Source of the DNA: Hericium rajendrae
Lineage: Eukaryota > Basidiomycota > Agaricomycetes > Russulales > Hericiaceae
NCBI GenBank assembly: GCA_033439255.1
Contig: CM065892.1
Location: 868,001 to 932,000 of the forward strand
DNA: 64,000 nt
Direction of reading: 5' to 3'
Shown here: one piece after another, positions 1 to 64,000 of the stretch
Layout of the letters: the number at the start of each line of letters is the position of its first letter
Numbering within the stretch: position 1 is the stretch's first letter
The notes under the pieces: model-generated
What the model was told of the DNA's origin: nothing
Seen by the model: the letters and a program-made list of their open reading frames with translations, nothing else
Database searches by the model: none
Made by a program: the position numbers and the translations under genes

Positions 1-2490
1 TTAGTGAGTAGTACAATGTACATAGCTCACCTCGCTCGAGAGTTGAATTCGAGTTTCGTCTGAAGCAGCCTTCTACATTCTGAGTACATTTTTTTAATCT
101 ATTTCAGAATCCTTTTGAGTTATATGCACGATACCGTCAACGTGGTAGAATATGCTTGCCAATGTGGACCGGATGCCATGATTAAACATTGATTGAACAC
201 AAATTACAGTACGGCTAAAAGGAAAGAGGAAGTACCAAGAACTTGTATAGTTAGTGTTTTAAGTTGAAAGATCGAGTCAGGGAGAGACAAGCGGCAAGGT
301 TGAGAAGAACGAGAGGAAGATCCTTGCTCGGAGAGCAAGCACAGCCGGCTCATAATAGTGTCAGGCACATCTGCAAATGTAAACATTGGACTTTTATAGT
401 AAAAATTTTCTTTTTTGAGGATAGCCAAATATAACGTATGTCATTCCGATTACTCACCTTCCCACTCTACATGGCTCGCTAACTCCCACCATTATTATCG
501 ACAGCGACAGTAACTCTCTCATCGTCGACATACATAACGGCATGAATTGCAAAAACAAAAAAGAACGAAAATGCAAAACTCAACCTCCCAAAAAACTGCT
601 GCGTCATCTTTACTTGTACCATTACCTCCTCTCTCTTGTACTTGTACCGCTTAGACTATCCTCTCTCTCTACTATGTACAACTACTATCGTACGAAACAC
701 CATGCTATGCTACTGTATCTCGTGATGTGAGAAAATCCATGCACTTCAGACGGCCAAAGTCTCCGAGCAAGTTTAGTCGCCAACGGCGACCCTTCGAGTG
801 GACTACACGCAGCGACAACGACGCAGGGACAGTGCAGGGACAGTACAGAAGATGAGTAAGATGATTTGACTCATTGTTTACAGGAGACGTGGTCCATGAC
901 CAGGTGGACGTCGTCGCAAACAATGTCAGAATTGAAGGAGTGGAATGTACCTCGCTGTCGCTCGGTGATCGCTGTTGCTAGGTGATATATACTTGTCTGT
1001 TGCTCGGTGAATCCCACATCTGCGAGAAACTGTTCAGCGCGGTTGTCCCACCCTCGACCTGCTCTAAGTCCGTTCCGGCTGACTCGCCGGGTCTTTGCTA
1101 ACCTTTGCAACAGACTCGGCTTGTCTTAAGATTGGGCCAGACGAGGCTGGACAAATGTTACGGCACACGTTCCGAGCCGCAGCTATATCAAGGCTATACT
1201 TTTGAACGGTAGCTAACTATCCTCTATGGGAGAAGACATAGACAGAGAGAGACGGCCGAATAGCAAGCAAGGGCTAAGCCGACGCGAGGCCGCGCTTCTG
1301 ACTTAACGCTAAAGGCCATCATATATGATATACAACACAACCTCCTGCCAGATGATCGCAAGCCAGACTGTCTGTCAGTGCTAAAGAGACCCTGTGGAAT
1401 CTGACACTTCGCTGCCTTTGTAACGAGTTCTGTACCCTGAGAATCGAGCTGTCTGCTCGATCGCTTCTCAAAATTTGTGGATCAGTAACCGCAAGCACAT
1501 AGCAAGAGACGAACTCACTTCATCATCTCTTCGTCATGTATGAATTGGCAGAGTTCCTTCGCCATGATATCATATTTCGTCTTTCACATTTCGTCCAGCT
1601 GAGCGAGCGAGGCTGCGTCATATGCCGTGTGAGGCAGACCCGTCCTCACCTCGTTCTTCCGCGTTTGAGGCTTTGTGGATTCCACCGGGCGCGAGAGGCG
1701 GCGCTAGGATAGATACTCTGCTACCGCTCGAACCATCAAACGAAGCCATGGGGTGACCTTGGAATTCCTTCTAAGTACACGCAGAATGTGATATAGTAGT
1801 TGACCGACTTCTTTGGCTTCATGATCAGTCTCATTTAGTCTAGCCACAAAGGTACGCAAGCAATAATACACAGCCAGTACGCACCGGAAGAACTTTCCCC
1901 AGTGATATATCTATCGCAGGGCCATGGCCGCATCCCCATGGAATGTTGTGCGAGCGAGGCGAAATGTCCGAATACAAAGACGGACCGGGGACACGAGCAA
2001 AATACACCTGAATATAAGATAACCAATTTAGCAAGGGCATCACAAAACAATCAAGAAGGAGAAGATGAAGTATATACACAGATGACTCTCATGTGTCATG
2101 CGGCGCAGTCGTAGTTATTTGCGGTCTTGCGCTATTTGGCGGTGGAAGCTGCTTGGATCGAGCTATATGCGGCCAGAAGCCCCATGATCGTCAACGAGCG
2201 GCCAGTCTTACAGATGGTCAGTAATGATTCAACGACAGGCCAAAGGCGGATGTACGCACTGACTTCAAACAGTCTGATGACGGCAAAGCGGGATCACTCT
2301 CGACAATTGGACGTAATTCTCGTGGGCCTGTTATAGAACACTAGTTATATAGGAGTCCTGGGAGGGTGCGTGAAGGAGAGGAACGGGGACAGGGAGGGGA
2401 AGGGAGAGTGGTAACATAATGGGGGAAGGGAAAGGGACGAGACGACTTTGACCCCAAGAACGAACGCGATAAGCTATAATAGTGCATTTG
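1..2490. other. No gene supported
   Basis: I find no coherent protein, splice pattern or RNA gene here. The short open frames overlap one another on both strands and show no motif. The only structure is the repeat that begins near the right edge. Confidence 0.5.
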
Positions 2491-2567
2491 TGAGAATAAA
2501 GCGTTAGCGGGCGCGCGGCGCAGGGCCTCAGCAAGAGGGCACGAACCTGAGAGGACAACAAGAGTCT
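2491..2567 (+). repeat. Dispersed 77-bp repeat, copy 1
   Basis: This segment recurs at 21378-21454 in the same orientation with about 85 percent identity by eye. It is GC-rich around a GCGCGGCGCAG core followed by GAGGGCACGAACCTG. No coding role is visible. It is probably a remnant of a mobile element whose ends I could not define. Confidence 0.7.
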
Positions 2568-3417
2568 GGAAAGGGTGCGGGAATGGGGAGATATCACTGT
2601 CGACATCGGGAGGTGTTAGAGATAGGCACCTGTAGAAAGATTATGATGTAGACACCGAAGGAACATACCTATCTACAAGCGGTCGTCTGCGCTGTTATCG
2701 TCGTGCTTGGGCCATTCTGAACATGTATGAATATAACCGAATCGGCCAATGTTTGGCCGTTGGTGTCGGGAGGCGTCGGCGGTGCATGCTCTAGAAAGAT
2801 CACATCATAGCAAGAGAACGGACTTACTTACCGACGAACGGATTTCGGCACTGGGGTCTAAGAGTCTGGACGATTCTGATCAAGTATTAAGACGTGTAGA
2901 TCGGTCGAAGGAAAGGGGAGATCTCGCCGTCATCGTTGGCGACAGCGACGACGGCGGGCGCTTGACGTCACCGACAGCGTCAGGAAGCGACGAGTGCGTG
3001 ATTGCCGAGCCGGTGCCGAGCCTGATGATGGTGTGGTGAGAGCCCCACCTTGCCTTCGCCATAAGTCATGCATTAAAACCTGAGTTAAAATCCTTAGGGG
3101 AGAATACGAGTTTGGCCTTATGTAAGTAAGGCCGACGCGACGCGTGCGTGTCCACCTTAATTAAGGCCAAAAGGTAGGAAAGCGAGGTGCAAGCACAGCG
3201 CGCCCCATAGCACCCCCTCCGCATGCGGAGGGAAGATCGCTGCGAAGGCGAGGACTGGCGAGCCTCGTAGAGTGGACCAGGGGCATCAAGAGCTTACCGC
3301 AATGGCTGAAGGTAGTAATTCACAATTGCATTTAATAAAAGAAAAGAAAAAAAGATCCAATCACGAAATTTGCAATAGAGGTGCCGTGCCATATGAGTAC
3401 GAGTATAACAGCATTCA
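2568..3417. other. No gene supported
   Basis: Short frames at 2749-3039 (+) and 2880-3062 (-) lie over each other and neither shows a family signature. Around 3115-3175 there are short palindromic stretches built on GGCCTTA. Nothing else was recognised. Confidence 0.4.
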
Positions 3418-5230
3418 TCATGCTACGGGGCCGTCTATCTGCAGGAATTGTCTCAACCTAGCCCGAACTAAGGCCTGCACGTAGAAAGAGCAAGAGCAGG
3501 CTCCATCGCAGATATATGCCAGCATACCCTGTAACCCATTCAAGATGAATCTAACCAAATTCAACTGAAACATAGGAGTGAGCGTCGGGCGGACCAGCGA
3601 AGTGTGAACACGTACCAACTGCCCTGCCAACGCCTCCAATAGGTCGGGTCGAATGATGTGAAATACGACCACCAGGCAGATGGAGAGACAGGCGCCAGCA
3701 ACCCAAGCTCAAATTGATTCCCATAATCTTTCTGTAGCTTCTGGCAAGCGGAAGTGCTGGCCCGAAAGTTAAGTGGAAAGATACTGCAGCGAAGCGAAAA
3801 AAATACTCACGGCAAATCTCCAAACCGAATCTGTCCATGGCTCTTGTAGTTGAGGACCTGCAAGATATCCTTAGAATTGCATCGTATGGGAAAGGCGACA
3901 ACCAACTGAGTTCAGAACGCCATATAACAATCTCGTTCGCTTGACCTTGACTGGCTGTACCTGTTGCGATGTATCCATAAGAGCGCATCTGGCAAGCCTG
4001 ACGAACGAAGTCAATAACAACCCGAATAGTGCATTATCCGCTACGTACCGTAACGGCTTGGATCAACACGTCTGAAACATCCGCGTCAGTGTAAGAAATG
4101 CCGTAAAGAAAGACTGTTACCTCCGTGAGAAAGATTTTGTTGAAATTCTCCTGAATGAGTCTCCCACAGGGAAACATCCCCGCGCGGCGAGCCACACATA
4201 ACGCTTTGGCCCCTATGTAAAAATGCAACGGAGAGTGGGTAGTTGCGAGCACTATCCGGGCTGTAGTGGTAGGACTGGATGGGCTGAGGCTGAGCGTGTC
4301 GGTGGAGGTGCAAGGCATCTTTGACGTTCGACATGAGGATAAGGCGATGATCAGGAGAAAGTGCAGAGCAACCACTGATGAACATAGTGTGTATTAGATG
4401 ATGTTGGCGCAAATGGTGAGCGCAAACGGTTCTACTTACATACGAGGGCAATTGTCGGAGAGCGGAATGCGCCATAGGCATGTCGACGTTCCAATGTCCC
4501 AGCATCTGACAAGAAAAACAAGGTCAACGCCAGATAAAAGCTATGCAAACCCGGGGTTGGAACTCACATTACTCCGTGGTTGAGGTAAGAAACGATTATG
4601 CGGCGACCATGATTGATGAAGTGAAGGGAGCGTGGTCGAATATCCGCGTTCAGGGGTACCGAATTCTCGCAAACGTCTGCAGGACTTGGCAGAACCATGA
4701 ATGTCGCAAATCTCTCTGCGACCAAATGAGAACGTGCAAGTCCGAAAGTGAGAAGAAAAACGTACTAGGTAGTACTTCTTTAGCAATGCGCACTTCGCAA
4801 CCTATCCCCGCTGCCAGCAACCCAGAAGTAATGTCCATCTCCAAACAATACACCGTGCAGTCTCTTCCAGAGGCGCATTGCGCCCCAAGGAGAAGCGGAG
4901 TGATTCCATTGCACTAATCCATGGTAAGCCTTCGGCATAACGAACATTGCAATACAGACTTACGTCAAAGTTATCCAGAAGATATGTGCTGCCATCAACC
5001 AGCCCACATATGATGGAGTCGGTCTGAGAAGGATGCCACACCAGCGAGGTCACCTCACACTTCAGCGGCAAACGATACACCGGCTCCCTGGACCCGTCCA
5101 TACTGTTCCAAATACAGACAATCGCATCGTCCCCACCGCTCGCTAGATACTCGAACGTCGGCGAGAACGAAAGGCAGCTCACGGCATCCGCGTGAGCACT
5201 TTTGATGGTCTTCAATCTTCTGTAAGGCAT
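3418..5230 (-). CDS. WD40-repeat protein with probable C-terminal transmembrane anchor
   Basis: A multi-exon gene. Exon 1 (5230-4964, 89 codons) holds two WD40 blades, with motifs such as AVSCLSFSPTFEYLASGGDD and VCIWNS. The first intron is best read as 4963-4914 (50 bp), giving an exon with the blade core GLLAAGIGCEVRI. Later exons give RRIIVSYL, CWDIGTSTCLW, and a blade ending GDVSLWE (about 4200), then YGYIATGTASQGQ...IVIW near 3940. A hydrophobic stretch near 3690-3640 (WVAGACLSICLVVVFHII) would be a membrane anchor. The exon order matches the gene at 46765-48371 almost blade by blade, so the two are paralogues. The 3' exons are less certain than the first six, and the stop at 3418 is tentative. 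WD40 propellers usually scaffold other proteins; the substrate is unknown. Sec12-like proteins share the layout, but no Sec12 signature was seen. Confidence 0.75.
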
Positions 5231-5618
5231 CTAGGAAATTGTGAACACGTCAGATTTATTCAGAGTACCAGTGCACGTTTTTATACACCGTCGGGCAGTA
5301 CCGAGAACAAAGGACTCGAAGGCACTTTTGAGCTATTGACCGTTGGTGGCCCCGATCCGAAGACAACGAGACACAAAGAAATAAAACAAAACAGAGAAAG
5401 GCATCCGTTCAGAAGGGCACAGGCTGTTTACAAGGAATCCATAGACTATATGTGAAGCGATCCTTATGCAGTACGTCGCATTACAAAGACCTTCTCGGTA
5501 TGTCACATGTAATCGAACGGAATTGATGGTTTGGCGTCTAAACTCGAGTGCCGCCGGGGGCGGCGGAGCCCTTGCTCGGAGTTCGAGTTCGAGTTCGAGT
5601 TCAAGTTCAGCTAAGTTA
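5231..5618. other. Intergenic, with GAGTTC microsatellite
   Basis: No gene is visible. A 6-bp microsatellite (GAGTTC repeated about five times, the last unit CAAGTTC) lies at about 5579-5608, immediately left of the MITE. Confidence 0.6.
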
Positions 5619-5855
5619 CAGCCGTTTACAAATCGATAGGCCTTCCCGAGCAAAATGATGTAAACATCGTTTTTGAGTCGGCGAAGGTCGGAAAACTGCT
5701 TACGACTCTGCGGCATCTGCGCCAGTGCTGCCTGCCATGCTGCCGTGCTGCCGTTGCCACCGGCTGTGAGTAGAATCAAGCTCCACCTTGTATGTTGAAC
5801 GTCCGACCAATGCATCCACTTCTGCCACAGAGGCCTATCGATTTGTAAACGGCTG
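5619..5855 (-). mobile_element. 237-bp MITE-like element, copy 1 (TA-flanked)
   Basis: The element starts CAGCCGTTTACAAATCGATA and ends with its inverse complement, giving terminal inverted repeats of about 25 bp. It is flanked on both sides by TA (5617-5618 and 5856-5857), as for Tc1/mariner-type target duplication. A copy of the same length in opposite orientation lies at 18189-18425, nearly identical over its length. It carries no transposase; the short open frame inside both copies is explained by their near identity. Confidence 0.9.
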
Positions 5856-6363
5856 TAGAAGGCTAGCAGTCGGTGCGCAGCACGATGACTTCAACATGAG
5901 ATCACGCTTGATGTCATTGCGAGCACAAAAGGAATTTTTTTCCTAAAAAGGCGTTTGTTTGTTCGAGGACGCTGTGCCTGCACGCCGTTCCGTGCCATTG
6001 TGTGGGTGGAGAGCCTTGCTCTCCGAGCAAGGGATTTCGCAAACCGCTGTGGCTGTCTCTGCATTATCGCTGCTGGGGGATAGCAGAGGAACTGCAACTC
6101 GAATGGCGGGACGCCGAGTCCCATTGAGATGCTGTGTCTCCGGGCTGCTGTGCTACTCCTCGGCACCGACTGACATGCCGGCCTTCTTCCTGGGTTTGAC
6201 CTTCACTGCGCCTTTCGTGTACTCGTGCTTCTTGCCACGTGGTCACACTTTTGGAACGATCCCCTTTATCCGCAGACTGCACCAGCATTCTTTGTCCTGG
6301 AAAGTCCCTTAAATCGAGACATGATGCTTTCCCTCCTGTTCAACTTGCACACTCGGAGGGACG
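5856..6363. other. Intergenic, no gene supported
   Basis: Overlapping short frames on both strands at 5891-6312 show no motif. The segment probably contains the promoter region of the RING gene to the right, but no clear TATA box or initiator was identified. Confidence 0.4.
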
Positions 6364-7517
6364 ATGTCCATGCCATCTGCCGTATACATATCCGCAAGCG
6401 TTCCCCTTCCAAATGAACTTCAAGTCCAAAGCAGGAGAATCGACCGACGAGTTCGTGATACGAACACTCTTGGGTATTTGTACGGTGCTTGTGAAAAGGT
6501 TCGATACCACACTATCTATGGGCCATCTTTTCTGAAATATCAAGCAGATTATACTTGCCTTGGCCTGGCTGTTGATATGTGTGGTTTCTGAGCCGCATTT
6601 GCGTCTGCTATGTGGTGTGGATGTCATAATCGAGGCATTGTACCGAATTCGTACTGCGGTAAGTTTAAGGACAGTATTTCTCAGCTTATTTCTGACCAAA
6701 GTCTCACAGCGGGAGGAGGTAGCATGTCTGAATGCGTCATTGATGGCACGGGATGGGCAGCACAGAGCGGATATGGAGAGGGTGCGACAGCTCACCAGCA
6801 ACGTGCGTACTCTTTCTATCTGCATATCTCACCATATATAAGCGATCAACAGCACGAAGCTGACATAAAGAAAATGCGACAGCTCACCAGTGACGTACGT
6901 GATCTAGCTGCTGCATATTGGACAATTTGTGACCTATGATCTAGTTTGCGGAGTCAGACCGTCTAAATATCCTGTTAGAACAACGGGTGGAGCAGTACCG
7001 CACCCGTTTGGCTAACTTGGCGGGCAGGTTCAGCGAGGTTTGTTCTGTTCTACGCCTGTCGGCACCAGGGCGCTTTATATGCGCTAACATCCTTTGCAAT
7101 TAGGCCTGTCAGTGCAATATTTGTTATGACGTATTGTCGCTTCCTGTTGTGTATAGTCCTCATTTCTTTGATCAGAAAAGGGCAGCAATATTGATTCGTC
7201 TTATGGACAGGCTGCCAGCATGCGGACACAGCTTTTGTGGGACCTGCATAGAACAATGGATGAAAAGCCGATACATCCTTCTCTTGCAAAATTCATCAAC
7301 ATTAGATGTCCGTCTTTTGGACCATCACGAGGAGTTGCTATCGGCCACACTCGACAAGATGCAGGCCGCTTTCTCGTCGGTTGGTGCTCAGCACCCTGTT
7401 ATCTGTTGCCCATTCTGCAACGCCCGGATGAGACTTAAAGGCCGTGCTCCCCGTAATCACCAAATGGTGTTTCTATTGGAAGTCGTAGCGGACGTATGCA
7501 AGCAGTCAGAGCTTTAG
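6364..7517 (+). CDS. Coiled-coil RING-finger protein (paralogue A)
   Basis: The 3' half is clear. Intron 6659-6709 precedes an exon of charged heptad-like sequence (REEVACLNASLMARD), then a 42-nt exon (EADIKKMRQLTSD) and a 93-nt exon (ESDRLNILLEQRVEQYRTRL), giving a coiled coil. The RING follows: CNIC (exon 7104-7150), CGHSFCGTC (exon from 7211) and CCPFC before the stop at 7517. The intron at 7151-7210 falls in phase 2 between the second and third zinc ligands, exactly as in the RING genes at 25758 and 55459. RING domains of this type usually act as E3 ubiquitin ligases. The start is uncertain: the ATG at 6364 is the best upstream candidate, but the first exon is weakly supported. Confidence 0.75.
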
Positions 7518-9040
7518 GGCCGCAGACGGTGATCATGCTGTATGGGTCTTGAAGGTTATGGTAGACTGCTTTGTATCCTAGTAGCTGTTTGATGAATGTC
7601 AGTGGATGTATTCTACTTCTGTTATATTTCGCAAGCCGCTGGTCTGGGGCAGTACTTATGGTGGTCAATATGGGCGCAAGAATCTCGCGCCGCCCAAACA
7701 TTCGGCTGTCGCCAAACACAGCTCAGCAAACATATCATGGAGGCCGTCAGTGTCATGCCCAAATACGAGGTATCTCATCAGACGAGTCGATCCTGAGGCC
7801 TGAGGCACGACGTTTGTGTAAGCGGCTACTCTGCCTTTGGGAGATTACCTGAGTGGCGCGTTGACAACGGACACCTGGGAGATCTCAAAGACGAGGCGCA
7901 TGGCGAGGACGGGGTGCCCACCATGGCTTGTCCAAGGGGAACGGGCGTGGATGTGTTGGGGAGGATGCTTGCCTAGATCGCCTGCATGGCCCAAAGGGCG
8001 TCCGGGGTCAGAGAACACCAAACGACTGCCCTCAAGTGAAGACCTCCGCGAAATCGCTGCCTATGAGTGAGACAGAGCGAAATGAGGCAAAACGCGAGGC
8101 TAACTCACTCCACTCAGAACGATGTCGGACATCACTCCGAACAAACCGCGCCTCGCTGTCCATGTCCGAATTGCAGGTGATGTCACGTTACGATCAGAGC
8201 AAACACTAGCACTCACTTTCAACTCTCTTCATGCTCAATCGAGTCCGCGAATTGCTGCCTGATCACTTTTTAAGTCAGTCGCGTTCAACAAACATGTTGG
8301 TACGATTCAGGAGCCTTCTCGGCGTGATCTCACATAGACCCTGCCGTGCAACCTGTTCCAAAATAGGATTGGGGTCACTTGAACTTCACCGATTCGCTTT
8401 ACTGTGAATCGCACCTCAGAGTGCGCAGATTCCGGTTTGCAGCACCAGGGGCCGCCTCGACCAGTAATTCTGATGGGATGACGACACTGGTCAAAGTGCT
8501 ATATTGGCGTCCGCCCCTACGATCATGCCATGCCTTCGCCGCCGAGCCCCACACTGGAACTCACCGACCTTCACGACAACCGGGCCGCCGAAGGACTACA
8601 GCACGAGTGCGCATATAGCCCGCCCGAACGCTGCACCCTTCCTTGTGAGAGATGCATCGTCACGCTGCGCACCTATACAATCCCGCAAATGCGCCGCGTC
8701 GCGCTTCTGCTTTTCCTGGCTCGTCATATTATCGTTACCACAATTGTCTTCCCTGCGCCTCCACATCCAGAGCTATGCCGCGCTCCTGTGCACCACATGC
8801 GCCTCGCCGATTTGCGGGCATGGCCGCATGGCCGCCGACGCCTGGCGGAAGTGTTATCAAATCGGAAAAACTTACCTTAGATAATTCATACTGCTCGAAG
8901 AGTCATAGCTGAGTATGGCAGGCCAGTCTCTGCCATACGCTTTTGCGTCTAGTACTGTTGGGATGTCATTGTAGTGTATATTGAAAGTGAGACTCGGCCA
9001 GCATGTGCTGTAAGTAACTGACGTGGACTGTGCATGCCAT
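7518..9040. other. No gene supported
   Basis: Several short frames (7571-7852, 7837-8209, 8379-8912) overlap in different phases with no recognisable domain. The 8500-8870 stretch is Cys/His-containing in one frame, but spacing does not fit a known zinc finger. It may be decayed coding sequence. Confidence 0.35.
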
Positions 9041-9570
9041 CGTTCGCGAACTAGCTCGTTAGTCGTCGATAAAGGACAAGCGGAGTCGCCTCACTTCAGT
9101 CCAAACGGTATGGATGGGTACATCCCTTGGCTCTGCCTTACTTCGCCTCGCAGCAACACTAGCTTCGACGGAGGGCTCGTGAAAGAACAGCACAAGTTGA
9201 GGTTACCAGGTCTCGAGACAAAAGAGTAGCCGTGGAAGAGAAAGATCCTGATAAGAGTCTCAGAATGCCTGAGCGTGGAGACGAAGACTGTGCGTACCAA
9301 GCAAGGAGACAGACGAAAACTTTGCCAGGTGGATTCGCCCGCCGAATCGCCCGGGACCACGGCACATAAAGCAGGATTTCATCGCACTCCGCGAATACGT
9401 GCATGGGTCCATACGCGCATGATTCCATACGCGCACGAGTTCAAACGCGCATAGCATGGAGGCAAAAGACGATGGAGAAGACGAGGGTTCGTACGCGCAT
9501 GGATCCATACGCGCACGATGCTCGACAACAACATTGGACTACAACCAAACACGGGCAAATACAGGGAAGA
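9041..9570 (-). repeat. Dispersed repeat family A, copy 1
   Basis: Reverse-complement copy of a repeat also found at 24590-24925 (-), 31845-32450 (+) and 51045-51690 (+). Shared landmarks are a block reading GGCGATTCGG followed by a GGCGAGCC-like sequence (here inverse-complemented near 9325-9355) and repeated CGCGCATG-type units near 9395-9520. It has no coding capacity that is conserved among copies. Ends are diverged, so limits are approximate. Confidence 0.7.
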
Positions 9571-10119
9571 TGCGCGTAGAATTTACAACCAAATGTGTAC
9601 AGTTGCTGCGCAGCGTCCTGGGTAATAGTTCGCAATACAGTCTACTCAGTGGCTGTCGCCCTCAGCCGTTGTACCTCCTTAGTACAGTAAAGTCTAAGTA
9701 GTCCCCAGTAGCTGACCTTGCACAGAAACGGTCAAGCATCGAGGCATCTCATGTGATTATATAATCATAGAACAGCGTTTGAGACTTGCTCACAAACCGC
9801 AGGTTATGTGCGCTGCAAGAATTGCCTAAGAGTCTTACTGAGAGATTCGGTGATATCTAAGGAGAGCTACATGGAGAGGTCCTCCGCATGAAATGAGGCT
9901 TGCTTTGAGTCCGCTACAGATTACAGCACACTTTCGGGAGATATCGAGGTAGAGCCTTGTGGCTGTGGCGCCACCGGCTATGATAGCTTGATGATAGCCC
10001 AACGACGCGGATTTCATCCTTTCGTCCCGTCTACGACAGGTGATCCTAAGGCCCATCACTTGTAAGTCGACCTTTTCAGGGCGGCAGATAGGCTAACTGA
10101 CGGTTCATTTGTAGCTGTC
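9571..10119. other. Intergenic; possible 5' exon of the JmjC gene
   Basis: No independent gene is seen. A splice-acceptor-like TTTGTAG ends at 10113, just before the ATG chosen for the JmjC gene, so an untranslated or short coding upstream exon is possible. Confidence 0.35.
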
Positions 10120-12946
10120 ATGGATAACACGGATTCTTGTCAGAACGTCTCCAAGAATGGGATTTCGGAACCGGAGGAGTATGTTCAGGCCCATTCATGT
10201 AGCCAAAGGAGATTCCTACCAGGGTATCTGAAGACCCTGCCAAAATGCTTTGCATGCGAGACAAAGCGAAAGTGCTGCTTCCAAGGTGCCCAATATATGA
10301 ACACCAACAGTCTTCTTTACTCATGCGGCGTTCAGGCTTTCGTCGAGTGATAAGAATAGGCCAGGAAAATAAGTTGGCTGTTAGATTCCCTGCAGTAGCC
10401 ACTGCGCCCGATTTCCCTCGCTTATTTAGTCGGATGTTTTCTGGAACCGACGTGGAGGATAAAATGGTGCGTAATTGGTGACCACGTCGATTCGCCCTTA
10501 ACCAACAGTATCGGAACGGGTCTCAGCGCACTTGTGCACGTATCCTTTACCCACGATTGGTTGCAGAGAAGACTCATCGCAATTCAGCGGAGCTCGTGTA
10601 TCGACCACGGGAGCTCGATTACCGTGTTATTTGTGGTATTTTCCTTACTTCGCTCGATTGAATACGTTGAACTATATCTTGTGTTTTCAGATGTTTGTTC
10701 GACGTCCTTGTTTGACCGTACGTGGATGTGCCTATTATGTGGGCGAGAATTTTGTCATGGCTGCTTTAACGATATGGTCTCGGTACAGTTTTTCAGTGCT
10801 TTACGTCTGTTCTCGATTTTTAACCCATGACATAGGGCCACCCTGCCGCAAAAGTCTGTTCCAAGGATGAATCCACAAAGCACACCACATCGTCATTTGT
10901 ACCAGTTAGTCGGTTTGAGCAGAAGGAATTAGAGGATGCCATAATCGATATGGGGAATATATTGCAGCAGGCTGGAACTCAGACAGTGTAGGCCTTACAA
11001 TCATTCGTTGCTGTCGTTTCTGACAGGGCCTTTCTTAGTCCTCTTCGTCAACATGATGCCCCCGAAAATGTCCCGCGGATGCATGTGGATGCCTGTTCTG
11101 AGACGTGTTTTCAATCATATCTGTCTCGAGGCATACCTATGGTGATTTCAGCCGTGAACGCGGACATGGGAATGCAAGGTGGATGGACTCCATCAGGCTT
11201 CATTCAGCGGTATGGCGAAAAAAAGGTTGTCATCGTAAACTCGGAAACTGGGAAAACAAAGTCTTCAACAGTGAAGAATTTCTTTGAAAAATTTGGCCAG
11301 CAGAAAGAATCTGATGAAATATGGAAACTGAAGGTACGTAATTGATAGTATCTACGCTATGACGCTGAACGATCATCAGGATTGGCCTCCGCAAAAGGCC
11401 TTCAAACAGACTTTCCCGGAGTATTTTGACTCTTTTGATCTCTCAGTCCCGTTCGGAAATTATACAAGATGCAACGGGATCTTTAACCTAGCATCGCACT
11501 TTCCTTTCAACAGTCTGGCACCAGATCTTGGTAAGTCTTGGTATGACTTGCGCCCGTTACCATGATCGACTGTCATTCAGGGCCAAAGATGTATAACGCC
11601 TATGCTTCTATACAAGACGACGTCCATCATGGTTCCACCAGATTGCATATGGACATAACCGACGCAGTAAATATCATGCCATTTGCCGCTAATACGTCTA
11701 CTGGGACGCCCGGAACGGCTCTTTGGCACATCTTTCTTGCAGAGCATGCTTCCACTCTTCGAGTGTATATGCACAATGAACTCGGTCTAGATGGTCCTGC
11801 AGACCCGATCCATTCGCAGCAGACGTATTTGAAACCTTCTGATCTGCAATGCCTTCAAAACAAATACGGCATACGTCCATACATGATCTACCAAGAAGTC
11901 GGTGATGCGATCATTATACCTGCCGGTTGTCCTCATCAGGTGTGTAGTGTTATATGGTTCCTTCTGTGCACGCAGGCTGAGTTATCCAAGGTCAGCAACC
12001 AGGCGGATGCTATCAAAGTCGCATGCGATTTTGTAAGCCAGGAGAGAATCGCCACGACGGAACGTCTAATCGAGGAACTGCGGAAACAAAGAATGGCACA
12101 GTCAGGGGATGACGTGCTGCAACTGTATACTATGCTATGGTATGCATGGTGCAATCTCTCACAACTCCGAAAGGACATCGTCGACCATAAAATCGGGGAA
12201 GGAGCAATGCCGGACACGTCCGCAGGTAGGATCGAATCGTTCTGACCGATTCCTGCCGCTGACAGTAATTTTGGTATTGGAGGCTCTGCGGCTATGGCAG
12301 CACTGAGCGCTGAGCTTCCTGAATCTAACTACATGGAGGATATATCCACAGGTAGGATCGAATCGCTACCGAATGCTGCCGCTGACGCTGACTTTCGACC
12401 ATATTGGAGGCTCTGCGGCTATGGCAGCGATGAGCGACGAGCTACCTGAATCTAATTATACGGAGGATACATCCACAGGTAGGATCGGATCGTTCTGATC
12501 GAGTTCTGCCGCTGACAGTAATTTTTGATATTGGAGGCTCTGCGGCTACGGCAGCGATGAGCGTTGAACTTCCTGGGATTGGTTATATGGGGGGCTTGCA
12601 GACGGCCAATGAAATATGCGCGATCAGGTTGCCTGGCAAAAATGCAGCTAAGAATAGAGCCTTGAAGGTCGCTAAAGCTACTTCTCAGATCCAGAAAAAG
12701 GCTTCCTTTGACCGTCCGTGTCCAGTGAGGACATGTACTCGACATTTAAAGGGCAATAACGGCGTCTTGGATCATTTGTAAGTTTCTGTATCAGAATCGC
12801 ACGTACAGCATATTGACATCAGAAGCAGACAATCCACTCATGCAGCTGTCGTGCGTTACAATGACACGCAAAGAAAGTACCTGCTTAATCTGAAGCGCGC
12901 TGAATTTGAAGCAGTGATATGGCAGTACTTGTGCCTTCCGCTCTGA
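10120..12946 (+). CDS. KDM3/JMJD1-like JmjC-domain protein with repeated C-terminal exons
   Basis: Exon order follows the KDM3 (JHDM2) plan. A Cys-rich N-terminus (CFACETKRKCC) is followed by a zinc finger like that of JMJD1 proteins: CDVCSTSLF...W.CLLCG..FCHGC near 10690-10780. The JmjC region spans about 11020-12100, with WTPSGFIQRYG, DWPPQKAFK, FNLASHFP and DLGPKMYNAY. The iron ligands are present: LHMD (His and acidic residue, about 11645) and CPH (about 11930), and the family motif GDAIIIPAGCPHQV is intact, interrupted by a 51-bp intron. The likely role is a nuclear histone H3K9 demethylase or related hydroxylase. Past 12225 come two duplicated 69-nt exons and a final part with a degenerate C2H2 finger (CPVRTC...LDHL...H), stop at 12944-12946. 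One early junction near 10275 is unclear and could be a frameshift or short intron. Confidence 0.8.
12226..12778 (+). repeat. 127-bp exon-plus-intron tandem repeat in the JmjC gene
   Basis: Three units, each an intron (12226-12282, 12352-12409, 12479-12536) followed by an exon that begins GCTCTGCGGCT. The first two exons are exactly 69 nt (12283-12351, 12410-12478); the third starts at 12537 and runs on into the C-terminus. Exon starts are 127 bp apart. All boundaries are phase 1, so adding units keeps the frame. The repeated peptide reads SAAMAA.S.ELPESNY.EDTST. Confidence 0.85.
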
Positions 12947-13904
12947 TTCCAGTGTAGGACGAAGGCAGAATGTGAGGACTTCTATATCTTGCGAGACTCG
13001 TGCATTCGTTATAAATAGCCAGCAAAGATAATTCATCTTCCCAGTGTCTGACATTATCGAGAGTCTTCTGTCCATCGACTTTTGGCGCGAAGATGAACAT
13101 TGGATCCGCAGCGACTTTGCCTCTCGGGCAGCTACGTTAGTCGGCCCTTTCCTTAATGAACCAATTTCCCTCCTCGAGCTCTCGCTCTCGCTCGTCTTGC
13201 TCTCCTCTGCTCTTTTATTTGCGTTCTTACCTTCCCAACCGCACCATATTACTCGTCTCTCTCTCTAAGCTGTCCACTTCTATAACTCAACTCTCATCGG
13301 CCTGGATACTATGAATGGGTAAGGTAACGGGAGTAGTGCTGCACGACGATATAGCCTCGGGATCATTGGGATTCTGCCTTGCGCTGTATTCCTATAGAGC
13401 ACGCGCAGCCATTCTCACCGTCGCGCAGTCGCCTCGACACCTGACTCTAAAACGTCGAGTCAAGTGAATCGAGTACGGATGTGAGCCCGAGGTCGAGAGC
13501 GTGCCAGTGTCATCCGCTTCGCACTGGCGCAGCCAGTTTCGGAGCGTGTCAGAGCGCGTCCTTCCTTCCTTCAGCATGTAACGTGATCGAGGGTTTTTTT
13601 CCCGGCTCCCAGGGCACGTTCATGGTTGCAAAGGACGGTGAATTTCTGGAATGTGAGTCCGTCCTATTCGCGCGACGGAAGGACGTCTCATAGTGCAGGC
13701 ATGCAAGGGCAATGCAAGGGCATCTTCTCCGTCTCGTCCCAAACATGATTCAGCCATTGGCGGATCACGTGCTTCCAGATCATCTTCTTCTCGAGCCAAA
13801 TCAGGACGACATAACAAAAAGTTATAGTATTGGGAAATTGAAGAATATACAACGAAGCAGCATTTTGAAGAACGTTACAAACACCAATAAAATGACCGAT
13901 CCTA
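12947..13904. other. Intergenic, no gene supported
   Basis: Contains a CT-rich tract near 13170-13270 and otherwise featureless sequence between two converging genes. It should hold the 3' ends of both. Confidence 0.4.
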
Positions 13905-14929
13905 TCATCCAGTGCTGACGGGTTCTGACCCTAGACATCAATGAGAGACATGAGCACGCAGAAGTTCTCGAAGGTCAAACGCACTCACCTAGAACAGCAT
14001 TGACACACTCTATCGCTGATAAGGCCTCCGAAGCTTCGATGGCCAACCTTCTCACGCGCGCCGCTGCGTGGAGGCCAGGCTCCAGCACGGAAGCGGAGCC
14101 TTGATAATACGCCATAAAGATGGTTTCGAATTCTTCTTGCAGACTAATACCTGCGTCGCGCAGTGTCTGTCGCAGTTCCTCGACGCAAACTTTGATGTCT
14201 AGGTAAGTGCAAGATAAATCACGGACGGTACCCAACGTGGGATGTGGGACTTTCTTCGCCGTCCGCTTGAGGTTGGAGGCAAGCAAGGAGTAGGTGAACA
14301 GCACATGGTCGGTGAGGAGGGTCAATGAGGTGACGAGGTTACGGTGCTCCCGCATCGTGCTCCGCAGATCATGTACAAAGAGCCCGACGACTGATTCCAG
14401 GGTCTTCGGGGATGCGGGAGACTTATGGTGGTTCATCACAGACGTGTGAATCACTAGACCACCGTCCGACACTGGTCCAGAAATGTGAGTCGACAGCGTT
14501 GTAAAAATACTGTAAAGCAAACATCAGCTCCGTGCTAATTACACGACAAAGGATCGCTCATACCCATCTGACAGTTCTCGTGTTGAGGATAGAAAGTTCT
14601 CAACGCTCCTCTTGGCTTGCATCATCCTATCGGCCACGCTCAATGCGTCGAGAGCTGTCGCTTCACGTTGGTGAAGAGGACTCTCGCGGACGGCTGCTGC
14701 AAAGCCTTGCATAGTGAGGCGACCGGCGCTACGATTGCCGCAAGTCATGTCGAAATGGTCGAGTCGTTGTCTTCCATGTATCCCGTTCTGATACAAGGAT
14801 ACGGGGATCAGAGCAGATCGAGAGGCGTGATATGCTCATACATACCGATCTTGTCAGAAGCAGCCCAGTCAGGATTAAGGCTACAGCGCCTAGTGAAGTG
14901 AATACAGGGCAGACTCGAGTGCAGAACAT
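13905..14929 (-). CDS. Small helical protein with N-terminal hydrophobic segment (paralogue 1)
   Basis: Exon 1 (from 14929) begins MFCTRVCPVFTSLGAVALILTGLLL, a signal peptide or membrane anchor, and ends at a GTATGT donor. Exon 2 includes MTCGNRSAG and a helical stretch ending LSSTRELSDG. Exon 3 (about 14516-13989) is helical and contains HPTLGTVRDLSCTYLD. A last short exon after intron GTGAGT...TAG gives a stop near 13905. The gene at 62656-63617 has the same order: hydrophobic exon, then MSCENR, then LSCLYLDATRC. I infer a paralogous pair. No known domain is recognised. Candidate roles are a secreted or membrane-bound helical protein; function unknown. Confidence 0.65.
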
Positions 14930-15259
14930 GGCAGTCAGCTACCACACGGTAACAAATGTGAAAGAGGCTCGCCATACATGATGCACTGGAGGGTAATGTA
15001 GACAAACGAGTGGCGCGCACGTGTAACCTTTGTGCTTGCCCGTTTCCTGTGCGGGCGGAGCCTGAATTCGAGCTCCATGAGGCCTTCTGGATATTGTTGG
15101 ACTGTAGGCTCGGTCAGCCCCTCCGAGTCCTCTAAACGCCGGAGGGAAGGAAGGAAGTCCTTATCTTGTAGGGGTATCATAGGGTAGGTAGCCTTATCTC
15201 GCAGTAGATAACGCCTGATCATAAAAATCCAAGTGAGATTGGATTACATAAAACCTCGG
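14930..15259. other. Intergenic, no gene supported
   Basis: Upstream region of the gene on the minus strand. No core promoter motif was recognised. Confidence 0.4.
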
Positions 15260-16240
15260 GAGCGAGCACGGAAATGGGAACCCGAAGGGAACCTGATCGA
15301 GTGCGAGTCAACGCCGCAGTGCCGTCGCTCTCCCTCGAACGTCGGCCGGCCAGCAGCACCATCGACACTGCGCGTGCACCATTCATAGTACACAGACGTG
15401 TTCCACGTTATGCACCACCGCGGGACAGCCCTCCCTTCTCCGCGTCTCGTGCCCGACCCCAACAGCCCGTGCACACCCTACCGACGCGTGCTCGCTACAG
15501 CAATCGCGCAGCGCCGACAGACGATCTGCCAGCGTCAGTGACACCGCACTCGCGCTGTCAATGGCACACGTATACATGTGCTGCGTCACGCCTGGCCCGA
15601 TTTGTGCACGCACACAACCGTGCCCGACCTGGGACATGGTCTCCATTCTCCACAACATCCAGCGTTCATTTATGTGCCCCCTGCGCTCGCACTTCACCGC
15701 CGCCTTGTGCTCAACAGGCCAGTGCACCGACCGCCCCACGCGCGAGCACACCTTTGTCTTGTGCGCCATCGATAAACGCCCGCGCTCAGCCCCCCGCGCG
15801 CCCGCACACAATACCCTGCCCGTGCGCACAACGTCCCCGTGCCAATGCGCACCCGCGAATGGCCGCGCATGCCAGCGACTGCATGCCATGCCCGCGCGCA
15901 GCCTCGCCAGCGCATGAGCATGAGCACACGCACGGCACGCACACTGATGACTGTGCGCGGCCACCCATGGCCCCCGTCGCCACGCAGGCGACCGCTCACG
16001 GCCTCGCCAATGCGTGTACGACACCCGGTGCTCGCACAAAATGTCCCACACCCTGCGCCCCACGCCCCGCCCTCGCGCCTCGCGCCCCTGGGCCCCGCCC
16101 TGGTACGCCGCATTGCCACCGCCGCGCTAGCCCAGCGCCGTCCACACACCTCGTCCATCCTCTGCGCCCTGCACTACCCGTACCGAGCGCCTTCGTGTCG
16201 TCGACATCACGAGTGCACCCACTGTGTCCTTGACATGCGC
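15260..16240. other. GC-rich, strand-asymmetric low-complexity region
   Basis: The plus strand is extremely C-rich with recurrent CGCACCCGCG-like words, unlike the roughly even composition around it. This opens long frames on both strands (319 codons on plus, 226 on minus), but the translations are only Arg/Pro/Ala/His/Thr-rich with no domain. I regard them as composition artefacts. The origin may be an expanded satellite or a mobile element remnant. Confidence 0.55.
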
Positions 16241-16899
16241 GCGCGTGTGCTCTCTGTGGCCCTGCAAATTTTAGTGTTTGCTTGTTGTTTGCTTGAGCTT
16301 AGAATCACTACTTATATTGTAGTTAATATGTATAGCACTGTTCTGAATGGCAAACTTGACTTCGAAGCAATGGAGATGCTAGATCTCATCTTATCGGCAC
16401 ATGTCTTATCAACGGGATCCATCTCATCTCCGAGCGGAATTACATAATCTGTAATGAGTCTATGTTCGCATCCGTCGCCGGTGTCTCTCCGCCGGCGCTG
16501 CGTCGCGTCGGGATCCCATGCGCTGTGGCGCTCTCCCGTATGGATGCGAGCGCATCTGCAGAGATGTTCATGCCGAGCATGCACGGATGCTGTGGCCCAC
16601 GCCAACAGCAGCGGGATGCAGCCCATGATGGTGTACGGGTCGAGGACACGCGGAAGACCCAGTCCTCGGTCTCCGATAGCCGGATGAGCACCGAGTGCAG
16701 CAACGGCTGTGCAACAGGCCAAATGGCTGCATCCTTGGGATCTGCACGAGCAAGGTTGCTGAGAGCACGGTGGTCGCACAGATCATTCTTGCCGCAGGCA
16801 TTACAGGTGTATGAAGCTATGAAAAAATAAATGGATGGAGACCCAGCAGGAATTGCGACAAAGTCAAGAATGGTCACGAGACCGCGACGCGCCTTACAA
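16241..16899 (-). other. Possible decayed coding sequence
   Basis: Minus-strand frames over 16440-16877 are open and contain a Cys pair pattern (CNACGKNDLCDH) and a piece reading RGLGLPRVLDPYTIMG in another frame. The shifts between frames suggest a broken gene. I do not recognise the family. Confidence 0.25.
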
Positions 16900-17070
16900 G
16901 TTTAATCAGGATTAAAAGTGTTTTTAATCTAAGCTAAAGATTGGCACGCCCGGATTGCTTGAGCTCTGCTCTCGGCCATGAGCCGGCTCATTTCCGATGA
17001 GCCGCTCCCGATGAGCCGCTCCCGATGAGCCGCTCCCTCTGCGAGCATGTCTCCGTGGGCACATGCCCCG
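16900..17070 (+). repeat. Dispersed repeat C, copy 1, with 14-bp units
   Basis: Begins with an AT-rich block (TTAATCAGGATTAAAAGT) and then about three tandem 14-bp units GATGAGCCGCTCCC at 16997-17038, followed by GCGAGCATGTCTCCG. A diverged inverse copy lies at 62325-62525 with the same order. No coding potential is seen. Confidence 0.65.
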
Positions 17071-17597
17071 CGTCGAGCCTCCTTGCCGGTATATACCTTT
17101 GCGTCCGCTCTTTTCTGTTTTCGTCTGCATCCGCCTCAGTAAGCCTGAAGCGCGCTGCGCTGGTCGCTCAGGAGCCTTTGCCTTCTGCTCATGACCGTGG
17201 CGCGCCTTCAGGTAAGTTGCTCATTCATCGTCCCGCAGGTCTTCGGCTCACGACCGTCGCGCGCCTTCAGCACGACACATTTTGAGTACCTCTCCCTCCC
17301 GCCCATTTTATTATTTCTCTGTTTTCTTATATTCTCTATGCATGTATTATCGTACGGGATCGTTCTTCGCAGTGGCACGATAATACTACTGTGCCGCTTC
17401 GGGCCGCCCGTTCCGCGCGTGTGCGGGGGTTGGTCGCGACTCCCTATTTTTCCTCTTCATTCTGAGCGCCGTCCGTGCTCATGTGCTGCAACTATTAGTA
17501 TATTAGTCGTTACAGTCCTGCAATGAGTGTCGGAGTTCAAAAACACTCTTGACTCTCGACTCCCTCCATCTCTCATTGTTCGCTCATCCTGCCTAGC
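17071..17597. other. Intergenic with a short duplicated segment
   Basis: Contains a direct duplication of CTCA(T/C)GACCGT(G/C)GCGCGCC ending in TTCAG at about 17187-17212 and 17247-17271. This may be a further part of repeat C. No gene is supported. Confidence 0.4.
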
Positions 17598-17928
17598 ATG
17601 CCTATTCAGTCATGTATTCTCTCAGACAGTGAAGATAGTACCTCACCTCGTCCTCCTACTGAACGCTCCCGTCTAGATAATCACCAGGCTAAAGAAGCAT
17701 CTTCAAGCACACCAGCAAGTGCTGCCGCGTACGTCTTCACTGATCTTCCAATGAAAATATCTGACATTTTGTAGCGCTGAGGTCTCCGATCTCAAGGAGT
17801 ATATCAACGCCGCTCGATGGATCACCCGCACTATCTCTCTTTTTGGCGACTTACCAGATATCTTCCGCTTGCATGTTCACTTACATGAAGCAGTGATGAA
17901 TACTCTGAAGCTGATGATAGCTATTTAG
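17598..17928 (+). CDS. Short hypothetical protein, probably a gene fragment
   Basis: Exon 1 (17598-17728) encodes an acidic, Ser-rich start (MPIQSCILSDSEDSTSPRP). A 46-bp intron (17729-17774) leads to exon 2 with EVSDLKEYINAARWITRTI and a stop at 17928, giving about 93 residues. No family is recognised. A MITE lies 260 bp downstream, and splice-like signals continue to 18030, so this may be the 5' part of a longer, truncated gene. Confidence 0.4.
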
Positions 17929-18188
17929 AGCATGAAGCACCAATGTGAGTTTCTTTCTCTATCGAAGTTCAACTTCTGACTATATGTGTGCATATATGCA
18001 GTGCGCCTAGGCAGAGTGCTGAAGACAAGTGAGTCTACAATGCTGTAGTGGACCTGGTGCCTGGTTTTCGACAGAAAGTCAGAAACGAAGGCACGACTGA
18101 TAGGTTCTTTGATCTGATCGACAAAGTAGGCCAATTTTTTCGATTTTGGGAGGCTATATGCGTGCTTAGAAGTCATGTCTTCATATAG

Positions 18189-18425
18189 CAGCCGTTAACA
18201 AATCGATAGGCCTCTGTGGCAGAAGTGGATGCATTGGTCGGACGTTCAACATACAAGGTGGAGCTTGATTCTACTCACAGCCGGTGGCAACGGCAGCACG
18301 GCAGCATGGCAGGCAGCACTGGCGCGGATGCCGCAGAGTCGTAAGCAGTTTTTCGACCTTCGCCGACTCAAAAACGATGTTTACATCATTTTGCTCGGGA
18401 AGGCCTATCGATTTGTAAACGGCTG
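18189..18425 (+). mobile_element. 237-bp MITE-like element, copy 2
   Basis: Same length as the copy at 5619-5855 and nearly identical, in opposite orientation, with terminal inverted repeats starting CAGCCGT(T/A)AACAAATCGATA-like sequence. The flanking dinucleotide is AG on both sides (18187-18188, 18426-18427) rather than TA. This may be a different 2-bp duplication or a changed TA site. Confidence 0.9.
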
Positions 18426-19500
18426 AGATGGTCCGCATTGGTAACGACACACGTTCTAGTGATGCGCACCTCAAGTGGGCCGTTCATGGCTATGCTCCAC
18501 ATGACCCTCAAGTCTCGCCCCTGAACGTTGAACGTTCACGTTTGAACACTCTGCTCGGACAAGGCTGTGACAAGGCTGACTGTAGAATCACGAACTCTCA
18601 CTTGCTCATGCTTTTCCTCGCTTGTTCGTCTTTCGGATTGCTGTCACCTCGGTCTCAATTTGCTAGCTTCTCACGCCTCGCTTTCGCTCTCGCTCTTGCT
18701 CTGGCCCTCGTTTTCGATTTATACGCGTTCTGGGCGTATGGCTCTTCTATTACATATCTTTCCTGTTGTTGTGGCATGGGCATATATGTCTTGTTACCTC
18801 GAATTCGGTCATATATTACATGTTTGAGCAGACATGAGTGACGACAGTTACATGTGAATATATTTCTTGTTCGAAGCACAGACCTTGGCAATGCTTGTTA
18901 GAATTAACATTTTTCGTCAGACTGGCGAAATTTTCAGGTTGGCGGCCTGGTCATATTTTCCGGCTCGTCTCTAACACGGCTAACAAGCCGGACATGCAAT
19001 ATATTCCCTTATATATTCCCTGGTCTGAACTTTGAACTTTTGCTGATGGAAGGTGTATTCTGCAGCGGTCCCATGGACGTGGCGAATGCGCTAGTCTCTG
19101 CCAGCTTCGTCGCCGCACCGCGCGTCGCGAGGTGAGCAGCTCTTGCACTCGCACGCATCAACCCTGCGCGGCGCGAACTGTTGCAGCTGGGCGGCGAGCC
19201 GGCGCTGCTCAGGGCGCCCACGCGTGCACGTTATCACGCCATCCTCCTCCCACCTGAAAAGGAAGGCGTGTTATACGACTGTTATACGGTCGCTTTACGT
19301 GCATGTGGACGCTGCTGCATGAAAGCGGACGGGTGAGCAGGGCTGGGCGTAGTCGGACAGTCGGTTTCTGCCCATATGTCGGCTGAGGTGGAAATACAGG
19401 ATCGAAATCGGACATTCACTATTATTTTGTGGCGTAGAGGATGATAAAAGGGGAGTGAAGATAATACAGCGAATCTTTGACAAATAGATGCGACCTGCAA
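18426..19500. other. No gene supported
   Basis: A 137-codon open frame at 18428-18841 exists only because of a CTCGCT-type microsatellite near 18675-18715 and has no recognisable domain. The rest is featureless. Confidence 0.45.
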
Positions 19501-20536
19501 CTAGATCCTAACAAACGAAGCCATCTTCAATCCTGTAATTGCCACTGACCCGACTGCACGACATGGAACCTCTTTACGGGTGGCCGCTTGGTAGAGAGGG
19601 GTATGGTGGATGTCTCGGCGTGCCGTCGTGTCGCCCTGCACTGTGCAGATGTGTTCTTGAGATACATCTTCGCAAAGTCCCGCGCGGGCCATTGAAGGAG
19701 GTAATTGTCCAAGAACGGAATCAGTTCTCCCACCTGGTCAAACATTAATGTCGACGTCGGTCTGTCGGCTGAATGGAAGGATGTCGTACCGCGCCATGGA
19801 ATAAAGAAAGTGCATGTGAATCTTGTTCCATGTAGGATACTTGCAGGTTGAGATGCTCTTGACATAATTCGTGTATGGTATCCTGATACAGAAATGTGAG
19901 TCGAGCTAGCATCAATTTCGAAAAGAGCATAATACATGCTTGGACATTTTTATAAAACGTGTTGCTCCACCCAAGAGCAGCGCTGAGAGAATACCCGCCG
20001 GAGCCAGGTTTGGAAAGCGGCCCAGGTGGTGGAGGGATGAGACCATCGTAGGCTGGATTAGACGAACAGAGGTCGGGATGACCTTGATCGATTTCAGAAG
20101 CCGTAGATGGGATCGAAAGATGGACTGAGACTCAAATGGACTTACTATGTGGTCGAGGATCTCGCGATACAGGGCGACGAGGAACCGAGTCTGCATCTGC
20201 CTGGCTTAGTTGTGCCACTGACGCGAACGAATCAAGAGCTGATCCACGGTACATAGGGAGGCAGGAAGCGAGCTCACGGGGACAATTACGACTAGCCTCC
20301 AAATCCACATTCGGCGTTCCTGTATTATCCGAAGGACGCAAAGAAACATGGTTGAGCGAAATTGAGTCTGTGTTGAATCGGCCTTGTGTTAAAGGATTTG
20401 AGCCCGAAGGTGTATCTGACACTGGTGGAAATTGCGTTCGATTTGTCGAGATCACGGGCGGTGGACTGGGGCTTGGTCGAGGACTAAACGAAGTCCTGTT
20501 CGTGCTACGAGCGTAATGACGGTGATATGCGGCCAT
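19501..20536 (-). CDS. Hypothetical Ser/Pro-rich protein with conserved-looking C-terminal motif
   Basis: The start is placed at the ATG at 20536 (MAAYHRHYARSTNRTSF). The first exon is rich in Ser, Pro and Asn and ends near 20145 at a GTAAGT donor. After the intron one frame reads GLIPPPPGPLSKPGSGGYSL, then ALGWSNTFYKNVQ. A later segment (about 19740-19650) reads PFLDNYLLQWPARDFAKMYL. The combination of GGYSL...ALGW and a WPARD...YLKN motif resembles a recurrent basidiomycete protein family of unknown function; that resemblance is from memory and unverified. Exon boundaries in the last 400 bp are uncertain. Confidence 0.45.
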
Positions 20537-21377
20537 GGTTGACAGACTCATGCGACTGAGTGGCAGAGACGAGACGAACACTGACCTTATGTACTACTTT
20601 GAGGCAAAGGCGCTTTGACTACAAAGCCTCCAACGATCAGCAAGTGATCTCGTGGGTTCTTCAGGTCGTGCAATGACGAGTACGGAGGGCATTGTACCAG
20701 GTTGTATCTGAGGCCATTATATCGAATTACATGCATCGGTATAGTGTACAGGAGGGGACAAAACTATGATGGCCTGGTGGTTGGAAGTTCGTATGGAGTT
20801 TCGACTTTTGTGGACGGGACTTGACTTTCCGCCGTTTGGCTTTGGCTTTCGGCAATAGCCGGACACATCCCGGCCGTTTCCTATTTTGTCAAGTCGCAGT
20901 GCTCTGCGCCGAGCGTGCCGCTGTAGACATTACTTAAATGTTTACAGAAAATGATGAATGTCTAGAATGCTCATAAACTGGAATCCCTGAGCACGACATC
21001 CTTTTGAAGGTGCTATTTGCCATCCGAGAGAAAAGGGCAAAGCGACGCCCCCCAAAAAGGGAGAGCCCGCCGCCCGGGCAGACAAACTGGATTTTCGAGC
21101 GCGTGAACGGAGACCATACATGGATAGCTACGAAGCGACAGGCGAGATACAAGAACATAACAGAGACAAGGAGACGGGACTCGAAAATACAGCAGAGGCA
21201 TGGAAACGAGACAGTGTGGGTGTTAATTAGCGAATATGTAGAAAGAAAAATGTCCTCGCTGGTCCAATTTTTTCTAGTAATTTTTGGCGATAGCCACGGA
21301 ATAAGAAGCAGAGCGAACGCGATCGGAAAAGTGTCGGGAAGGGTGGATGCTCAAAAATGATCTCAAGACTGTATCTC
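20537..21377. other. Intergenic, no gene supported
   Basis: A 118-codon frame at 21004-21360 is Lys/Arg-rich with no motif. Nothing else is recognised. Confidence 0.4.
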
Positions 21378-21454
21378 TGAGAAAAAAGCATCAGCGGATG
21401 CGCGGCGCAGAGCCTCAGCGAGAGGGCACGAACCTGGGAGGACAAGCAGGGTCT
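21378..21454 (+). repeat. Dispersed 77-bp repeat, copy 2
   Basis: Partner of 2491-2567. Both copies carry GAGGGCACGAACCTG and GAGGACAA at matching positions. Confidence 0.7.
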
Positions 21455-22394
21455 AAGGGGTGGAAACCTCCTCGCATGACTCTTTTATCCTCCCTACCAT
21501 GGCAGGGGGATCCGAGACAATGATGTCCAACCGCGGCAGTCAGCTCATCACTCTCGCCAGAAGTTCCACATCGTCAGCGAGACTGATCTCGCGCGGCGAC
21601 CGAACGATGGCTGGCGGCCAAAACACTGTGCACGGCGAAGCATCGTGGGGAGAGATCGAGTCGATTACCCTTGTGTAAAGCAAGTCTAATAAACATAATT
21701 TACTAAGTTACTGGGTGACTTCCCGTAGCCATCTGGAACGGTTTGCAGAATAGATTTCGGCCGCATTCGGTTTGCCGAATGATGGCCGAGAGTCGACCAA
21801 GCCTTTGGGTCACAAAACGGCATTTCCAGATGTCGAGTCTGAAGGAGGGGGGGACCCCCCTCGTCCAGGATAATATCTGTATCAGTATAGACTGTTTACT
21901 CTCCGCCAGCTCTCCGCTCTCGCATATGGGCTCTGTGTCCATGCTCAGCTCTTACTCCGCCTCTCTCCGCTCTGTACATCTGCATCTCGTTTCAGACATT
22001 GCAATTGCTTGCGGGCTGCAACTCCTCCAACACTGAGTTCCACTTCTCGTTTGAAGTCCGCACTAGGTATCTGCAAGCAATCCAGATCCTGCGGGAAGTC
22101 ATCCACTGTATATATATTCGTCACAGAAGTAGCATTCGACTTCGCAGTCAGGTAGTTTCAACATCATTTCACTTGCTCTGCCGAATTTACACTTTATGCA
22201 TGCCGATGGTGAAGATAATGATGTTCGAAATTGAGCCAAGGCTCCTTGAATTTGTTATCTGAGCAAGTATTTAAGCTTAAAGCTTAAGGGTTTAGCTGAA
22301 CCGGACGCAAGCGCCAATACATGGTCACGTGATAATTCCGACATACATATACTAACCACGTTCCGCGGGAAGTGGCTCAGCACTCGATCTGCCT
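21455..22394. other. Intergenic, no gene supported
   Basis: Short overlapping frames on both strands with no domain signature. A run of G followed by a run of C occurs at about 21848-21860. Confidence 0.4.
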
Positions 22395-23147
22395 TTGTCT
22401 TTCACAGCCGATACTCGTACATTCTCGTATGTGAGTTGCAGGTTCATCTCTCATGTACCATGTCAATGTAATGCCAGATCTCAGCCCATGCCGATATGCA
22501 GCCCTTCCTCCCAGGTCGAGCGACTGATTCCAACCCTCGAGGAAGAACTGCAGGCGGCGAGATCTCAACGTGGATAATTTCATCTCATTGTCTAGCCTTC
22601 TTATCTAACATTATCTCTTGCTATAGTCGATAACCTTCTTTTCCTTATCCCGGAAGTTCGTCGCGAAAATAGCAAAAAGTTGGACCTCGACGACGGTCTT
22701 CAAGACATGTACCATGAGATCATGCACATCCAGGATGCAGTCGGCCACATCGAACTCACCTCCCTTGACATCAAGAACTCTCTTGCTCCTATCGAGGACG
22801 CCTTCAAGATGCGCCTCTCTGCCATCGAGAATTCTCTCGCTCCGATCGAAGACACCCTCAGGACACGTCTTCCTGCCATCGAGAATTCTATCGTCCTTAT
22901 TGAAGGCATCCACCAGACACGCATTCCTGCCATCGAGCAAGGTCTCGCAAATGTTGCCCTTGACTCCAACCTCAACGACACATTGCGTACGGAAGTGCTA
23001 TGTATGAGGCGCTCTATCGAGGGTTTGAAAGAGACACAGGAATTTCACGGAAGGCAGATAAAGAGGCAAGAGTTACATTTCTGGGTTTGCGAGTTGATTT
23101 TGCTCGTTATATTCATTCCTTTCGCTCAGCTATTTCTCCTTGCTTAG
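22395..23147 (+). CDS. Tail-anchored coiled-coil protein with 18-residue repeats
   Basis: The first exon is uncertain but includes ERLIPTLEEELQAARSQ (about 22520-22575). After an intron ending CTATAG near 22625 the frame runs without break to 23147. It encodes a long helical segment with three tandem 18-residue units (22776-22829, 22830-22883, 22884-22937) of the type NSLAPIEDTLRTRLPAIE, then more heptad-like helix. The last 24 residues are strongly hydrophobic (VCELILLVIFIPFAQLFLLA), right before the stop. This layout fits a tail-anchored membrane protein facing the cytosol. No family is recognised. Confidence 0.65.
22776..22937 (+). repeat. 54-bp in-frame tandem repeat, three units
   Basis: Three adjacent 54-bp units each encode 18 residues ending in PAIE or SAIE. 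Because 54 is a multiple of 3 the coiled coil can lengthen without frameshift. Confidence 0.85.
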
Positions 23148-24589
23148 TGTTATCTTGCCTACCTTCTCATGTACAACAAACGTGTGATGACTTGCTATTT
23201 ACGTGCGCGATGTATCAACTGGAGATGAGCAGTCGCCTGGGACCATCGTGCGGTGTCAACCACTCTCCACTTCTCCAATTGTCCCTATCTCGCTCCATTG
23301 GGCCCGCCTTGTATGCCGGCATGGCTCATCAAGCCTGTCCAGCTTGAAGTCGCGTTAGTAATAAAGCGTGCAGCACAATAAGAATACAAAATATGCACCT
23401 GAGCTGCTCGAAAGTCTGAAGACAGCTAAGATCGATATTGAGGATCGAGAGACACCGATTAAGTGTATGAGTTAATTTAACTTACATCTGTGTGTCCCGG
23501 GATAGTCGAGGTGCCAGGCTCGGCGCACTCACCACCTGCTTGTTTGGAGCAGGCTTCTCCTGCATTCCGTACAATGGACGATTGCAAGCTGCTCGACACG
23601 GACAAGATGTGCAGCTATCGATGTGTCCAACTCCGTCGACTACATCAAGGCGACGGGAGTCACACCGCCATGAACCAGGTCGAGACGCATGCCCTGCTAC
23701 CGCAGGACAACCTTCAATTGTTGCGCAAACCACACATCCACATCATATCACCACGTACTTGCCGCTGGGCAACAACCCTGCGTCCCTTCCACGCGGCCAT
23801 GCGCATGGGCTGAAACAGGTTGATTGGCGGCAGACAAGTCCAGGATCATGAACAGGATGCAAGACGACCTAAAGGACGACGCCGACAAGCTGAACGCAAC
23901 GCCCGCGGAGATGCACCAGCTTCAAGCAGATCACGTTCAGTGAGGCGTACTACCAGAAGGTCAGCTCGATCGAGAAGGGCAAACCGCCTGTGCTACAACT
24001 GCCCGGTGGCACATAAGGCGCGCTGGCCCATCGACATTTTTAACGACGAGGTTGAAAAATGCCCAGTAATGTCCTTGTCAGGATCGCTTGAGCGTGTGCT
24101 TGGTTTGAAGTCGGGGAGCCGGCGCCGGCGGCTTCCGTCCGTCCCGCAAGCCCACCCACATTCACGGAGATGGGACTGCCACGCTGCAGATGTAGCCAAG
24201 ATAATGCACGGAAATTGTGCGGAAGGTAGCGGGTGTGGGTACGTGGCACCAGGCTCCAGTGAGCGCGCGAAAGCACGCAGCTCCGACGGCGAGCAACAGT
24301 TTCACATGGACAGAATGCACGCCGCTCAGAATTTGGCCTGATGAAGGCATCTGCAGTAGTGCAACGCAGGTCCTCTGTCTCGCTCTTTTGAATCAGAGCA
24401 TTGGTGATAGACTCGCAAGTAGACGGAATAGGCGGTGAGGTTATTGCCTCTGAATTGCCATCATCGGCTGGTGAAAATATTGGCTAGTAAGCTCTTTCAA
24501 ATAGGCAAAATCATATGGGAAGACGATTGTACGAGTAGCTGCTGGATGAAAGAATGAGAAGCGGAGAGCCGAACGGCGAGAATGTTACG
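23148..24589. other. GC-rich stretch with probable decayed gene pieces
   Basis: Between about 23490 and 24350 the plus strand has runs that look protein-like but change frame: MQDDLKDDADKLNATPAEMH, then EAYYQKVSSIEKGKPPVLQL, then FEVGEPAPAASV. I could not name the parent gene. Pieces in three frames on one strand suggest a frameshifted pseudogene like the others in this window. Confidence 0.4.
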
Positions 24590-24925
24590 ACAGATCCTGA
24601 TAGATAAGCGTTAGGATGCATGGAGATGAAGGGCCATGCGTACCGTGCAAGGCGATAGACGAAGGTTACGCCTAGAGGACTCGCCCTCCGAATCGCCTAG
24701 GACCGCGACAACTGGAACAGGATCTTATCACGCTCCAGGGGAGTACGCGCATGATTCCATACGTGCATGAGTTCATACGCACACAGCATGGAGGCGAGGA
24801 AGACGACCGGTGCGTACGCGCATGGGTCCATACGTGTACGATGCGTATGGCCAGACAGTGGATTGTAAATTACTGGACGATTTCAATTCGTTCACCAAAC
24901 ACATCCAAGCAACGTGTCACATGGT
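24590..24925 (-). repeat. Dispersed repeat family A, copy 2
   Basis: Inverse copy of the family also at 9041, 31845 and 51045. The right end is TTCACCAAACACATCCAAGC followed by AACGTGTCAC, the inverse of the left end of the plus-strand copies. CGCATG-type units lie at 24745-24845. Confidence 0.75.
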
Positions 24926-25694
24926 TCCAACCGTGAGTCGCGGCCACCCGTCGCACACGGCCCGAAGAGGGCAATGCTATTGCCGTGCCCAAGCCGTGCC
25001 GGTATGAAGTGACAATCCCTACTGGAGATCGCAGAAATGACCCCGCACTCGACCCCACTCGCTATAACTTGACGATGACGCCCGTCCCCTCCCGGCCGTG
25101 CGAGGCCGTCTGACACGAGGACGGCTCGATCGCCCGCACCTTGTAGCTTGATGATGAGTGGGGTGTAACTTGATGATGACACTCGCTTTCGAAGAACAGT
25201 TCACCGACTTGATGCAGATATCTCTCGGGTATGTTCATCTTGAAATATAGAGGCTTGCACTGATTGCTCTGAGATAATTATGGCACGATATAGGGATGAT
25301 GTCCAACATATCAAAACGAGGCAGAGGAGTAAGTCATAGAGACATAGCTCAAGTGTTAAAATGAATTCTAGACCATATTGAAGATGAACCTGTAGCATGG
25401 GCAGGCGTAAGGTACGCTGCGGACGCTGCGGAACTCGGTACGCTATTGGATGTCGATTGGGTATCGCTTGCGGAAATCGCCATGTCAATCGGACAGCAGA
25501 TGCTTTGTATCCTTTGACAGCGCAAAGGGGGTTTGGAGAGGATAACGCAATGGCGATGGCTTGTGAAAGGTGCGATATGCTTTTCTAATGGCGAAAGCGG
25601 ACAATAGGGATGTCTATATTGCAAAAGGCATGAAACGGGGGACGGGGCTGAAGGGAGAATTGGAGGATTATCGGATGGTAAAGCTCATATATGC
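24926..25694. other. Intergenic with scattered TTGACGATGACG words
   Basis: The word ACTTGACGATGACGCCC at about 25065, with related TTGATGATGA words at 25147 and 25168, also occurs at 61992 with relatives nearby. This may be another low-copy repeat. No gene is supported. Confidence 0.35.
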
Positions 25695-25701
25695 TATATA
25701 A
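25695..25701 (+). promoter_or_regulatory. TATA-like box of RING gene B
   Basis: TATATAA lies 57 bp upstream of the ATG at 25758, a plausible core promoter position for a short leader. Confidence 0.45.
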
Positions 25702-25757
25702 CCAGGATGCTCTGATGTGTACGACACCCACAAGATACTCTTCCTCAACCGTCAGTC

Positions 25758-26568
25758 ATGCCTCCTATCCCAATCCCTCCCTCCCGCGTTGTTCCTGGTG
25801 CACCTGTGAACTTCATCGTTATACTCGATGAATCTTTCAGCACCCTTAGTTTGGATCGGTCCTCCCCGGCTCAAGAACGGAAGCCCAAGGGCCCTTTAAC
25901 ATCTGCTCGACGAGAGTTGGTCCAGGTCCAGAAGGTGCGCAGCATTACTTTCATGCGTTATAGCTCTGGTTGATTTGCGGCTATAGGATAACCAATCCCT
26001 GCATCAAAAGTTGGCTGATCTGCAGACGGTCCGGGAGAGGATCCTCAAGCTAGAGCAGATAGTGGAAAAGGTATGTTTCTTGCTGTACTCGTTCGACATG
26101 ACACTCACAAACCGCACTTGTTAGTTTACGGCCGTGCGGTCCGATTGTCTTCGCTGTGTCATCTGTGACGAGATACCCTTAAAATTATACTGGTTAGTCT
26201 TCCACCAGTAGAATGTCTTGTCAGCGCTGAACTTGCTCGCCGCCCACTTTAGCTCCGGACCGTGTGGGCACACTTTCTGCTACGGATGCCTAGCGGGTTG
26301 GTTCAAAGGTCCGCTGGAGACAGCCTTGAGGGCAACTGCCCCTTCCATGCGCAAGAAGGACTTCCGTGCTGTCCCTGAGAGCCAGTTGCGGACGTTGCTA
26401 CATCGTCTCCTCCAACAACCGAAGTACACGTGTCCGCTTTGTCGAGCTCCCATCGAACACAGGCCGTTCGTGGTACCACGTCTGACGAAATTGGCGATCG
26501 CAGTTAACAATGCACCCGCGCAGGAGCACGACGAGGAGCACCTCAGGTTCAGAGGTTATTTTATGTGA
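25758..26568 (+). CDS. Coiled-coil RING-finger protein (paralogue B)
   Basis: A complete four-exon gene: 25758-25934, 25987-26070, 26125-26192, 26253-26568, giving 214 residues. Exon 1 is a Pro/Ser-rich N-terminus. Exon 2 (84 nt, 28 codons) encodes a coiled coil (LHQKLADLQTVRERILKLEQ). Exons 3 and 4 make a full C3HC4 RING: CVIC, CGHTFCYGC, then a 50-residue insert and CPLC. The intron between exons 3 and 4 is phase 2 and splits the RING. The 84-nt and 68-nt exons have exactly the same lengths as in the RING gene at 55459-56348, which marks common descent. Likely an E3 ubiquitin ligase or RING scaffold; target unknown. Confidence 0.88.
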
Positions 26569-27159
26569 TACATAGTAGCGGCTCTTTGACTGTATCGTTA
26601 GCCCAATAACATTGCCTGTTTGTAGCCGATAACAGGAGAGCATGTGCTGCATGCGCGAGGACGTTATTCTGGTAGTATCAAACGATGCTCACTTCGGAAG
26701 CTTTACTCTGACGGCCTGCTCGCCGCTCGCTGCAGGCCCTGGATCCTGGAATTTTGGGCATGAGAAGGCGGTTTCCCAAAGGTCGTGATAAGTCTGCTGT
26801 AACCTTAGCTAATTTCCGCTACCTTTTGGTAGTGGGTCTTAGGGCCTACTAACTAAGGTATGTCCGCTGTTGCTGATGTCGTCGAGTCCCTTATCGACGT
26901 CTCATCAACCTACTCCTTCTGCCCGCCGATGGCTCACCAGTCATAGCATCTGATGCGTTCACATTTCTCCTGCATATCTTAACGATGTCTATGCACTCGA
27001 GCTTGAAGATCACGGTCACAGCGCTCGAGGCTGGGATCGTCAATACCCTGTACCAGATCTGACTGACGTGCTGCCATCGTCCAGTTTGGAGAGCGACGAG
27101 TAAGGTGGCATGTCGGGAGGCTAAGGCCTGAGCGGTGATCTTGCAGATAAGACTAGCTC
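26569..27159. other. Intergenic, possible decayed coding sequence
   Basis: A short plus-strand stretch near 26945-27060 reads SDAFTFLLHILTMSMHSSL and could be coding, but no gene structure is visible. Confidence 0.3.
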
Positions 27160-27447
27160 AGTTCAAACCTGCCGAAGGTAAAACCGAAGGTCGAAGGCGA
27201 AGGTCGACTCGAAGGTGACCTTCGGCACAGAAAACTTGAGAGCACCTGCGCGACCTGCGGCCGCAGGTGATTACATAATGTCACGCCCGCGGTAGCTGAG
27301 ACGAACACACGAGCGCGCGCTGCCTTCACGTTCTGAGTGACTGTCACATGTCACGTTCCTGCGGTGCCTCAGCCACAGCAAGTCGAAGGAGGTCGAAGGT
27401 GACCTTCGACCTTCGACCTTCGAGTTCACCTTCGGCAGGTTTGAACT
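27160..27447. mobile_element. 288-bp element with 20-bp terminal inverted repeats
   Basis: The left end AGTTCAAACCTGCCGAAGGT is matched by a perfect inverse complement at 27428-27447. Inside are dense GAAGGTC/GACCTTC words that make further internal inverted repeats. No open frame of its own. It fits a MITE or fold-back element. Target-site duplication is unclear (CTC on the left, CTG on the right). Confidence 0.8.
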
Positions 27448-27664
27448 CTGCTACTGTTGTGCAGAACTTCGCACACAGGCCGAAGGACGAGTTGCTCCCG
27501 CCGTTATCCAAAGGTAATGCCCCACTATTTATGTCCCCCCTGTGATACTTATTCCTGGGATTTGCCAATATTCTCCTGCCTTGCCTTTGCTCACAGCGAC
27601 TTCCAAACAGCCCTTCCAGTGTTCCCCCTCCTCTGTCTTCCCCGGACCCCATTACTAGGTGATC

Positions 27665-29900
27665 ATGTCGAACATCCTTAGCCTCCGACCCCCACATCGG
27701 GCGACGATGTCGCTCTCGAGGAGAAGAAGTGCGAGTACAAGGATTTTGGCCATGATGAGCAGAAGGAGCAGAAGGCGACCCGTACGTCCAATTGGCCTTA
27801 TCTTGCGTAACTATCCCAGTTTTAACCGTCTCGCGTCTGCAGATACCAACGTCGACATATCCCTAGCCGCATATTCAGGTCTATTTGTTATTTACATATT
27901 CCTCACAGATCGAGCTGAAGGCTGAAGACCTTTATGGCAAAGAGAAGGTCAACCTCGAGACAATCGTCATCGGGGATGTCTTCAAGCCTCTCCAGTGCAA
28001 CGATGACGGCCACCGTGGCTGAGCGTCGTCTGGAAATCTTTGATCCCAATGAGCTCGAAAGCGAAGAGCAGAACCCTTTCCTTCAGGTGCGTCACTTCGA
28101 GCATTCTCACATCGCTCCCCGTTAATTTGACCCTGCAGTTCCTGTCTTTCATGTGGAATCCCTTGCTCTGGGTCATGGAAGCTGTCGCTCTCGTTGTCAT
28201 CGCCTTGTCCCATGGTGAAAGCCGTCCCCCGGACTGGGAAGAGTTCGTTGGTAGTATCCTCCTCCTGTTCATCAACTCGTCCATCGGGTTTTATAAGGAG
28301 CATAATGCTGGCAATGCCATCAAGGCTCTCATGGATTTGCTCGCACCCAAAGCCAATTGTAGGCACAAGGGCAGCTGGTCCGAAATTGAGTCGCCCATCC
28401 TCATCTTCGGTGACCTGGTCTCGTTCAAGATCGGTGACATCGTCCCCGCCAACTGCTATCTCATTGAGGCCTTCAACATCTCCATCGACCAGGCCGCGCT
28501 GACTGACGAGTCGCTTTCGGTCAGCAAGAAAGAGGATGACCGATGCTTCTCGTGACTTTTTCCTATTTCTGCTGTATTGACTGGTCATGGCGTATTTTAC
28601 AGCGCTCCACTTGTAAGCAGGGCAAGGCCGAAGGTGTTGTCATCACCAGTTCCAACACTTTCTTCGGCCGCGCCGCCTCTCTCTTGTCGGCCAGGACGAC
28701 GACACCACCGGCTATTTGCAGAAGGTTTGTGCCCAAATTGGTACCTTCTGCTTGGTCATTATTGGTATAAGGACGAGAATCTCGGAGAATAGGAGAATCT
28801 CGTCCTTTACGCAGGTTACCGCTTCTCTTACCATGACGGTCTCGACAACTTGCTCGTGCTTCTGATCGGCGTTATCCCCATTGTCATGCCCACTGTCCTG
28901 TCCGCCACCCTCGCTGTCGGTGCTCAGCAGCTCGCCAAGCACAAGGCCATCGTCACGCGTATCACTGCCATAGAGGAGTTGGCAGGTATCACCATCTTGT
29001 GCTCTGACAAGATCGGTACGCTCACCACCAACAAGCTCACGATCGACAAGTCTACAGTTAAGGCCTACGGTCCGTTCAGCGCTGACGAGGTCATCCTGCT
29101 CGCCGCATACGCTTCTCGTACTGAGAACCGGGATGCGATCGACTCGTCTGTCGTTGGCGCTCTCGGTGATGTTGGCTGCGCTCGCGCAGGCATCAAGCTG
29201 CTCGATCTCAAGCCTTTCAACCCTGTGGACAAGCGTGCAGAGATTGCCTGCCACGAAGAGTCATCTGGCAAGCTCGAGCGCATCACCAAGAATATGACCG
29301 GTATCATCATCAAGCTGTGCACGCGAAACAAGGCTGATGAGCTTGGGAACCATCTAGAAACCGACGTTGAGGAGTTCACTATCCGTGGTCTTCGTGCGCT
29401 CGCTGTCGCATACAAGGAGCTCGACGGCCAGGACCCGGGGGCGGAAGGCAACAGCTTCGAGCTCATTGGCCTGTTGGCCATCTTCGATCCCCCGCGTGAG
29501 GATACCAAGCAAACCATCGACGACGCTCTTGCATTCGGCGTCAAGGTCAGCTCGCATTCGCCAAGGAGACTGGTCGTCGCCTTGGCCTCGGTGACCTTGC
29601 GAAAGTTCCGAAGGATGGCCCTCCTCCCGGCAGCAAGTTCCGCTCGCTCGACGAGATGATCATGGATGCCGACGGTTTCGCTGGAATCTTCCCTGAGCAC
29701 AAGTTCGAGATCGTCAAGCATCTTCAGGGTCTTGGTCGCATGTGTGCCATGACTGGTGACGGCGTCAACGACGTTTCTGCTCTGTCTCACGCCAATATCG
29801 GTATCGCCGTTGAGGGTGCCACAGCCGTTGTCGCGGTCTTCTTGCGGTCGAGACATCTGCAGTTCGTACGATTACTGGCACCGACATACTCGGTCCCTTC
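27665..29900 (+). pseudogene. PMA1: Plasma-membrane H+-ATPase (P3A-type) pseudogene
   Basis: Almost every segment of a fungal PMA1 is readable in order: the N-terminus with GDDVALEEKK, then ELKAEDLYGKEKVNLETIVI, NPFLQ/FLSFMWNPL, the actuator region, the P-domain, the N-domain and TGDGVND. It is broken. Frameshifts occur near 27690, near 28000 and near 28690. The actuator TGES reads TDES (about 28503). The phosphorylation motif DKTGTLT reads DKIGTLT (about 29008). Around 29545 the KMVTGD segment is deleted with a frameshift. TGDGANDAPAL has become [11 protein letters not shown], and sequence after VEGAT is lost, so transmembrane helices 5-10 are missing. Retained introns (for example at 28087-28138) show a DNA-level copy, not a retrocopy. 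Confidence 0.95.
28769..28807. repeat. 15-bp inverted duplication inside the H+-ATPase pseudogene
   Basis: AAGGACGAGAATCTC (28769-28783) and GAGAATCTCGTCCTT (28793-28807) pair at 14 of 15 positions around a 9-bp loop. The right arm is the normal gene position encoding ExLVL. The left arm is an inserted inverse copy. Confidence 0.75.
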
Positions 29901-30530
29901 ACCCGAAGTGTTCTACGTAGACGTAACGAGGGAAATCTCCATGTTATGGCATGGTGACCACTCTAGTGACAGCGCTGTCGGACATGGCGAATCGTACGAA
30001 AAATAGCTTTTGAACTCGCCAGCCTTCATATACGTAAGTAACTAAGTATTTACTACACGCTGTTCAAAAATCTAACCTGCGACGCGCAAGTGATTTCGCA
30101 TGCATGACTCGCCGTGACTTTCATTTCACCTGTCTATGAGATCTTATGCCTTAGCACATCACGATGGTCAAGATATTCGAGCTTCCGGCGCGTCGTCGAG
30201 CCCGATGTTTCAAGTTGAAGTTACACCGTTCTGGCATTCTACACTGGCTACTCGAGCTAAAAGGCTCATTCTTCGGCTTACTTTTGTCTCTGGAGACAAT
30301 CCACTTCACTTACAGTCATAGAATTACAACTTTGAAAAAAAGGAAGGACCAGCAATGTAGAATACAAAAGTCAGACACACACATCGTCGCCGCCCCTCAC
30401 CCTTTCCACGGCGACACATTGTTCAAAAGTGGGAGCGAATCAAAGACGACAAAGCAGACAGGAATACGAATGCCCAAAACTGAGAGTGTTGGTGTCAACG
30501 ATAGCAAAAAGCTGAGTTGCGCACTTACCA
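29901..30530. other. No gene supported
   Basis: Downstream of the pseudogene. A 158-codon frame at 30164-30640 is basic and Ser/Thr-rich without a domain. Confidence 0.4.
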
Positions 30531-31140
30531 GAACCTGGAGCGACTCCAGACCCGCCCTCAACCTCTTAACCTCATTCTCTAAATCGAAGACTATCTTGCT
30601 GTCATCATCATACTTCTTCAGTTCATCCTTAGGGGTTTAATGAACGTCAGTTGAGTATCGGCAGCGCACATGCTGATGACGAACCGCAAGGTTGGGCCAG
30701 CCTGAGCCCAAACATAACGCACAGACTTTATGAGATGCAGCATCAGTCTTGCTGCCAGGCCAGGTTGTATAGGCAAGCATGGGTGTATGGCGGAGAATTG
30801 CACCAGTTCTGGGGCGGGGAGGCACGTCAGGCCCTCCCATGCCGGTCGCCTCGGTACTGAAAAGCCAGAAGACGTGCAGACAGCACCCTCCGGCTTCTGT
30901 AATCTTGGAAATCAGTTGTCGACTTATACCAATGGCGCGCTGAGCAAAGGCCGCCGCCGAAATCTTTTCTAGAACAGCCCCGGAAATCTGGTAAACCACA
31001 TCCTCCCTGGTACTGGTTGGAAGACTCTCGACCGGCTAGACAGACGTAAGTATCGGTTGACTGTGGCTCTGCCGGTGACGAGGACTTACAAAATATCCAG
31101 GAATGCGATATACCACATCCTCCACAGGTGAAGTCAAGGC
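30531..31140 (-). CDS. Partial hypothetical gene with a coiled-coil exon
   Basis: The minus strand has an exon-like segment at about 30636-30532 between splice-type signals, encoding KDELKKYDDDSKIVFDLENE followed by VKRLRAGLESL, a good coiled coil. Upstream, at about 31000-30870, a helical segment reads VVYQISGAVLEKISAAAFAQ. Another segment at 31130-31090 contains EDVVYRIPGYF. The start and the end of the gene could not be fixed and no family was recognised. Confidence 0.35.
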
Positions 31141-31844
31141 GAGCGCGCTAGGAGAATGGCATGCGGCGTTCTCCCCGATCGCACGCTCTACGCGCTGGTG
31201 CTGGAGGTTGGAAAATTCGGCGTGCTGCGATCAGCGTTATCAGACTTCTTGTGTCATACATGCATATAATCGGCGACGTACCGCTAAGGCAAACCGATGC
31301 GCCTGAAGGATCCAGATTAATAACATTCTGGACTTCGCGTTCAGTTTATGCCAGAAGAAACGGCATGGGTTTGGCGTCGTGTGTGTATCCGTACTAGCTC
31401 TGTCGTCAATGTGAACATAAGAACGCTGGGCCTTCTTGATCCGTCCTCGGCTCATGGTCAAGATTCCGTCACAGGATGGCGCAGACAGTGGAGGAAGTTT
31501 AGAGGAAGAGGAAACGGGATCGACAGATATAGAGGGAATGAAACAACGGCACAGTCAACAATGGTCTTTCACTGCTATCGTTGGGACATCAGGGCTACAA
31601 TCGAACAAAGACATTTTCTGGAGGAACAACTCGTAAGGCGAGAAAACGACACAGCTTGTATTGACTTGTTCTGAATTTAAGGACTGTGACTGCATCTGGA
31701 TATTTTTGACCACCAGCATGTTGTCTTGAGAAGTGCTTGAGATGAAGAGGAACAGTTATTGCGATGGTACAGTGCTTTGCATTATAAGAAGCAAACGGCG
31801 CCGTTCACTATATGGAAGGTACCGCCGCCTCCAACAAAGGCGCT
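31141..31844. other. No gene supported
   Basis: Short frames on both strands without motif. Confidence 0.4.
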
Positions 31845-32450
31845 GACGTATTGCTTGGTTGTGTTTGGTGAACGATCTGGAATCGTCCAGCAATTTTAGT
31901 TCAATTCATAGTTCAAATTCCTTGTCGAGCCGCTGCATTGTGCGCGTATGAACCTATGCGCGTACGCACCTGTCATCTTCCTCACCTCCATGCTGTGTGC
32001 ATGTGGAGTGTATGCGTGTATTCCTGTGGAGCGCGATAAAATCTTGCTCCGGTTTTCATGGTCCTAGGTGATTCGGCGGGCGAATCCACCAGGCCAAGCC
32101 TTCGTGTCGTCTTGCACGGTACGAACGGTCTTCTGTCTCTAGATTCAAACACGTTAACACTTCTCAGGATCTGGCATTCGCTGCTGGGCTCTGTTCTTCT
32201 CTTTCAATCCAGCGAGCGGCTGGTCCATGAGCAGTACTCCCTCAAGCAGTGCCAGAATGCTGCCATGGAACGTGCAGTTGGGCTGTCAATGACTGCAAGG
32301 TGCCCCGACATGTCGTGCGTTATCATCGTGCTGAGATGTGTCTTATTTTGAAGATCCGATGCTCACTATGTGCTGCTTGTTGCTGGAAACAACCTATGTG
32401 GACTTGGACAATGAGCGTAGCGGACTGATGAGTGAGCGCAGTGAGCTCGT
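31845..32450 (+). repeat. Dispersed repeat family A, copy 3
   Basis: Aligns by eye with 51045-51690 over its whole length: TTGCTTGGTTGTGTTTGG start, TGCGCGTATGAACC(T/C)ATGCG block, GATTCGG.GGGCGA block, and a shared 3' part with CAATGAGCGT. The tandem 16-bp units seen in copy 4 are almost absent here. Confidence 0.8.
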
Positions 32451-32946
32451 AGAGGATGGAGAGTCATGTAGAGGATAGAGAGTCATCTTGACTATGATCC
32501 CGCATATGGGTGGTGTCGGTTCGTGATGATGCCCGCTACGAGCACCCCTAGCCCGTGTTAAGCTTCATGTGCGCAGATTCGCCGAAAAGTAGCGTTTGAA
32601 GCGATATTGCCATACTTCCAATGTATCGCTATCGACGCTATGTGCCCAACAAGTTTTAACCATCGCTACATGCCGAGGAATGAATGAACGATCATGCAAG
32701 ACGGCCATCTCGCTCGGAGTCGATGACGCTCCACGTTTTGGCTCGAAGAGCGGCAAGGAGGAGTCTGCCACCAAACTCTACTTTCGTTCTAGCACAGGAT
32801 TTCACGCAGGATCTTACGTTAAGGATTTCTAGTTCTGCTCGGCGAGGTCCGTACGCAACATTTCTCCGAGTCTCACACCAAAACAAAACCTGACGGCTCA
32901 AATTGTCCGAGGATTTGATTTCGCAGTCAAGTAGTCTCGAGACCAT
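32451..32946. other. Flank of the transposase gene; terminus not identified
   Basis: This should contain one end of the Tnp2-type element. I looked for CACTA-like termini with a matching inverted end to the right of 36982 and found no convincing pair. Confidence 0.4.
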
Positions 32947-35900
32947 TCAGCATATGTATCGGGTCTTACGCCTTAGGAATGTAGTCAATTCTATAGAAAT
33001 TGTCAGACACGCGCTAATGATGGGGTGATACTTTTCAAGACGCACCCTGTCTAGTGATAGAACAGTCAATAGCTCACATTCCGACGAGGCGTCGCGGTAC
33101 GGACAACTTGCGAAATGACTAGAGATGTCTGCTGCTTTAATCACGAAAACGGCATCTTCCAAATTATTAATGAAAAGAGACGCGCCAAGCAGCGGCCATT
33201 GCTTGTATGGATCGAAGATTGTTCCGCCCTGAGGAAGTTCGCGGTATGCTTTGACGGCAAGAAAGTATTCAGTCAACAGGGTGCCGTCAGATCCTGGATG
33301 CTCGTGTGAAAAAATCTGTTGTATCCGGCCAGCACGGTATGTGCTACCCAAGCTTGATCGAAATAGAATCTGGCTGTCCCCAACGGAGGTTCGTTCTGTC
33401 GCGTAGCTGATGCCTTGTTTGTCGATTCGCGAACCATGGACTGCGGAGGGATCTAGCATGAATGAATTTTGTGAGGCAGGAGGACTGTTCATCGCGGAGT
33501 AGATAGCATGAGTAGAATCCCCGTTCAATCGATCGACGAGACCTAGATACATGTCACGATTCAAGTCCACCGGATCGTTGGAGGTGGTTTTCATAGAGAA
33601 CACAGTTTCTGATTCAGGCTCTTCGCAGTCCAAAGCTCGCAAGTCGTTTAGGAGTGTTCCTCGAAAAGTTTCACCAAAATGTTTGTCAAAGAGCGTTCGA
33701 AACTGCCCGAGAATAGATCCGAGAGTACTGCTCAGGATTAGAGCCTTCAAATTTGCGGAGCGACAAAATGATTTGAAGAATGTCACTTCCATCTGGCCTA
33801 AGGGACGCATCCTACTGTCAGGGCCAGTACGGGTTTGATAGGGCAGAGCGAACTCACCAGGCCGAAAGTTCGTCCGTAAACGTTGCATAAAACCATTATA
33901 ACGCTCGAAGGGAAAGGACCACCACCCATGGACTGGACCAAAAAGCTCAAGGCATTCGATCAGATGCAAAGAAAGGTGGTTGTTGACAACAATTGCTGCG
34001 TCTCCGAATAATTCTACGACAGACTTGGAATATCGATAGAAATGTTCTTGAACAATCTGTCTATGACACGTGGAAGATGATCGCATCGTTGCCCATCGCA
34101 CGCCGATAACAAGATCCAAGAAATTATCGAGCACACGCCGAGATCGAGCGGGTGTATCGGCACCGCCCCACAAACGTATCAAGGTGATAGGGAGGCTGAC
34201 AGTGCAAGCGCTACGCCACTGGTCCGCTTTGAGCCTCCCTTGACCAGGACTTCCAAAGTTCTTGGGTGTGCGGCCAATCCATGAAGGTACAATGGTATCG
34301 GCGATATCTTTCCAAACCTCTTGCAAGACAGATCTGTGTAATATCGCGATTTTCTCTTCTTGAATGGGGTTAGCAAAATCAAGAACTGGGTGAGGGTATG
34401 GCTGAGGGACAGCAAGTTCATCGTTCATATGCTGGCGACGCTAAAGTTGGCAGCAACTCGTCAATAACGCAACTTTTTCGGACCAAGAAAACACTCACCC
34501 AGTCTATTATAGCCTCAGCGATCGTTGCCTTCGTCATCGAGCGACTAGTCAAAGTAACACCATTCCGCAAAGCAAAAGCCATGAGGTATCCATGACGTGC
34601 GCTGGCAATCTTAGAGGCTTTCAACTGAAGAACTCCTTTTACGACCCGTGCGATATGCTCAACTTGCTCCCTTGGCGAGTGTGGTAAAGTTTTCTTCGAA
34701 CCTGACTCCTTAGCCTGTGAAGACATGTTCCAGATGTCCATGCAGTGATGACGCAGATCCCCAAGGAACAGATTGTGCATGGAGTCAAGGATAGCATATC
34801 GCGTCGGGTTCCAATAAGGCAAGCGAAGAAGCTCTGACCAACGTACGCCGTATAGCTCAAACTCTTTTTTTTGTTTTTCCTCAGTTGACGCATTCTTCCA
34901 GGCCGTGGCGCAGGCTACGTGCTCTTCCCAGGTGCGCCGTGGCCACGTCCAGAAGTCGAAATTGCACATGTTCTCTTTTAGCAACATGCAGAAAGAGCAG
35001 AATAGATTTCCCGAGTGGCCGGTAAATCCACCAGCTTTGCGAAGTGCGGGAAGATCTGCGACGAGTGGAATGAGGGCAGCTCGAACAATACGTCCAAGAG
35101 GATGTAACGATGTCTTGGAGAGATAAACGCCCGGTATCCAAAGGCGCAGTAAATCATCAACGAGAGGACGGAGAAGATGGTTGATCTGCATCAGCGATGG
35201 CTCCTTGGGACCAGGAATAACACCGACAAGGTACACGTTTTCAAGTCGATAGCGAATATGGCGAGGCAAGTTCATGCAGATCATGTAGATAGTGCCTACT
35301 GATGTGCTTGAGCTGGATGCCCTATTCCCATAAGGGTTGAACCAATCGACGAATAGGCTAAACCCCAGGCGACACTCTCCATCAGGGACGTTGAAAAAGG
35401 GTAGACCATCAGGGCCCTTGAAGTCCTTGAAGGCTGTCCCATCCCAGATATCGTTCTGAAGGTCCGGCAAAGTATCGGCCAGCCTTCCGCTGCGTAAGGA
35501 ATCTTCTATTCCTGGCCTTGCGAAAAGCCTCGCAAGCCATGAGTCCATTGGTTGGTACATGTAGGTCCGAATCGGAGTCTGTCCCAGGCCACTGGACTTT
35601 CCATGAACAAGCTTACCCCCGCATGGCTCGCTGGACGGTGTCTGACGAAATTGACAGATAGTCGGGTAATGAGGGTCTTTGGGATTTTTCGGAGCATAGC
35701 AACTGAAGCACTTCTTACAGCAGACAAATTGAATCGCCTCCGGGTCTAGATTAAATGTCTGCAACGCCGTTCGAATATCCAAGGGCCATTGATTGAGCAA
35801 CGTGATCAACCTCGACGGCTGGATCCCCACGCCTAAAGCACCTAGAAAAGCACATGTTGCGGCGACAACCATTTGGAAAGCCGTGAGCAAGAAGTGCGAA

Positions 35901-36982
35901 GACTCGTGCGAAACATTGTGAAGTAGATACATGACCGCCGCTGTTAAAAGAGAAAGGAGCAATGGGGCGGGAATACTAGAAATGCTGTCGTTGAAATATC
36001 TGGCTGATGAATGTTATTCATCAGCAAGGCTTGAGCAAACAGGAGGAATAGATGGCTTACACGAGTCATATACGCGGGGAATGCGATCGTCGTGAGGTAA
36101 CAGGAATCCTTGTTCCAGTTTCTTCATGCGCCACTGTCCTGCGACCCAGGAAGACATGGACTGATAATATCCATCGATGTCCGCAATTAAAGAGTGCGCG
36201 TCCTCTTGAATTCGAACCCCTGCCAGGTTAGAGGCGCCGAGCTCTTGGGCAAGGGTCCTCACGTTGATGATGCTACTTTGGTGATTGAGAAAAGCACTGT
36301 TGTCAGCACGGACGCAAGTGTTGATGGTGAGGCGCGGCATTGGATCATCTGCAGATCGGGGATTCCGATGAAATACAATCGGAGGGAACGAGAAAGACGA
36401 CTTGAGAGCGGTAAACTTCTGGAGGTACGTCCGTAACTCTTTTGCAAGCGGCGGTTCCGGGCCAGTAGATGAGGAAGGATCTAGACAGGACCGGGGTGAA
36501 AATAAATCCCAGCGCACTGCCGACTAGATGCTTACAATTGATGACAGGGGGTTCTATCGAAGACATTGAACTTGGTAGGGCAGTTCCACTGGCACTGGCA
36601 TGAGGGGATGTGGTGTCCCCGTTTTCAAATTCTTCGGTGACACAAATGAGTCGTGAGCAAGGAGAATAATCACCGTCTTATCGTTCTCTTTACCTGTGAC
36701 ATTGTTAACCACGTCGGACATGACGACATCCTCTTGCGTAGACTGACGAGCCATAATCGTTGCGTCCGACATCGGGACATCAGACATGGTGACACCCATA
36801 ATGGCCTGGGCGATGTCTCGCCCGTCATTTTCTAGGACCCATTCACGTTCTTGCCGCTGATGCTGTTTCCACTCCCTCATAGTCAAGTAGCTCCCGCTTA
36901 CTATTTCGTTCGTGTCCGGATCGGATGAGAACATGCTAAAGCAGGATTTGGCGTGACATCGACATAGCTGATTTCGAGCCAT
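32947..36982 (-). CDS. Tnp2-type (CACTA/EnSpm-like) transposase
   Basis: A four-exon gene of roughly 1,250 residues, open throughout. Exon 1 (36982-about 36574) starts MARNQLCRCHAKSCF with a CxC-type N-terminus. Exon 2 runs about 36520-36063, exon 3 35999-34499 and exon 4 34440-32947. The intron at 34441-34498 has a consensus GTGAGT donor; the one at 36000-36062 has GTGTAAG. Exon 3 carries the family core: CCKKCFSCY, LFVDWFNPYGN, GPKEPSLMQI...PLVDDLLRLW.PGVY, DLPALRKAGGFTGH, CSFC and LPYWNPTRY..LDSMHNLF. Exon 4 has HLSLHLIECLELFGPVHGWW and FPFERYNG, the usual C-terminal block. No stop or frameshift was found, so it may be active. It catalyses cut-and-paste transposition in the nucleus. Confidence 0.88.
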
Positions 36983-37653
36983 CGAAAGAGTGAGAGTCAG
37001 AGGATGAAAAAGCTAGATGCACACAAAGTCCACAGGATGCGATTGCAGCTAAGTGAAGGAGGCCCAAGGTCTAAAGGCCTAACGCGTGGTGCGTTGCTTA
37101 TCGATAACGATGGCACCGGCTTCGCGGCATAGCAGGGCCCTTTGCAGTGGTGCGACCATGGTGAGCGCATCATGCCCTGAAGAGGGAATTCTGATGGTAA
37201 ATTCCCCGGTTCAGCTTTTCACTGTACATGTCCATACCGGCTCCGTGGCAAAGCCCGCAGCGACCTTACCCTCGAGCACGTTTGCACCCTGCATTGCTTA
37301 TTCGTCGGCATGCACTAAGGTGAAAGATTTTGTGATCAAGTAGACTGATATCGAAATGACCAGGCTGTGAAGTCGCAATCTATTTTTTGGACAATTTGAG
37401 CCGGTACTTACAGCCGTTTACAGTGTTTGAATGTAAAATCATGTGCCACAAATGAAACAGAAACATGTTTGGTGGTTACATTAAAAGACCACTACTTATA
37501 GGTGCCGAGAATAATACACGATGAAAGAACTCATAAGCTAATTGATATGGATGGTGCGGGAGAGTTCTCCAGTACTGGAACACCGAATGAATTGTACGAT
37601 GTAGTGTCACCTTAACGCCATCAACGGAACTAAAGAGAAGGTATCAGTGCTCG
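36983..37653. other. Flank of the transposase gene with a solitary MITE terminus
   Basis: At 37411-37423, after a TA, the sequence CAGCCGTTTACAG matches the first 12 bases of the 237-bp MITE, but the rest does not. It may be the end of a related element. No gene is supported. Confidence 0.45.
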
Positions 37654-39878
37654 CTATCGCAAAAACACAATTGACTGGTGAACACCAACAATGATTAGTT
37701 TCTTCCTACCCTTATATGTAGATACAGTCTTCTTGGTGACCCACCGAGGGGTGCCGTTGAGAAGAATGTGCAAGCGATGGTCCGGGAGGCAGGGATGGGC
37801 TTCACCGATCTTGGCTTCAGCCCATTGGAGATCGAGTTTCAAAACCCATATTTGAGGACCTGCGCATCCAGGCCACTTATGAAGAAAGAGCGTCCCGGGC
37901 GTAGGCGAAGGGACGGCCCTGGGATGTTGTAGCCTCTGCATTCCCATGGATACATACCATTTCATGTGATGATCGAGCCCTCTAACCTTGGCTTGGAAAC
38001 ACTCAAGGCTCTCGCACCTAGAAGAAGATGAAGCGGAAGGCTGTCCGTCATATTCTGGCGTAAAACCGACTTGTTACAAATTAGACAAGATAGAGGCAAA
38101 GAGAACATTTGCTTACCAGCTTCATCGTGGAAATGCGACACAGAAGGGGTCGCCTCTGGAGAGTTGCCTGGAGTAGAACCCCGTGAAGGGGTTTCTGAGT
38201 TTAGATTTCCTGGCGTGGCGGTGGCAGAGGGATAAAGGTTGGCGGTAGATGAGTCTCTTGATGTCCCATCCTCGAAGTTTCGGCAGACCGATGCATTGTT
38301 GTTAGAGGTTTCAGGATTCGATTCATGTTCTGGCGTAAAATTTGAAGCGGGCTGCACGTCCATGGAGGGCGCCGCAGATGCGATTTTCGGGGAAGACGGC
38401 TGGTTACTCGGTTCAGTGGTGTTCTGGATCGGTGATGCGGCAACGACGGCAAAGGCTGAAGTGACGCAGGGCAAGGAATCATCAGTGGATGCGCCAGTCC
38501 GCGCGACGTCGTCGTCGACCTGATGAACTGGGATCGACAGACCGCAGTCCATCTCAGACGGCGAGGAAATCATCAGCTTGACTGACTTTCCTTCGAGTCG
38601 AAGCGGGATGCTGGGCCTGATGGAAGGTTGGGCTAGACTGCCTTGCACCTCATTCTCGCTATCGTCGGCGATTGTTCCGTCAGCGAGCGAGAAGTCGTGC
38701 TCACTAATCGAGATACATAAGCTAGGGTCGACGGGAGATGCACTGGTCGGGGCATACCTGATATTGTCTCCAATCGATTGAATCGTCGAGGCAACGCTAC
38801 AGTAGGGTTGTCCATGGGGCCCTGGGGCAGCTTGGGGTAGAATCTGTCGGCTTCGATTCTCGGGCTGGTGACGGAAGTTCAGAATCAACCCGATGCCGGA
38901 CGATTCCTAGGATGCGACTCACTTCCTGCCCAAGAGTCCCGACGTTCGCAGAGGTAGATTGTTCTGTCTCCATGATGCCGGAAGAGGAGAGTCCTCTTGC
39001 CTCAGACCCACTTTCCTTCGGCTGCAAGCCTCAATAACAACCATGGTCGTGAATGGTAACAGAGGGCATACCTGAAGCCCGGTGGATTCATGATGGGCTT
39101 GAGGCTGTACGATAAAAGGCTTTGCCGTGCTCTCCAGAGGAAAATTCTGACGATGGACTGGAACGACCTGGAGGGATTGGTGTAAAAGCATATCAGTGAG
39201 CAATCATATAACGCATACCTTGCTTCGACGACGGTATGGTGCGACCTCGTCTCGGACGCTCCGATGTAAATGTGGCGAAAGGCGAGACGGAGCCATAAGA
39301 ATATATTTGCGATGTTAGGATAATTGACAGAAGACAACAAGAGTGTCGACAGACAGGTGAATGAGTTGCGTCGTCTGAGAGATCCTGTTGGATAGCATAC
39401 GACGTTGAAGGTGGCAGGAACACATGGCCCCAAGAGCAAAGCCCTTTCGAGTCGGCCAGCGCCGGTCTCCTCGCCAGAACATCATCAAAGGGATGGAGAA
39501 AGGAACCCTGAAATTGTTGGCCGAAACATCATCATAGTGCGGAAGGCCGCAGATTTTGGCGGACGTCCCATCCAAAGTGAGGTCATAATAGGCCGGTCGG
39601 CGGTGATGTCCCATCAACATCGGACCGATCCGAGATCGGAATGCGACGTCTGGCTCGATGGTCACGAACTCCTTCCGGGGTTGATTACTTATCTTCAAAC
39701 AAAATCTGTGCATGGACTGAAGTCGGGCGGATTTGTTGAAGCCATTGAAATGAAATGTTATCGCTGTCTCGTACGATGACGATCTGCTCGATTGTGCACC
39801 TATGTTTTTCTCCATGCATGGTTCGTTTATTGTTCCCACGTTTCTTGCGCTTGTCCATAACGGCATTGCAACCCTCAA
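37654..39878 (-). CDS. Hypothetical Ser/Pro-rich multi-exon protein
   Basis: A run of minus-strand frames joined by good splice signals. The 5' part (about 39640-39390) reads YYDLTLDGTSAKICGLPHYD and FSIPLMMFWRGDRRWPTRKG. The middle (38888-38105) is about 260 residues of low-complexity Ser/Thr/Pro/Asn sequence ending in SHFHDEA at an intron. The last exon (about 38057-37654) is more conserved in character: VLKLDLQWAEAKIGE and NGTPRWVTKKTVSTY. I do not recognise the family. It abuts the transposase gene on the same strand, so it could be cargo of that element or an unrelated gene. Internal exon limits between 39390 and 38890 are approximate. Confidence 0.5.
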
Positions 39879-41196
39879 CGATGTTCCAAGACTGGCAAAG
39901 GGCGAGTGTCGTCGTATATTTGGTTTTTGAGTTTGTTTTCATCTCACAATTGTCTTATAAGATGTGTCATGACTTAAAACCCAGCATTGACAGTATCGCG
40001 TTGTCATCGTCCTTGCGACATCCCCCCGCACCCCTACGCATCCCTATATAATGCCCCCACTCTCATGTATCATTGGTCTACGTGAGAAATACGTGCGTCC
40101 TTTCATATATCTTGCATCTCTGCCAACCATTTCGCCCGTTCATGGCCGCCTGTACCCGCGCCAGCACGCCAATGCCGGCAACCGTGCGCCTGCAGCGGCA
40201 GCCCGTAGGTATGGTCTACAGCTACCTTGCTATCAATACCTTGCGCCGCGATCGTGCGATATCCCGTCCCCTTTGCGTGCGCGAGGCGTTTCCGCTCACT
40301 CTACATGCTAGCTCATGTGACCTTATCCTTCACTATGCATTCCCTCATCCTCTGAGCGCTCGACGCCGAGCTGTCTCATGCATACTACTACTAGCCTGTC
40401 GCGGATGCGCTCAACGACCATAGTTCCACAAGCATACCTGCTAATCCCATTCCTTCCCTTGTTATCTGCTGGCTGAGTAGTGGTGCTCGCAGATAGAACA
40501 TGTACTTCACTATCGTTACATTTAATGCGGATATATTGCCGATTTATGAGCTTCCATCGCATTATGCGGACAGAATGCTAGTCTCATATCAAGACCCCAT
40601 GCGTGAGGGTTCCGGCCTCTCTTGTAATCGCACTACAAAACTTTTAACATGTACTGGGCCTGCTGCAGGGTGATGTGGCCGAAATCAATGTCGTCAGTGC
40701 AGATCTAACGAGAAGTAGTGTTTCTTTACTGTTTAACTTACCTTATATCTGACCTCCGTGTCTGCGATGTTTCAAGCATTGGACCGTGCCGACGGATGAG
40801 AAATTGACGTTGAAGACATGGTGCCGCCGCCACCTGAGAACAACGCGCGCTGACCTGCGCTGACGCAGCCTTCAGCGCAGAGATGCGGAGATTGTAAGAT
40901 TGTGAGTGCAAATCACACGATAACTGGGCTATTAATTCGGAATCACTTACCTTAGATAGAGTCCGACCTGTATACCAAATATCAGGCCTTAGTACGAGCC
41001 GACAGACTCAGAAACTTGCATTGAAGTGATCTCGCCTGGGGCTGCAGCGGGCGCTTAGGGAAGCCGTGGAGTCGAATGAGCCCAAGCGTCGCACGAAAGA
41101 TCGCGTTGTAAGCGTAAATCGCATGAGAAGTATATTTTTTTCTTCATGATTGCTTACTTTACCTATGAGTCGTACTGTACGCGGAATTTCAAGTAT
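39879..41196. other. No gene supported
   Basis: A TATATAA at about 40024 and a C-rich tract precede short frames without motif. At about 40730-40790 and 41150-41215 two weakly similar segments occur (CGTCGGC...TTGAA...GTAAG on the minus strand), perhaps old exon copies. Confidence 0.35.
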
Positions 41197-41695
41197 TCAA
41201 CCACGCCGACGAGGGGAGAACGTCCATGAAACGGAAAGTCTGCGACTGCGACTGCGACTGCGACTGCGATGAGTAAGCAGGCGGCCGGCGCTATGTTTAG
41301 AACCGGAGATCAGCATGATCTTGCAGAGCAGCATGTACTTTAGTGCGCTGAGCCCACGGGGGTCGTCGTGCGAGCTCAGGTTCTCGAACGTCTCGGAGAA
41401 GTACGTGTACGTGTCCTCCGCATGGAGAATGACGGACTGGAGGTCGAGCGTGGTTTGGAGGTAAGGCGGACAGCAGATGGAGTGCACAGCGGTACGAGCC
41501 GAGGTGTGTGTGTGAGTATACTTATGAGATCCTGGTTATCCTCAGGCAGATATACACGAACTTTGGCCTTGGGGAAGTTGCCGATGCCGCGGCAGATGCG
41601 AGATTCGAGGAGGTGGACCTCCGTCAGGATCATCTTGTCATCAAGGCGCCTCAACTCTGCGACCTTCGGCTCCGCTTGTCGTCTTTTGTTCACAG
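41197..41695 (-). pseudogene. RPN6: Rpn6 (26S proteasome lid subunit) fragment, middle part
   Basis: The minus strand reads LRRLDDKMILTEVHLLESR, then RGIGNFPKAK, an unspliced intron of about 60 bp, [23 protein letters not shown], and [13 protein letters not shown]...[14 protein letters not shown]. This is the PCI-proximal part of Rpn6/PSMD11, roughly residues 140-230. A few residues are deleted after HAED. The frame then runs into a CTGCGA hexamer microsatellite (41242-41268) encoding Ser-Arg repeats, and the PCI domain is absent. Confidence 0.85.
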
Positions 41696-41729
41696 AAAGT
41701 AAGGAATGTCAGACCTTCCTCAACATCTG

Positions 41730-42430
41730 ATCCACCATGAACTCACGAGCAAGGAGCCTGATGGATTCCATGTCACTCTCCGCACGAGTCCGTGTGGCCA
41801 GCCATAGTTGTGACTTGATTTGTCTCCGTATCCAGAATCTTGATGGTAAGCTCACTTCGATCGCAACATATCAGATGGGCCGCAATAATAGCCTGGCTGC
41901 TTACTCTGATGACACGGCTATTCGCTTCGCTTTCGGATCCACTGCGATACAACGGATCGACGCGCCAGGTACGCTAAGCACTGATGCCTGAAATTCTGCC
42001 AGACCGTGCGCATACAGTCTGACTTCTGAGTCTGCACTGGCGCTGCCGGTGAACCAGCAGTTGTTCTGGGAAAGTCAGCCGAAAGCTCATCGCAGATGGA
42101 GGCCGTCAGACGTACCGCAGAAGCCACAGCTATGATCGACTCCATAGATTCGATAGCAATGGATGGCTCATAGTCCTCTCCTTCCTCTGTCTTCCACATA
42201 CGCGCAACGGAGTCCTCTCCTGCCGTGTAACAGTATCTAGAAACGCGGTTGATTCAGTTTACCGGAGTAAAAAGGCACCCTGAACAGAGACGGAAGAGAA
42301 CTTACAGCCCATCTCTGGAGAATGCAAGACACGTGTGCCCTTGTGGGTGAGCGAAGCTCTTCACAGGTTTTTTCGGTGCCGTTGCGAGATCAGGAAGATG
42401 GAAAGGTGAACCAGAGTATCGCGCGCTAAG
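41730..42430 (-). pseudogene. Ctf4/Mcl1-like WD40 fragment
   Basis: On the minus strand, exons separated by good introns read SFAHPQGHTCLAFSRDGL, YCYTAGEDSVARMWKTEEGE, EPSIAIESMESIIAVAS, SEVRLYAHGLAEFQ, IRCIAVDPKAKRIAVSS and ELTIKILDTETNQ...MAGHTDS. This is the N-terminal propeller of the Ctf4/Mcl1/WDHD1 replication adaptor. After GHTDS a 1-bp change shifts the frame; the expected VRRVTWNPSGSLL continues in the next frame. The rest of the gene is missing. Confidence 0.7.
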
Positions 42431-43139
42431 CGGTCGTGCGACGCGTCGCGACACGTACCATCACTCGTGAGTCACAGAAGCATCACGTCATGCCATTACG
42501 CCCAGTGAAAACGCCGTCAACTGTGGACGGATGAGAGCGGATGAGGAACGGATATGCGCTGTCGTGCGCCGAGACCCGCTGTCATGTACGATTTTGAGAC
42601 AAAAGCGCATGACAGCGTGTGGCATCGCATCTCTGCGAATGATATTCCCACAGACGGTGTCATGCGATGTCATGCGATTGCGAACCGGTTCTCTAGTCTT
42701 TATGCGATCGCATGGTATCGGATGCCAGCACATGGACTCAACATATGTTAAAAAAATGCAGTATTACATTGATTATAGCCGATCTGATACCCAATTGACA
42801 GCCAGCGAGTCTGTACTTATCAGGAACTTAGTAGTGTAGGTGGTCGGAGAGGTTCGGTATAGTCAAAGAGTAAGTATAGGTCCTTGCAAGCGGAATGCGG
42901 GGGATGGGTGTCCTGCGAGTACGACAATAATTAGCTGGCAGCGGCGTTCTAAGCCACTTTGCGCTGCGTGCGCTGTAGGGCAGCATGCCGGTCAGTTAGT
43001 TATAGCCAAGCCACAATTGAGTAACGACTGTACCGTCTTCCGTAGAGCGGATGCTTCTGCCTTCAGATTCTAACGACGTGGTGCTGTCATCAACTCGCGT
43101 GCATTCAGATACAGAGTACAAAGCTCACCTCAACGTCTC
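42431..43139. other. Spacer within the mosaic region
   Basis: No gene fragment recognised. The 42440-42730 part is full of GCATG/GCGAT words (for example near 42600-42720), perhaps a decayed satellite. Confidence 0.35.
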
Positions 43140-43475
43140 GCACGGCCAGCGCCGCAAAAGCCTTGTTGCATTCCGCGACAGTCACGTTCGGATTTGCATC
43201 AATCATTTGTTTCATGTGTAAGCACCTACGGGATGACAGAAAACACAAAGGAAGTCTGAGTACAGTCTGGGAGATGTACGGCATATTACTTACTTGTCAC
43301 TAATGACTTCGGGGTTGTACTTGGTGGCAGCCTTTAGACAGGCCGATTTGTTGCCGCCTCTGGACTTGGGTGCAGCACCAGGCCTGGCTGCGCTCAGCGC
43401 AGGAGTCAGTTCCAATCCGGCTGAGTTGTCAATGACATCGGATGCGCCTGTGATTGGTGCCACAATGGAGACCGG
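43140..43475 (-). pseudogene. Unidentified gene fragment inside the mosaic
   Basis: Two exon-like pieces joined by a GTAAGT...GTAG intron (about 43223-43297) read ELTPALSAARPGAAPKSRGG, KSACLKAATKYNPEVISDK, then MKQMIDANPNVTVAECNKAF. The parent gene is not recognised. It joins the Rpn6 start at 43475/43476 with a change of frame. Confidence 0.4.
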
Positions 43476-43632
43476 TCTGATCCCGCAAGGCCTGATCGCG
43501 CTCCTCGGATAAGCCCTTCGACGTCGAGGCGGAAGCAGTGTTGAGGATCTGTTTGTAAATGGCCTCCGCGCAGATCGGGTCCGTGTCCGAGACGGATTCT
43601 GCCTACTTCAGAAGGGCTGTTGCACCGGCCAT
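43476..43632 (-). pseudogene. RPN6: Rpn6 fragment, N-terminal exon
   Basis: Starts at an ATG (43632) and reads MAGATALLK, a TAG stop where Gln is expected, then AESVSDTDPICAEAIYKQIL and ending RDQALRDQ. This is the start of Rpn6. The homology stops abruptly at 43476. The middle of the same gene resumes 1.8 kb away at 41695 on the same strand. Confidence 0.8.
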
Positions 43633-44091
43633 ACTCAGCTGGTAAGAAGATGAGAAAAAACGCGTAGGCCCAGGGTGGATTCGAGCAAGGTAGGCGTGTA
43701 GATCAGATAGATGTCAGGACGAAGTCCTGCGACGCGGTGAAGTTAAAAGCGCATGCTAGCATTCGACACATCCATCGCTCATCCATCCATAGTTCTATAC
43801 CACTCGAGCATAAACAATGAAACGACGCACCGCTCCATCCAAACTCAGAGAGAACGGGAATGGTGCTTGCGCCGCTACGATTCCGCTCGAGCTACGTGCT
43901 GCTACGTGTCCTTTCCGTAAGTCACGTTGACGCGTCGACTTGACGCGACTTGACGCGTCGCGGCGACGTTGATCGCCGCCTATGAACGCCGCTGATGTTA
44001 AATTTCAAGGCGTTCGCGCCCTTTTCTTCCAACCACCAACCTTCTCCCGCCAACCCCCTCACATCCATCTCTTGCCGTCCTTCGTCCAAAA
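43633..44091. other. Intergenic with short TTGACGCG repeats
   Basis: Contains tandem GACGCGTCGACTTGACGCGAC-like words at about 43925-43970, just upstream of the TET/JBP gene. No gene is supported. Confidence 0.45.
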
Positions 44092-46229
44092 ATGCCTCAG
44101 CCTGATGAAGGTGAGTCTTTTCCTCCGCGATTTTTCTCAGAGAGCCTCAGGAGCGCATCCTTGCGCGGCTCGTTTTGAGCCAGAGGGTGCGCGTCTTCTG
44201 GCTCCTGGCCTCCGCAAGCCTCGTTTCGGACGTGCAGGGTGCGTCCGCCGGGACTCTGATGGGACGGAGCCGATGACACCGCCAGCCCCAGGGCCGGCTG
44301 TGGTCCAGAGCGACCTTGCATCTTTTGGCCAGAAGGTGCGCGCCTTCTGGCTCCTGGCCTCTGCAGGCGTCGTCTCGGACGTGCAGGGTGTCCGCGGGGA
44401 CTCTGATGGGACATCGCAGCGGCCCAGATGACACCGCCGAGCCCAGCAGGGCCGGCTGTGGTTCCAGCGATGCGACCTTGCGCGGTCCGTTTCAAGCCAG
44501 AGGGCGTGTGCGCCTTCGCTTTTGCCTCCCGCCTGTCGTCGGACCATGCTCACTCTTGCCATGCTTCTGCAGGTTGCACGCCCCCGGCAGAGACAGAGAA
44601 TTTTTACCTGGTGCGTTGGCCGCACCCTCGTCCCCTTTTCTTCGCTAAGCCTTGCCAGAGAACCACCCCCGAAGTGGCCGTAATTCGCACGCAGGTCGAC
44701 TTTGGGGCATTCCTAGGGCCTGCGCTGGAGGCCGAGGAAGCTCGAATGCGTTCGGAGGGCAGCCGCTGCGGCGATGATGCAGCTCATCTGTTGGCATCCA
44801 GGATCTCTCGTCCCCGGACGCACCCACTTTCCTAGGCTCGCGCCTTCCTCATCCATCGACTCCTGCCCCTCAGCAGCTGCCAGCACATCCTGAGACGTTG
44901 CCCGCACCCGGAAAGAAGAGCAAGAAGAACAAAAAGGAAAGATTGGCCGCGCCAGTCGAGGAAAGCTCAATTCAGATCGCCGGCGCACGCGGCGAGTGGA
45001 AGACAAGCAGAGACGCAGCCCCTTCACCTTCAAGCTCAAAGCGAGGATGGCACAGAGACACGGGGCGCCGAAAACCATCCCTGTGGACTATCGCACGGGT
45101 GATTTTCCGGCCAACCACAACGGATACACTGCAAGGCCCCAAGCCAGGCTGAGAGAGGACCCGTACTCTCTCCAGGAACTCAAGGACATAGGGTTTGAGG
45201 TAGTTGAGTGGGATGGAAAGTAAGCAAACACATGTTCTCCTCTGCGGCTGATAATGACGAGTTGCCTTCTCAAGGGGGCCGGCATCATTGCTGGACCTCA
45301 TCGAGATCGGTATGGGGTACCTTGCCGGCCAACCGCAGGACCCTGATTGGAAAACTGTCGTCAACGATGCCAATGAAGTGTTGGAACAGGCACGGCTCGA
45401 CAGCGGGCTGCGGCCTGGCCAAGGCAAGGAAGGGAATCGAGGGAACTTCGTTGCGCTGTCTGCAGGCGTAACCCATGCCCCGCAGGGCAATCAACAGGTG
45501 AGCTGGGGCCTTTCAAAATGATGGACGCCTGTTAACGAATCCTTGGCAGGGTCCAAGGTACCGCAAGAATGACGGCAAAGTGCCAGAAATCATCGACAGA
45601 CTTGTGGCTTCGCCAGCCATCAAGCGCATTGCCACCTTTGGCAGCCGTCAGTGCTTCTACCGTCTGTTCTCTGTGTCGTCTCATATCAGCTACAGAATCA
45701 CTGGCGTACTATGCGCCAAAGGTGTACCGGCACTATGCAGAGCACTTGGAACCCATTTTACGACTACAAGCTCAAGCTTCTATTTCGCGACAGCATCTTT
45801 CCTTCGGCAAATTTCAACCTGGGACCTGACACCGCCTGTCGCGTCCACGTTGATTGCCAGAACTGCCCGTATGGATTCTGCTCGATCACGGCGTTGGGGA
45901 ACTACGACCCCAAGAAGGGCGGTCACCTCGTACTTTGGGATCTCAAGCTTGTCATTGAGTTCCCCCCTGGCTCCACCATCCTTATTCCCTCTGCGTGCCT
46001 GCTGCATGGAAACACGACAATCCAACCCGGAGAAAGGCGTTTCTCCTTTACGCAGTACTGCCCTGGTCCCTTGATCCAGTGGCATCGCTACGGATACCGT
46101 AATGTCCGCGCCCTCACACCTGCAGAAATCCTTGCTATTGACGGGCCGAAGGGCGCCCGTCGTGAGGAATGCCAGAAGCTTTTCTCAAAGCACCACGAGC
46201 TCTCTGAAGATCAGAAGCTCATGCTTTAA
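44092..46229 (+). CDS. TET/JBP-family 2-oxoglutarate/Fe(II) dioxygenase, possibly frameshifted
   Basis: The catalytic core is unmistakable for the basidiomycete TET/JBP type: FNLGPDTACRVHVDCQN with the HxD iron motif (about 45845), then GFCSITALGNYDPKKGGHLV, LWDLKLVIEFPPGSTILIPS, LLHGN with the second His, and GERRFSFTQY with the Arg for 2-oxoglutarate. Such enzymes oxidise 5-methylcytosine in DNA. N-terminal to it are a basic KKSKKNKKER tract (about 44920), PVDYRTGDFPANHNGYTA and introns at about 45222-45276 and 45499-45549. Two breaks are visible. Between about 45765 and 45790 the frame reading YYAPKVYRHYAEHLEPIL must shift by one base to enter the catalytic frame. A second frame change lies at about 44990. 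Either these are unusual introns or the copy is decaying. The stretch 44141-44530 is internally repeated. Confidence 0.8.
44187..44530 (+). repeat. Tandem duplication of about 150-170 bp in the 5' part of the TET/JBP gene
   Basis: The block GTGCGCG(T/C)CTTCTGGCTCCT occurs at 44187 and 44336, 149 bp apart, with matching downstream sequence (GGACTCTGATGGGAC, GGCCGGCTGTGGT). A third, diverged unit begins near 44490. Each block starts GTGCG and ends GCAAG or GCAG, so it may include a very short intron. Confidence 0.75.
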
Positions 46230-46764
46230 TTTCAGCGGATACATATATCTAGATCCACTTTTTTCTTGCTTAACTTTGCGTCTTTGCTCTTGTTTCTCAA
46301 AAAATCGACTTTCAATCAGCCGGGATCGTCGGGCAGTCGCGGGCTGGTAGTCTCTGGCAGTCGCAGACATCCCGATATACGTACTTTCACGACGAGGGAG
46401 GAAATCGATGTCGAAGTTGACCGGCCTCAGACAGCACCTAAGAGCGTGGCGCCCACGCGACGCGAACCGATCGCGGCATGAGCTGAAGGTCGTGCCGGAC
46501 ATACCTTATCTCACAATATATTAGTCCTCTAGCTAGAATACATTCTCTCATTGTTCTAACATCAAGCACAGTACATGTGTACAGACTAACGGGGAGTTCG
46601 CCAGGTGAGGGACGAAAAAGACGACGTCATACCCGTCAAAGTATGTCCGGCCCGGCCGGTGTTCGGCAGACCAAATCCGGCAGCCACCGCAGGGGCGAAG
46701 TCGATTTCTGCACTTTTGCCGATGCCGCCCGCCACCATACATACACGAATGCAACACTGCCATC
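46230..46764. other. Intergenic, no gene supported
   Basis: Between the TET/JBP stop and the WD40 start. No clear core promoter was recognised. Confidence 0.4.
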
Positions 46765-48371
46765 ATGACTGAGCGCGATCTGCAACCATACAAGCTGCAA
46801 TTCACTCTAGATGGTCATACTCGTCCCATCAACTGCTTGAAGTTCTCGGGCGATGGATGTTACTTGGCCAGCGGCAGTACGTGTCGTGGTAACAAAGCGA
46901 TTTCATGCACTGACTGCCCCAACCTGGTGCTAGGTGATGATGGTCATGTCCGTGTATATGCTTTACACAATGGTAAACTTGTTAAGGATTTTAACCCTCA
47001 ACAAGGGGCTATCCAGGCTCTTCAGTGGATACATCGTCCTCAACTCTCGCCGGACTTATTTCTTATCGTGGGCGGGCTTAATGGGACGATCCAACTCTGG
47101 CGTAAGCCTAGAGATGAGGTCGGTCATTCTGGTGGTAAAATTTTCTTTGTTTACTCAACCACCTTGGGAAGAATACCGTTTTATTTCTTTCCATCAAATC
47201 TGTTACCGAATACCAGATTGAAGACATGGCAGTAGAAGAATCTCAAGGCCTCGTAGCTGTGGTTGCCGGCGGTCGGTTGTTCCTTCATACACTCGATCTG
47301 GATAATCAAGGTATGTCCCTCAATTAATGTAAATGCATATGTCTCTCATAAAGTCGTTGTCAGCTCCATTTAGACGTGTCTTATCTGAACCTGCAGCTGA
47401 TCTTGACGCACGGCGTGCGTTAGCTAGATCTGTATGTTTCTATGACGAAGGCCGTGTGGTTATGGTTGGTTATCTTGATTCGAAAGAAATGTCCGTAAAT
47501 CTTTCACTTTCATCCAAGGCGGTCGACTTATCCATGGGTGACACAGAATCTGTTGGTCCATCTCACCTTGGAAACAGGTCGAAAGGCATGTTTTGACTAC
47601 AAAGATGTGCGGCATCTCCCCTTCAATACTGTCCGACCTAACGAGCTCATGCTACACGGTCAGCGGGAGATTATCCTGGTCACCTTCGACGCGCAATCTT
47701 CTTATTTGGAACATGACGGATGGCGTAGATGTGTATGAAATGACTCGTGGGAATGATCTCATTCCAAAGGGAAAGCTGCTTGTCCGTCTCAAAAGCTACT
47801 TCCCGCATGATATGGCATTTGCCCAGCAAGATAGTCTTGCGGTCTTTGGTACAGATAAGGGAGAGGTGCAAATATGGAATGTGAAAGCTCAGGCATCACT
47901 TCAGTCATTGCGTCATGGACCAGGTAATAGTTCGATGGCATACCGTTGAAATTTCAGATTCATTTACGCATACTTCATATGACAGCTTCGCAGATCATCC
48001 AAGTTGTTGACGTGAGTACTATCTTTGCTTTGACATGATTGTTGCTCAGACACGTAGTCTCATTCACCGCAAGATGGTTTATACCGCCTTGCTAGTGCTT
48101 CTGCTAACCAGGGTGATAATCATCCTTTGGTGAAAGTATGGTGCACTGTAAGCGTCTTTCACTTTTCTCGAATTTAATACCTTCTGTCCTGCTGATATAC
48201 GTACTGGCCATTGTATAGGTGTCACAACCATCGCCTGCATTTTCTTGGAAAGGCCGTCAACTTTTTGGGTACTGCCTGATTGCGAGCTCCGTAGTACTAC
48301 TTGCGGTCTTGACGAGTGTCGTGGGCCAGATGTCAGATACCGCGCAATTGCTAGTCAGGCGTACAGGATGA
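46765..48371 (+). CDS. WD40-repeat protein with C-terminal transmembrane anchor (paralogue 2)
   Basis: Starts MTERDLQPYKLQFTLDGHTR. Intron 1 begins at a GTACGTG donor after LASG and ends CTAG before DDGHVRVYALHNGKL. Further blades: LIVGGLNGTIQLWRKP, EDMAVEESQGLVAVVAGGRL, CFYDEGRVVMVGYLDSKE, HLTLETGRKACFDYKD, SPSTRNLLIWNMTDGVDVYE, SLAVFGTDKGEVQIWNVKAQ, and YRLASASANQGDNHPLVKVW. The final exon (after an intron ending at 48219) gives a single hydrophobic helix (GYCLIASSVVLLAVLTSVV) and a short basic tail with stop at 48371. Blade order and intron placement parallel the minus-strand gene at 3418-5230. It looks intact. A membrane-anchored propeller facing the cytosol is likely; partner unknown. 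Confidence 0.78.
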
Positions 48372-49161
48372 CGCATAATATCGAAGCTGGTACAAGTATA
48401 AATATACAGTTCTGCCGCATATCACGCTTAGTCATTTTCAGCCGAGGATGTTGTGCGCGTGCGAGTACATATTATGGATGACTTTCAGTGGCCTTAAATC
48501 TATGGTATGCTATTCCGGAGGCCATTTCAAACGCCTCGCTCACGTCCAAAATAATCTCCTCGTCCAATCAGGTCGCACAAATCAGTGAACTTTGAATCTA
48601 GATGAAAATTAGAACGTATGATATCATAGAATGAGAATCAGGCCGCGGAAAATCGTCTCATGTATCGTTAGGGGAAAAAGTTAGCGCTCTTTGTGGTACG
48701 CCGGGCCCCGGGGAGGTAATGCTCACGAACCAAGCTCCTATCTTGTGAGAGCTTGTTCGTCCTCTGTGGCTTAAAATTGGTCTACGACTCACGAACCTCC
48801 CTAGATCGAACATCAAACGGACATCGGAACTGAACATTGTCCACTTTGAACGCGCCCCGCAGTGTACGCCCCTATATACTCTTCTCCTTTCCCTTCCGAT
48901 AACCGCTGATCCGATCAATTGTTGAGCGATTCCAGCACGATTCTCCGCACGATTCTCTGCTGCATATACAGGGATATAGGTATAGATACAAGGATTAGAA
49001 ATAATTCAACTCATTATGATTATTTGACGCGGTCACGTGGACGTGTTGGCAGCACAGGCCCGCCTGTGCTTCGTGCTTTGTACAGACTGAGAGCCTACCT
49101 CGTGTCCATGAAAGACCATTACCATGTCCAATCGGAAGGCAACAATCCTGGTGCGTGAAAC
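48372..49161. other. Intergenic, no gene supported
   Basis: No coherent frame. The right end carries the promoter of the next gene. Confidence 0.45.
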
Positions 49162-49169
49162 TATATAAG
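49162..49169 (+). promoter_or_regulatory. TATA box of the exon-array gene
   Basis: TATATAAG, 79 bp before the ATG at 49248, followed by a pyrimidine-rich stretch (CTTCTCTCATTCACCTCC) suited to transcription start. Confidence 0.6.
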
Positions 49170-49247
49170 GCTTCTCTCATTCACCTCCTGCCAGTCTCCT
49201 CCAACGCTAACTTGTATTCTTTCCTGAACGCCTGTACCATCTCAACT

Positions 49248-50718
49248 ATGAGTTCTTCTCACTCTACTAGTGGCTCCAATTCCAGGGGAGACGACGAACT
49301 GAGTGCCACATTTCACGCATTGATGGTCTCTATTGTCTTATCCAGGGTCCTCGAGGTCAGTCTCTGTTCCTTTGCTCACAGACAATACTACCATTAATCA
49401 TTTCTCAGCGTTTGGAAAGGCTTGGAGTCGAGCAAAGCGCCGCGGAATCTGCAGATGCAGAGCTACCTACTCATGAGGTACGTCATTTCTCCTTTCATAT
49501 GGACTTGCGTCTCATCAAACATTTCCCAGCATCACGACGGACAAGACGTCGCATTGCAGGATGCCGACGTTGCATTGGAGATGGACGCCATGGCGCTTTC
49601 ATCTTTGACAGACGCCGAGCTACCTGCTCACGAGGTACGCCATTGCTCCTTTCTCCGTTTAAGTATGGGCTTGCTCTCATCAAGCATTTCCTAGCATCAC
49701 GACGGACAAGAGGTCGCATTGCAGATCACCGAAGCTGCATTGGAGACGGACGCCATTGCGCTTCCATATGTGACAGACACCGAGCTGCCTGCTCATGAGG
49801 TACGCCACTGCTCCTTTCATACGGGCTTGCGTCTCATCAAACATTTCCCAGCATCATGACGGACAAGACGTCGCATTGCAGGATGCCGACGTTGCATTGG
49901 AGATGGACGCCATGGCGCTTTCATCTGTGACAGACACCGAGCTACTTGATCATGAGGTACGCCATTGCTCCTTTCTCCGTTTAAGTATGGGCTTGCTCTC
50001 ATCAAGCATTTCCTAGCGTCACGACGGACAAGAGGTCGCATTGCAGATCACCGAAGCTGCACTGGAGACGGACGCCATGGCACTTCCATCTGTGACAGAC
50101 ACTGAGCAACGTGCTCAGGAAGCTTTCCTGGGATCGAGCAAGCGTCAGAAACGCTGCACAACTGGTGAAAATGAAGAGCACCTGCTTAAGAAGGCGAAGG
50201 TTAATCCCATCGGGCATGACATCATCACTGGAGATGACATCCGAGCTTTCTGCCCTAAGGTCCGCAGAACTCCTCGTAGCAATACTGCGCGGAGGGCCTG
50301 CGAGGTCCATACTGGCATTCGTATTCGCTATCCGGTTGCTGTAAGCTCGAGCGTTGTTGACTCGAGCGCTGCTGGGGATTCGAGCTTCTCGGTTGCCACA
50401 GCCCAAATCGATGGAGATGGGGACATGTCGGATACCGACAGCTTTGTGACAGCTCCCGAGGCTGATCCACGGGTAGGTCATCGACATTGCTTCGGAATTT
50501 GCTACTCATTGATTTTAACGGGTCCCCCGAAGGCTAATCCCGTAGAGGGAGATGGCGGCATGGACAGGGTTGAAGATCTACAGGATCGAGTCAAGGACTT
50601 AGCTGAAAGGATGAGCCGCATTGAGGACGTACTGGTAAACCTCTGTTCGGCCCCATCCAGGTTCCGACACTCACTTCATGACCACCTGCAGTCATCTATG
50701 CTCACGCGCTCGCCTTGA
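49248..50718 (+). CDS. Acidic nuclear-type protein built from a duplicated exon array
   Basis: Exons: 49248-49355, 49409-49477, 49530-49634, 49695-49799, 49852-49956, 50017-50472 and, after a probable 60-bp intron, 50533-50718; about 377 residues. Every boundary is phase 0. Exons 3, 4, 5 and the start of exon 6 are repeats of one 35-residue unit that begins HHDGQ(D/E)VALQ and ends with ELPAHE or a variant. After the repeats come basic motifs (SSKRQKRC, LLKKAKVN) that look like nuclear localisation signals, an acidic Ser-rich stretch (DGDGDMSDTDSF) and a C-terminal coiled coil (VEDLQDRVKDLAERMSRIED). Exon 1 also ends in helix that continues in exon 2 (LERLGVEQ). No known domain. It could be a coiled-coil nuclear adaptor; function unknown. 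Confidence 0.8.
49478..50121 (+). repeat. 322-bp higher-order repeat of two intron-exon units (A-B-A-B)
   Basis: Unit A: 52-bp intron plus 105-bp exon (49478-49634; 49800-49956). Unit B: 60-bp intron plus 105-bp exon (49635-49799; 49957-50121). A and A' match closely, as do B and B', while A and B differ more. The offset between copies is exactly 322 bp (49530 to 49852; 49695 to 50017). So a monomer was first doubled and diverged, and the dimer was then doubled recently. Confidence 0.92.
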
Positions 50719-51044
50719 AGCAAGGAGCACCAATGAAGCGCAAGCGTGCAAGTGGAGTTGATTCTCACTAGCGGAGGATCATCCGTCGCGTGGGTCCTGT
50801 CGTCCTGATGGCGTTGTAAATGTGATGGATGGATGCGGTCAACGCTATAGCACGAATAAGACGAATTGATTGTACACTTTTTCCACGTCGTCCCCTTGTC
50901 ACTTCCCACCTTTACCGTACTGATTCTTCATATATATTTGTACTCGTTCTAAACCCATTGCTTCTCCCGTCAGACAGAATCCCGTCAGACAGAACGCCCA
51001 TTGCCCATTGTACTAGACTCACCTCACGGCGGCGGAAGCACGTG
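50719..51044. other. Intergenic, no gene supported
   Basis: Probably the 3' untranslated region and terminator of the preceding gene. A 14-bp direct duplication (CCGTCAGACAGAA) is seen at about 50968-50995. Confidence 0.45.
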
Positions 51045-51690
51045 ACATGTTGCTTGGTTGTGTTTGGCGAACAATTCGAGATCGTCCGGCAATCTGTCGT
51101 TCAATTTCTTGTCGTCCGTCGAGCTGGCTGCATCGTGCGCGTATGAACCCATGCGCGTACGCACTGGCCGTCTTCCTCACTTCCATGCTGTGTGCGTATG
51201 AGCTCATGCGCGTATGGACTCATGCGCGTATGGACTCATGCGCGTATGGACTCATGCGCGTATGGACTCATGCGCGTATGGACCGATGCGCGTATTCCTC
51301 CGGAGCGTGATAAAATCCTGTTCCATGTGTCGTGGTCCTAGGCGATTCGGAGGGCGAGCCCACCAGGCGTAGCTTTCGTCTCACCTTGCACGGTACGTAT
51401 AGGCTCTCGCCTCCAGGCTATGCGTGCTGATGCTTATCGGGACCTGTCATGTTATCGTCGCCGCTCGACTCTGTTCCCCGCCTTTTTATCCAGCGAGCAG
51501 TTGGTCCAACCCCGACATGAGCAGCACTGCAATGGAGATTGTAGCTGGGTTGTCCCGACTGCCATGTTGAGCGTGATCACCGTGCTCCGGTGTGTCTTAT
51601 TTCAGATATGATCTGGCACTCATTGTGCGCTGCTTGCCACCAGGAACAACCCGTGTGTACTTGACCAATGAGCGTGCGCACTGCGCGCGC
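51045..51690 (+). repeat. Dispersed repeat family A, copy 4, with 16-bp minisatellite
   Basis: The most complete copy. It begins TGTTGCTTGGTTGTGTTTGG, and at about 51203-51290 carries five or six tandem 16-bp units CATGCGCGTATGGACT. Then follow the GGCGATTCGGAGGGCGAGCC block (51340), the CAATGAGCGT block (51668) and a GC-rich end. Matching copies are at 9041, 24590 and 31845; a terminus-only piece is at 56835-56890. Confidence 0.85.
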
Positions 51691-53150
51691 TCGTAAGAAT
51701 GGAGAGGAGGAGAATTCTGCGCCCGGGCAACACGTGCGGAGATATGAGCGTGGAAGGCGTACCATCGAGTGAGACGTGTGCTGGGACTGCTCGTCTGCAT
51801 GCATCAGGCCATATATGCTCTTCAAGGTACGACAACGCGGTAATCTATGAATGTGTCGACTGTTTTCAATCTTACTCTCGCTGTGTTCTGATGCTCTAGG
51901 AAAATTTTGTGCGTGCAAGCATAACCGGCCCTGGAGTGACAATGTGCGGCCGCTGGTCGTATCCACTGTGAATAGCGGCGTCGAGCACTGCGGTTCTGTC
52001 CCTGCAAGACGCCGCATGGCATTTCATCGATGCATATGATATGATGCCTGCCCGAAAGCGCATCGGCTGCGCCGTGACGGTTCTCGACCGCTTGGTGATG
52101 AGTACCCTTATTGAACGCGACGACGCTGACGATGCACTTGCACAGGTATGTTCCCACTGACTCTCATAGACGACATCGACTGCATGTCTCGCGCAAATGC
52201 TGTGCATCTCCTGACTCCCCAGCTCTCCGGATCACGACATTCTCAAACAACTTGGCCACGTGGTATTAGTCTCGCTGGACATCACAGGCCGCTGCGCGGC
52301 GCATTTGATAGTGATACCCGGTAGTCCTCCTTCTACGCTTCGAAACATCGACTTACCGTGTCACAGATAATTCGATCATGGCGCAAAACGGAGCGCGAAG
52401 CTCGCCGTGGACACTGCCTTGCGGCTGAGTAGCAAGGCTTCTTGAAGAGCCTGCCATCCGAAACATACCATGTGCACTAACTCGAACACGAGCTGACGTG
52501 CTCACCAGATCAAATCACGAAGACCATAGCGAGTTTGCTCATCGTGCGTGCGCCGCTGCTTGAGTCGCTTGTATACTCGGCGCTCATGTATATCCCGGGC
52601 GCGGGCCGGATTTGTTCGCAACAAATGTCCCCCGCCTGCAGAAGCTTATGCTTGTGAATGCCAAGCTCCCGCTGCTGTCATCATCCCATGAACAGGCGTG
52701 ACATGACTCTATCTCTTCAGCCGTGATGAGTAATTGGGCTTTCTGGACCGGACATTCGACCTGGAGACACCCTGATTCTGGCGTCACATGAACTGTCTAG
52801 ATGGTCCCGACGGCTGGACTGTCTCAGACGGTCTTTCTGGACTATTCAGACTGTTCGGACGGTGTAGAATGGTTGGAATGGTTCCAGAACCCGAGAACCC
52901 TCCGAGTCCAACGTTGTGGACAGACCGAAGGGAAGAAGGAGACAGGAATACGTGACAAACCCGAGCATGCTGATCCATCGGTCACGATCGCGATAGATCT
53001 GCAACGCGGTGCAAACAAATGCAAAGGCGCGCTGCTCAGGTTCGTTGACCGCTGTTCTATACCACACATTACCCGTTCTTCCTCGCTGACCATTTTAATT
53101 TCTGCTCTCCTATTCTCGATGTCCCACCATTCACTCTGCACTTTGATGTG
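51691..53150. other. Possible decayed gene pieces, unidentified
   Basis: A plus-strand stretch at 52010-52145 reads AWHFIDAYDMMPARKRIG and LDRLVMSTLIERDDADDALA and ends at a donor-like GTATGT. Another at about 52510-52600 reads ITKTIASLLIVRAPLLESLV. They look like one helical-repeat protein in pieces, but I could not name it. Around 52800-52880 the words GACGG and GGACT recur as short near-repeats. Confidence 0.3.
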
Positions 53151-53500
53151 CGATGGCTACTCTTAGTCTCCGGCTGTCCGCGCACTCTATCGCACTCTTG
53201 CGGCCGAAGACAACGAACTCGGCGTTCGTCGAGTGGCCGACGACGATGCATCGCCCATGGCCGCGGTTCATCTTACCTTCCCACCCACTCCCCAACACTA
53301 ATGGAAACATGTATGTAGCCCTTCGAACGCCATCTACCCCTTCGAACGCACCGCCATATCGCACTTCCGCACAGGGACGCATTCTTTCGATGGCGCGTTG
53401 TCCTGCGGATGTTCGTGGACACGACCACACGCGACCTGACTAGTACGGCCACATGCGTCTTATGTCTACAACGCTGCCGTTTCTGACGCACCACCACCGG
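53151..53500. other. No gene supported
   Basis: Open frames on both strands (53131-53443) are mutually antisense and show no domain. Confidence 0.35.
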
Positions 53501-53554
53501 GGCTCTTCGGTCACCGCATCCCCGTGCCCATTCTGTTTGCGCCCATTGGCATCA

Positions 53555-53740
53555 ACAATTCCAGCGGCATTCCGTATGCGCATCGCCCTCGCAGACCGCG
53601 TCAAGGACGGGCTTACGTACACGTCCTGCTTCGACGGGCGGCAGGTGGTCGATTAGCTCGCGTACTCCATCAAGACGATGGATCATAAGCTCGCCTTGTT
53701 CATCGACCGCGCGCTGGACATGCAGAAGTGGTTCTGTACA
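53555..53740 (+). pseudogene. Rom2-type RhoGEF fragment (DEP-domain region)
   Basis: One frame reads AAFRMRIALADRVKDGLTYT, SCFDGRQVVD, a TAG stop, then LAYSIKTMDHKLALFIDRAL and DMQKWFCTVTYGGRL. This matches the DEP region upstream of the RhoGEF domain in fungal Rom2/Tus1 proteins (pattern VKDGL.Y..AFDGR.AVD...YIIKTTDRNLALLLGRALDAQ.FFHDVTYDHRL as I recall it). Homology stops around 53740 and Lon sequence starts around 53785. Confidence 0.7.
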
Positions 53741-53784
53741 GTGACCTACGGCGGCCGGCTGACGTGGTGTGGAAGGCTGTCGGT

Positions 53785-54330
53785 TCTCCGGGCATGGGCA
53801 AGACGTAGCTAGGCGAGTGTATCGCCCACACGCTTGGCGGTGTATGCGACGAGGGCAAGATTCAAGGCCATCGCTGATCGTATGTCGGCCGGGTCCGGGG
53901 TTGGTTATCCAAGCTCTTCGGAAGGCGGGGTGTAGGCTTCTCTTCTCTCTTCTCCTTTTACATGTATTCGAGAACGGTTTCTTTAGGCCTGTTCACAGCG
54001 ATGAAATCGATAAGGTCGGACCGTCGAATTTCCAAGGCGATCTAGCAATGGCATCGTTGAAGGTATTAGGCCAGGAGCAGAATCACTCGTTCAATGTACG
54101 CGTGGCTGTTTCTGTCATGCCTCTTCATAACTATATGGACTGATGTTCGCGTATATAGGATCACTACATGAATGTCCGACATGTCGCAGAGCCTTTTCAT
54201 CTGCATGGCGAATTCTCTCGGCACGACCGCTCCTTGACCTCTGTGAGGTCAATCCACCTTTCGGGCTACGCATACGACGAGAAGTCGCACATCGCGTGGT
54301 GCTTCTTGCTGCGAATTTCCATAACGACGG
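53785..54330 (+). pseudogene. Lon protease fragment (AAA+ domain)
   Basis: Reads VGSPGMGKT (Walker A), a TAG stop, LGECIAHT, then a small deletion, LGGVCDEGKIQGHR, a TGA stop, and GPGLVIQALRKAG in a shifted frame. Further on come DEIDKVGPSNFQGDLAMASL (Walker B and sensor region), EQNHSFN, an intron, and DHYMNV. Then frame changes again through MSQSLFICMANSLGTTAPPL to IHLSGYAYDEKSHIA. All are landmarks of Lon ATPases, in order. The N-terminal and protease domains are missing. At least two stops and three frameshifts rule out function. Confidence 0.88.
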
Positions 54331-55458
54331 ACCCGAGTATAACGCCACGCCGCTCGTCGCTCTCGTGCTCTCGTGCTCGCGATCGTCTCCGTCCAGCACG
54401 CGACGCCAAGGATCTTCTCCAGCTCGTCGACATCGACCACGCGGCGGAAGCCCTCCGGTGCCGGGAGCGCCTTCGCAGGCTCACCGCCCGCACGTGGGCA
54501 TCGATGTACTCTATGCAGTCGACCGCCTTGAAGTGCATGGCGCTGCCTCGCGCGGATACTTCATGACAATGCCGAAGAGCGCCTTCTCCATGAGCTCGAG
54601 CCATTGGCAGACAGCCGCTGGGCGAGGGCGAGGTCCTCCCTGTAGAGACCATCGCCATTCCAGGGGCTGGTTCCCAGCTCTGTTTCTCTTTTGTTGCTCA
54701 CCCTGTTCATGCATAGATCATCAAGGAAAGCAGCGAGATGGCGTTCAGCTGGACCATGACGCACACATATGAGTAGGGCCTCACGGCCGCGCGCCTGCAG
54801 GACACGCTATGCCTGCCGGGCCAAGAAGAACATCCCGAAGATCGTCGCGCTGGTTCGCGAGTAGATATTTTGTCATGTATCGTAGTATATCATTGATGAA
54901 AACAAAGAAATTTTATGACAGCGTAACTGAGCGGATGAACAAGAACAATTAAACAGTTTAAAACTAATTATCGTGCATCGGAGAGCTTGTCGGTGACTAC
55001 GGCTCCAGACTTTCCAGGAGATGAAGCTGCCACGATCTTGAGCTCCTGAAAGCGCTCAAGGCTGAAGCCATGGGTTGCGGCGTCTGGGAAGGTGAAGGCG
55101 ACTTTAGTGAGCTGGCATTGATGGCATTACTCCTCTGCGTTCTGTGCCGGGTGATTGCATTCTGGGGTATTGCTGGCGGACAACAGTTGTGTACTTTCGA
55201 TCCACACTGCAAGCGTGGCATCCTCTCGCTCTCTTCTATGACGGTAGTGCAGGTGGTAGGACGAGTTCCCCAAGTTCCACATCGGCTAGGACGGCCAAGA
55301 CCGCATTTCTTATGTGGTCCAGTTGATCTCAACTATCGTGAAGTTGTTGGAAGTGCCTCGATAGATATATAACAGATTTCTTATAGAAGTACAAAAGAGG
55401 GAACATAGAATCTGGACCGTATAGTAGAATCATACCCTCGTCCCCTCGTAAAGAAAGC
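54331..55458. other. No gene supported
   Basis: The first 500 bp are GC-rich with long but motif-free frames on both strands, possibly more decayed sequence linked to the Lon fragment. From 54865 the sequence is AT-rich and featureless. Confidence 0.35.
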
Positions 55459-56348
55459 TCACGCCATCGAAAAGAAGCGTACCAACCCCTGCATGGGTAC
55501 GTTGATCTCCAGCTGTGGGATCACATCCACCATGCCTTCCACGAAAGACCTCAGTCCAAATACCTCAAATGGCACAGACACGATTCGGGTATTGCAGTTA
55601 TGATGGGGGCACCGATAAACACGGTTGAGTGATATGTTTTGACGGGCGAAGGTCAAAAGCTGTTCCTCCGACAGTTCTTCTACGGGGACATCCCCAAGAG
55701 GGTTATTCGGGCGACGCCGCACCTCCTCCCGCAGGCGCTCCGTGAAGATATTCTCCCAACAGGCATGACAATAAGAATGCCCGCAACGGTTGACACTGGT
55801 ATAGAGCAGTTTTTCAATATGTAGGATAGGTCGGTTAGAAGCATCTACGCACAAGTAATGCTTTGTCGTCAGGCTTCCGCAGCGGATACAAGTAATTAGC
55901 TCCAAGACCGCACTGAGGATCTAGTAGAACAGAATAATTCACGGACGATCAATACATAGGTAAAGCCTAGCATACCTGGTTGGCATTTGATTCTAAGCTC
56001 TTGAGCATGTCTTCTGCCTCAGCGACCGGCGCAGTAGCGGCTTTCAATTCTGCACTTTCCTAATCACGCCGACGATTAACGAATGCATATAAGGGGATGT
56101 GATAAACATACCTGGCGAGCCTGGGCGAGTTCACGCTGTACGTCTGATAGTAGGACCGTCTCACGCCTCTCCCACAATGCTGCAACCCCCGAGACCTCGG
56201 CAGCACCAGAAGGTACCTCATCATCCGAGATAACGATCGTATTTTCAGCGGTGGTCGAGCTGGAGGCCGGTATAGTAGGGGAAAGCATGGGAACGTCGGG
56301 GGGAGGAACAAGAGCAGCGACCGCCGGGACATGCTGAGGCGCAGACAT
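55459..56348 (-). CDS. RING-finger protein with SUMO-interaction-like motif (paralogue C)
   Basis: Exons: 56348-56112, 56059-55976 (84 nt), 55920-55853 (68 nt) and 55795-55459. Exon 1 is Pro/Ala/Ser-rich and contains ENTIVISDDE, a hydrophobic core next to acids as in SUMO-interaction motifs. Exon 2 is helical (ESAELKAATAPVAEAEDMLK). Exons 3 and 4 form the RING: CIRC, then after a phase-2 intron at 55852-55796, CGHSYCHACW, a long insert (ERLREEVRRRPNN) and CPHHNC. Exon lengths and the intron inside the RING match the gene at 25758-26568. The combination suggests a SUMO-targeted ubiquitin ligase, but with only one candidate motif this stays an inference. The second Cys-pair has a 3-residue gap rather than 2. 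Confidence 0.82.
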
Positions 56349-58808
56349 GGTGAATGAAAGAAGTGGCTCCGGCGCCTAGTCTTGGTCTACGTGACAGACG
56401 GGACCGGTGGAGGCACGTTGTCAAGACTCGGTCGTAGACAGCAGAGAACCACCCAAGTCACCAGCGATGATGGGAGCGAGAGAGCAGAGAGCGACTAGCA
56501 GCGCAGTGACCTGTATTGGAGGTACAGTACGGTACAGACGAAATGGACAATCTAGGGAAATAGGCGAGCGACAGGGAGACTATAAGTACTGGGACGACAA
56601 TGGGAAAAGAACAATGGACACCATAACGGGTCGAACAATAGAGTGAGAACAATGGTGGCCAAAAGGAGAACAATGGGAGGGAGAACAATAGGATGTCCCA
56701 AAGGGGAACAAGGGCATGGGTGAAGGATAGCCCCAGGTCATGTGAGGAAGTGAACATGTGATGGGGCTGCTGGAGCACATGACCGACGCGATGCCTTGAT
56801 GGCAGAGAAGAAGGCGGAGAGAAATGGAGCGATCCGTGACACACGTGACATATTGCTTAGTGAACGATTCGAGGATTCGGAATCGTCTAGCAAATCCGAA
56901 GCGCCGCCTCGGCGGCTAACCAGGACGATGATGACGGCATCGGATATGCCATTCTTGAGTAAGTTACTTGAGTTGTTTGGCTGTGATGTCGCAGGATGTC
57001 GCGCAGCTCGCCCAAGTACACGCTCACAAGTTGTGTGGCCGACGACTTCTGCCTCTCGCCGACATAGTTCCCTAACAGATGCAATCAGCAAGCGAAGATA
57101 GAAATCATAAGGCTGTTATCTCTTACATCCGCGAAGTGCCCTTGACCTCTATCAGGCTGTTTGGGTAGATCTCTTTTCTGTTGGTTCGCCCTTGTCCACG
57201 CTGGTGGGACTGTGCGGCGCGTCTCACCGCATCCCTGTCGCCAGCTCATTTTTACTTGTTGAGGACATCGGATGACGCCATGGTTGACAGAGGCCGGCCC
57301 CCACGATGGGTGAGAAGGCCGCTGTGTGGGCATGAACGGGGGAGGGGGGCAGGTCAGCTCGCACCAGTTCTCAGGCTTCCTCAGGACGAGACGCGTGTGT
57401 TATCCTATTCAACGTGCGACGGTGACGGAGGCTCCACTGCACCCCATCCGCTTGGTTCTGGCGTTCTGGGAGAACATTTAAAATCAGCGCATATGCCAGA
57501 AAGATAAATGGGAGAGGAGAACGGAGGTGGGCCGGTTTACCTTTTGCTTGCCTGGGAATAAGTTAAGTAAGTGAGAGGGAGGGCGCGGGCTGGGCATACG
57601 GAATCTTAGACTCAGGAGCGTGAGGTCGCAGGGATTATTTTTTTAAATGGGACAATAGCACGGCACATGGCACGTCGCATTCAATGATCAGCTGCGTCGT
57701 TCATGAATCCAAAGTGATGTGCATACGGGGATCTGAAGAATGCTCGAGGTATGCTATGGCGCTTGTTCGAAGATGTGATAGTTCTCTCTCGTCACCTCGG
57801 GAAAGTGGTTGAGAAATACGTCTTTACAGGTCATCTTTAAACCTGAGAGTTCAGCATTTTGGCGAGTTACAGGGCTTCGTACGTACCGACGGTTCGAGAT
57901 ATGGCAGGTGTGCGACACGGGCAAGAGAGACAGAACACGGCTAGGGTTAGGTTTCCGATCGCACATCATGCATCATGTAAGAAATCTACATACAGTAAAT
58001 TTGTCCGGCGAACCTCGACATCCATCGTCGACATCGAAGGGCAACTCTGAACTCACGCTTCGACTGTTTATCTTTTCATCTGTCCACAAATCTTGGGCTT
58101 TATAAGGCTGCATCTTGAAACAGGTGCGCGAAGCTACAAGATTTACAAGGCTTGCTGCAACGCTAACTTCAGCAAATGAGTACCCAAGGCCAACGTACTA
58201 ATAGTAACCCTTCAAGCTATGGCGATCGAAGATCGAAGCTCGTAGCAAGGCGTCTTCTCTCCCTCACTCCTCGCCCTGGTTAATTTGAACCTTTCTGCCT
58301 TGTGCTTCTCGCTACCCTATCAGCTGATGCATATTGCCCCTCACAACTGCAGACTCTCCTTGCATAACGCCTGGCGCCCATGCAAAATCGGCACATTGCA
58401 TGCAAATACATGATGTCGTTCTTATTGATTCCTCGGTACCGTATCCTTCGATGCATAAGTATTTGTATTCTTTCGATCTATCAATCAGCGAGTTGGAGCT
58501 CTGTTTGGGAGGTGACTGGCCTCATCATTCTGACATATTCTAACAGCTAATCCACTGTTCGTCAACTTGATCTTCTCAGCCGTATCTTTTGTGCGGTGCT
58601 CTTCGACACGTACCCAGAAGTAAACAGGGTATTTAAAGCTCGGGCAACATTCGTTGGGGATGGGTTAACTGCGATATAGCGTTGTACTTCGTGATGCGTC
58701 GCACTTCGTCACATGATCTACCACGCTACTGAAGGACAAAGAGATCCCTTTCCTCGGCAGGGTTTAAAGCAATCCGGTGAATTCTCCCCATATTCTCCCC
58801 ACTCCACC
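56349..58808. other. Gene-poor stretch; repeat-A terminus and one weak minus-strand frame
   Basis: At 56835-56890 the sequence ACGTGACATATTGCTTAG followed by GTGAACGATTCGAGGATTCG matches one end of repeat family A. A 71-codon minus-strand frame at 57754-57969 ends with LKMTCKDVFLNHFPEVTREN and could be an exon of an unrecognised gene. The rest shows only short frames. A TATTTAAAG at about 58629 precedes the next gene. Confidence 0.4.
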
Positions 58809-60023
58809 ATGCCTCTATCCAAGCATCAACGTGAAGCATTCATGCCTGTAATGGATGCGATGAATCCACGTCTGCGACTCCCCACGGAACTCGTCCATGT
58901 CATCCTTGCTCAAGTAATCGGGGACTATTTCAGCAGCATGATCATCGCCTCTCGTCCACAAAGTGATATAAGGACACTTCCTACGATACTCATCATCTGT
59001 CGTAATTTCCGCGCCTGCGTCACCAAGCTCCTTCAGTCGTTGTGTGGTGAACTTTTTGTTGTCGGAGGTAGTGGTCCATTTCGGTGAGTTCCTTTGTAGT
59101 CTGTATCGAGCAAGGTGATGCTGAAGTTACGAACGAGGATGCGCAAGGATTATGGCACGTCAGTTCTGTGTCTGAATGAATTGTCGATCATTGGTTATAA
59201 AAATACGGTGGAAGTTATGTTGGAGCGCTCATCCCACATCCTTCAAACAGTGCTCACTCGCCATTCCGCCCAACCTCTTATGTGCATCAGCTGTTCTTAC
59301 CTCGCGACCATAGCTCTCTTAAAGCGTCATTCCAGCTTTAAATCTGGCCAAAAAACTTATGCCAAACGTCGAGTTCATCATGAGAGCATGTGGTCGAGGC
59401 CTGCATTCCGTTTCGCAGAGCTGCAAGCCCTCCACACGGTCTATCGATCTGTCCCAGGAGAGTTGCGGGTTTTGTTGCTGGGTGATATCTGGAATGAGCT
59501 CCTGCAGACAGTAACGACGTGGATGAGGGGTGAGCTACTTCCTATATCTACCTACCTTCCATTCATGACATATCATTATCATAGTCTGTTTTTTGGACTG
59601 CGCCGTCGAAGAGATGTCCCTCTTGGTCGCTGATCTTCGGCAGGGAATCACACCGGTGAGTTGTTAGGTTGACTCTATTGACATTCAGACGCCGAACCCA
59701 TATCGCAGGAAGATACATTCGAAAGTACACGACCGCGACCGGAAGTCAAAGCACATTTTGAGAAGATTCTATCCAACCTTCATTGTGGCGCTGCCTCATT
59801 GAAGAATCATCTCACGGCTTTTGCATCCGATGGCCCCCACAGCCTCACGCGTGAGACGTCCTGTCTTACAGCCGTTGAGCTCCGGTGTGTAAAGTTCAAT
59901 CGTATTTTGACAATCTTGGACTGCTTGGGAACGGACGGTGAAGATTTCGATATTCAGCATATTGGACGGGATTGCTTGATCTCGTTGTTGTCGGAAGATG
60001 AGATGATGGTCAATTTTATGTGA
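58809..60023 (+). CDS. F-box-like protein
   Basis: The ATG at 58809 sits in a good CACCATG context; an in-frame ATG at 58713 would add 32 residues. The N-terminal region LRLPTELVHVILAQVIGDYF has the F-box pattern (LPxELxxxIL), followed by LPTILIICRNFRACV. After an intron beginning GTGAGT near 59082 a long helical exon continues (LNELSIIGYKNTVEVMLERS; ALHTVYRSVPGELRVLLLGD), then two short introns around 59530-59705, and a last exon ending ISLLSEDEMMVNFM at 60023. No frame break seen. F-box proteins select substrates for SCF ubiquitin ligases. Beyond the F-box the sequence is not recognised; large families of such proteins exist in mushrooms. Confidence 0.6.
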
Positions 60024-60959
60024 TTCATAGATGTTGCCACTTTTTGCCTACTTGGCATGCTCTACGCACAAGGTCTTGTGCACCGACAAACTGGTTTGAA
60101 GCTGGACTGGACGTGTGAGCGTGGTGTAGAGAGACCCGCACGAGTTCGAAGAGGCTGAGGCCGCGAGCCAGAAGGAAGGAAGGAAGGCGGCGTTATGTAT
60201 GGTGGCTGTCTGGTTACGGCTCGATTTCATGAAAACTCCGCCTCCTCGAATCAAAATATTTCCCCGGCCCGCACCTTGAACCAATGTATCTGGTCAGGGA
60301 GCTGAAAATTATTCACTTGAGAGAGCAGCGTTGGCCCTCGCATTGTACCCGGGGCTACGCAGGACTCTTGGATCTGGAGAGGGGCATGTCTAGTATGTAA
60401 TGTCAGGAATAAGTACAAGACACAGCGGAATGTTCACGTTGCATTTGAGGCGTTCGAAGCTTATGAATATACTAGTATTTCTAACGTCTACATCAACTAC
60501 AAAGTAGTACACGGTAAGACATGTAGTACAAAATCTCTACAGCTAAGAAGTCGTGTATGCAAGTGCGGAGCGCAGGCAGTCACACTTCATGAGGACATCA
60601 TTGCAGGAGCGAGAAAGGTCATTCATCACAATCATCATTAGCAGTCCTTGGCGCACGGTCCAAGAGGATGCTATGTGACGTGGTGGACAGCACAAACAGC
60701 AGGACGGCGACGCACCTGATCTCGACCTTGCACGCGACATTCGTCTCGGGAAAGAGCTCATGTAGATGAGCTCACCGTGCCACTAGCGGCAAATGAGGCT
60801 CTCCGCATGTGTCGACAACTGCGGGCCCTCCATGCAGATGATGTACTTGCCGCGGCCATTGTCGTTGAGCGCATGGCTCACGCAGCTTCCAAGCTTGACG
60901 TTGACCGAGTTGCCGACGCGGCGTGGGCGATGACGGAAAGCGCAACGCTGTACGACGCG
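60024..60959. other. No gene supported
   Basis: 3' flank of the F-box-like gene and of the squalene epoxidase fragment. Between 60770 and 60960 open GC-rich sequence on both strands may be a heavily decayed continuation of the pseudogene. Confidence 0.35.
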
Positions 60960-61830
60960 AGCCGTTTATGCGCCCAGTGCCAACGAGCAGGATAGACAGC
61001 AGGACGACGTCGTGGAAGGCGACAGTCATGCCGCCGCCGGTGAGGGAATGGCATCATGCATCACCGAGGAGGACGGTGCCCTCCTTTGTTGCTCTGCAGG
61101 CAAGAGGAAGAAGTTGGACATGCAGCAGAGGCGGTCGTTGTCATGTGGAGTGCATGGGAGGACGCGTACCTTCAAGTTGGATGGGAAGGGCTGCTTGACG
61201 TCGACGAGCATGCGGGTATCGTGCTCGCTGATCTGGTGGTATATTGAGCACGGGGCCTTGTCCCTTGACGAGACAGACAGTGCCGTGCTGGAGAATGGGA
61301 AGGCAAGCGTCCTCGAGGACGACGCCGACGAAATGGGTCTTGGTCTGGGGCTTGATCACGGCCTTGCCCATGATGGCGGAGCGGAAGTTGCAGAAGCAGC
61401 CGTTGGCGAAGAACACCTCCTTCTCTGCATCCGTCTCCGCAGACATCTCCTTCTTCATGCCAATCCCTGCGTCCTTCGTGGTGGCCTTCATGCCCAGCAC
61501 GCGCCCCATGAACTGGCCTTCGATCAGGTCCAACACCGTCGCCTTGATGACCTCCACGCCCGGCGCCGCACGCGCCTTCTCACACAGCTTTATGATGAAC
61601 CCTCCATGACGGAATGAGCGGCCCTCGGCATCGTCAGGGTATGGAATGTGGACTGTCTTGCCATCGTGCACGACGCAATAGCCGTGTACGGGGATGGCGT
61701 CGATGTCCTCGAGACACTCTCCCATGCCAAGCTCGCGCAGAGCGATGACGCCACCTGGCTGGAGCAGCTCGCTGACGATGCGGTCAGGCTCTGTGAGCGA
61801 GCGCTCGAGCAGTGCGAAGACACGCGTGAG
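60960..61830 (-). pseudogene. ERG1: Squalene epoxidase (squalene monooxygenase) pseudogene
   Basis: The minus strand reads LLERSLTEPDRIVSELLQPG, LEDIDAIPVHGYCVVHDGK, VHIPYPDDAEGRSFRHGGFI, APGVEVIKATVLDLIE, NFRSAIMGKAV...TKTHFVGVVLEDACLPI and GTVCLVKGQGPVL, in family order. Defects: the Rossmann start (GxGxxG) upstream of ERSL is absent; a few residues are lost before GCF and the DG motif reads NG; an extra base at about 61246 shifts the frame, after which YHQISEHDTRMLVDVKQPFP is readable; a TGA follows VLLGDA where the GD motif continues, before LTGGGMTVAFHDVVLL. An unspliced intron lies between PSNLK and the GD motif. The C-terminal membrane part is not recognisable. Confidence 0.93.
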
Positions 61831-62324
61831 TAATGCCCCCGCACCAGAGGAAGATTACAAAACTCCCTATTCACAGTATATCCAGCCCGATTCGACCCGC
61901 AAGCGATGCAAAATCGTCACCTCGTCTAACTTCTTGACGATGACGTCCGAAGCACAATGCCGAGGCCTGTGAAGCCAGCCTATGCCATGTACTTGACGAT
62001 GACGCCCTTGGGTGTCGCCCGGACGCAAGGCAGTGTGCGAGAATGTCGCGCGACCGTCCGAAACAAGAAGATTTGTTGCAGTAGAGTGAGTACATGTTCG
62101 TGTCCACGAATATACTGACCTGGAGAAACAAGCCACAGCCTCCAACTCGGACCATCGGCCAGCGATAGCGAGAGACCCGTTGGTGTTCGCATCTGTGGGT
62201 ATTGTCGTCGGACTTGACGATGACCCTGGAAACATGTTGTCCGGCAGTGCCCCGCCCATCTACTACGCCGCGTATTTGACGATTTGTGCAGCCACCTCAT
62301 CGGGATGGTATCAAGTCGGCTGGA
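61831..62324. other. Intergenic with TTGACGATGACG words
   Basis: The word TTGACGATGAC occurs at about 61934, 61994 and 62214, and again near 25067. No gene is supported; the missing 5' part of squalene epoxidase is not here. Confidence 0.4.
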
Positions 62325-62525
62325 AGAGCTCCCCGGCGAGCGGCTTGCGGAGATGTGCTCGCACGGGAGCAGCTTACGGAGAATGGTTCGTATAGAGCGG
62401 CTTATGGAGAGCGGCTCATGGCAGACCGGCTCACGGAGAGCGGCTCATGAGCGCTTGAGCCTCATGGAGAGCAGAGCTCGGACAATGCCGAAGCATTGGC
62501 CCGTAAGATAACTTTTAATCACGAT
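62325..62525 (-). repeat. Dispersed repeat C, copy 2
   Basis: Inverse, diverged copy of 16900-17070: several GAGCGGCTCATG(G)A units (62390-62450), CAGAGCTCGG, and an AT-rich end with ACTTTTAATCACGATTAAT. The tandem units are more variable here. Confidence 0.6.
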
Positions 62526-62655
62526 TAATACCGGCAGCTAGACACATGGCACGCCACTCCTTTGTTGTTATAAGAACTGCTCAAAGCCCCGTCGCTGGTT
62601 TTTTTCATTCATCTAGTCCCCCACCGTAGAGTATAATATCCTTGATCTCGTTAAC

Positions 62656-63617
62656 ATGAGCCGTTTACGACAGTTCTCCCTTCTCATGGCCTTCGGTGTT
62701 GCTGCAGCAGTGTTCTTATTCGATTTTCTGTCGAACCCGATGGTGCATTTTGTGACCTTCCTTTTTTTCGTTTGCAATACCTAATAGGACTTATAGACTG
62801 GACACGATTCAAAGCCTCACGCTTCAGATCCCTATGTCGCCATGTCTTGCGAAAATCGGACCGTTGCAGGGGTTGTGTCTGCTGACGACTTGAAGAACAT
62901 CTTCCCCGGTATCAAGGAACATGTTCGTGTTCGGGACATGAGTAATATTGCCATGGGCGCCATGAAGGATTTTGAGAAGGCTCAAGATGACATTCAAGTG
63001 TTCTTTGCTTGGATGCAGAACCTCACGAATAGGTGCGAGAGCTTTAGCGTGAAGCAACAAGGCTTATATTGACGATACTCGATACTCCCTCTAGAGTCAA
63101 TAATACAGTATACATGGATGTTCAATTCAGCCGAAGCGTATTGTCATGCGGATCCGATCCTTGTCACGCGAAGTTCTCTACCCCTAAGGCGCTCATATCC
63201 CTCAAGTTTGCCTTCCTAGGTTTCCTTTCTGCGATTGAACGTATCCAAAGGCGGGAAAGCGCTCTTCGTTCTGCTATGGATTCTCTTGACGAACAAGTCT
63301 TTGCTGCGTACAAGTGGCTTGCCGAAGTCGCTCAGAGTGCTGGCACGGTCAATCACCCATTACCCACTTCTATTCACGCTCTGTCTTGCCTCTACTTAGA
63401 TGCCACACGTTGCATTACTGTGGTTCAGAGTGTGCTGGAGGACGTTCACATCACCCTAAAAGATACATCTATCTCTCTCGTACAAACGTACGCCCAACAA
63501 TTTCCCTCCTTACCGAACGCCATATTCGATACTTCTGAAGTCATGATGGATCTGGCGGTTCGAGCTGTGGTAAAGTTGGAAGGCGCGGGTTGTGTCGAAA
63601 CAGTTTTGTTCCCCTGA
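62656..63617 (+). CDS. Small helical protein with N-terminal hydrophobic segment (paralogue 2)
   Basis: Exon 1 (62656 to about 62742) starts MSRLRQFSLLMAFGVAAAVF, a signal peptide or anchor. After an intron ending TTATAG (about 62798), exon 2 reads HASDPYVAMSCENRTVAGVV, NIFPGIKEHVRVRDMSNIAM and QVFFAWMQNLTNR. A 65-bp intron (GTGCGAG...CTCTAG) gives exon 3 with VNNTVYMDVQFSRSVLSCGS, a long helical part and HALSCLYLDATRC, stop at 63617. Roughly 270 residues. NLT and NNT are potential N-glycosylation sites and there are two Cys close together (CGSDPC), in line with secretion or a lumenal domain. It is homologous by eye to the gene at 13905-14929. Function unknown. Confidence 0.68.
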
Positions 63618-64000
63618 TGTGAGTCCCGAATCCTGGCTCTTTCTATCGACAATGATTTCTCACCTCCTTATTCCTCCCCAGTCCCCCAAAAAGTGGGCCA
63701 ATACATTTACGTTACTCAATGATCCAGTATCTTTTATCTGACTTTCATGTGTTTTTTTTTTCGTGTGTCTTTGACGAACCACCATCACTATTGATTGTCT
63801 TCTCAATGATCTGCATTTTAGACCACTGCCTTAACGTCCGAATTGTAGAATTATCATTCGGTGTCGGACATACGAGCCGAAGCGCTCGTGATTGGATTAG
63901 ATTGGATATCTTTTTTCGTACTTACAGTAAGGTGCTCGTTGTGCAATTGATGCCCCCGCGGTTTGCGAGGGTTCCCTGCTACACCGCGCCATTGAGCTAT
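63618..64000. other. Right edge, no gene supported
   Basis: 3' flank with a long T run near 63750. No tRNA fold or further exon was identified before the window ends. Confidence 0.4.

Follow-up and report, generated by a model that had tools for sequence, protein, structure and literature searches.

Multiplication of whole intron–exon units within a gene is already in print for basidiomycetes. In Cryptococcus neoformans, Sharpton and colleagues described CNN00420, a single-copy basidiomycete gene with tandem repeats of ca. 107 nt that span exon ends and a full intron; introns 3–5 of the gene are identical, splicing is supported by ESTs, and the repeat number differs between strains (PMC2395259). 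In Agaricus bisporus, the gene beta-fg2, a paralogue of a known gene at the mating-type locus, owes its 14 introns to a multiplied 5′ intron–exon unit, and its N-terminal half comprises a 20-residue motif in 7.5 copies (PMC8305134). Larger blocks are repeated within human genes: blocks of eight exons in the triplicate region of nebulin (PMC9109913) and multi-exon blocks of a segmental duplication in titin (PMC9142044), the copy number being variable in both. Finally, tandem duplication of genomic DNA is described as a means of intron gain, adding introns to a gene (PMC4974935).

The gene analysed here is located at 49248–50718 of a 64-kb stretch of Hericium rajendrae DNA (C15:868001–932000, on a contig of 1.04 Mb), which is referred to below as the window. 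Like CNN00420, it has no second copy that could be found, and it contains a tandem unit made of a full intron with flanking exon sequence, the introns of the units being about as alike as the exons. Unlike those of CNN00420, its units have diverged further and follow a two-level order (ABAB), and the array is known from the sequence of one genome. Judged by that sequence, the locus shares three features of the CNN00420 type, namely an intron-containing unit, alike introns and a reading frame that is kept. As in beta-fg2, a gene was enlarged by multiplication of an intron–exon unit; the gene and the motif are others, and beta-fg2 is a mating-type-locus paralogue. The likeness to nebulin and titin is in the repetition of blocks within a gene, and the differences are in the larger blocks and in the nature of those genes, which are animal muscle genes. 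In contrast to intron gain by tandem genomic duplication, an existing intron was copied here. The mechanism is not new. Novelty is in the locus, in its two-level structure and in the probable presence of a second, unrelated array within the same 64 kb.

Repeat anatomy of the 49248–50718 gene

The repeated part of the gene consists of four units, each made of an intron (52, 60, 52 and 60 bp) followed by 105 nt of exon, with the fourth exon running on into a longer one (Table 1). These coordinates and lengths agree with an earlier, sequence-only reading of the window, which had described a gene enlarged by an A-B-A-B array of whole intron–exon units; our analysis bears out this anatomy, with two-step tandem copying as the best reading. 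The 322-bp period that had been proposed is free of gaps: TRF reported 322 bp × 2.0 with 94% match and 0% indels, along with 165 bp × 3.9 with 83% match. When offsets of 100–1000 were scanned over the whole window, 322 was the sole offset at which ungapped identity over 300 bp exceeded 60% (0.947 at 49460), which excludes a chance origin of the repeat.

Table 1. Predicted features of the gene at 49248–50718 and position of the second array (window coordinates)
Feature	Position	Strand	Remarks
Gene	49248–50718	+	ATG at 49248, stop at 50718; from reading of 48000–53000
TATA-like box (TATATAA)	49162–49168	+	80 bp upstream of ATG; read in sequence; putative function
Exon 1, 36 residues	49248–49355	+	presumed start codon; open frame, phase 0 end
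Intron 1 (53 nt)	49356–49408	+	GT..AG; possibly distant relative of array introns
Exon 2, 23 residues	49409–49477	+	last ~25 nt homologous to 3′ ends of repeat exons
Intron 2, unit A (52 nt)	49478–49529	+	GTACG..CCCAG; branch-like CTCAT starts 19 nt before 3′ end
Exon 3, unit A, 35 residues	49530–49634	+	105 nt
Intron 3, unit B (60 nt)	49635–49694	+	in-frame TAG at its end if retained
Exon 4, unit B, 35 residues	49695–49799	+	105 nt
Intron 4, unit A′ (52 nt)	49800–49851	+	47/52 identical to intron 2
Exon 5, unit A′	49852–49956	+	105 nt; 99/105 identical to exon 3
Intron 5, unit B′ (60 nt)	49957–50016	+	60/60 identical to intron 3
Exon 6: unit B′ (50017–50121) and unique 3′ gene part	50017–50718	+	stop at 50718
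Possible extra 60-nt intron in exon 6 (uncertain)	50473–50532	+	GT..AG, multiple of 3
Probable second intron–exon unit array, JmjC gene	12226–12610	+	unrelated to the array of 49248–50718

A and A′ are identical at 146/157 positions and B and B′ at 154/165 (ca. 93% in both cases). The near identity claimed earlier for these pairs therefore fits the B introns and is generous for the whole, the unit B′ stretch of exon 6 being identical to exon 4 at only 94/105 positions. With both pairs taken together, 5 of 112 intron sites and 17 of 210 exon sites differ (Fisher P 0.25), in line with the claim that the introns were copied as faithfully as the exons. Between A and B, 15 or 19 of 105 exon sites differ, as do 5 or 6 of 51 aligned intron sites, to which a 9-nt and a 1-nt indel have to be added. 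Homology begins not at the gene start but inside exon 2 (about 49452–49460), and it ends near 50121 in exon 6. The repeat unit contains a complete intron flanked by exon sequence. The beginning of exon 2 has no detectable relation to the unit (296 to 894 of 1000 shuffles scored as high), and no resemblance to units 1 and 2, the two that were tried, was found in exon 1 or in the C-terminal part. Since introns were copied together with exons, an origin via spliced RNA is disfavoured.

Short tandem repeats are a usual site of assembly errors, and the 322-bp repeat might be one of them. We consider this very improbable: the copies can be told apart at 27 of 344 sites, which speaks against a simple assembly echo, and the assembly is contiguous, with 19 contigs for 46.8 Mb.

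Predicted splicing, reading frame and encoded protein

The predicted exons are 108, 69, 105, 105, 105 and 702 nt long, all multiples of 3, and the introns (53, 52, 60, 52 and 60 nt) are all in phase 0, as the sequence-only reading had stated; every one of the four symmetric 105-nt exon units keeps the frame. The spliced coding sequence of 1194 nt encodes 397 residues followed by the stop, and it is open with or without the candidate intron in exon 6. Without splicing, stops are present in all three frames, and when introns 1–5 are retained singly, the first stop follows 49, 145, 113, 148 or 183 residues, respectively. GT and AG are present at the ends of all five introns; introns 2–5 share the start GTACG and a CTCAT that begins 19 nt before the 3′ end. 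From the frame and the splice sites we infer that the array introns would be spliced out. An automatic splice-frame test found two GT/AG solutions in the array; it also solved three of four nonsense signal pairs, some of these solutions spanning more units than GT/AG, and thus does not discriminate. In one of the two GT/AG solutions, the acceptor lies 30 nt deeper in each exon (introns of 82/90/82, exon of 75), and since the frame is kept there too, the exon borders could differ from those in Table 1.

In the model of intron gain by tandem genomic duplication, exon sequence reportedly becomes intron. The AG|GT context read where the unit introns have their donors would suit such an origin here, with an exon piece carrying AGGT being duplicated and then used as an intron. 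However, no similarity was seen between introns 2 and 3 on the one hand and exons 1, 2, 3 and 6 on the other: 271 (intron 2) and 216 (intron 3) of 300 shuffles attained the best local scores. That the duplication itself created the unit introns is hardly credible.

Intron 1 may be an old, decayed relative of the array introns. Its global alignment scores with introns 2, 3, 4 and 5 were reached by 2, 3, 0 and 3 of 448 controls, which were intron-like segments from the window. By local alignment it is less striking, with scores reached by 8 to 43 of 1000 shuffles and matched by 0 to 4 of 157 controls, and the relation is suggestive only. For the candidate sixth intron, 16, 119, 58 and 119 of the 448 controls scored as well against the array introns, and it is not clearly related to them.

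The array encodes 140 residues, 35 of them acidic and 2 basic. The C-terminal part contains the basic stretches KRQKR and KKAKV, which look NLS-like by eye. No Pfam family was found at the cut-off; a 377-residue version of the protein, with putative intron 6 removed, gave three sub-threshold matches (best E 0.027). In the 49000–51000 region, Rfam gave 0 matches at the gathering threshold. A DNA search of the 46.8-Mb genome (19 contigs) found no second copy of the gene, and a protein search of the same genome with E up to 10, which scores the best candidates only, found no paralogue, all six matches lying within this gene. Gene content and intron size point to a basidiomycete host.

Comparison of units yielded dN 0.165 and dS 0.138 for units 1/2, dN 0.050 and dS 0.093 for A/A′, and dN 0.079 and dS 0.234 for B/B′. 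Clear protein-level constraint was not seen between the units, and the coding frame was unremarkable in comparison with the other two. Since neither dN/dS nor the frame comparison reveals protein-level constraint, the repeat part may be a spacer tolerant of length change. That the repeat exons show no clear sign of purifying selection would also suit a minisatellite-like array, non-coding or pseudogenic, with unspliced introns, as would the absence of a paralogue and of an above-threshold domain in the searches above and the failure of the splice-frame test to discriminate. We nevertheless find this reading unlikely. The spliced frame is open for all 397 residues across five GT–AG introns, and introns of this size are usual in basidiomycetes; a TATA-like box is located 80 bp upstream; the frame is intact in all four units despite the 17 exon differences within A/A′ and B/B′; and retention of any intron breaks it.

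About 480 bp past the gene, at 51194–51295 (+), there is a 16-bp tandem repeat, GCGTATGGACTCATGC, in 6.4 copies. Repeats at 9395–9452 and 24744–24780 have the reverse complement of this repeat as their consensus. The exact 16-mer ATGCGCGTATGGACTC occurs four times in the genome, each time within the repeat at 51194–51295.

Order and relative age of the two proposed duplication steps

Alignment of the four units, which the sequence-only reading had proposed as a check, revealed 12 sites at which two units stand against the other two (3 in introns, 9 in exons). All of them group units 1+3 and 2+4, with 0 sites for the other groupings, and two intron indels agree with this grouping, so the ABAB order is well supported by the aligned sequences. 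Given these sites and indels, one unit was doubled to AB, the two diverged, and the AB block was then doubled. Divergence amounts to ca. 7% between the two AB copies and to 13–16% between A and B units. Judged by these values, the AB doubling would have about half the age of the A/B split, and the earlier description of the last step as recent is not borne out.

We consider it very probable that tandem duplication of intron-containing genomic DNA, first to A,B and then to AB,AB, lengthened the gene. A block of ca. 161 bp, comprising an exon end, an intron and an exon body, would have been duplicated first; A and B would then have accumulated substitutions together with the 9-nt and 1-nt intron indels, and the 322-bp AB pair would have been duplicated in one piece. 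The copies may have been produced by unequal crossing-over or slippage. It had been proposed that the introns alone could mediate unequal crossing-over; this claim is not upheld, since the exon parts of the unit exceed the introns in length and resemble each other about as much, and no breakpoint could be assigned to an intron. As a unit consists of one intron and a phase-0 exon of 105 nt, each copy should splice in frame and add 35 residues. The increment of 35 residues claimed earlier is correct for one unit (157 or 165 bp) but not for the last step, which added 70. The acidic-rich repeat residues would thereby be placed before the C-terminal part with its basic, NLS-like stretches.

The differences between the 322-bp copies are unevenly distributed, with 8 in the 253 bp inside (49504–49756) and 19 in the 91 bp at both edges, the borders having been picked after viewing the list of differences. 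A permutation test gave P 0.021 for the emptiest 100 bp and P 0.097 for the densest 43 bp. This edge-heavy pattern hints at conversion or repeated exchange within the array. An older and more fluid array, in which the unit number rose and fell and gene conversion homogenised the interior while the edges diverged, is therefore a possibility that we entertain with some reserve. It would also account for B introns that are fully identical next to B exons that are not, for the 3′-terminal 30 nt of the exons, where 0 sites favour the A/A′ and B/B′ pairing, and for intron 1 if that is a decayed relative. Such a history is not needed, however: the clustering is weak, and a single duplication followed by mutation under uneven constraint also fits. 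It is, moreover, compatible with the tandem duplication of intron-containing DNA that we favour, of which it would alter the history and not the kind.

A probable second array and a wider survey

The second array is found in a gene with a JmjC domain (PF02373, E 9.1e-9, residues 54–135 of the frame from 11547) and lies downstream of that domain, within one open frame. It consists of three introns (57, 58 and 58 nt; donor GTAGGATCG), two 69-nt exons in phase 1 set between them, and a further related stretch that continues into the last exon; a full unit adds 23 residues. Since the coding frame passes through all three DNA frames, the array would be open only through splicing. On the sequence, this model is probable and less certain than that of the 49248–50718 gene. 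Its acceptor, ATTGGAG, is atypical, an alternative solution has introns of 75 and 76 nt, and three of four nonsense signal pairs also gave solutions in the splice-frame test.

Four other loci of the genome match the JmjC stretch, and two of these also match the last exon of the gene (E 7e-4 and 2e-4). Within the 3.4–3.6 kb taken at each of the four, tblastn with the unit gave no match better than E 0.26, and TRF reported no array whose period exceeds 21 bp. As these loci show neither unit nor array nearby, the array is probably confined to this copy; it may, however, have been lost elsewhere.

Such arrays change protein length through DNA duplication in whole, always in-frame steps, with the introns carried along. 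Taken alone, the 49248–50718 locus is a further clean example, and the probable second array within 64 kb is the more interesting lead. The single cases in Cryptococcus and Agaricus cannot give the frequency or polymorphism of unit arrays; if two arrays per 64 kb were typical, this genome could serve to gauge both the frequency of events and unit-number polymorphism. With two unrelated arrays 37 kb apart, in phases 0 and 1, and one of them in a single JmjC copy, we tentatively suggest that this fungus might repeatedly, and across its genome, have gained protein length by copying whole intron–exon units.

TRF rows with a period of 90 or more were collected from the window (3 rows) and from 200 kb of contig 1 (400001–600000; 13 rows). 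In neither could the splice-frame test tell GT/AG from nonsense signals, so an array frequency cannot be derived from this survey, in which the two arrays of the window were the only ones read by hand. The contig 1 stretch is rich in ~158-bp arrays and may be a poor sample; six of its TRF rows have periods of 158–159 bp, with up to 9.9 copies and 89% match, and look satellite-like. Within the window, a 54-bp repeat (×3.1) at 22769–22937 (+) lies inside an open frame of 183 residues. Between the two arrays, an open frame at 34421–36013 (−) matches Transposase_21 (tnp2, PF02992, E 1.3e-14) and marks a DNA transposon.
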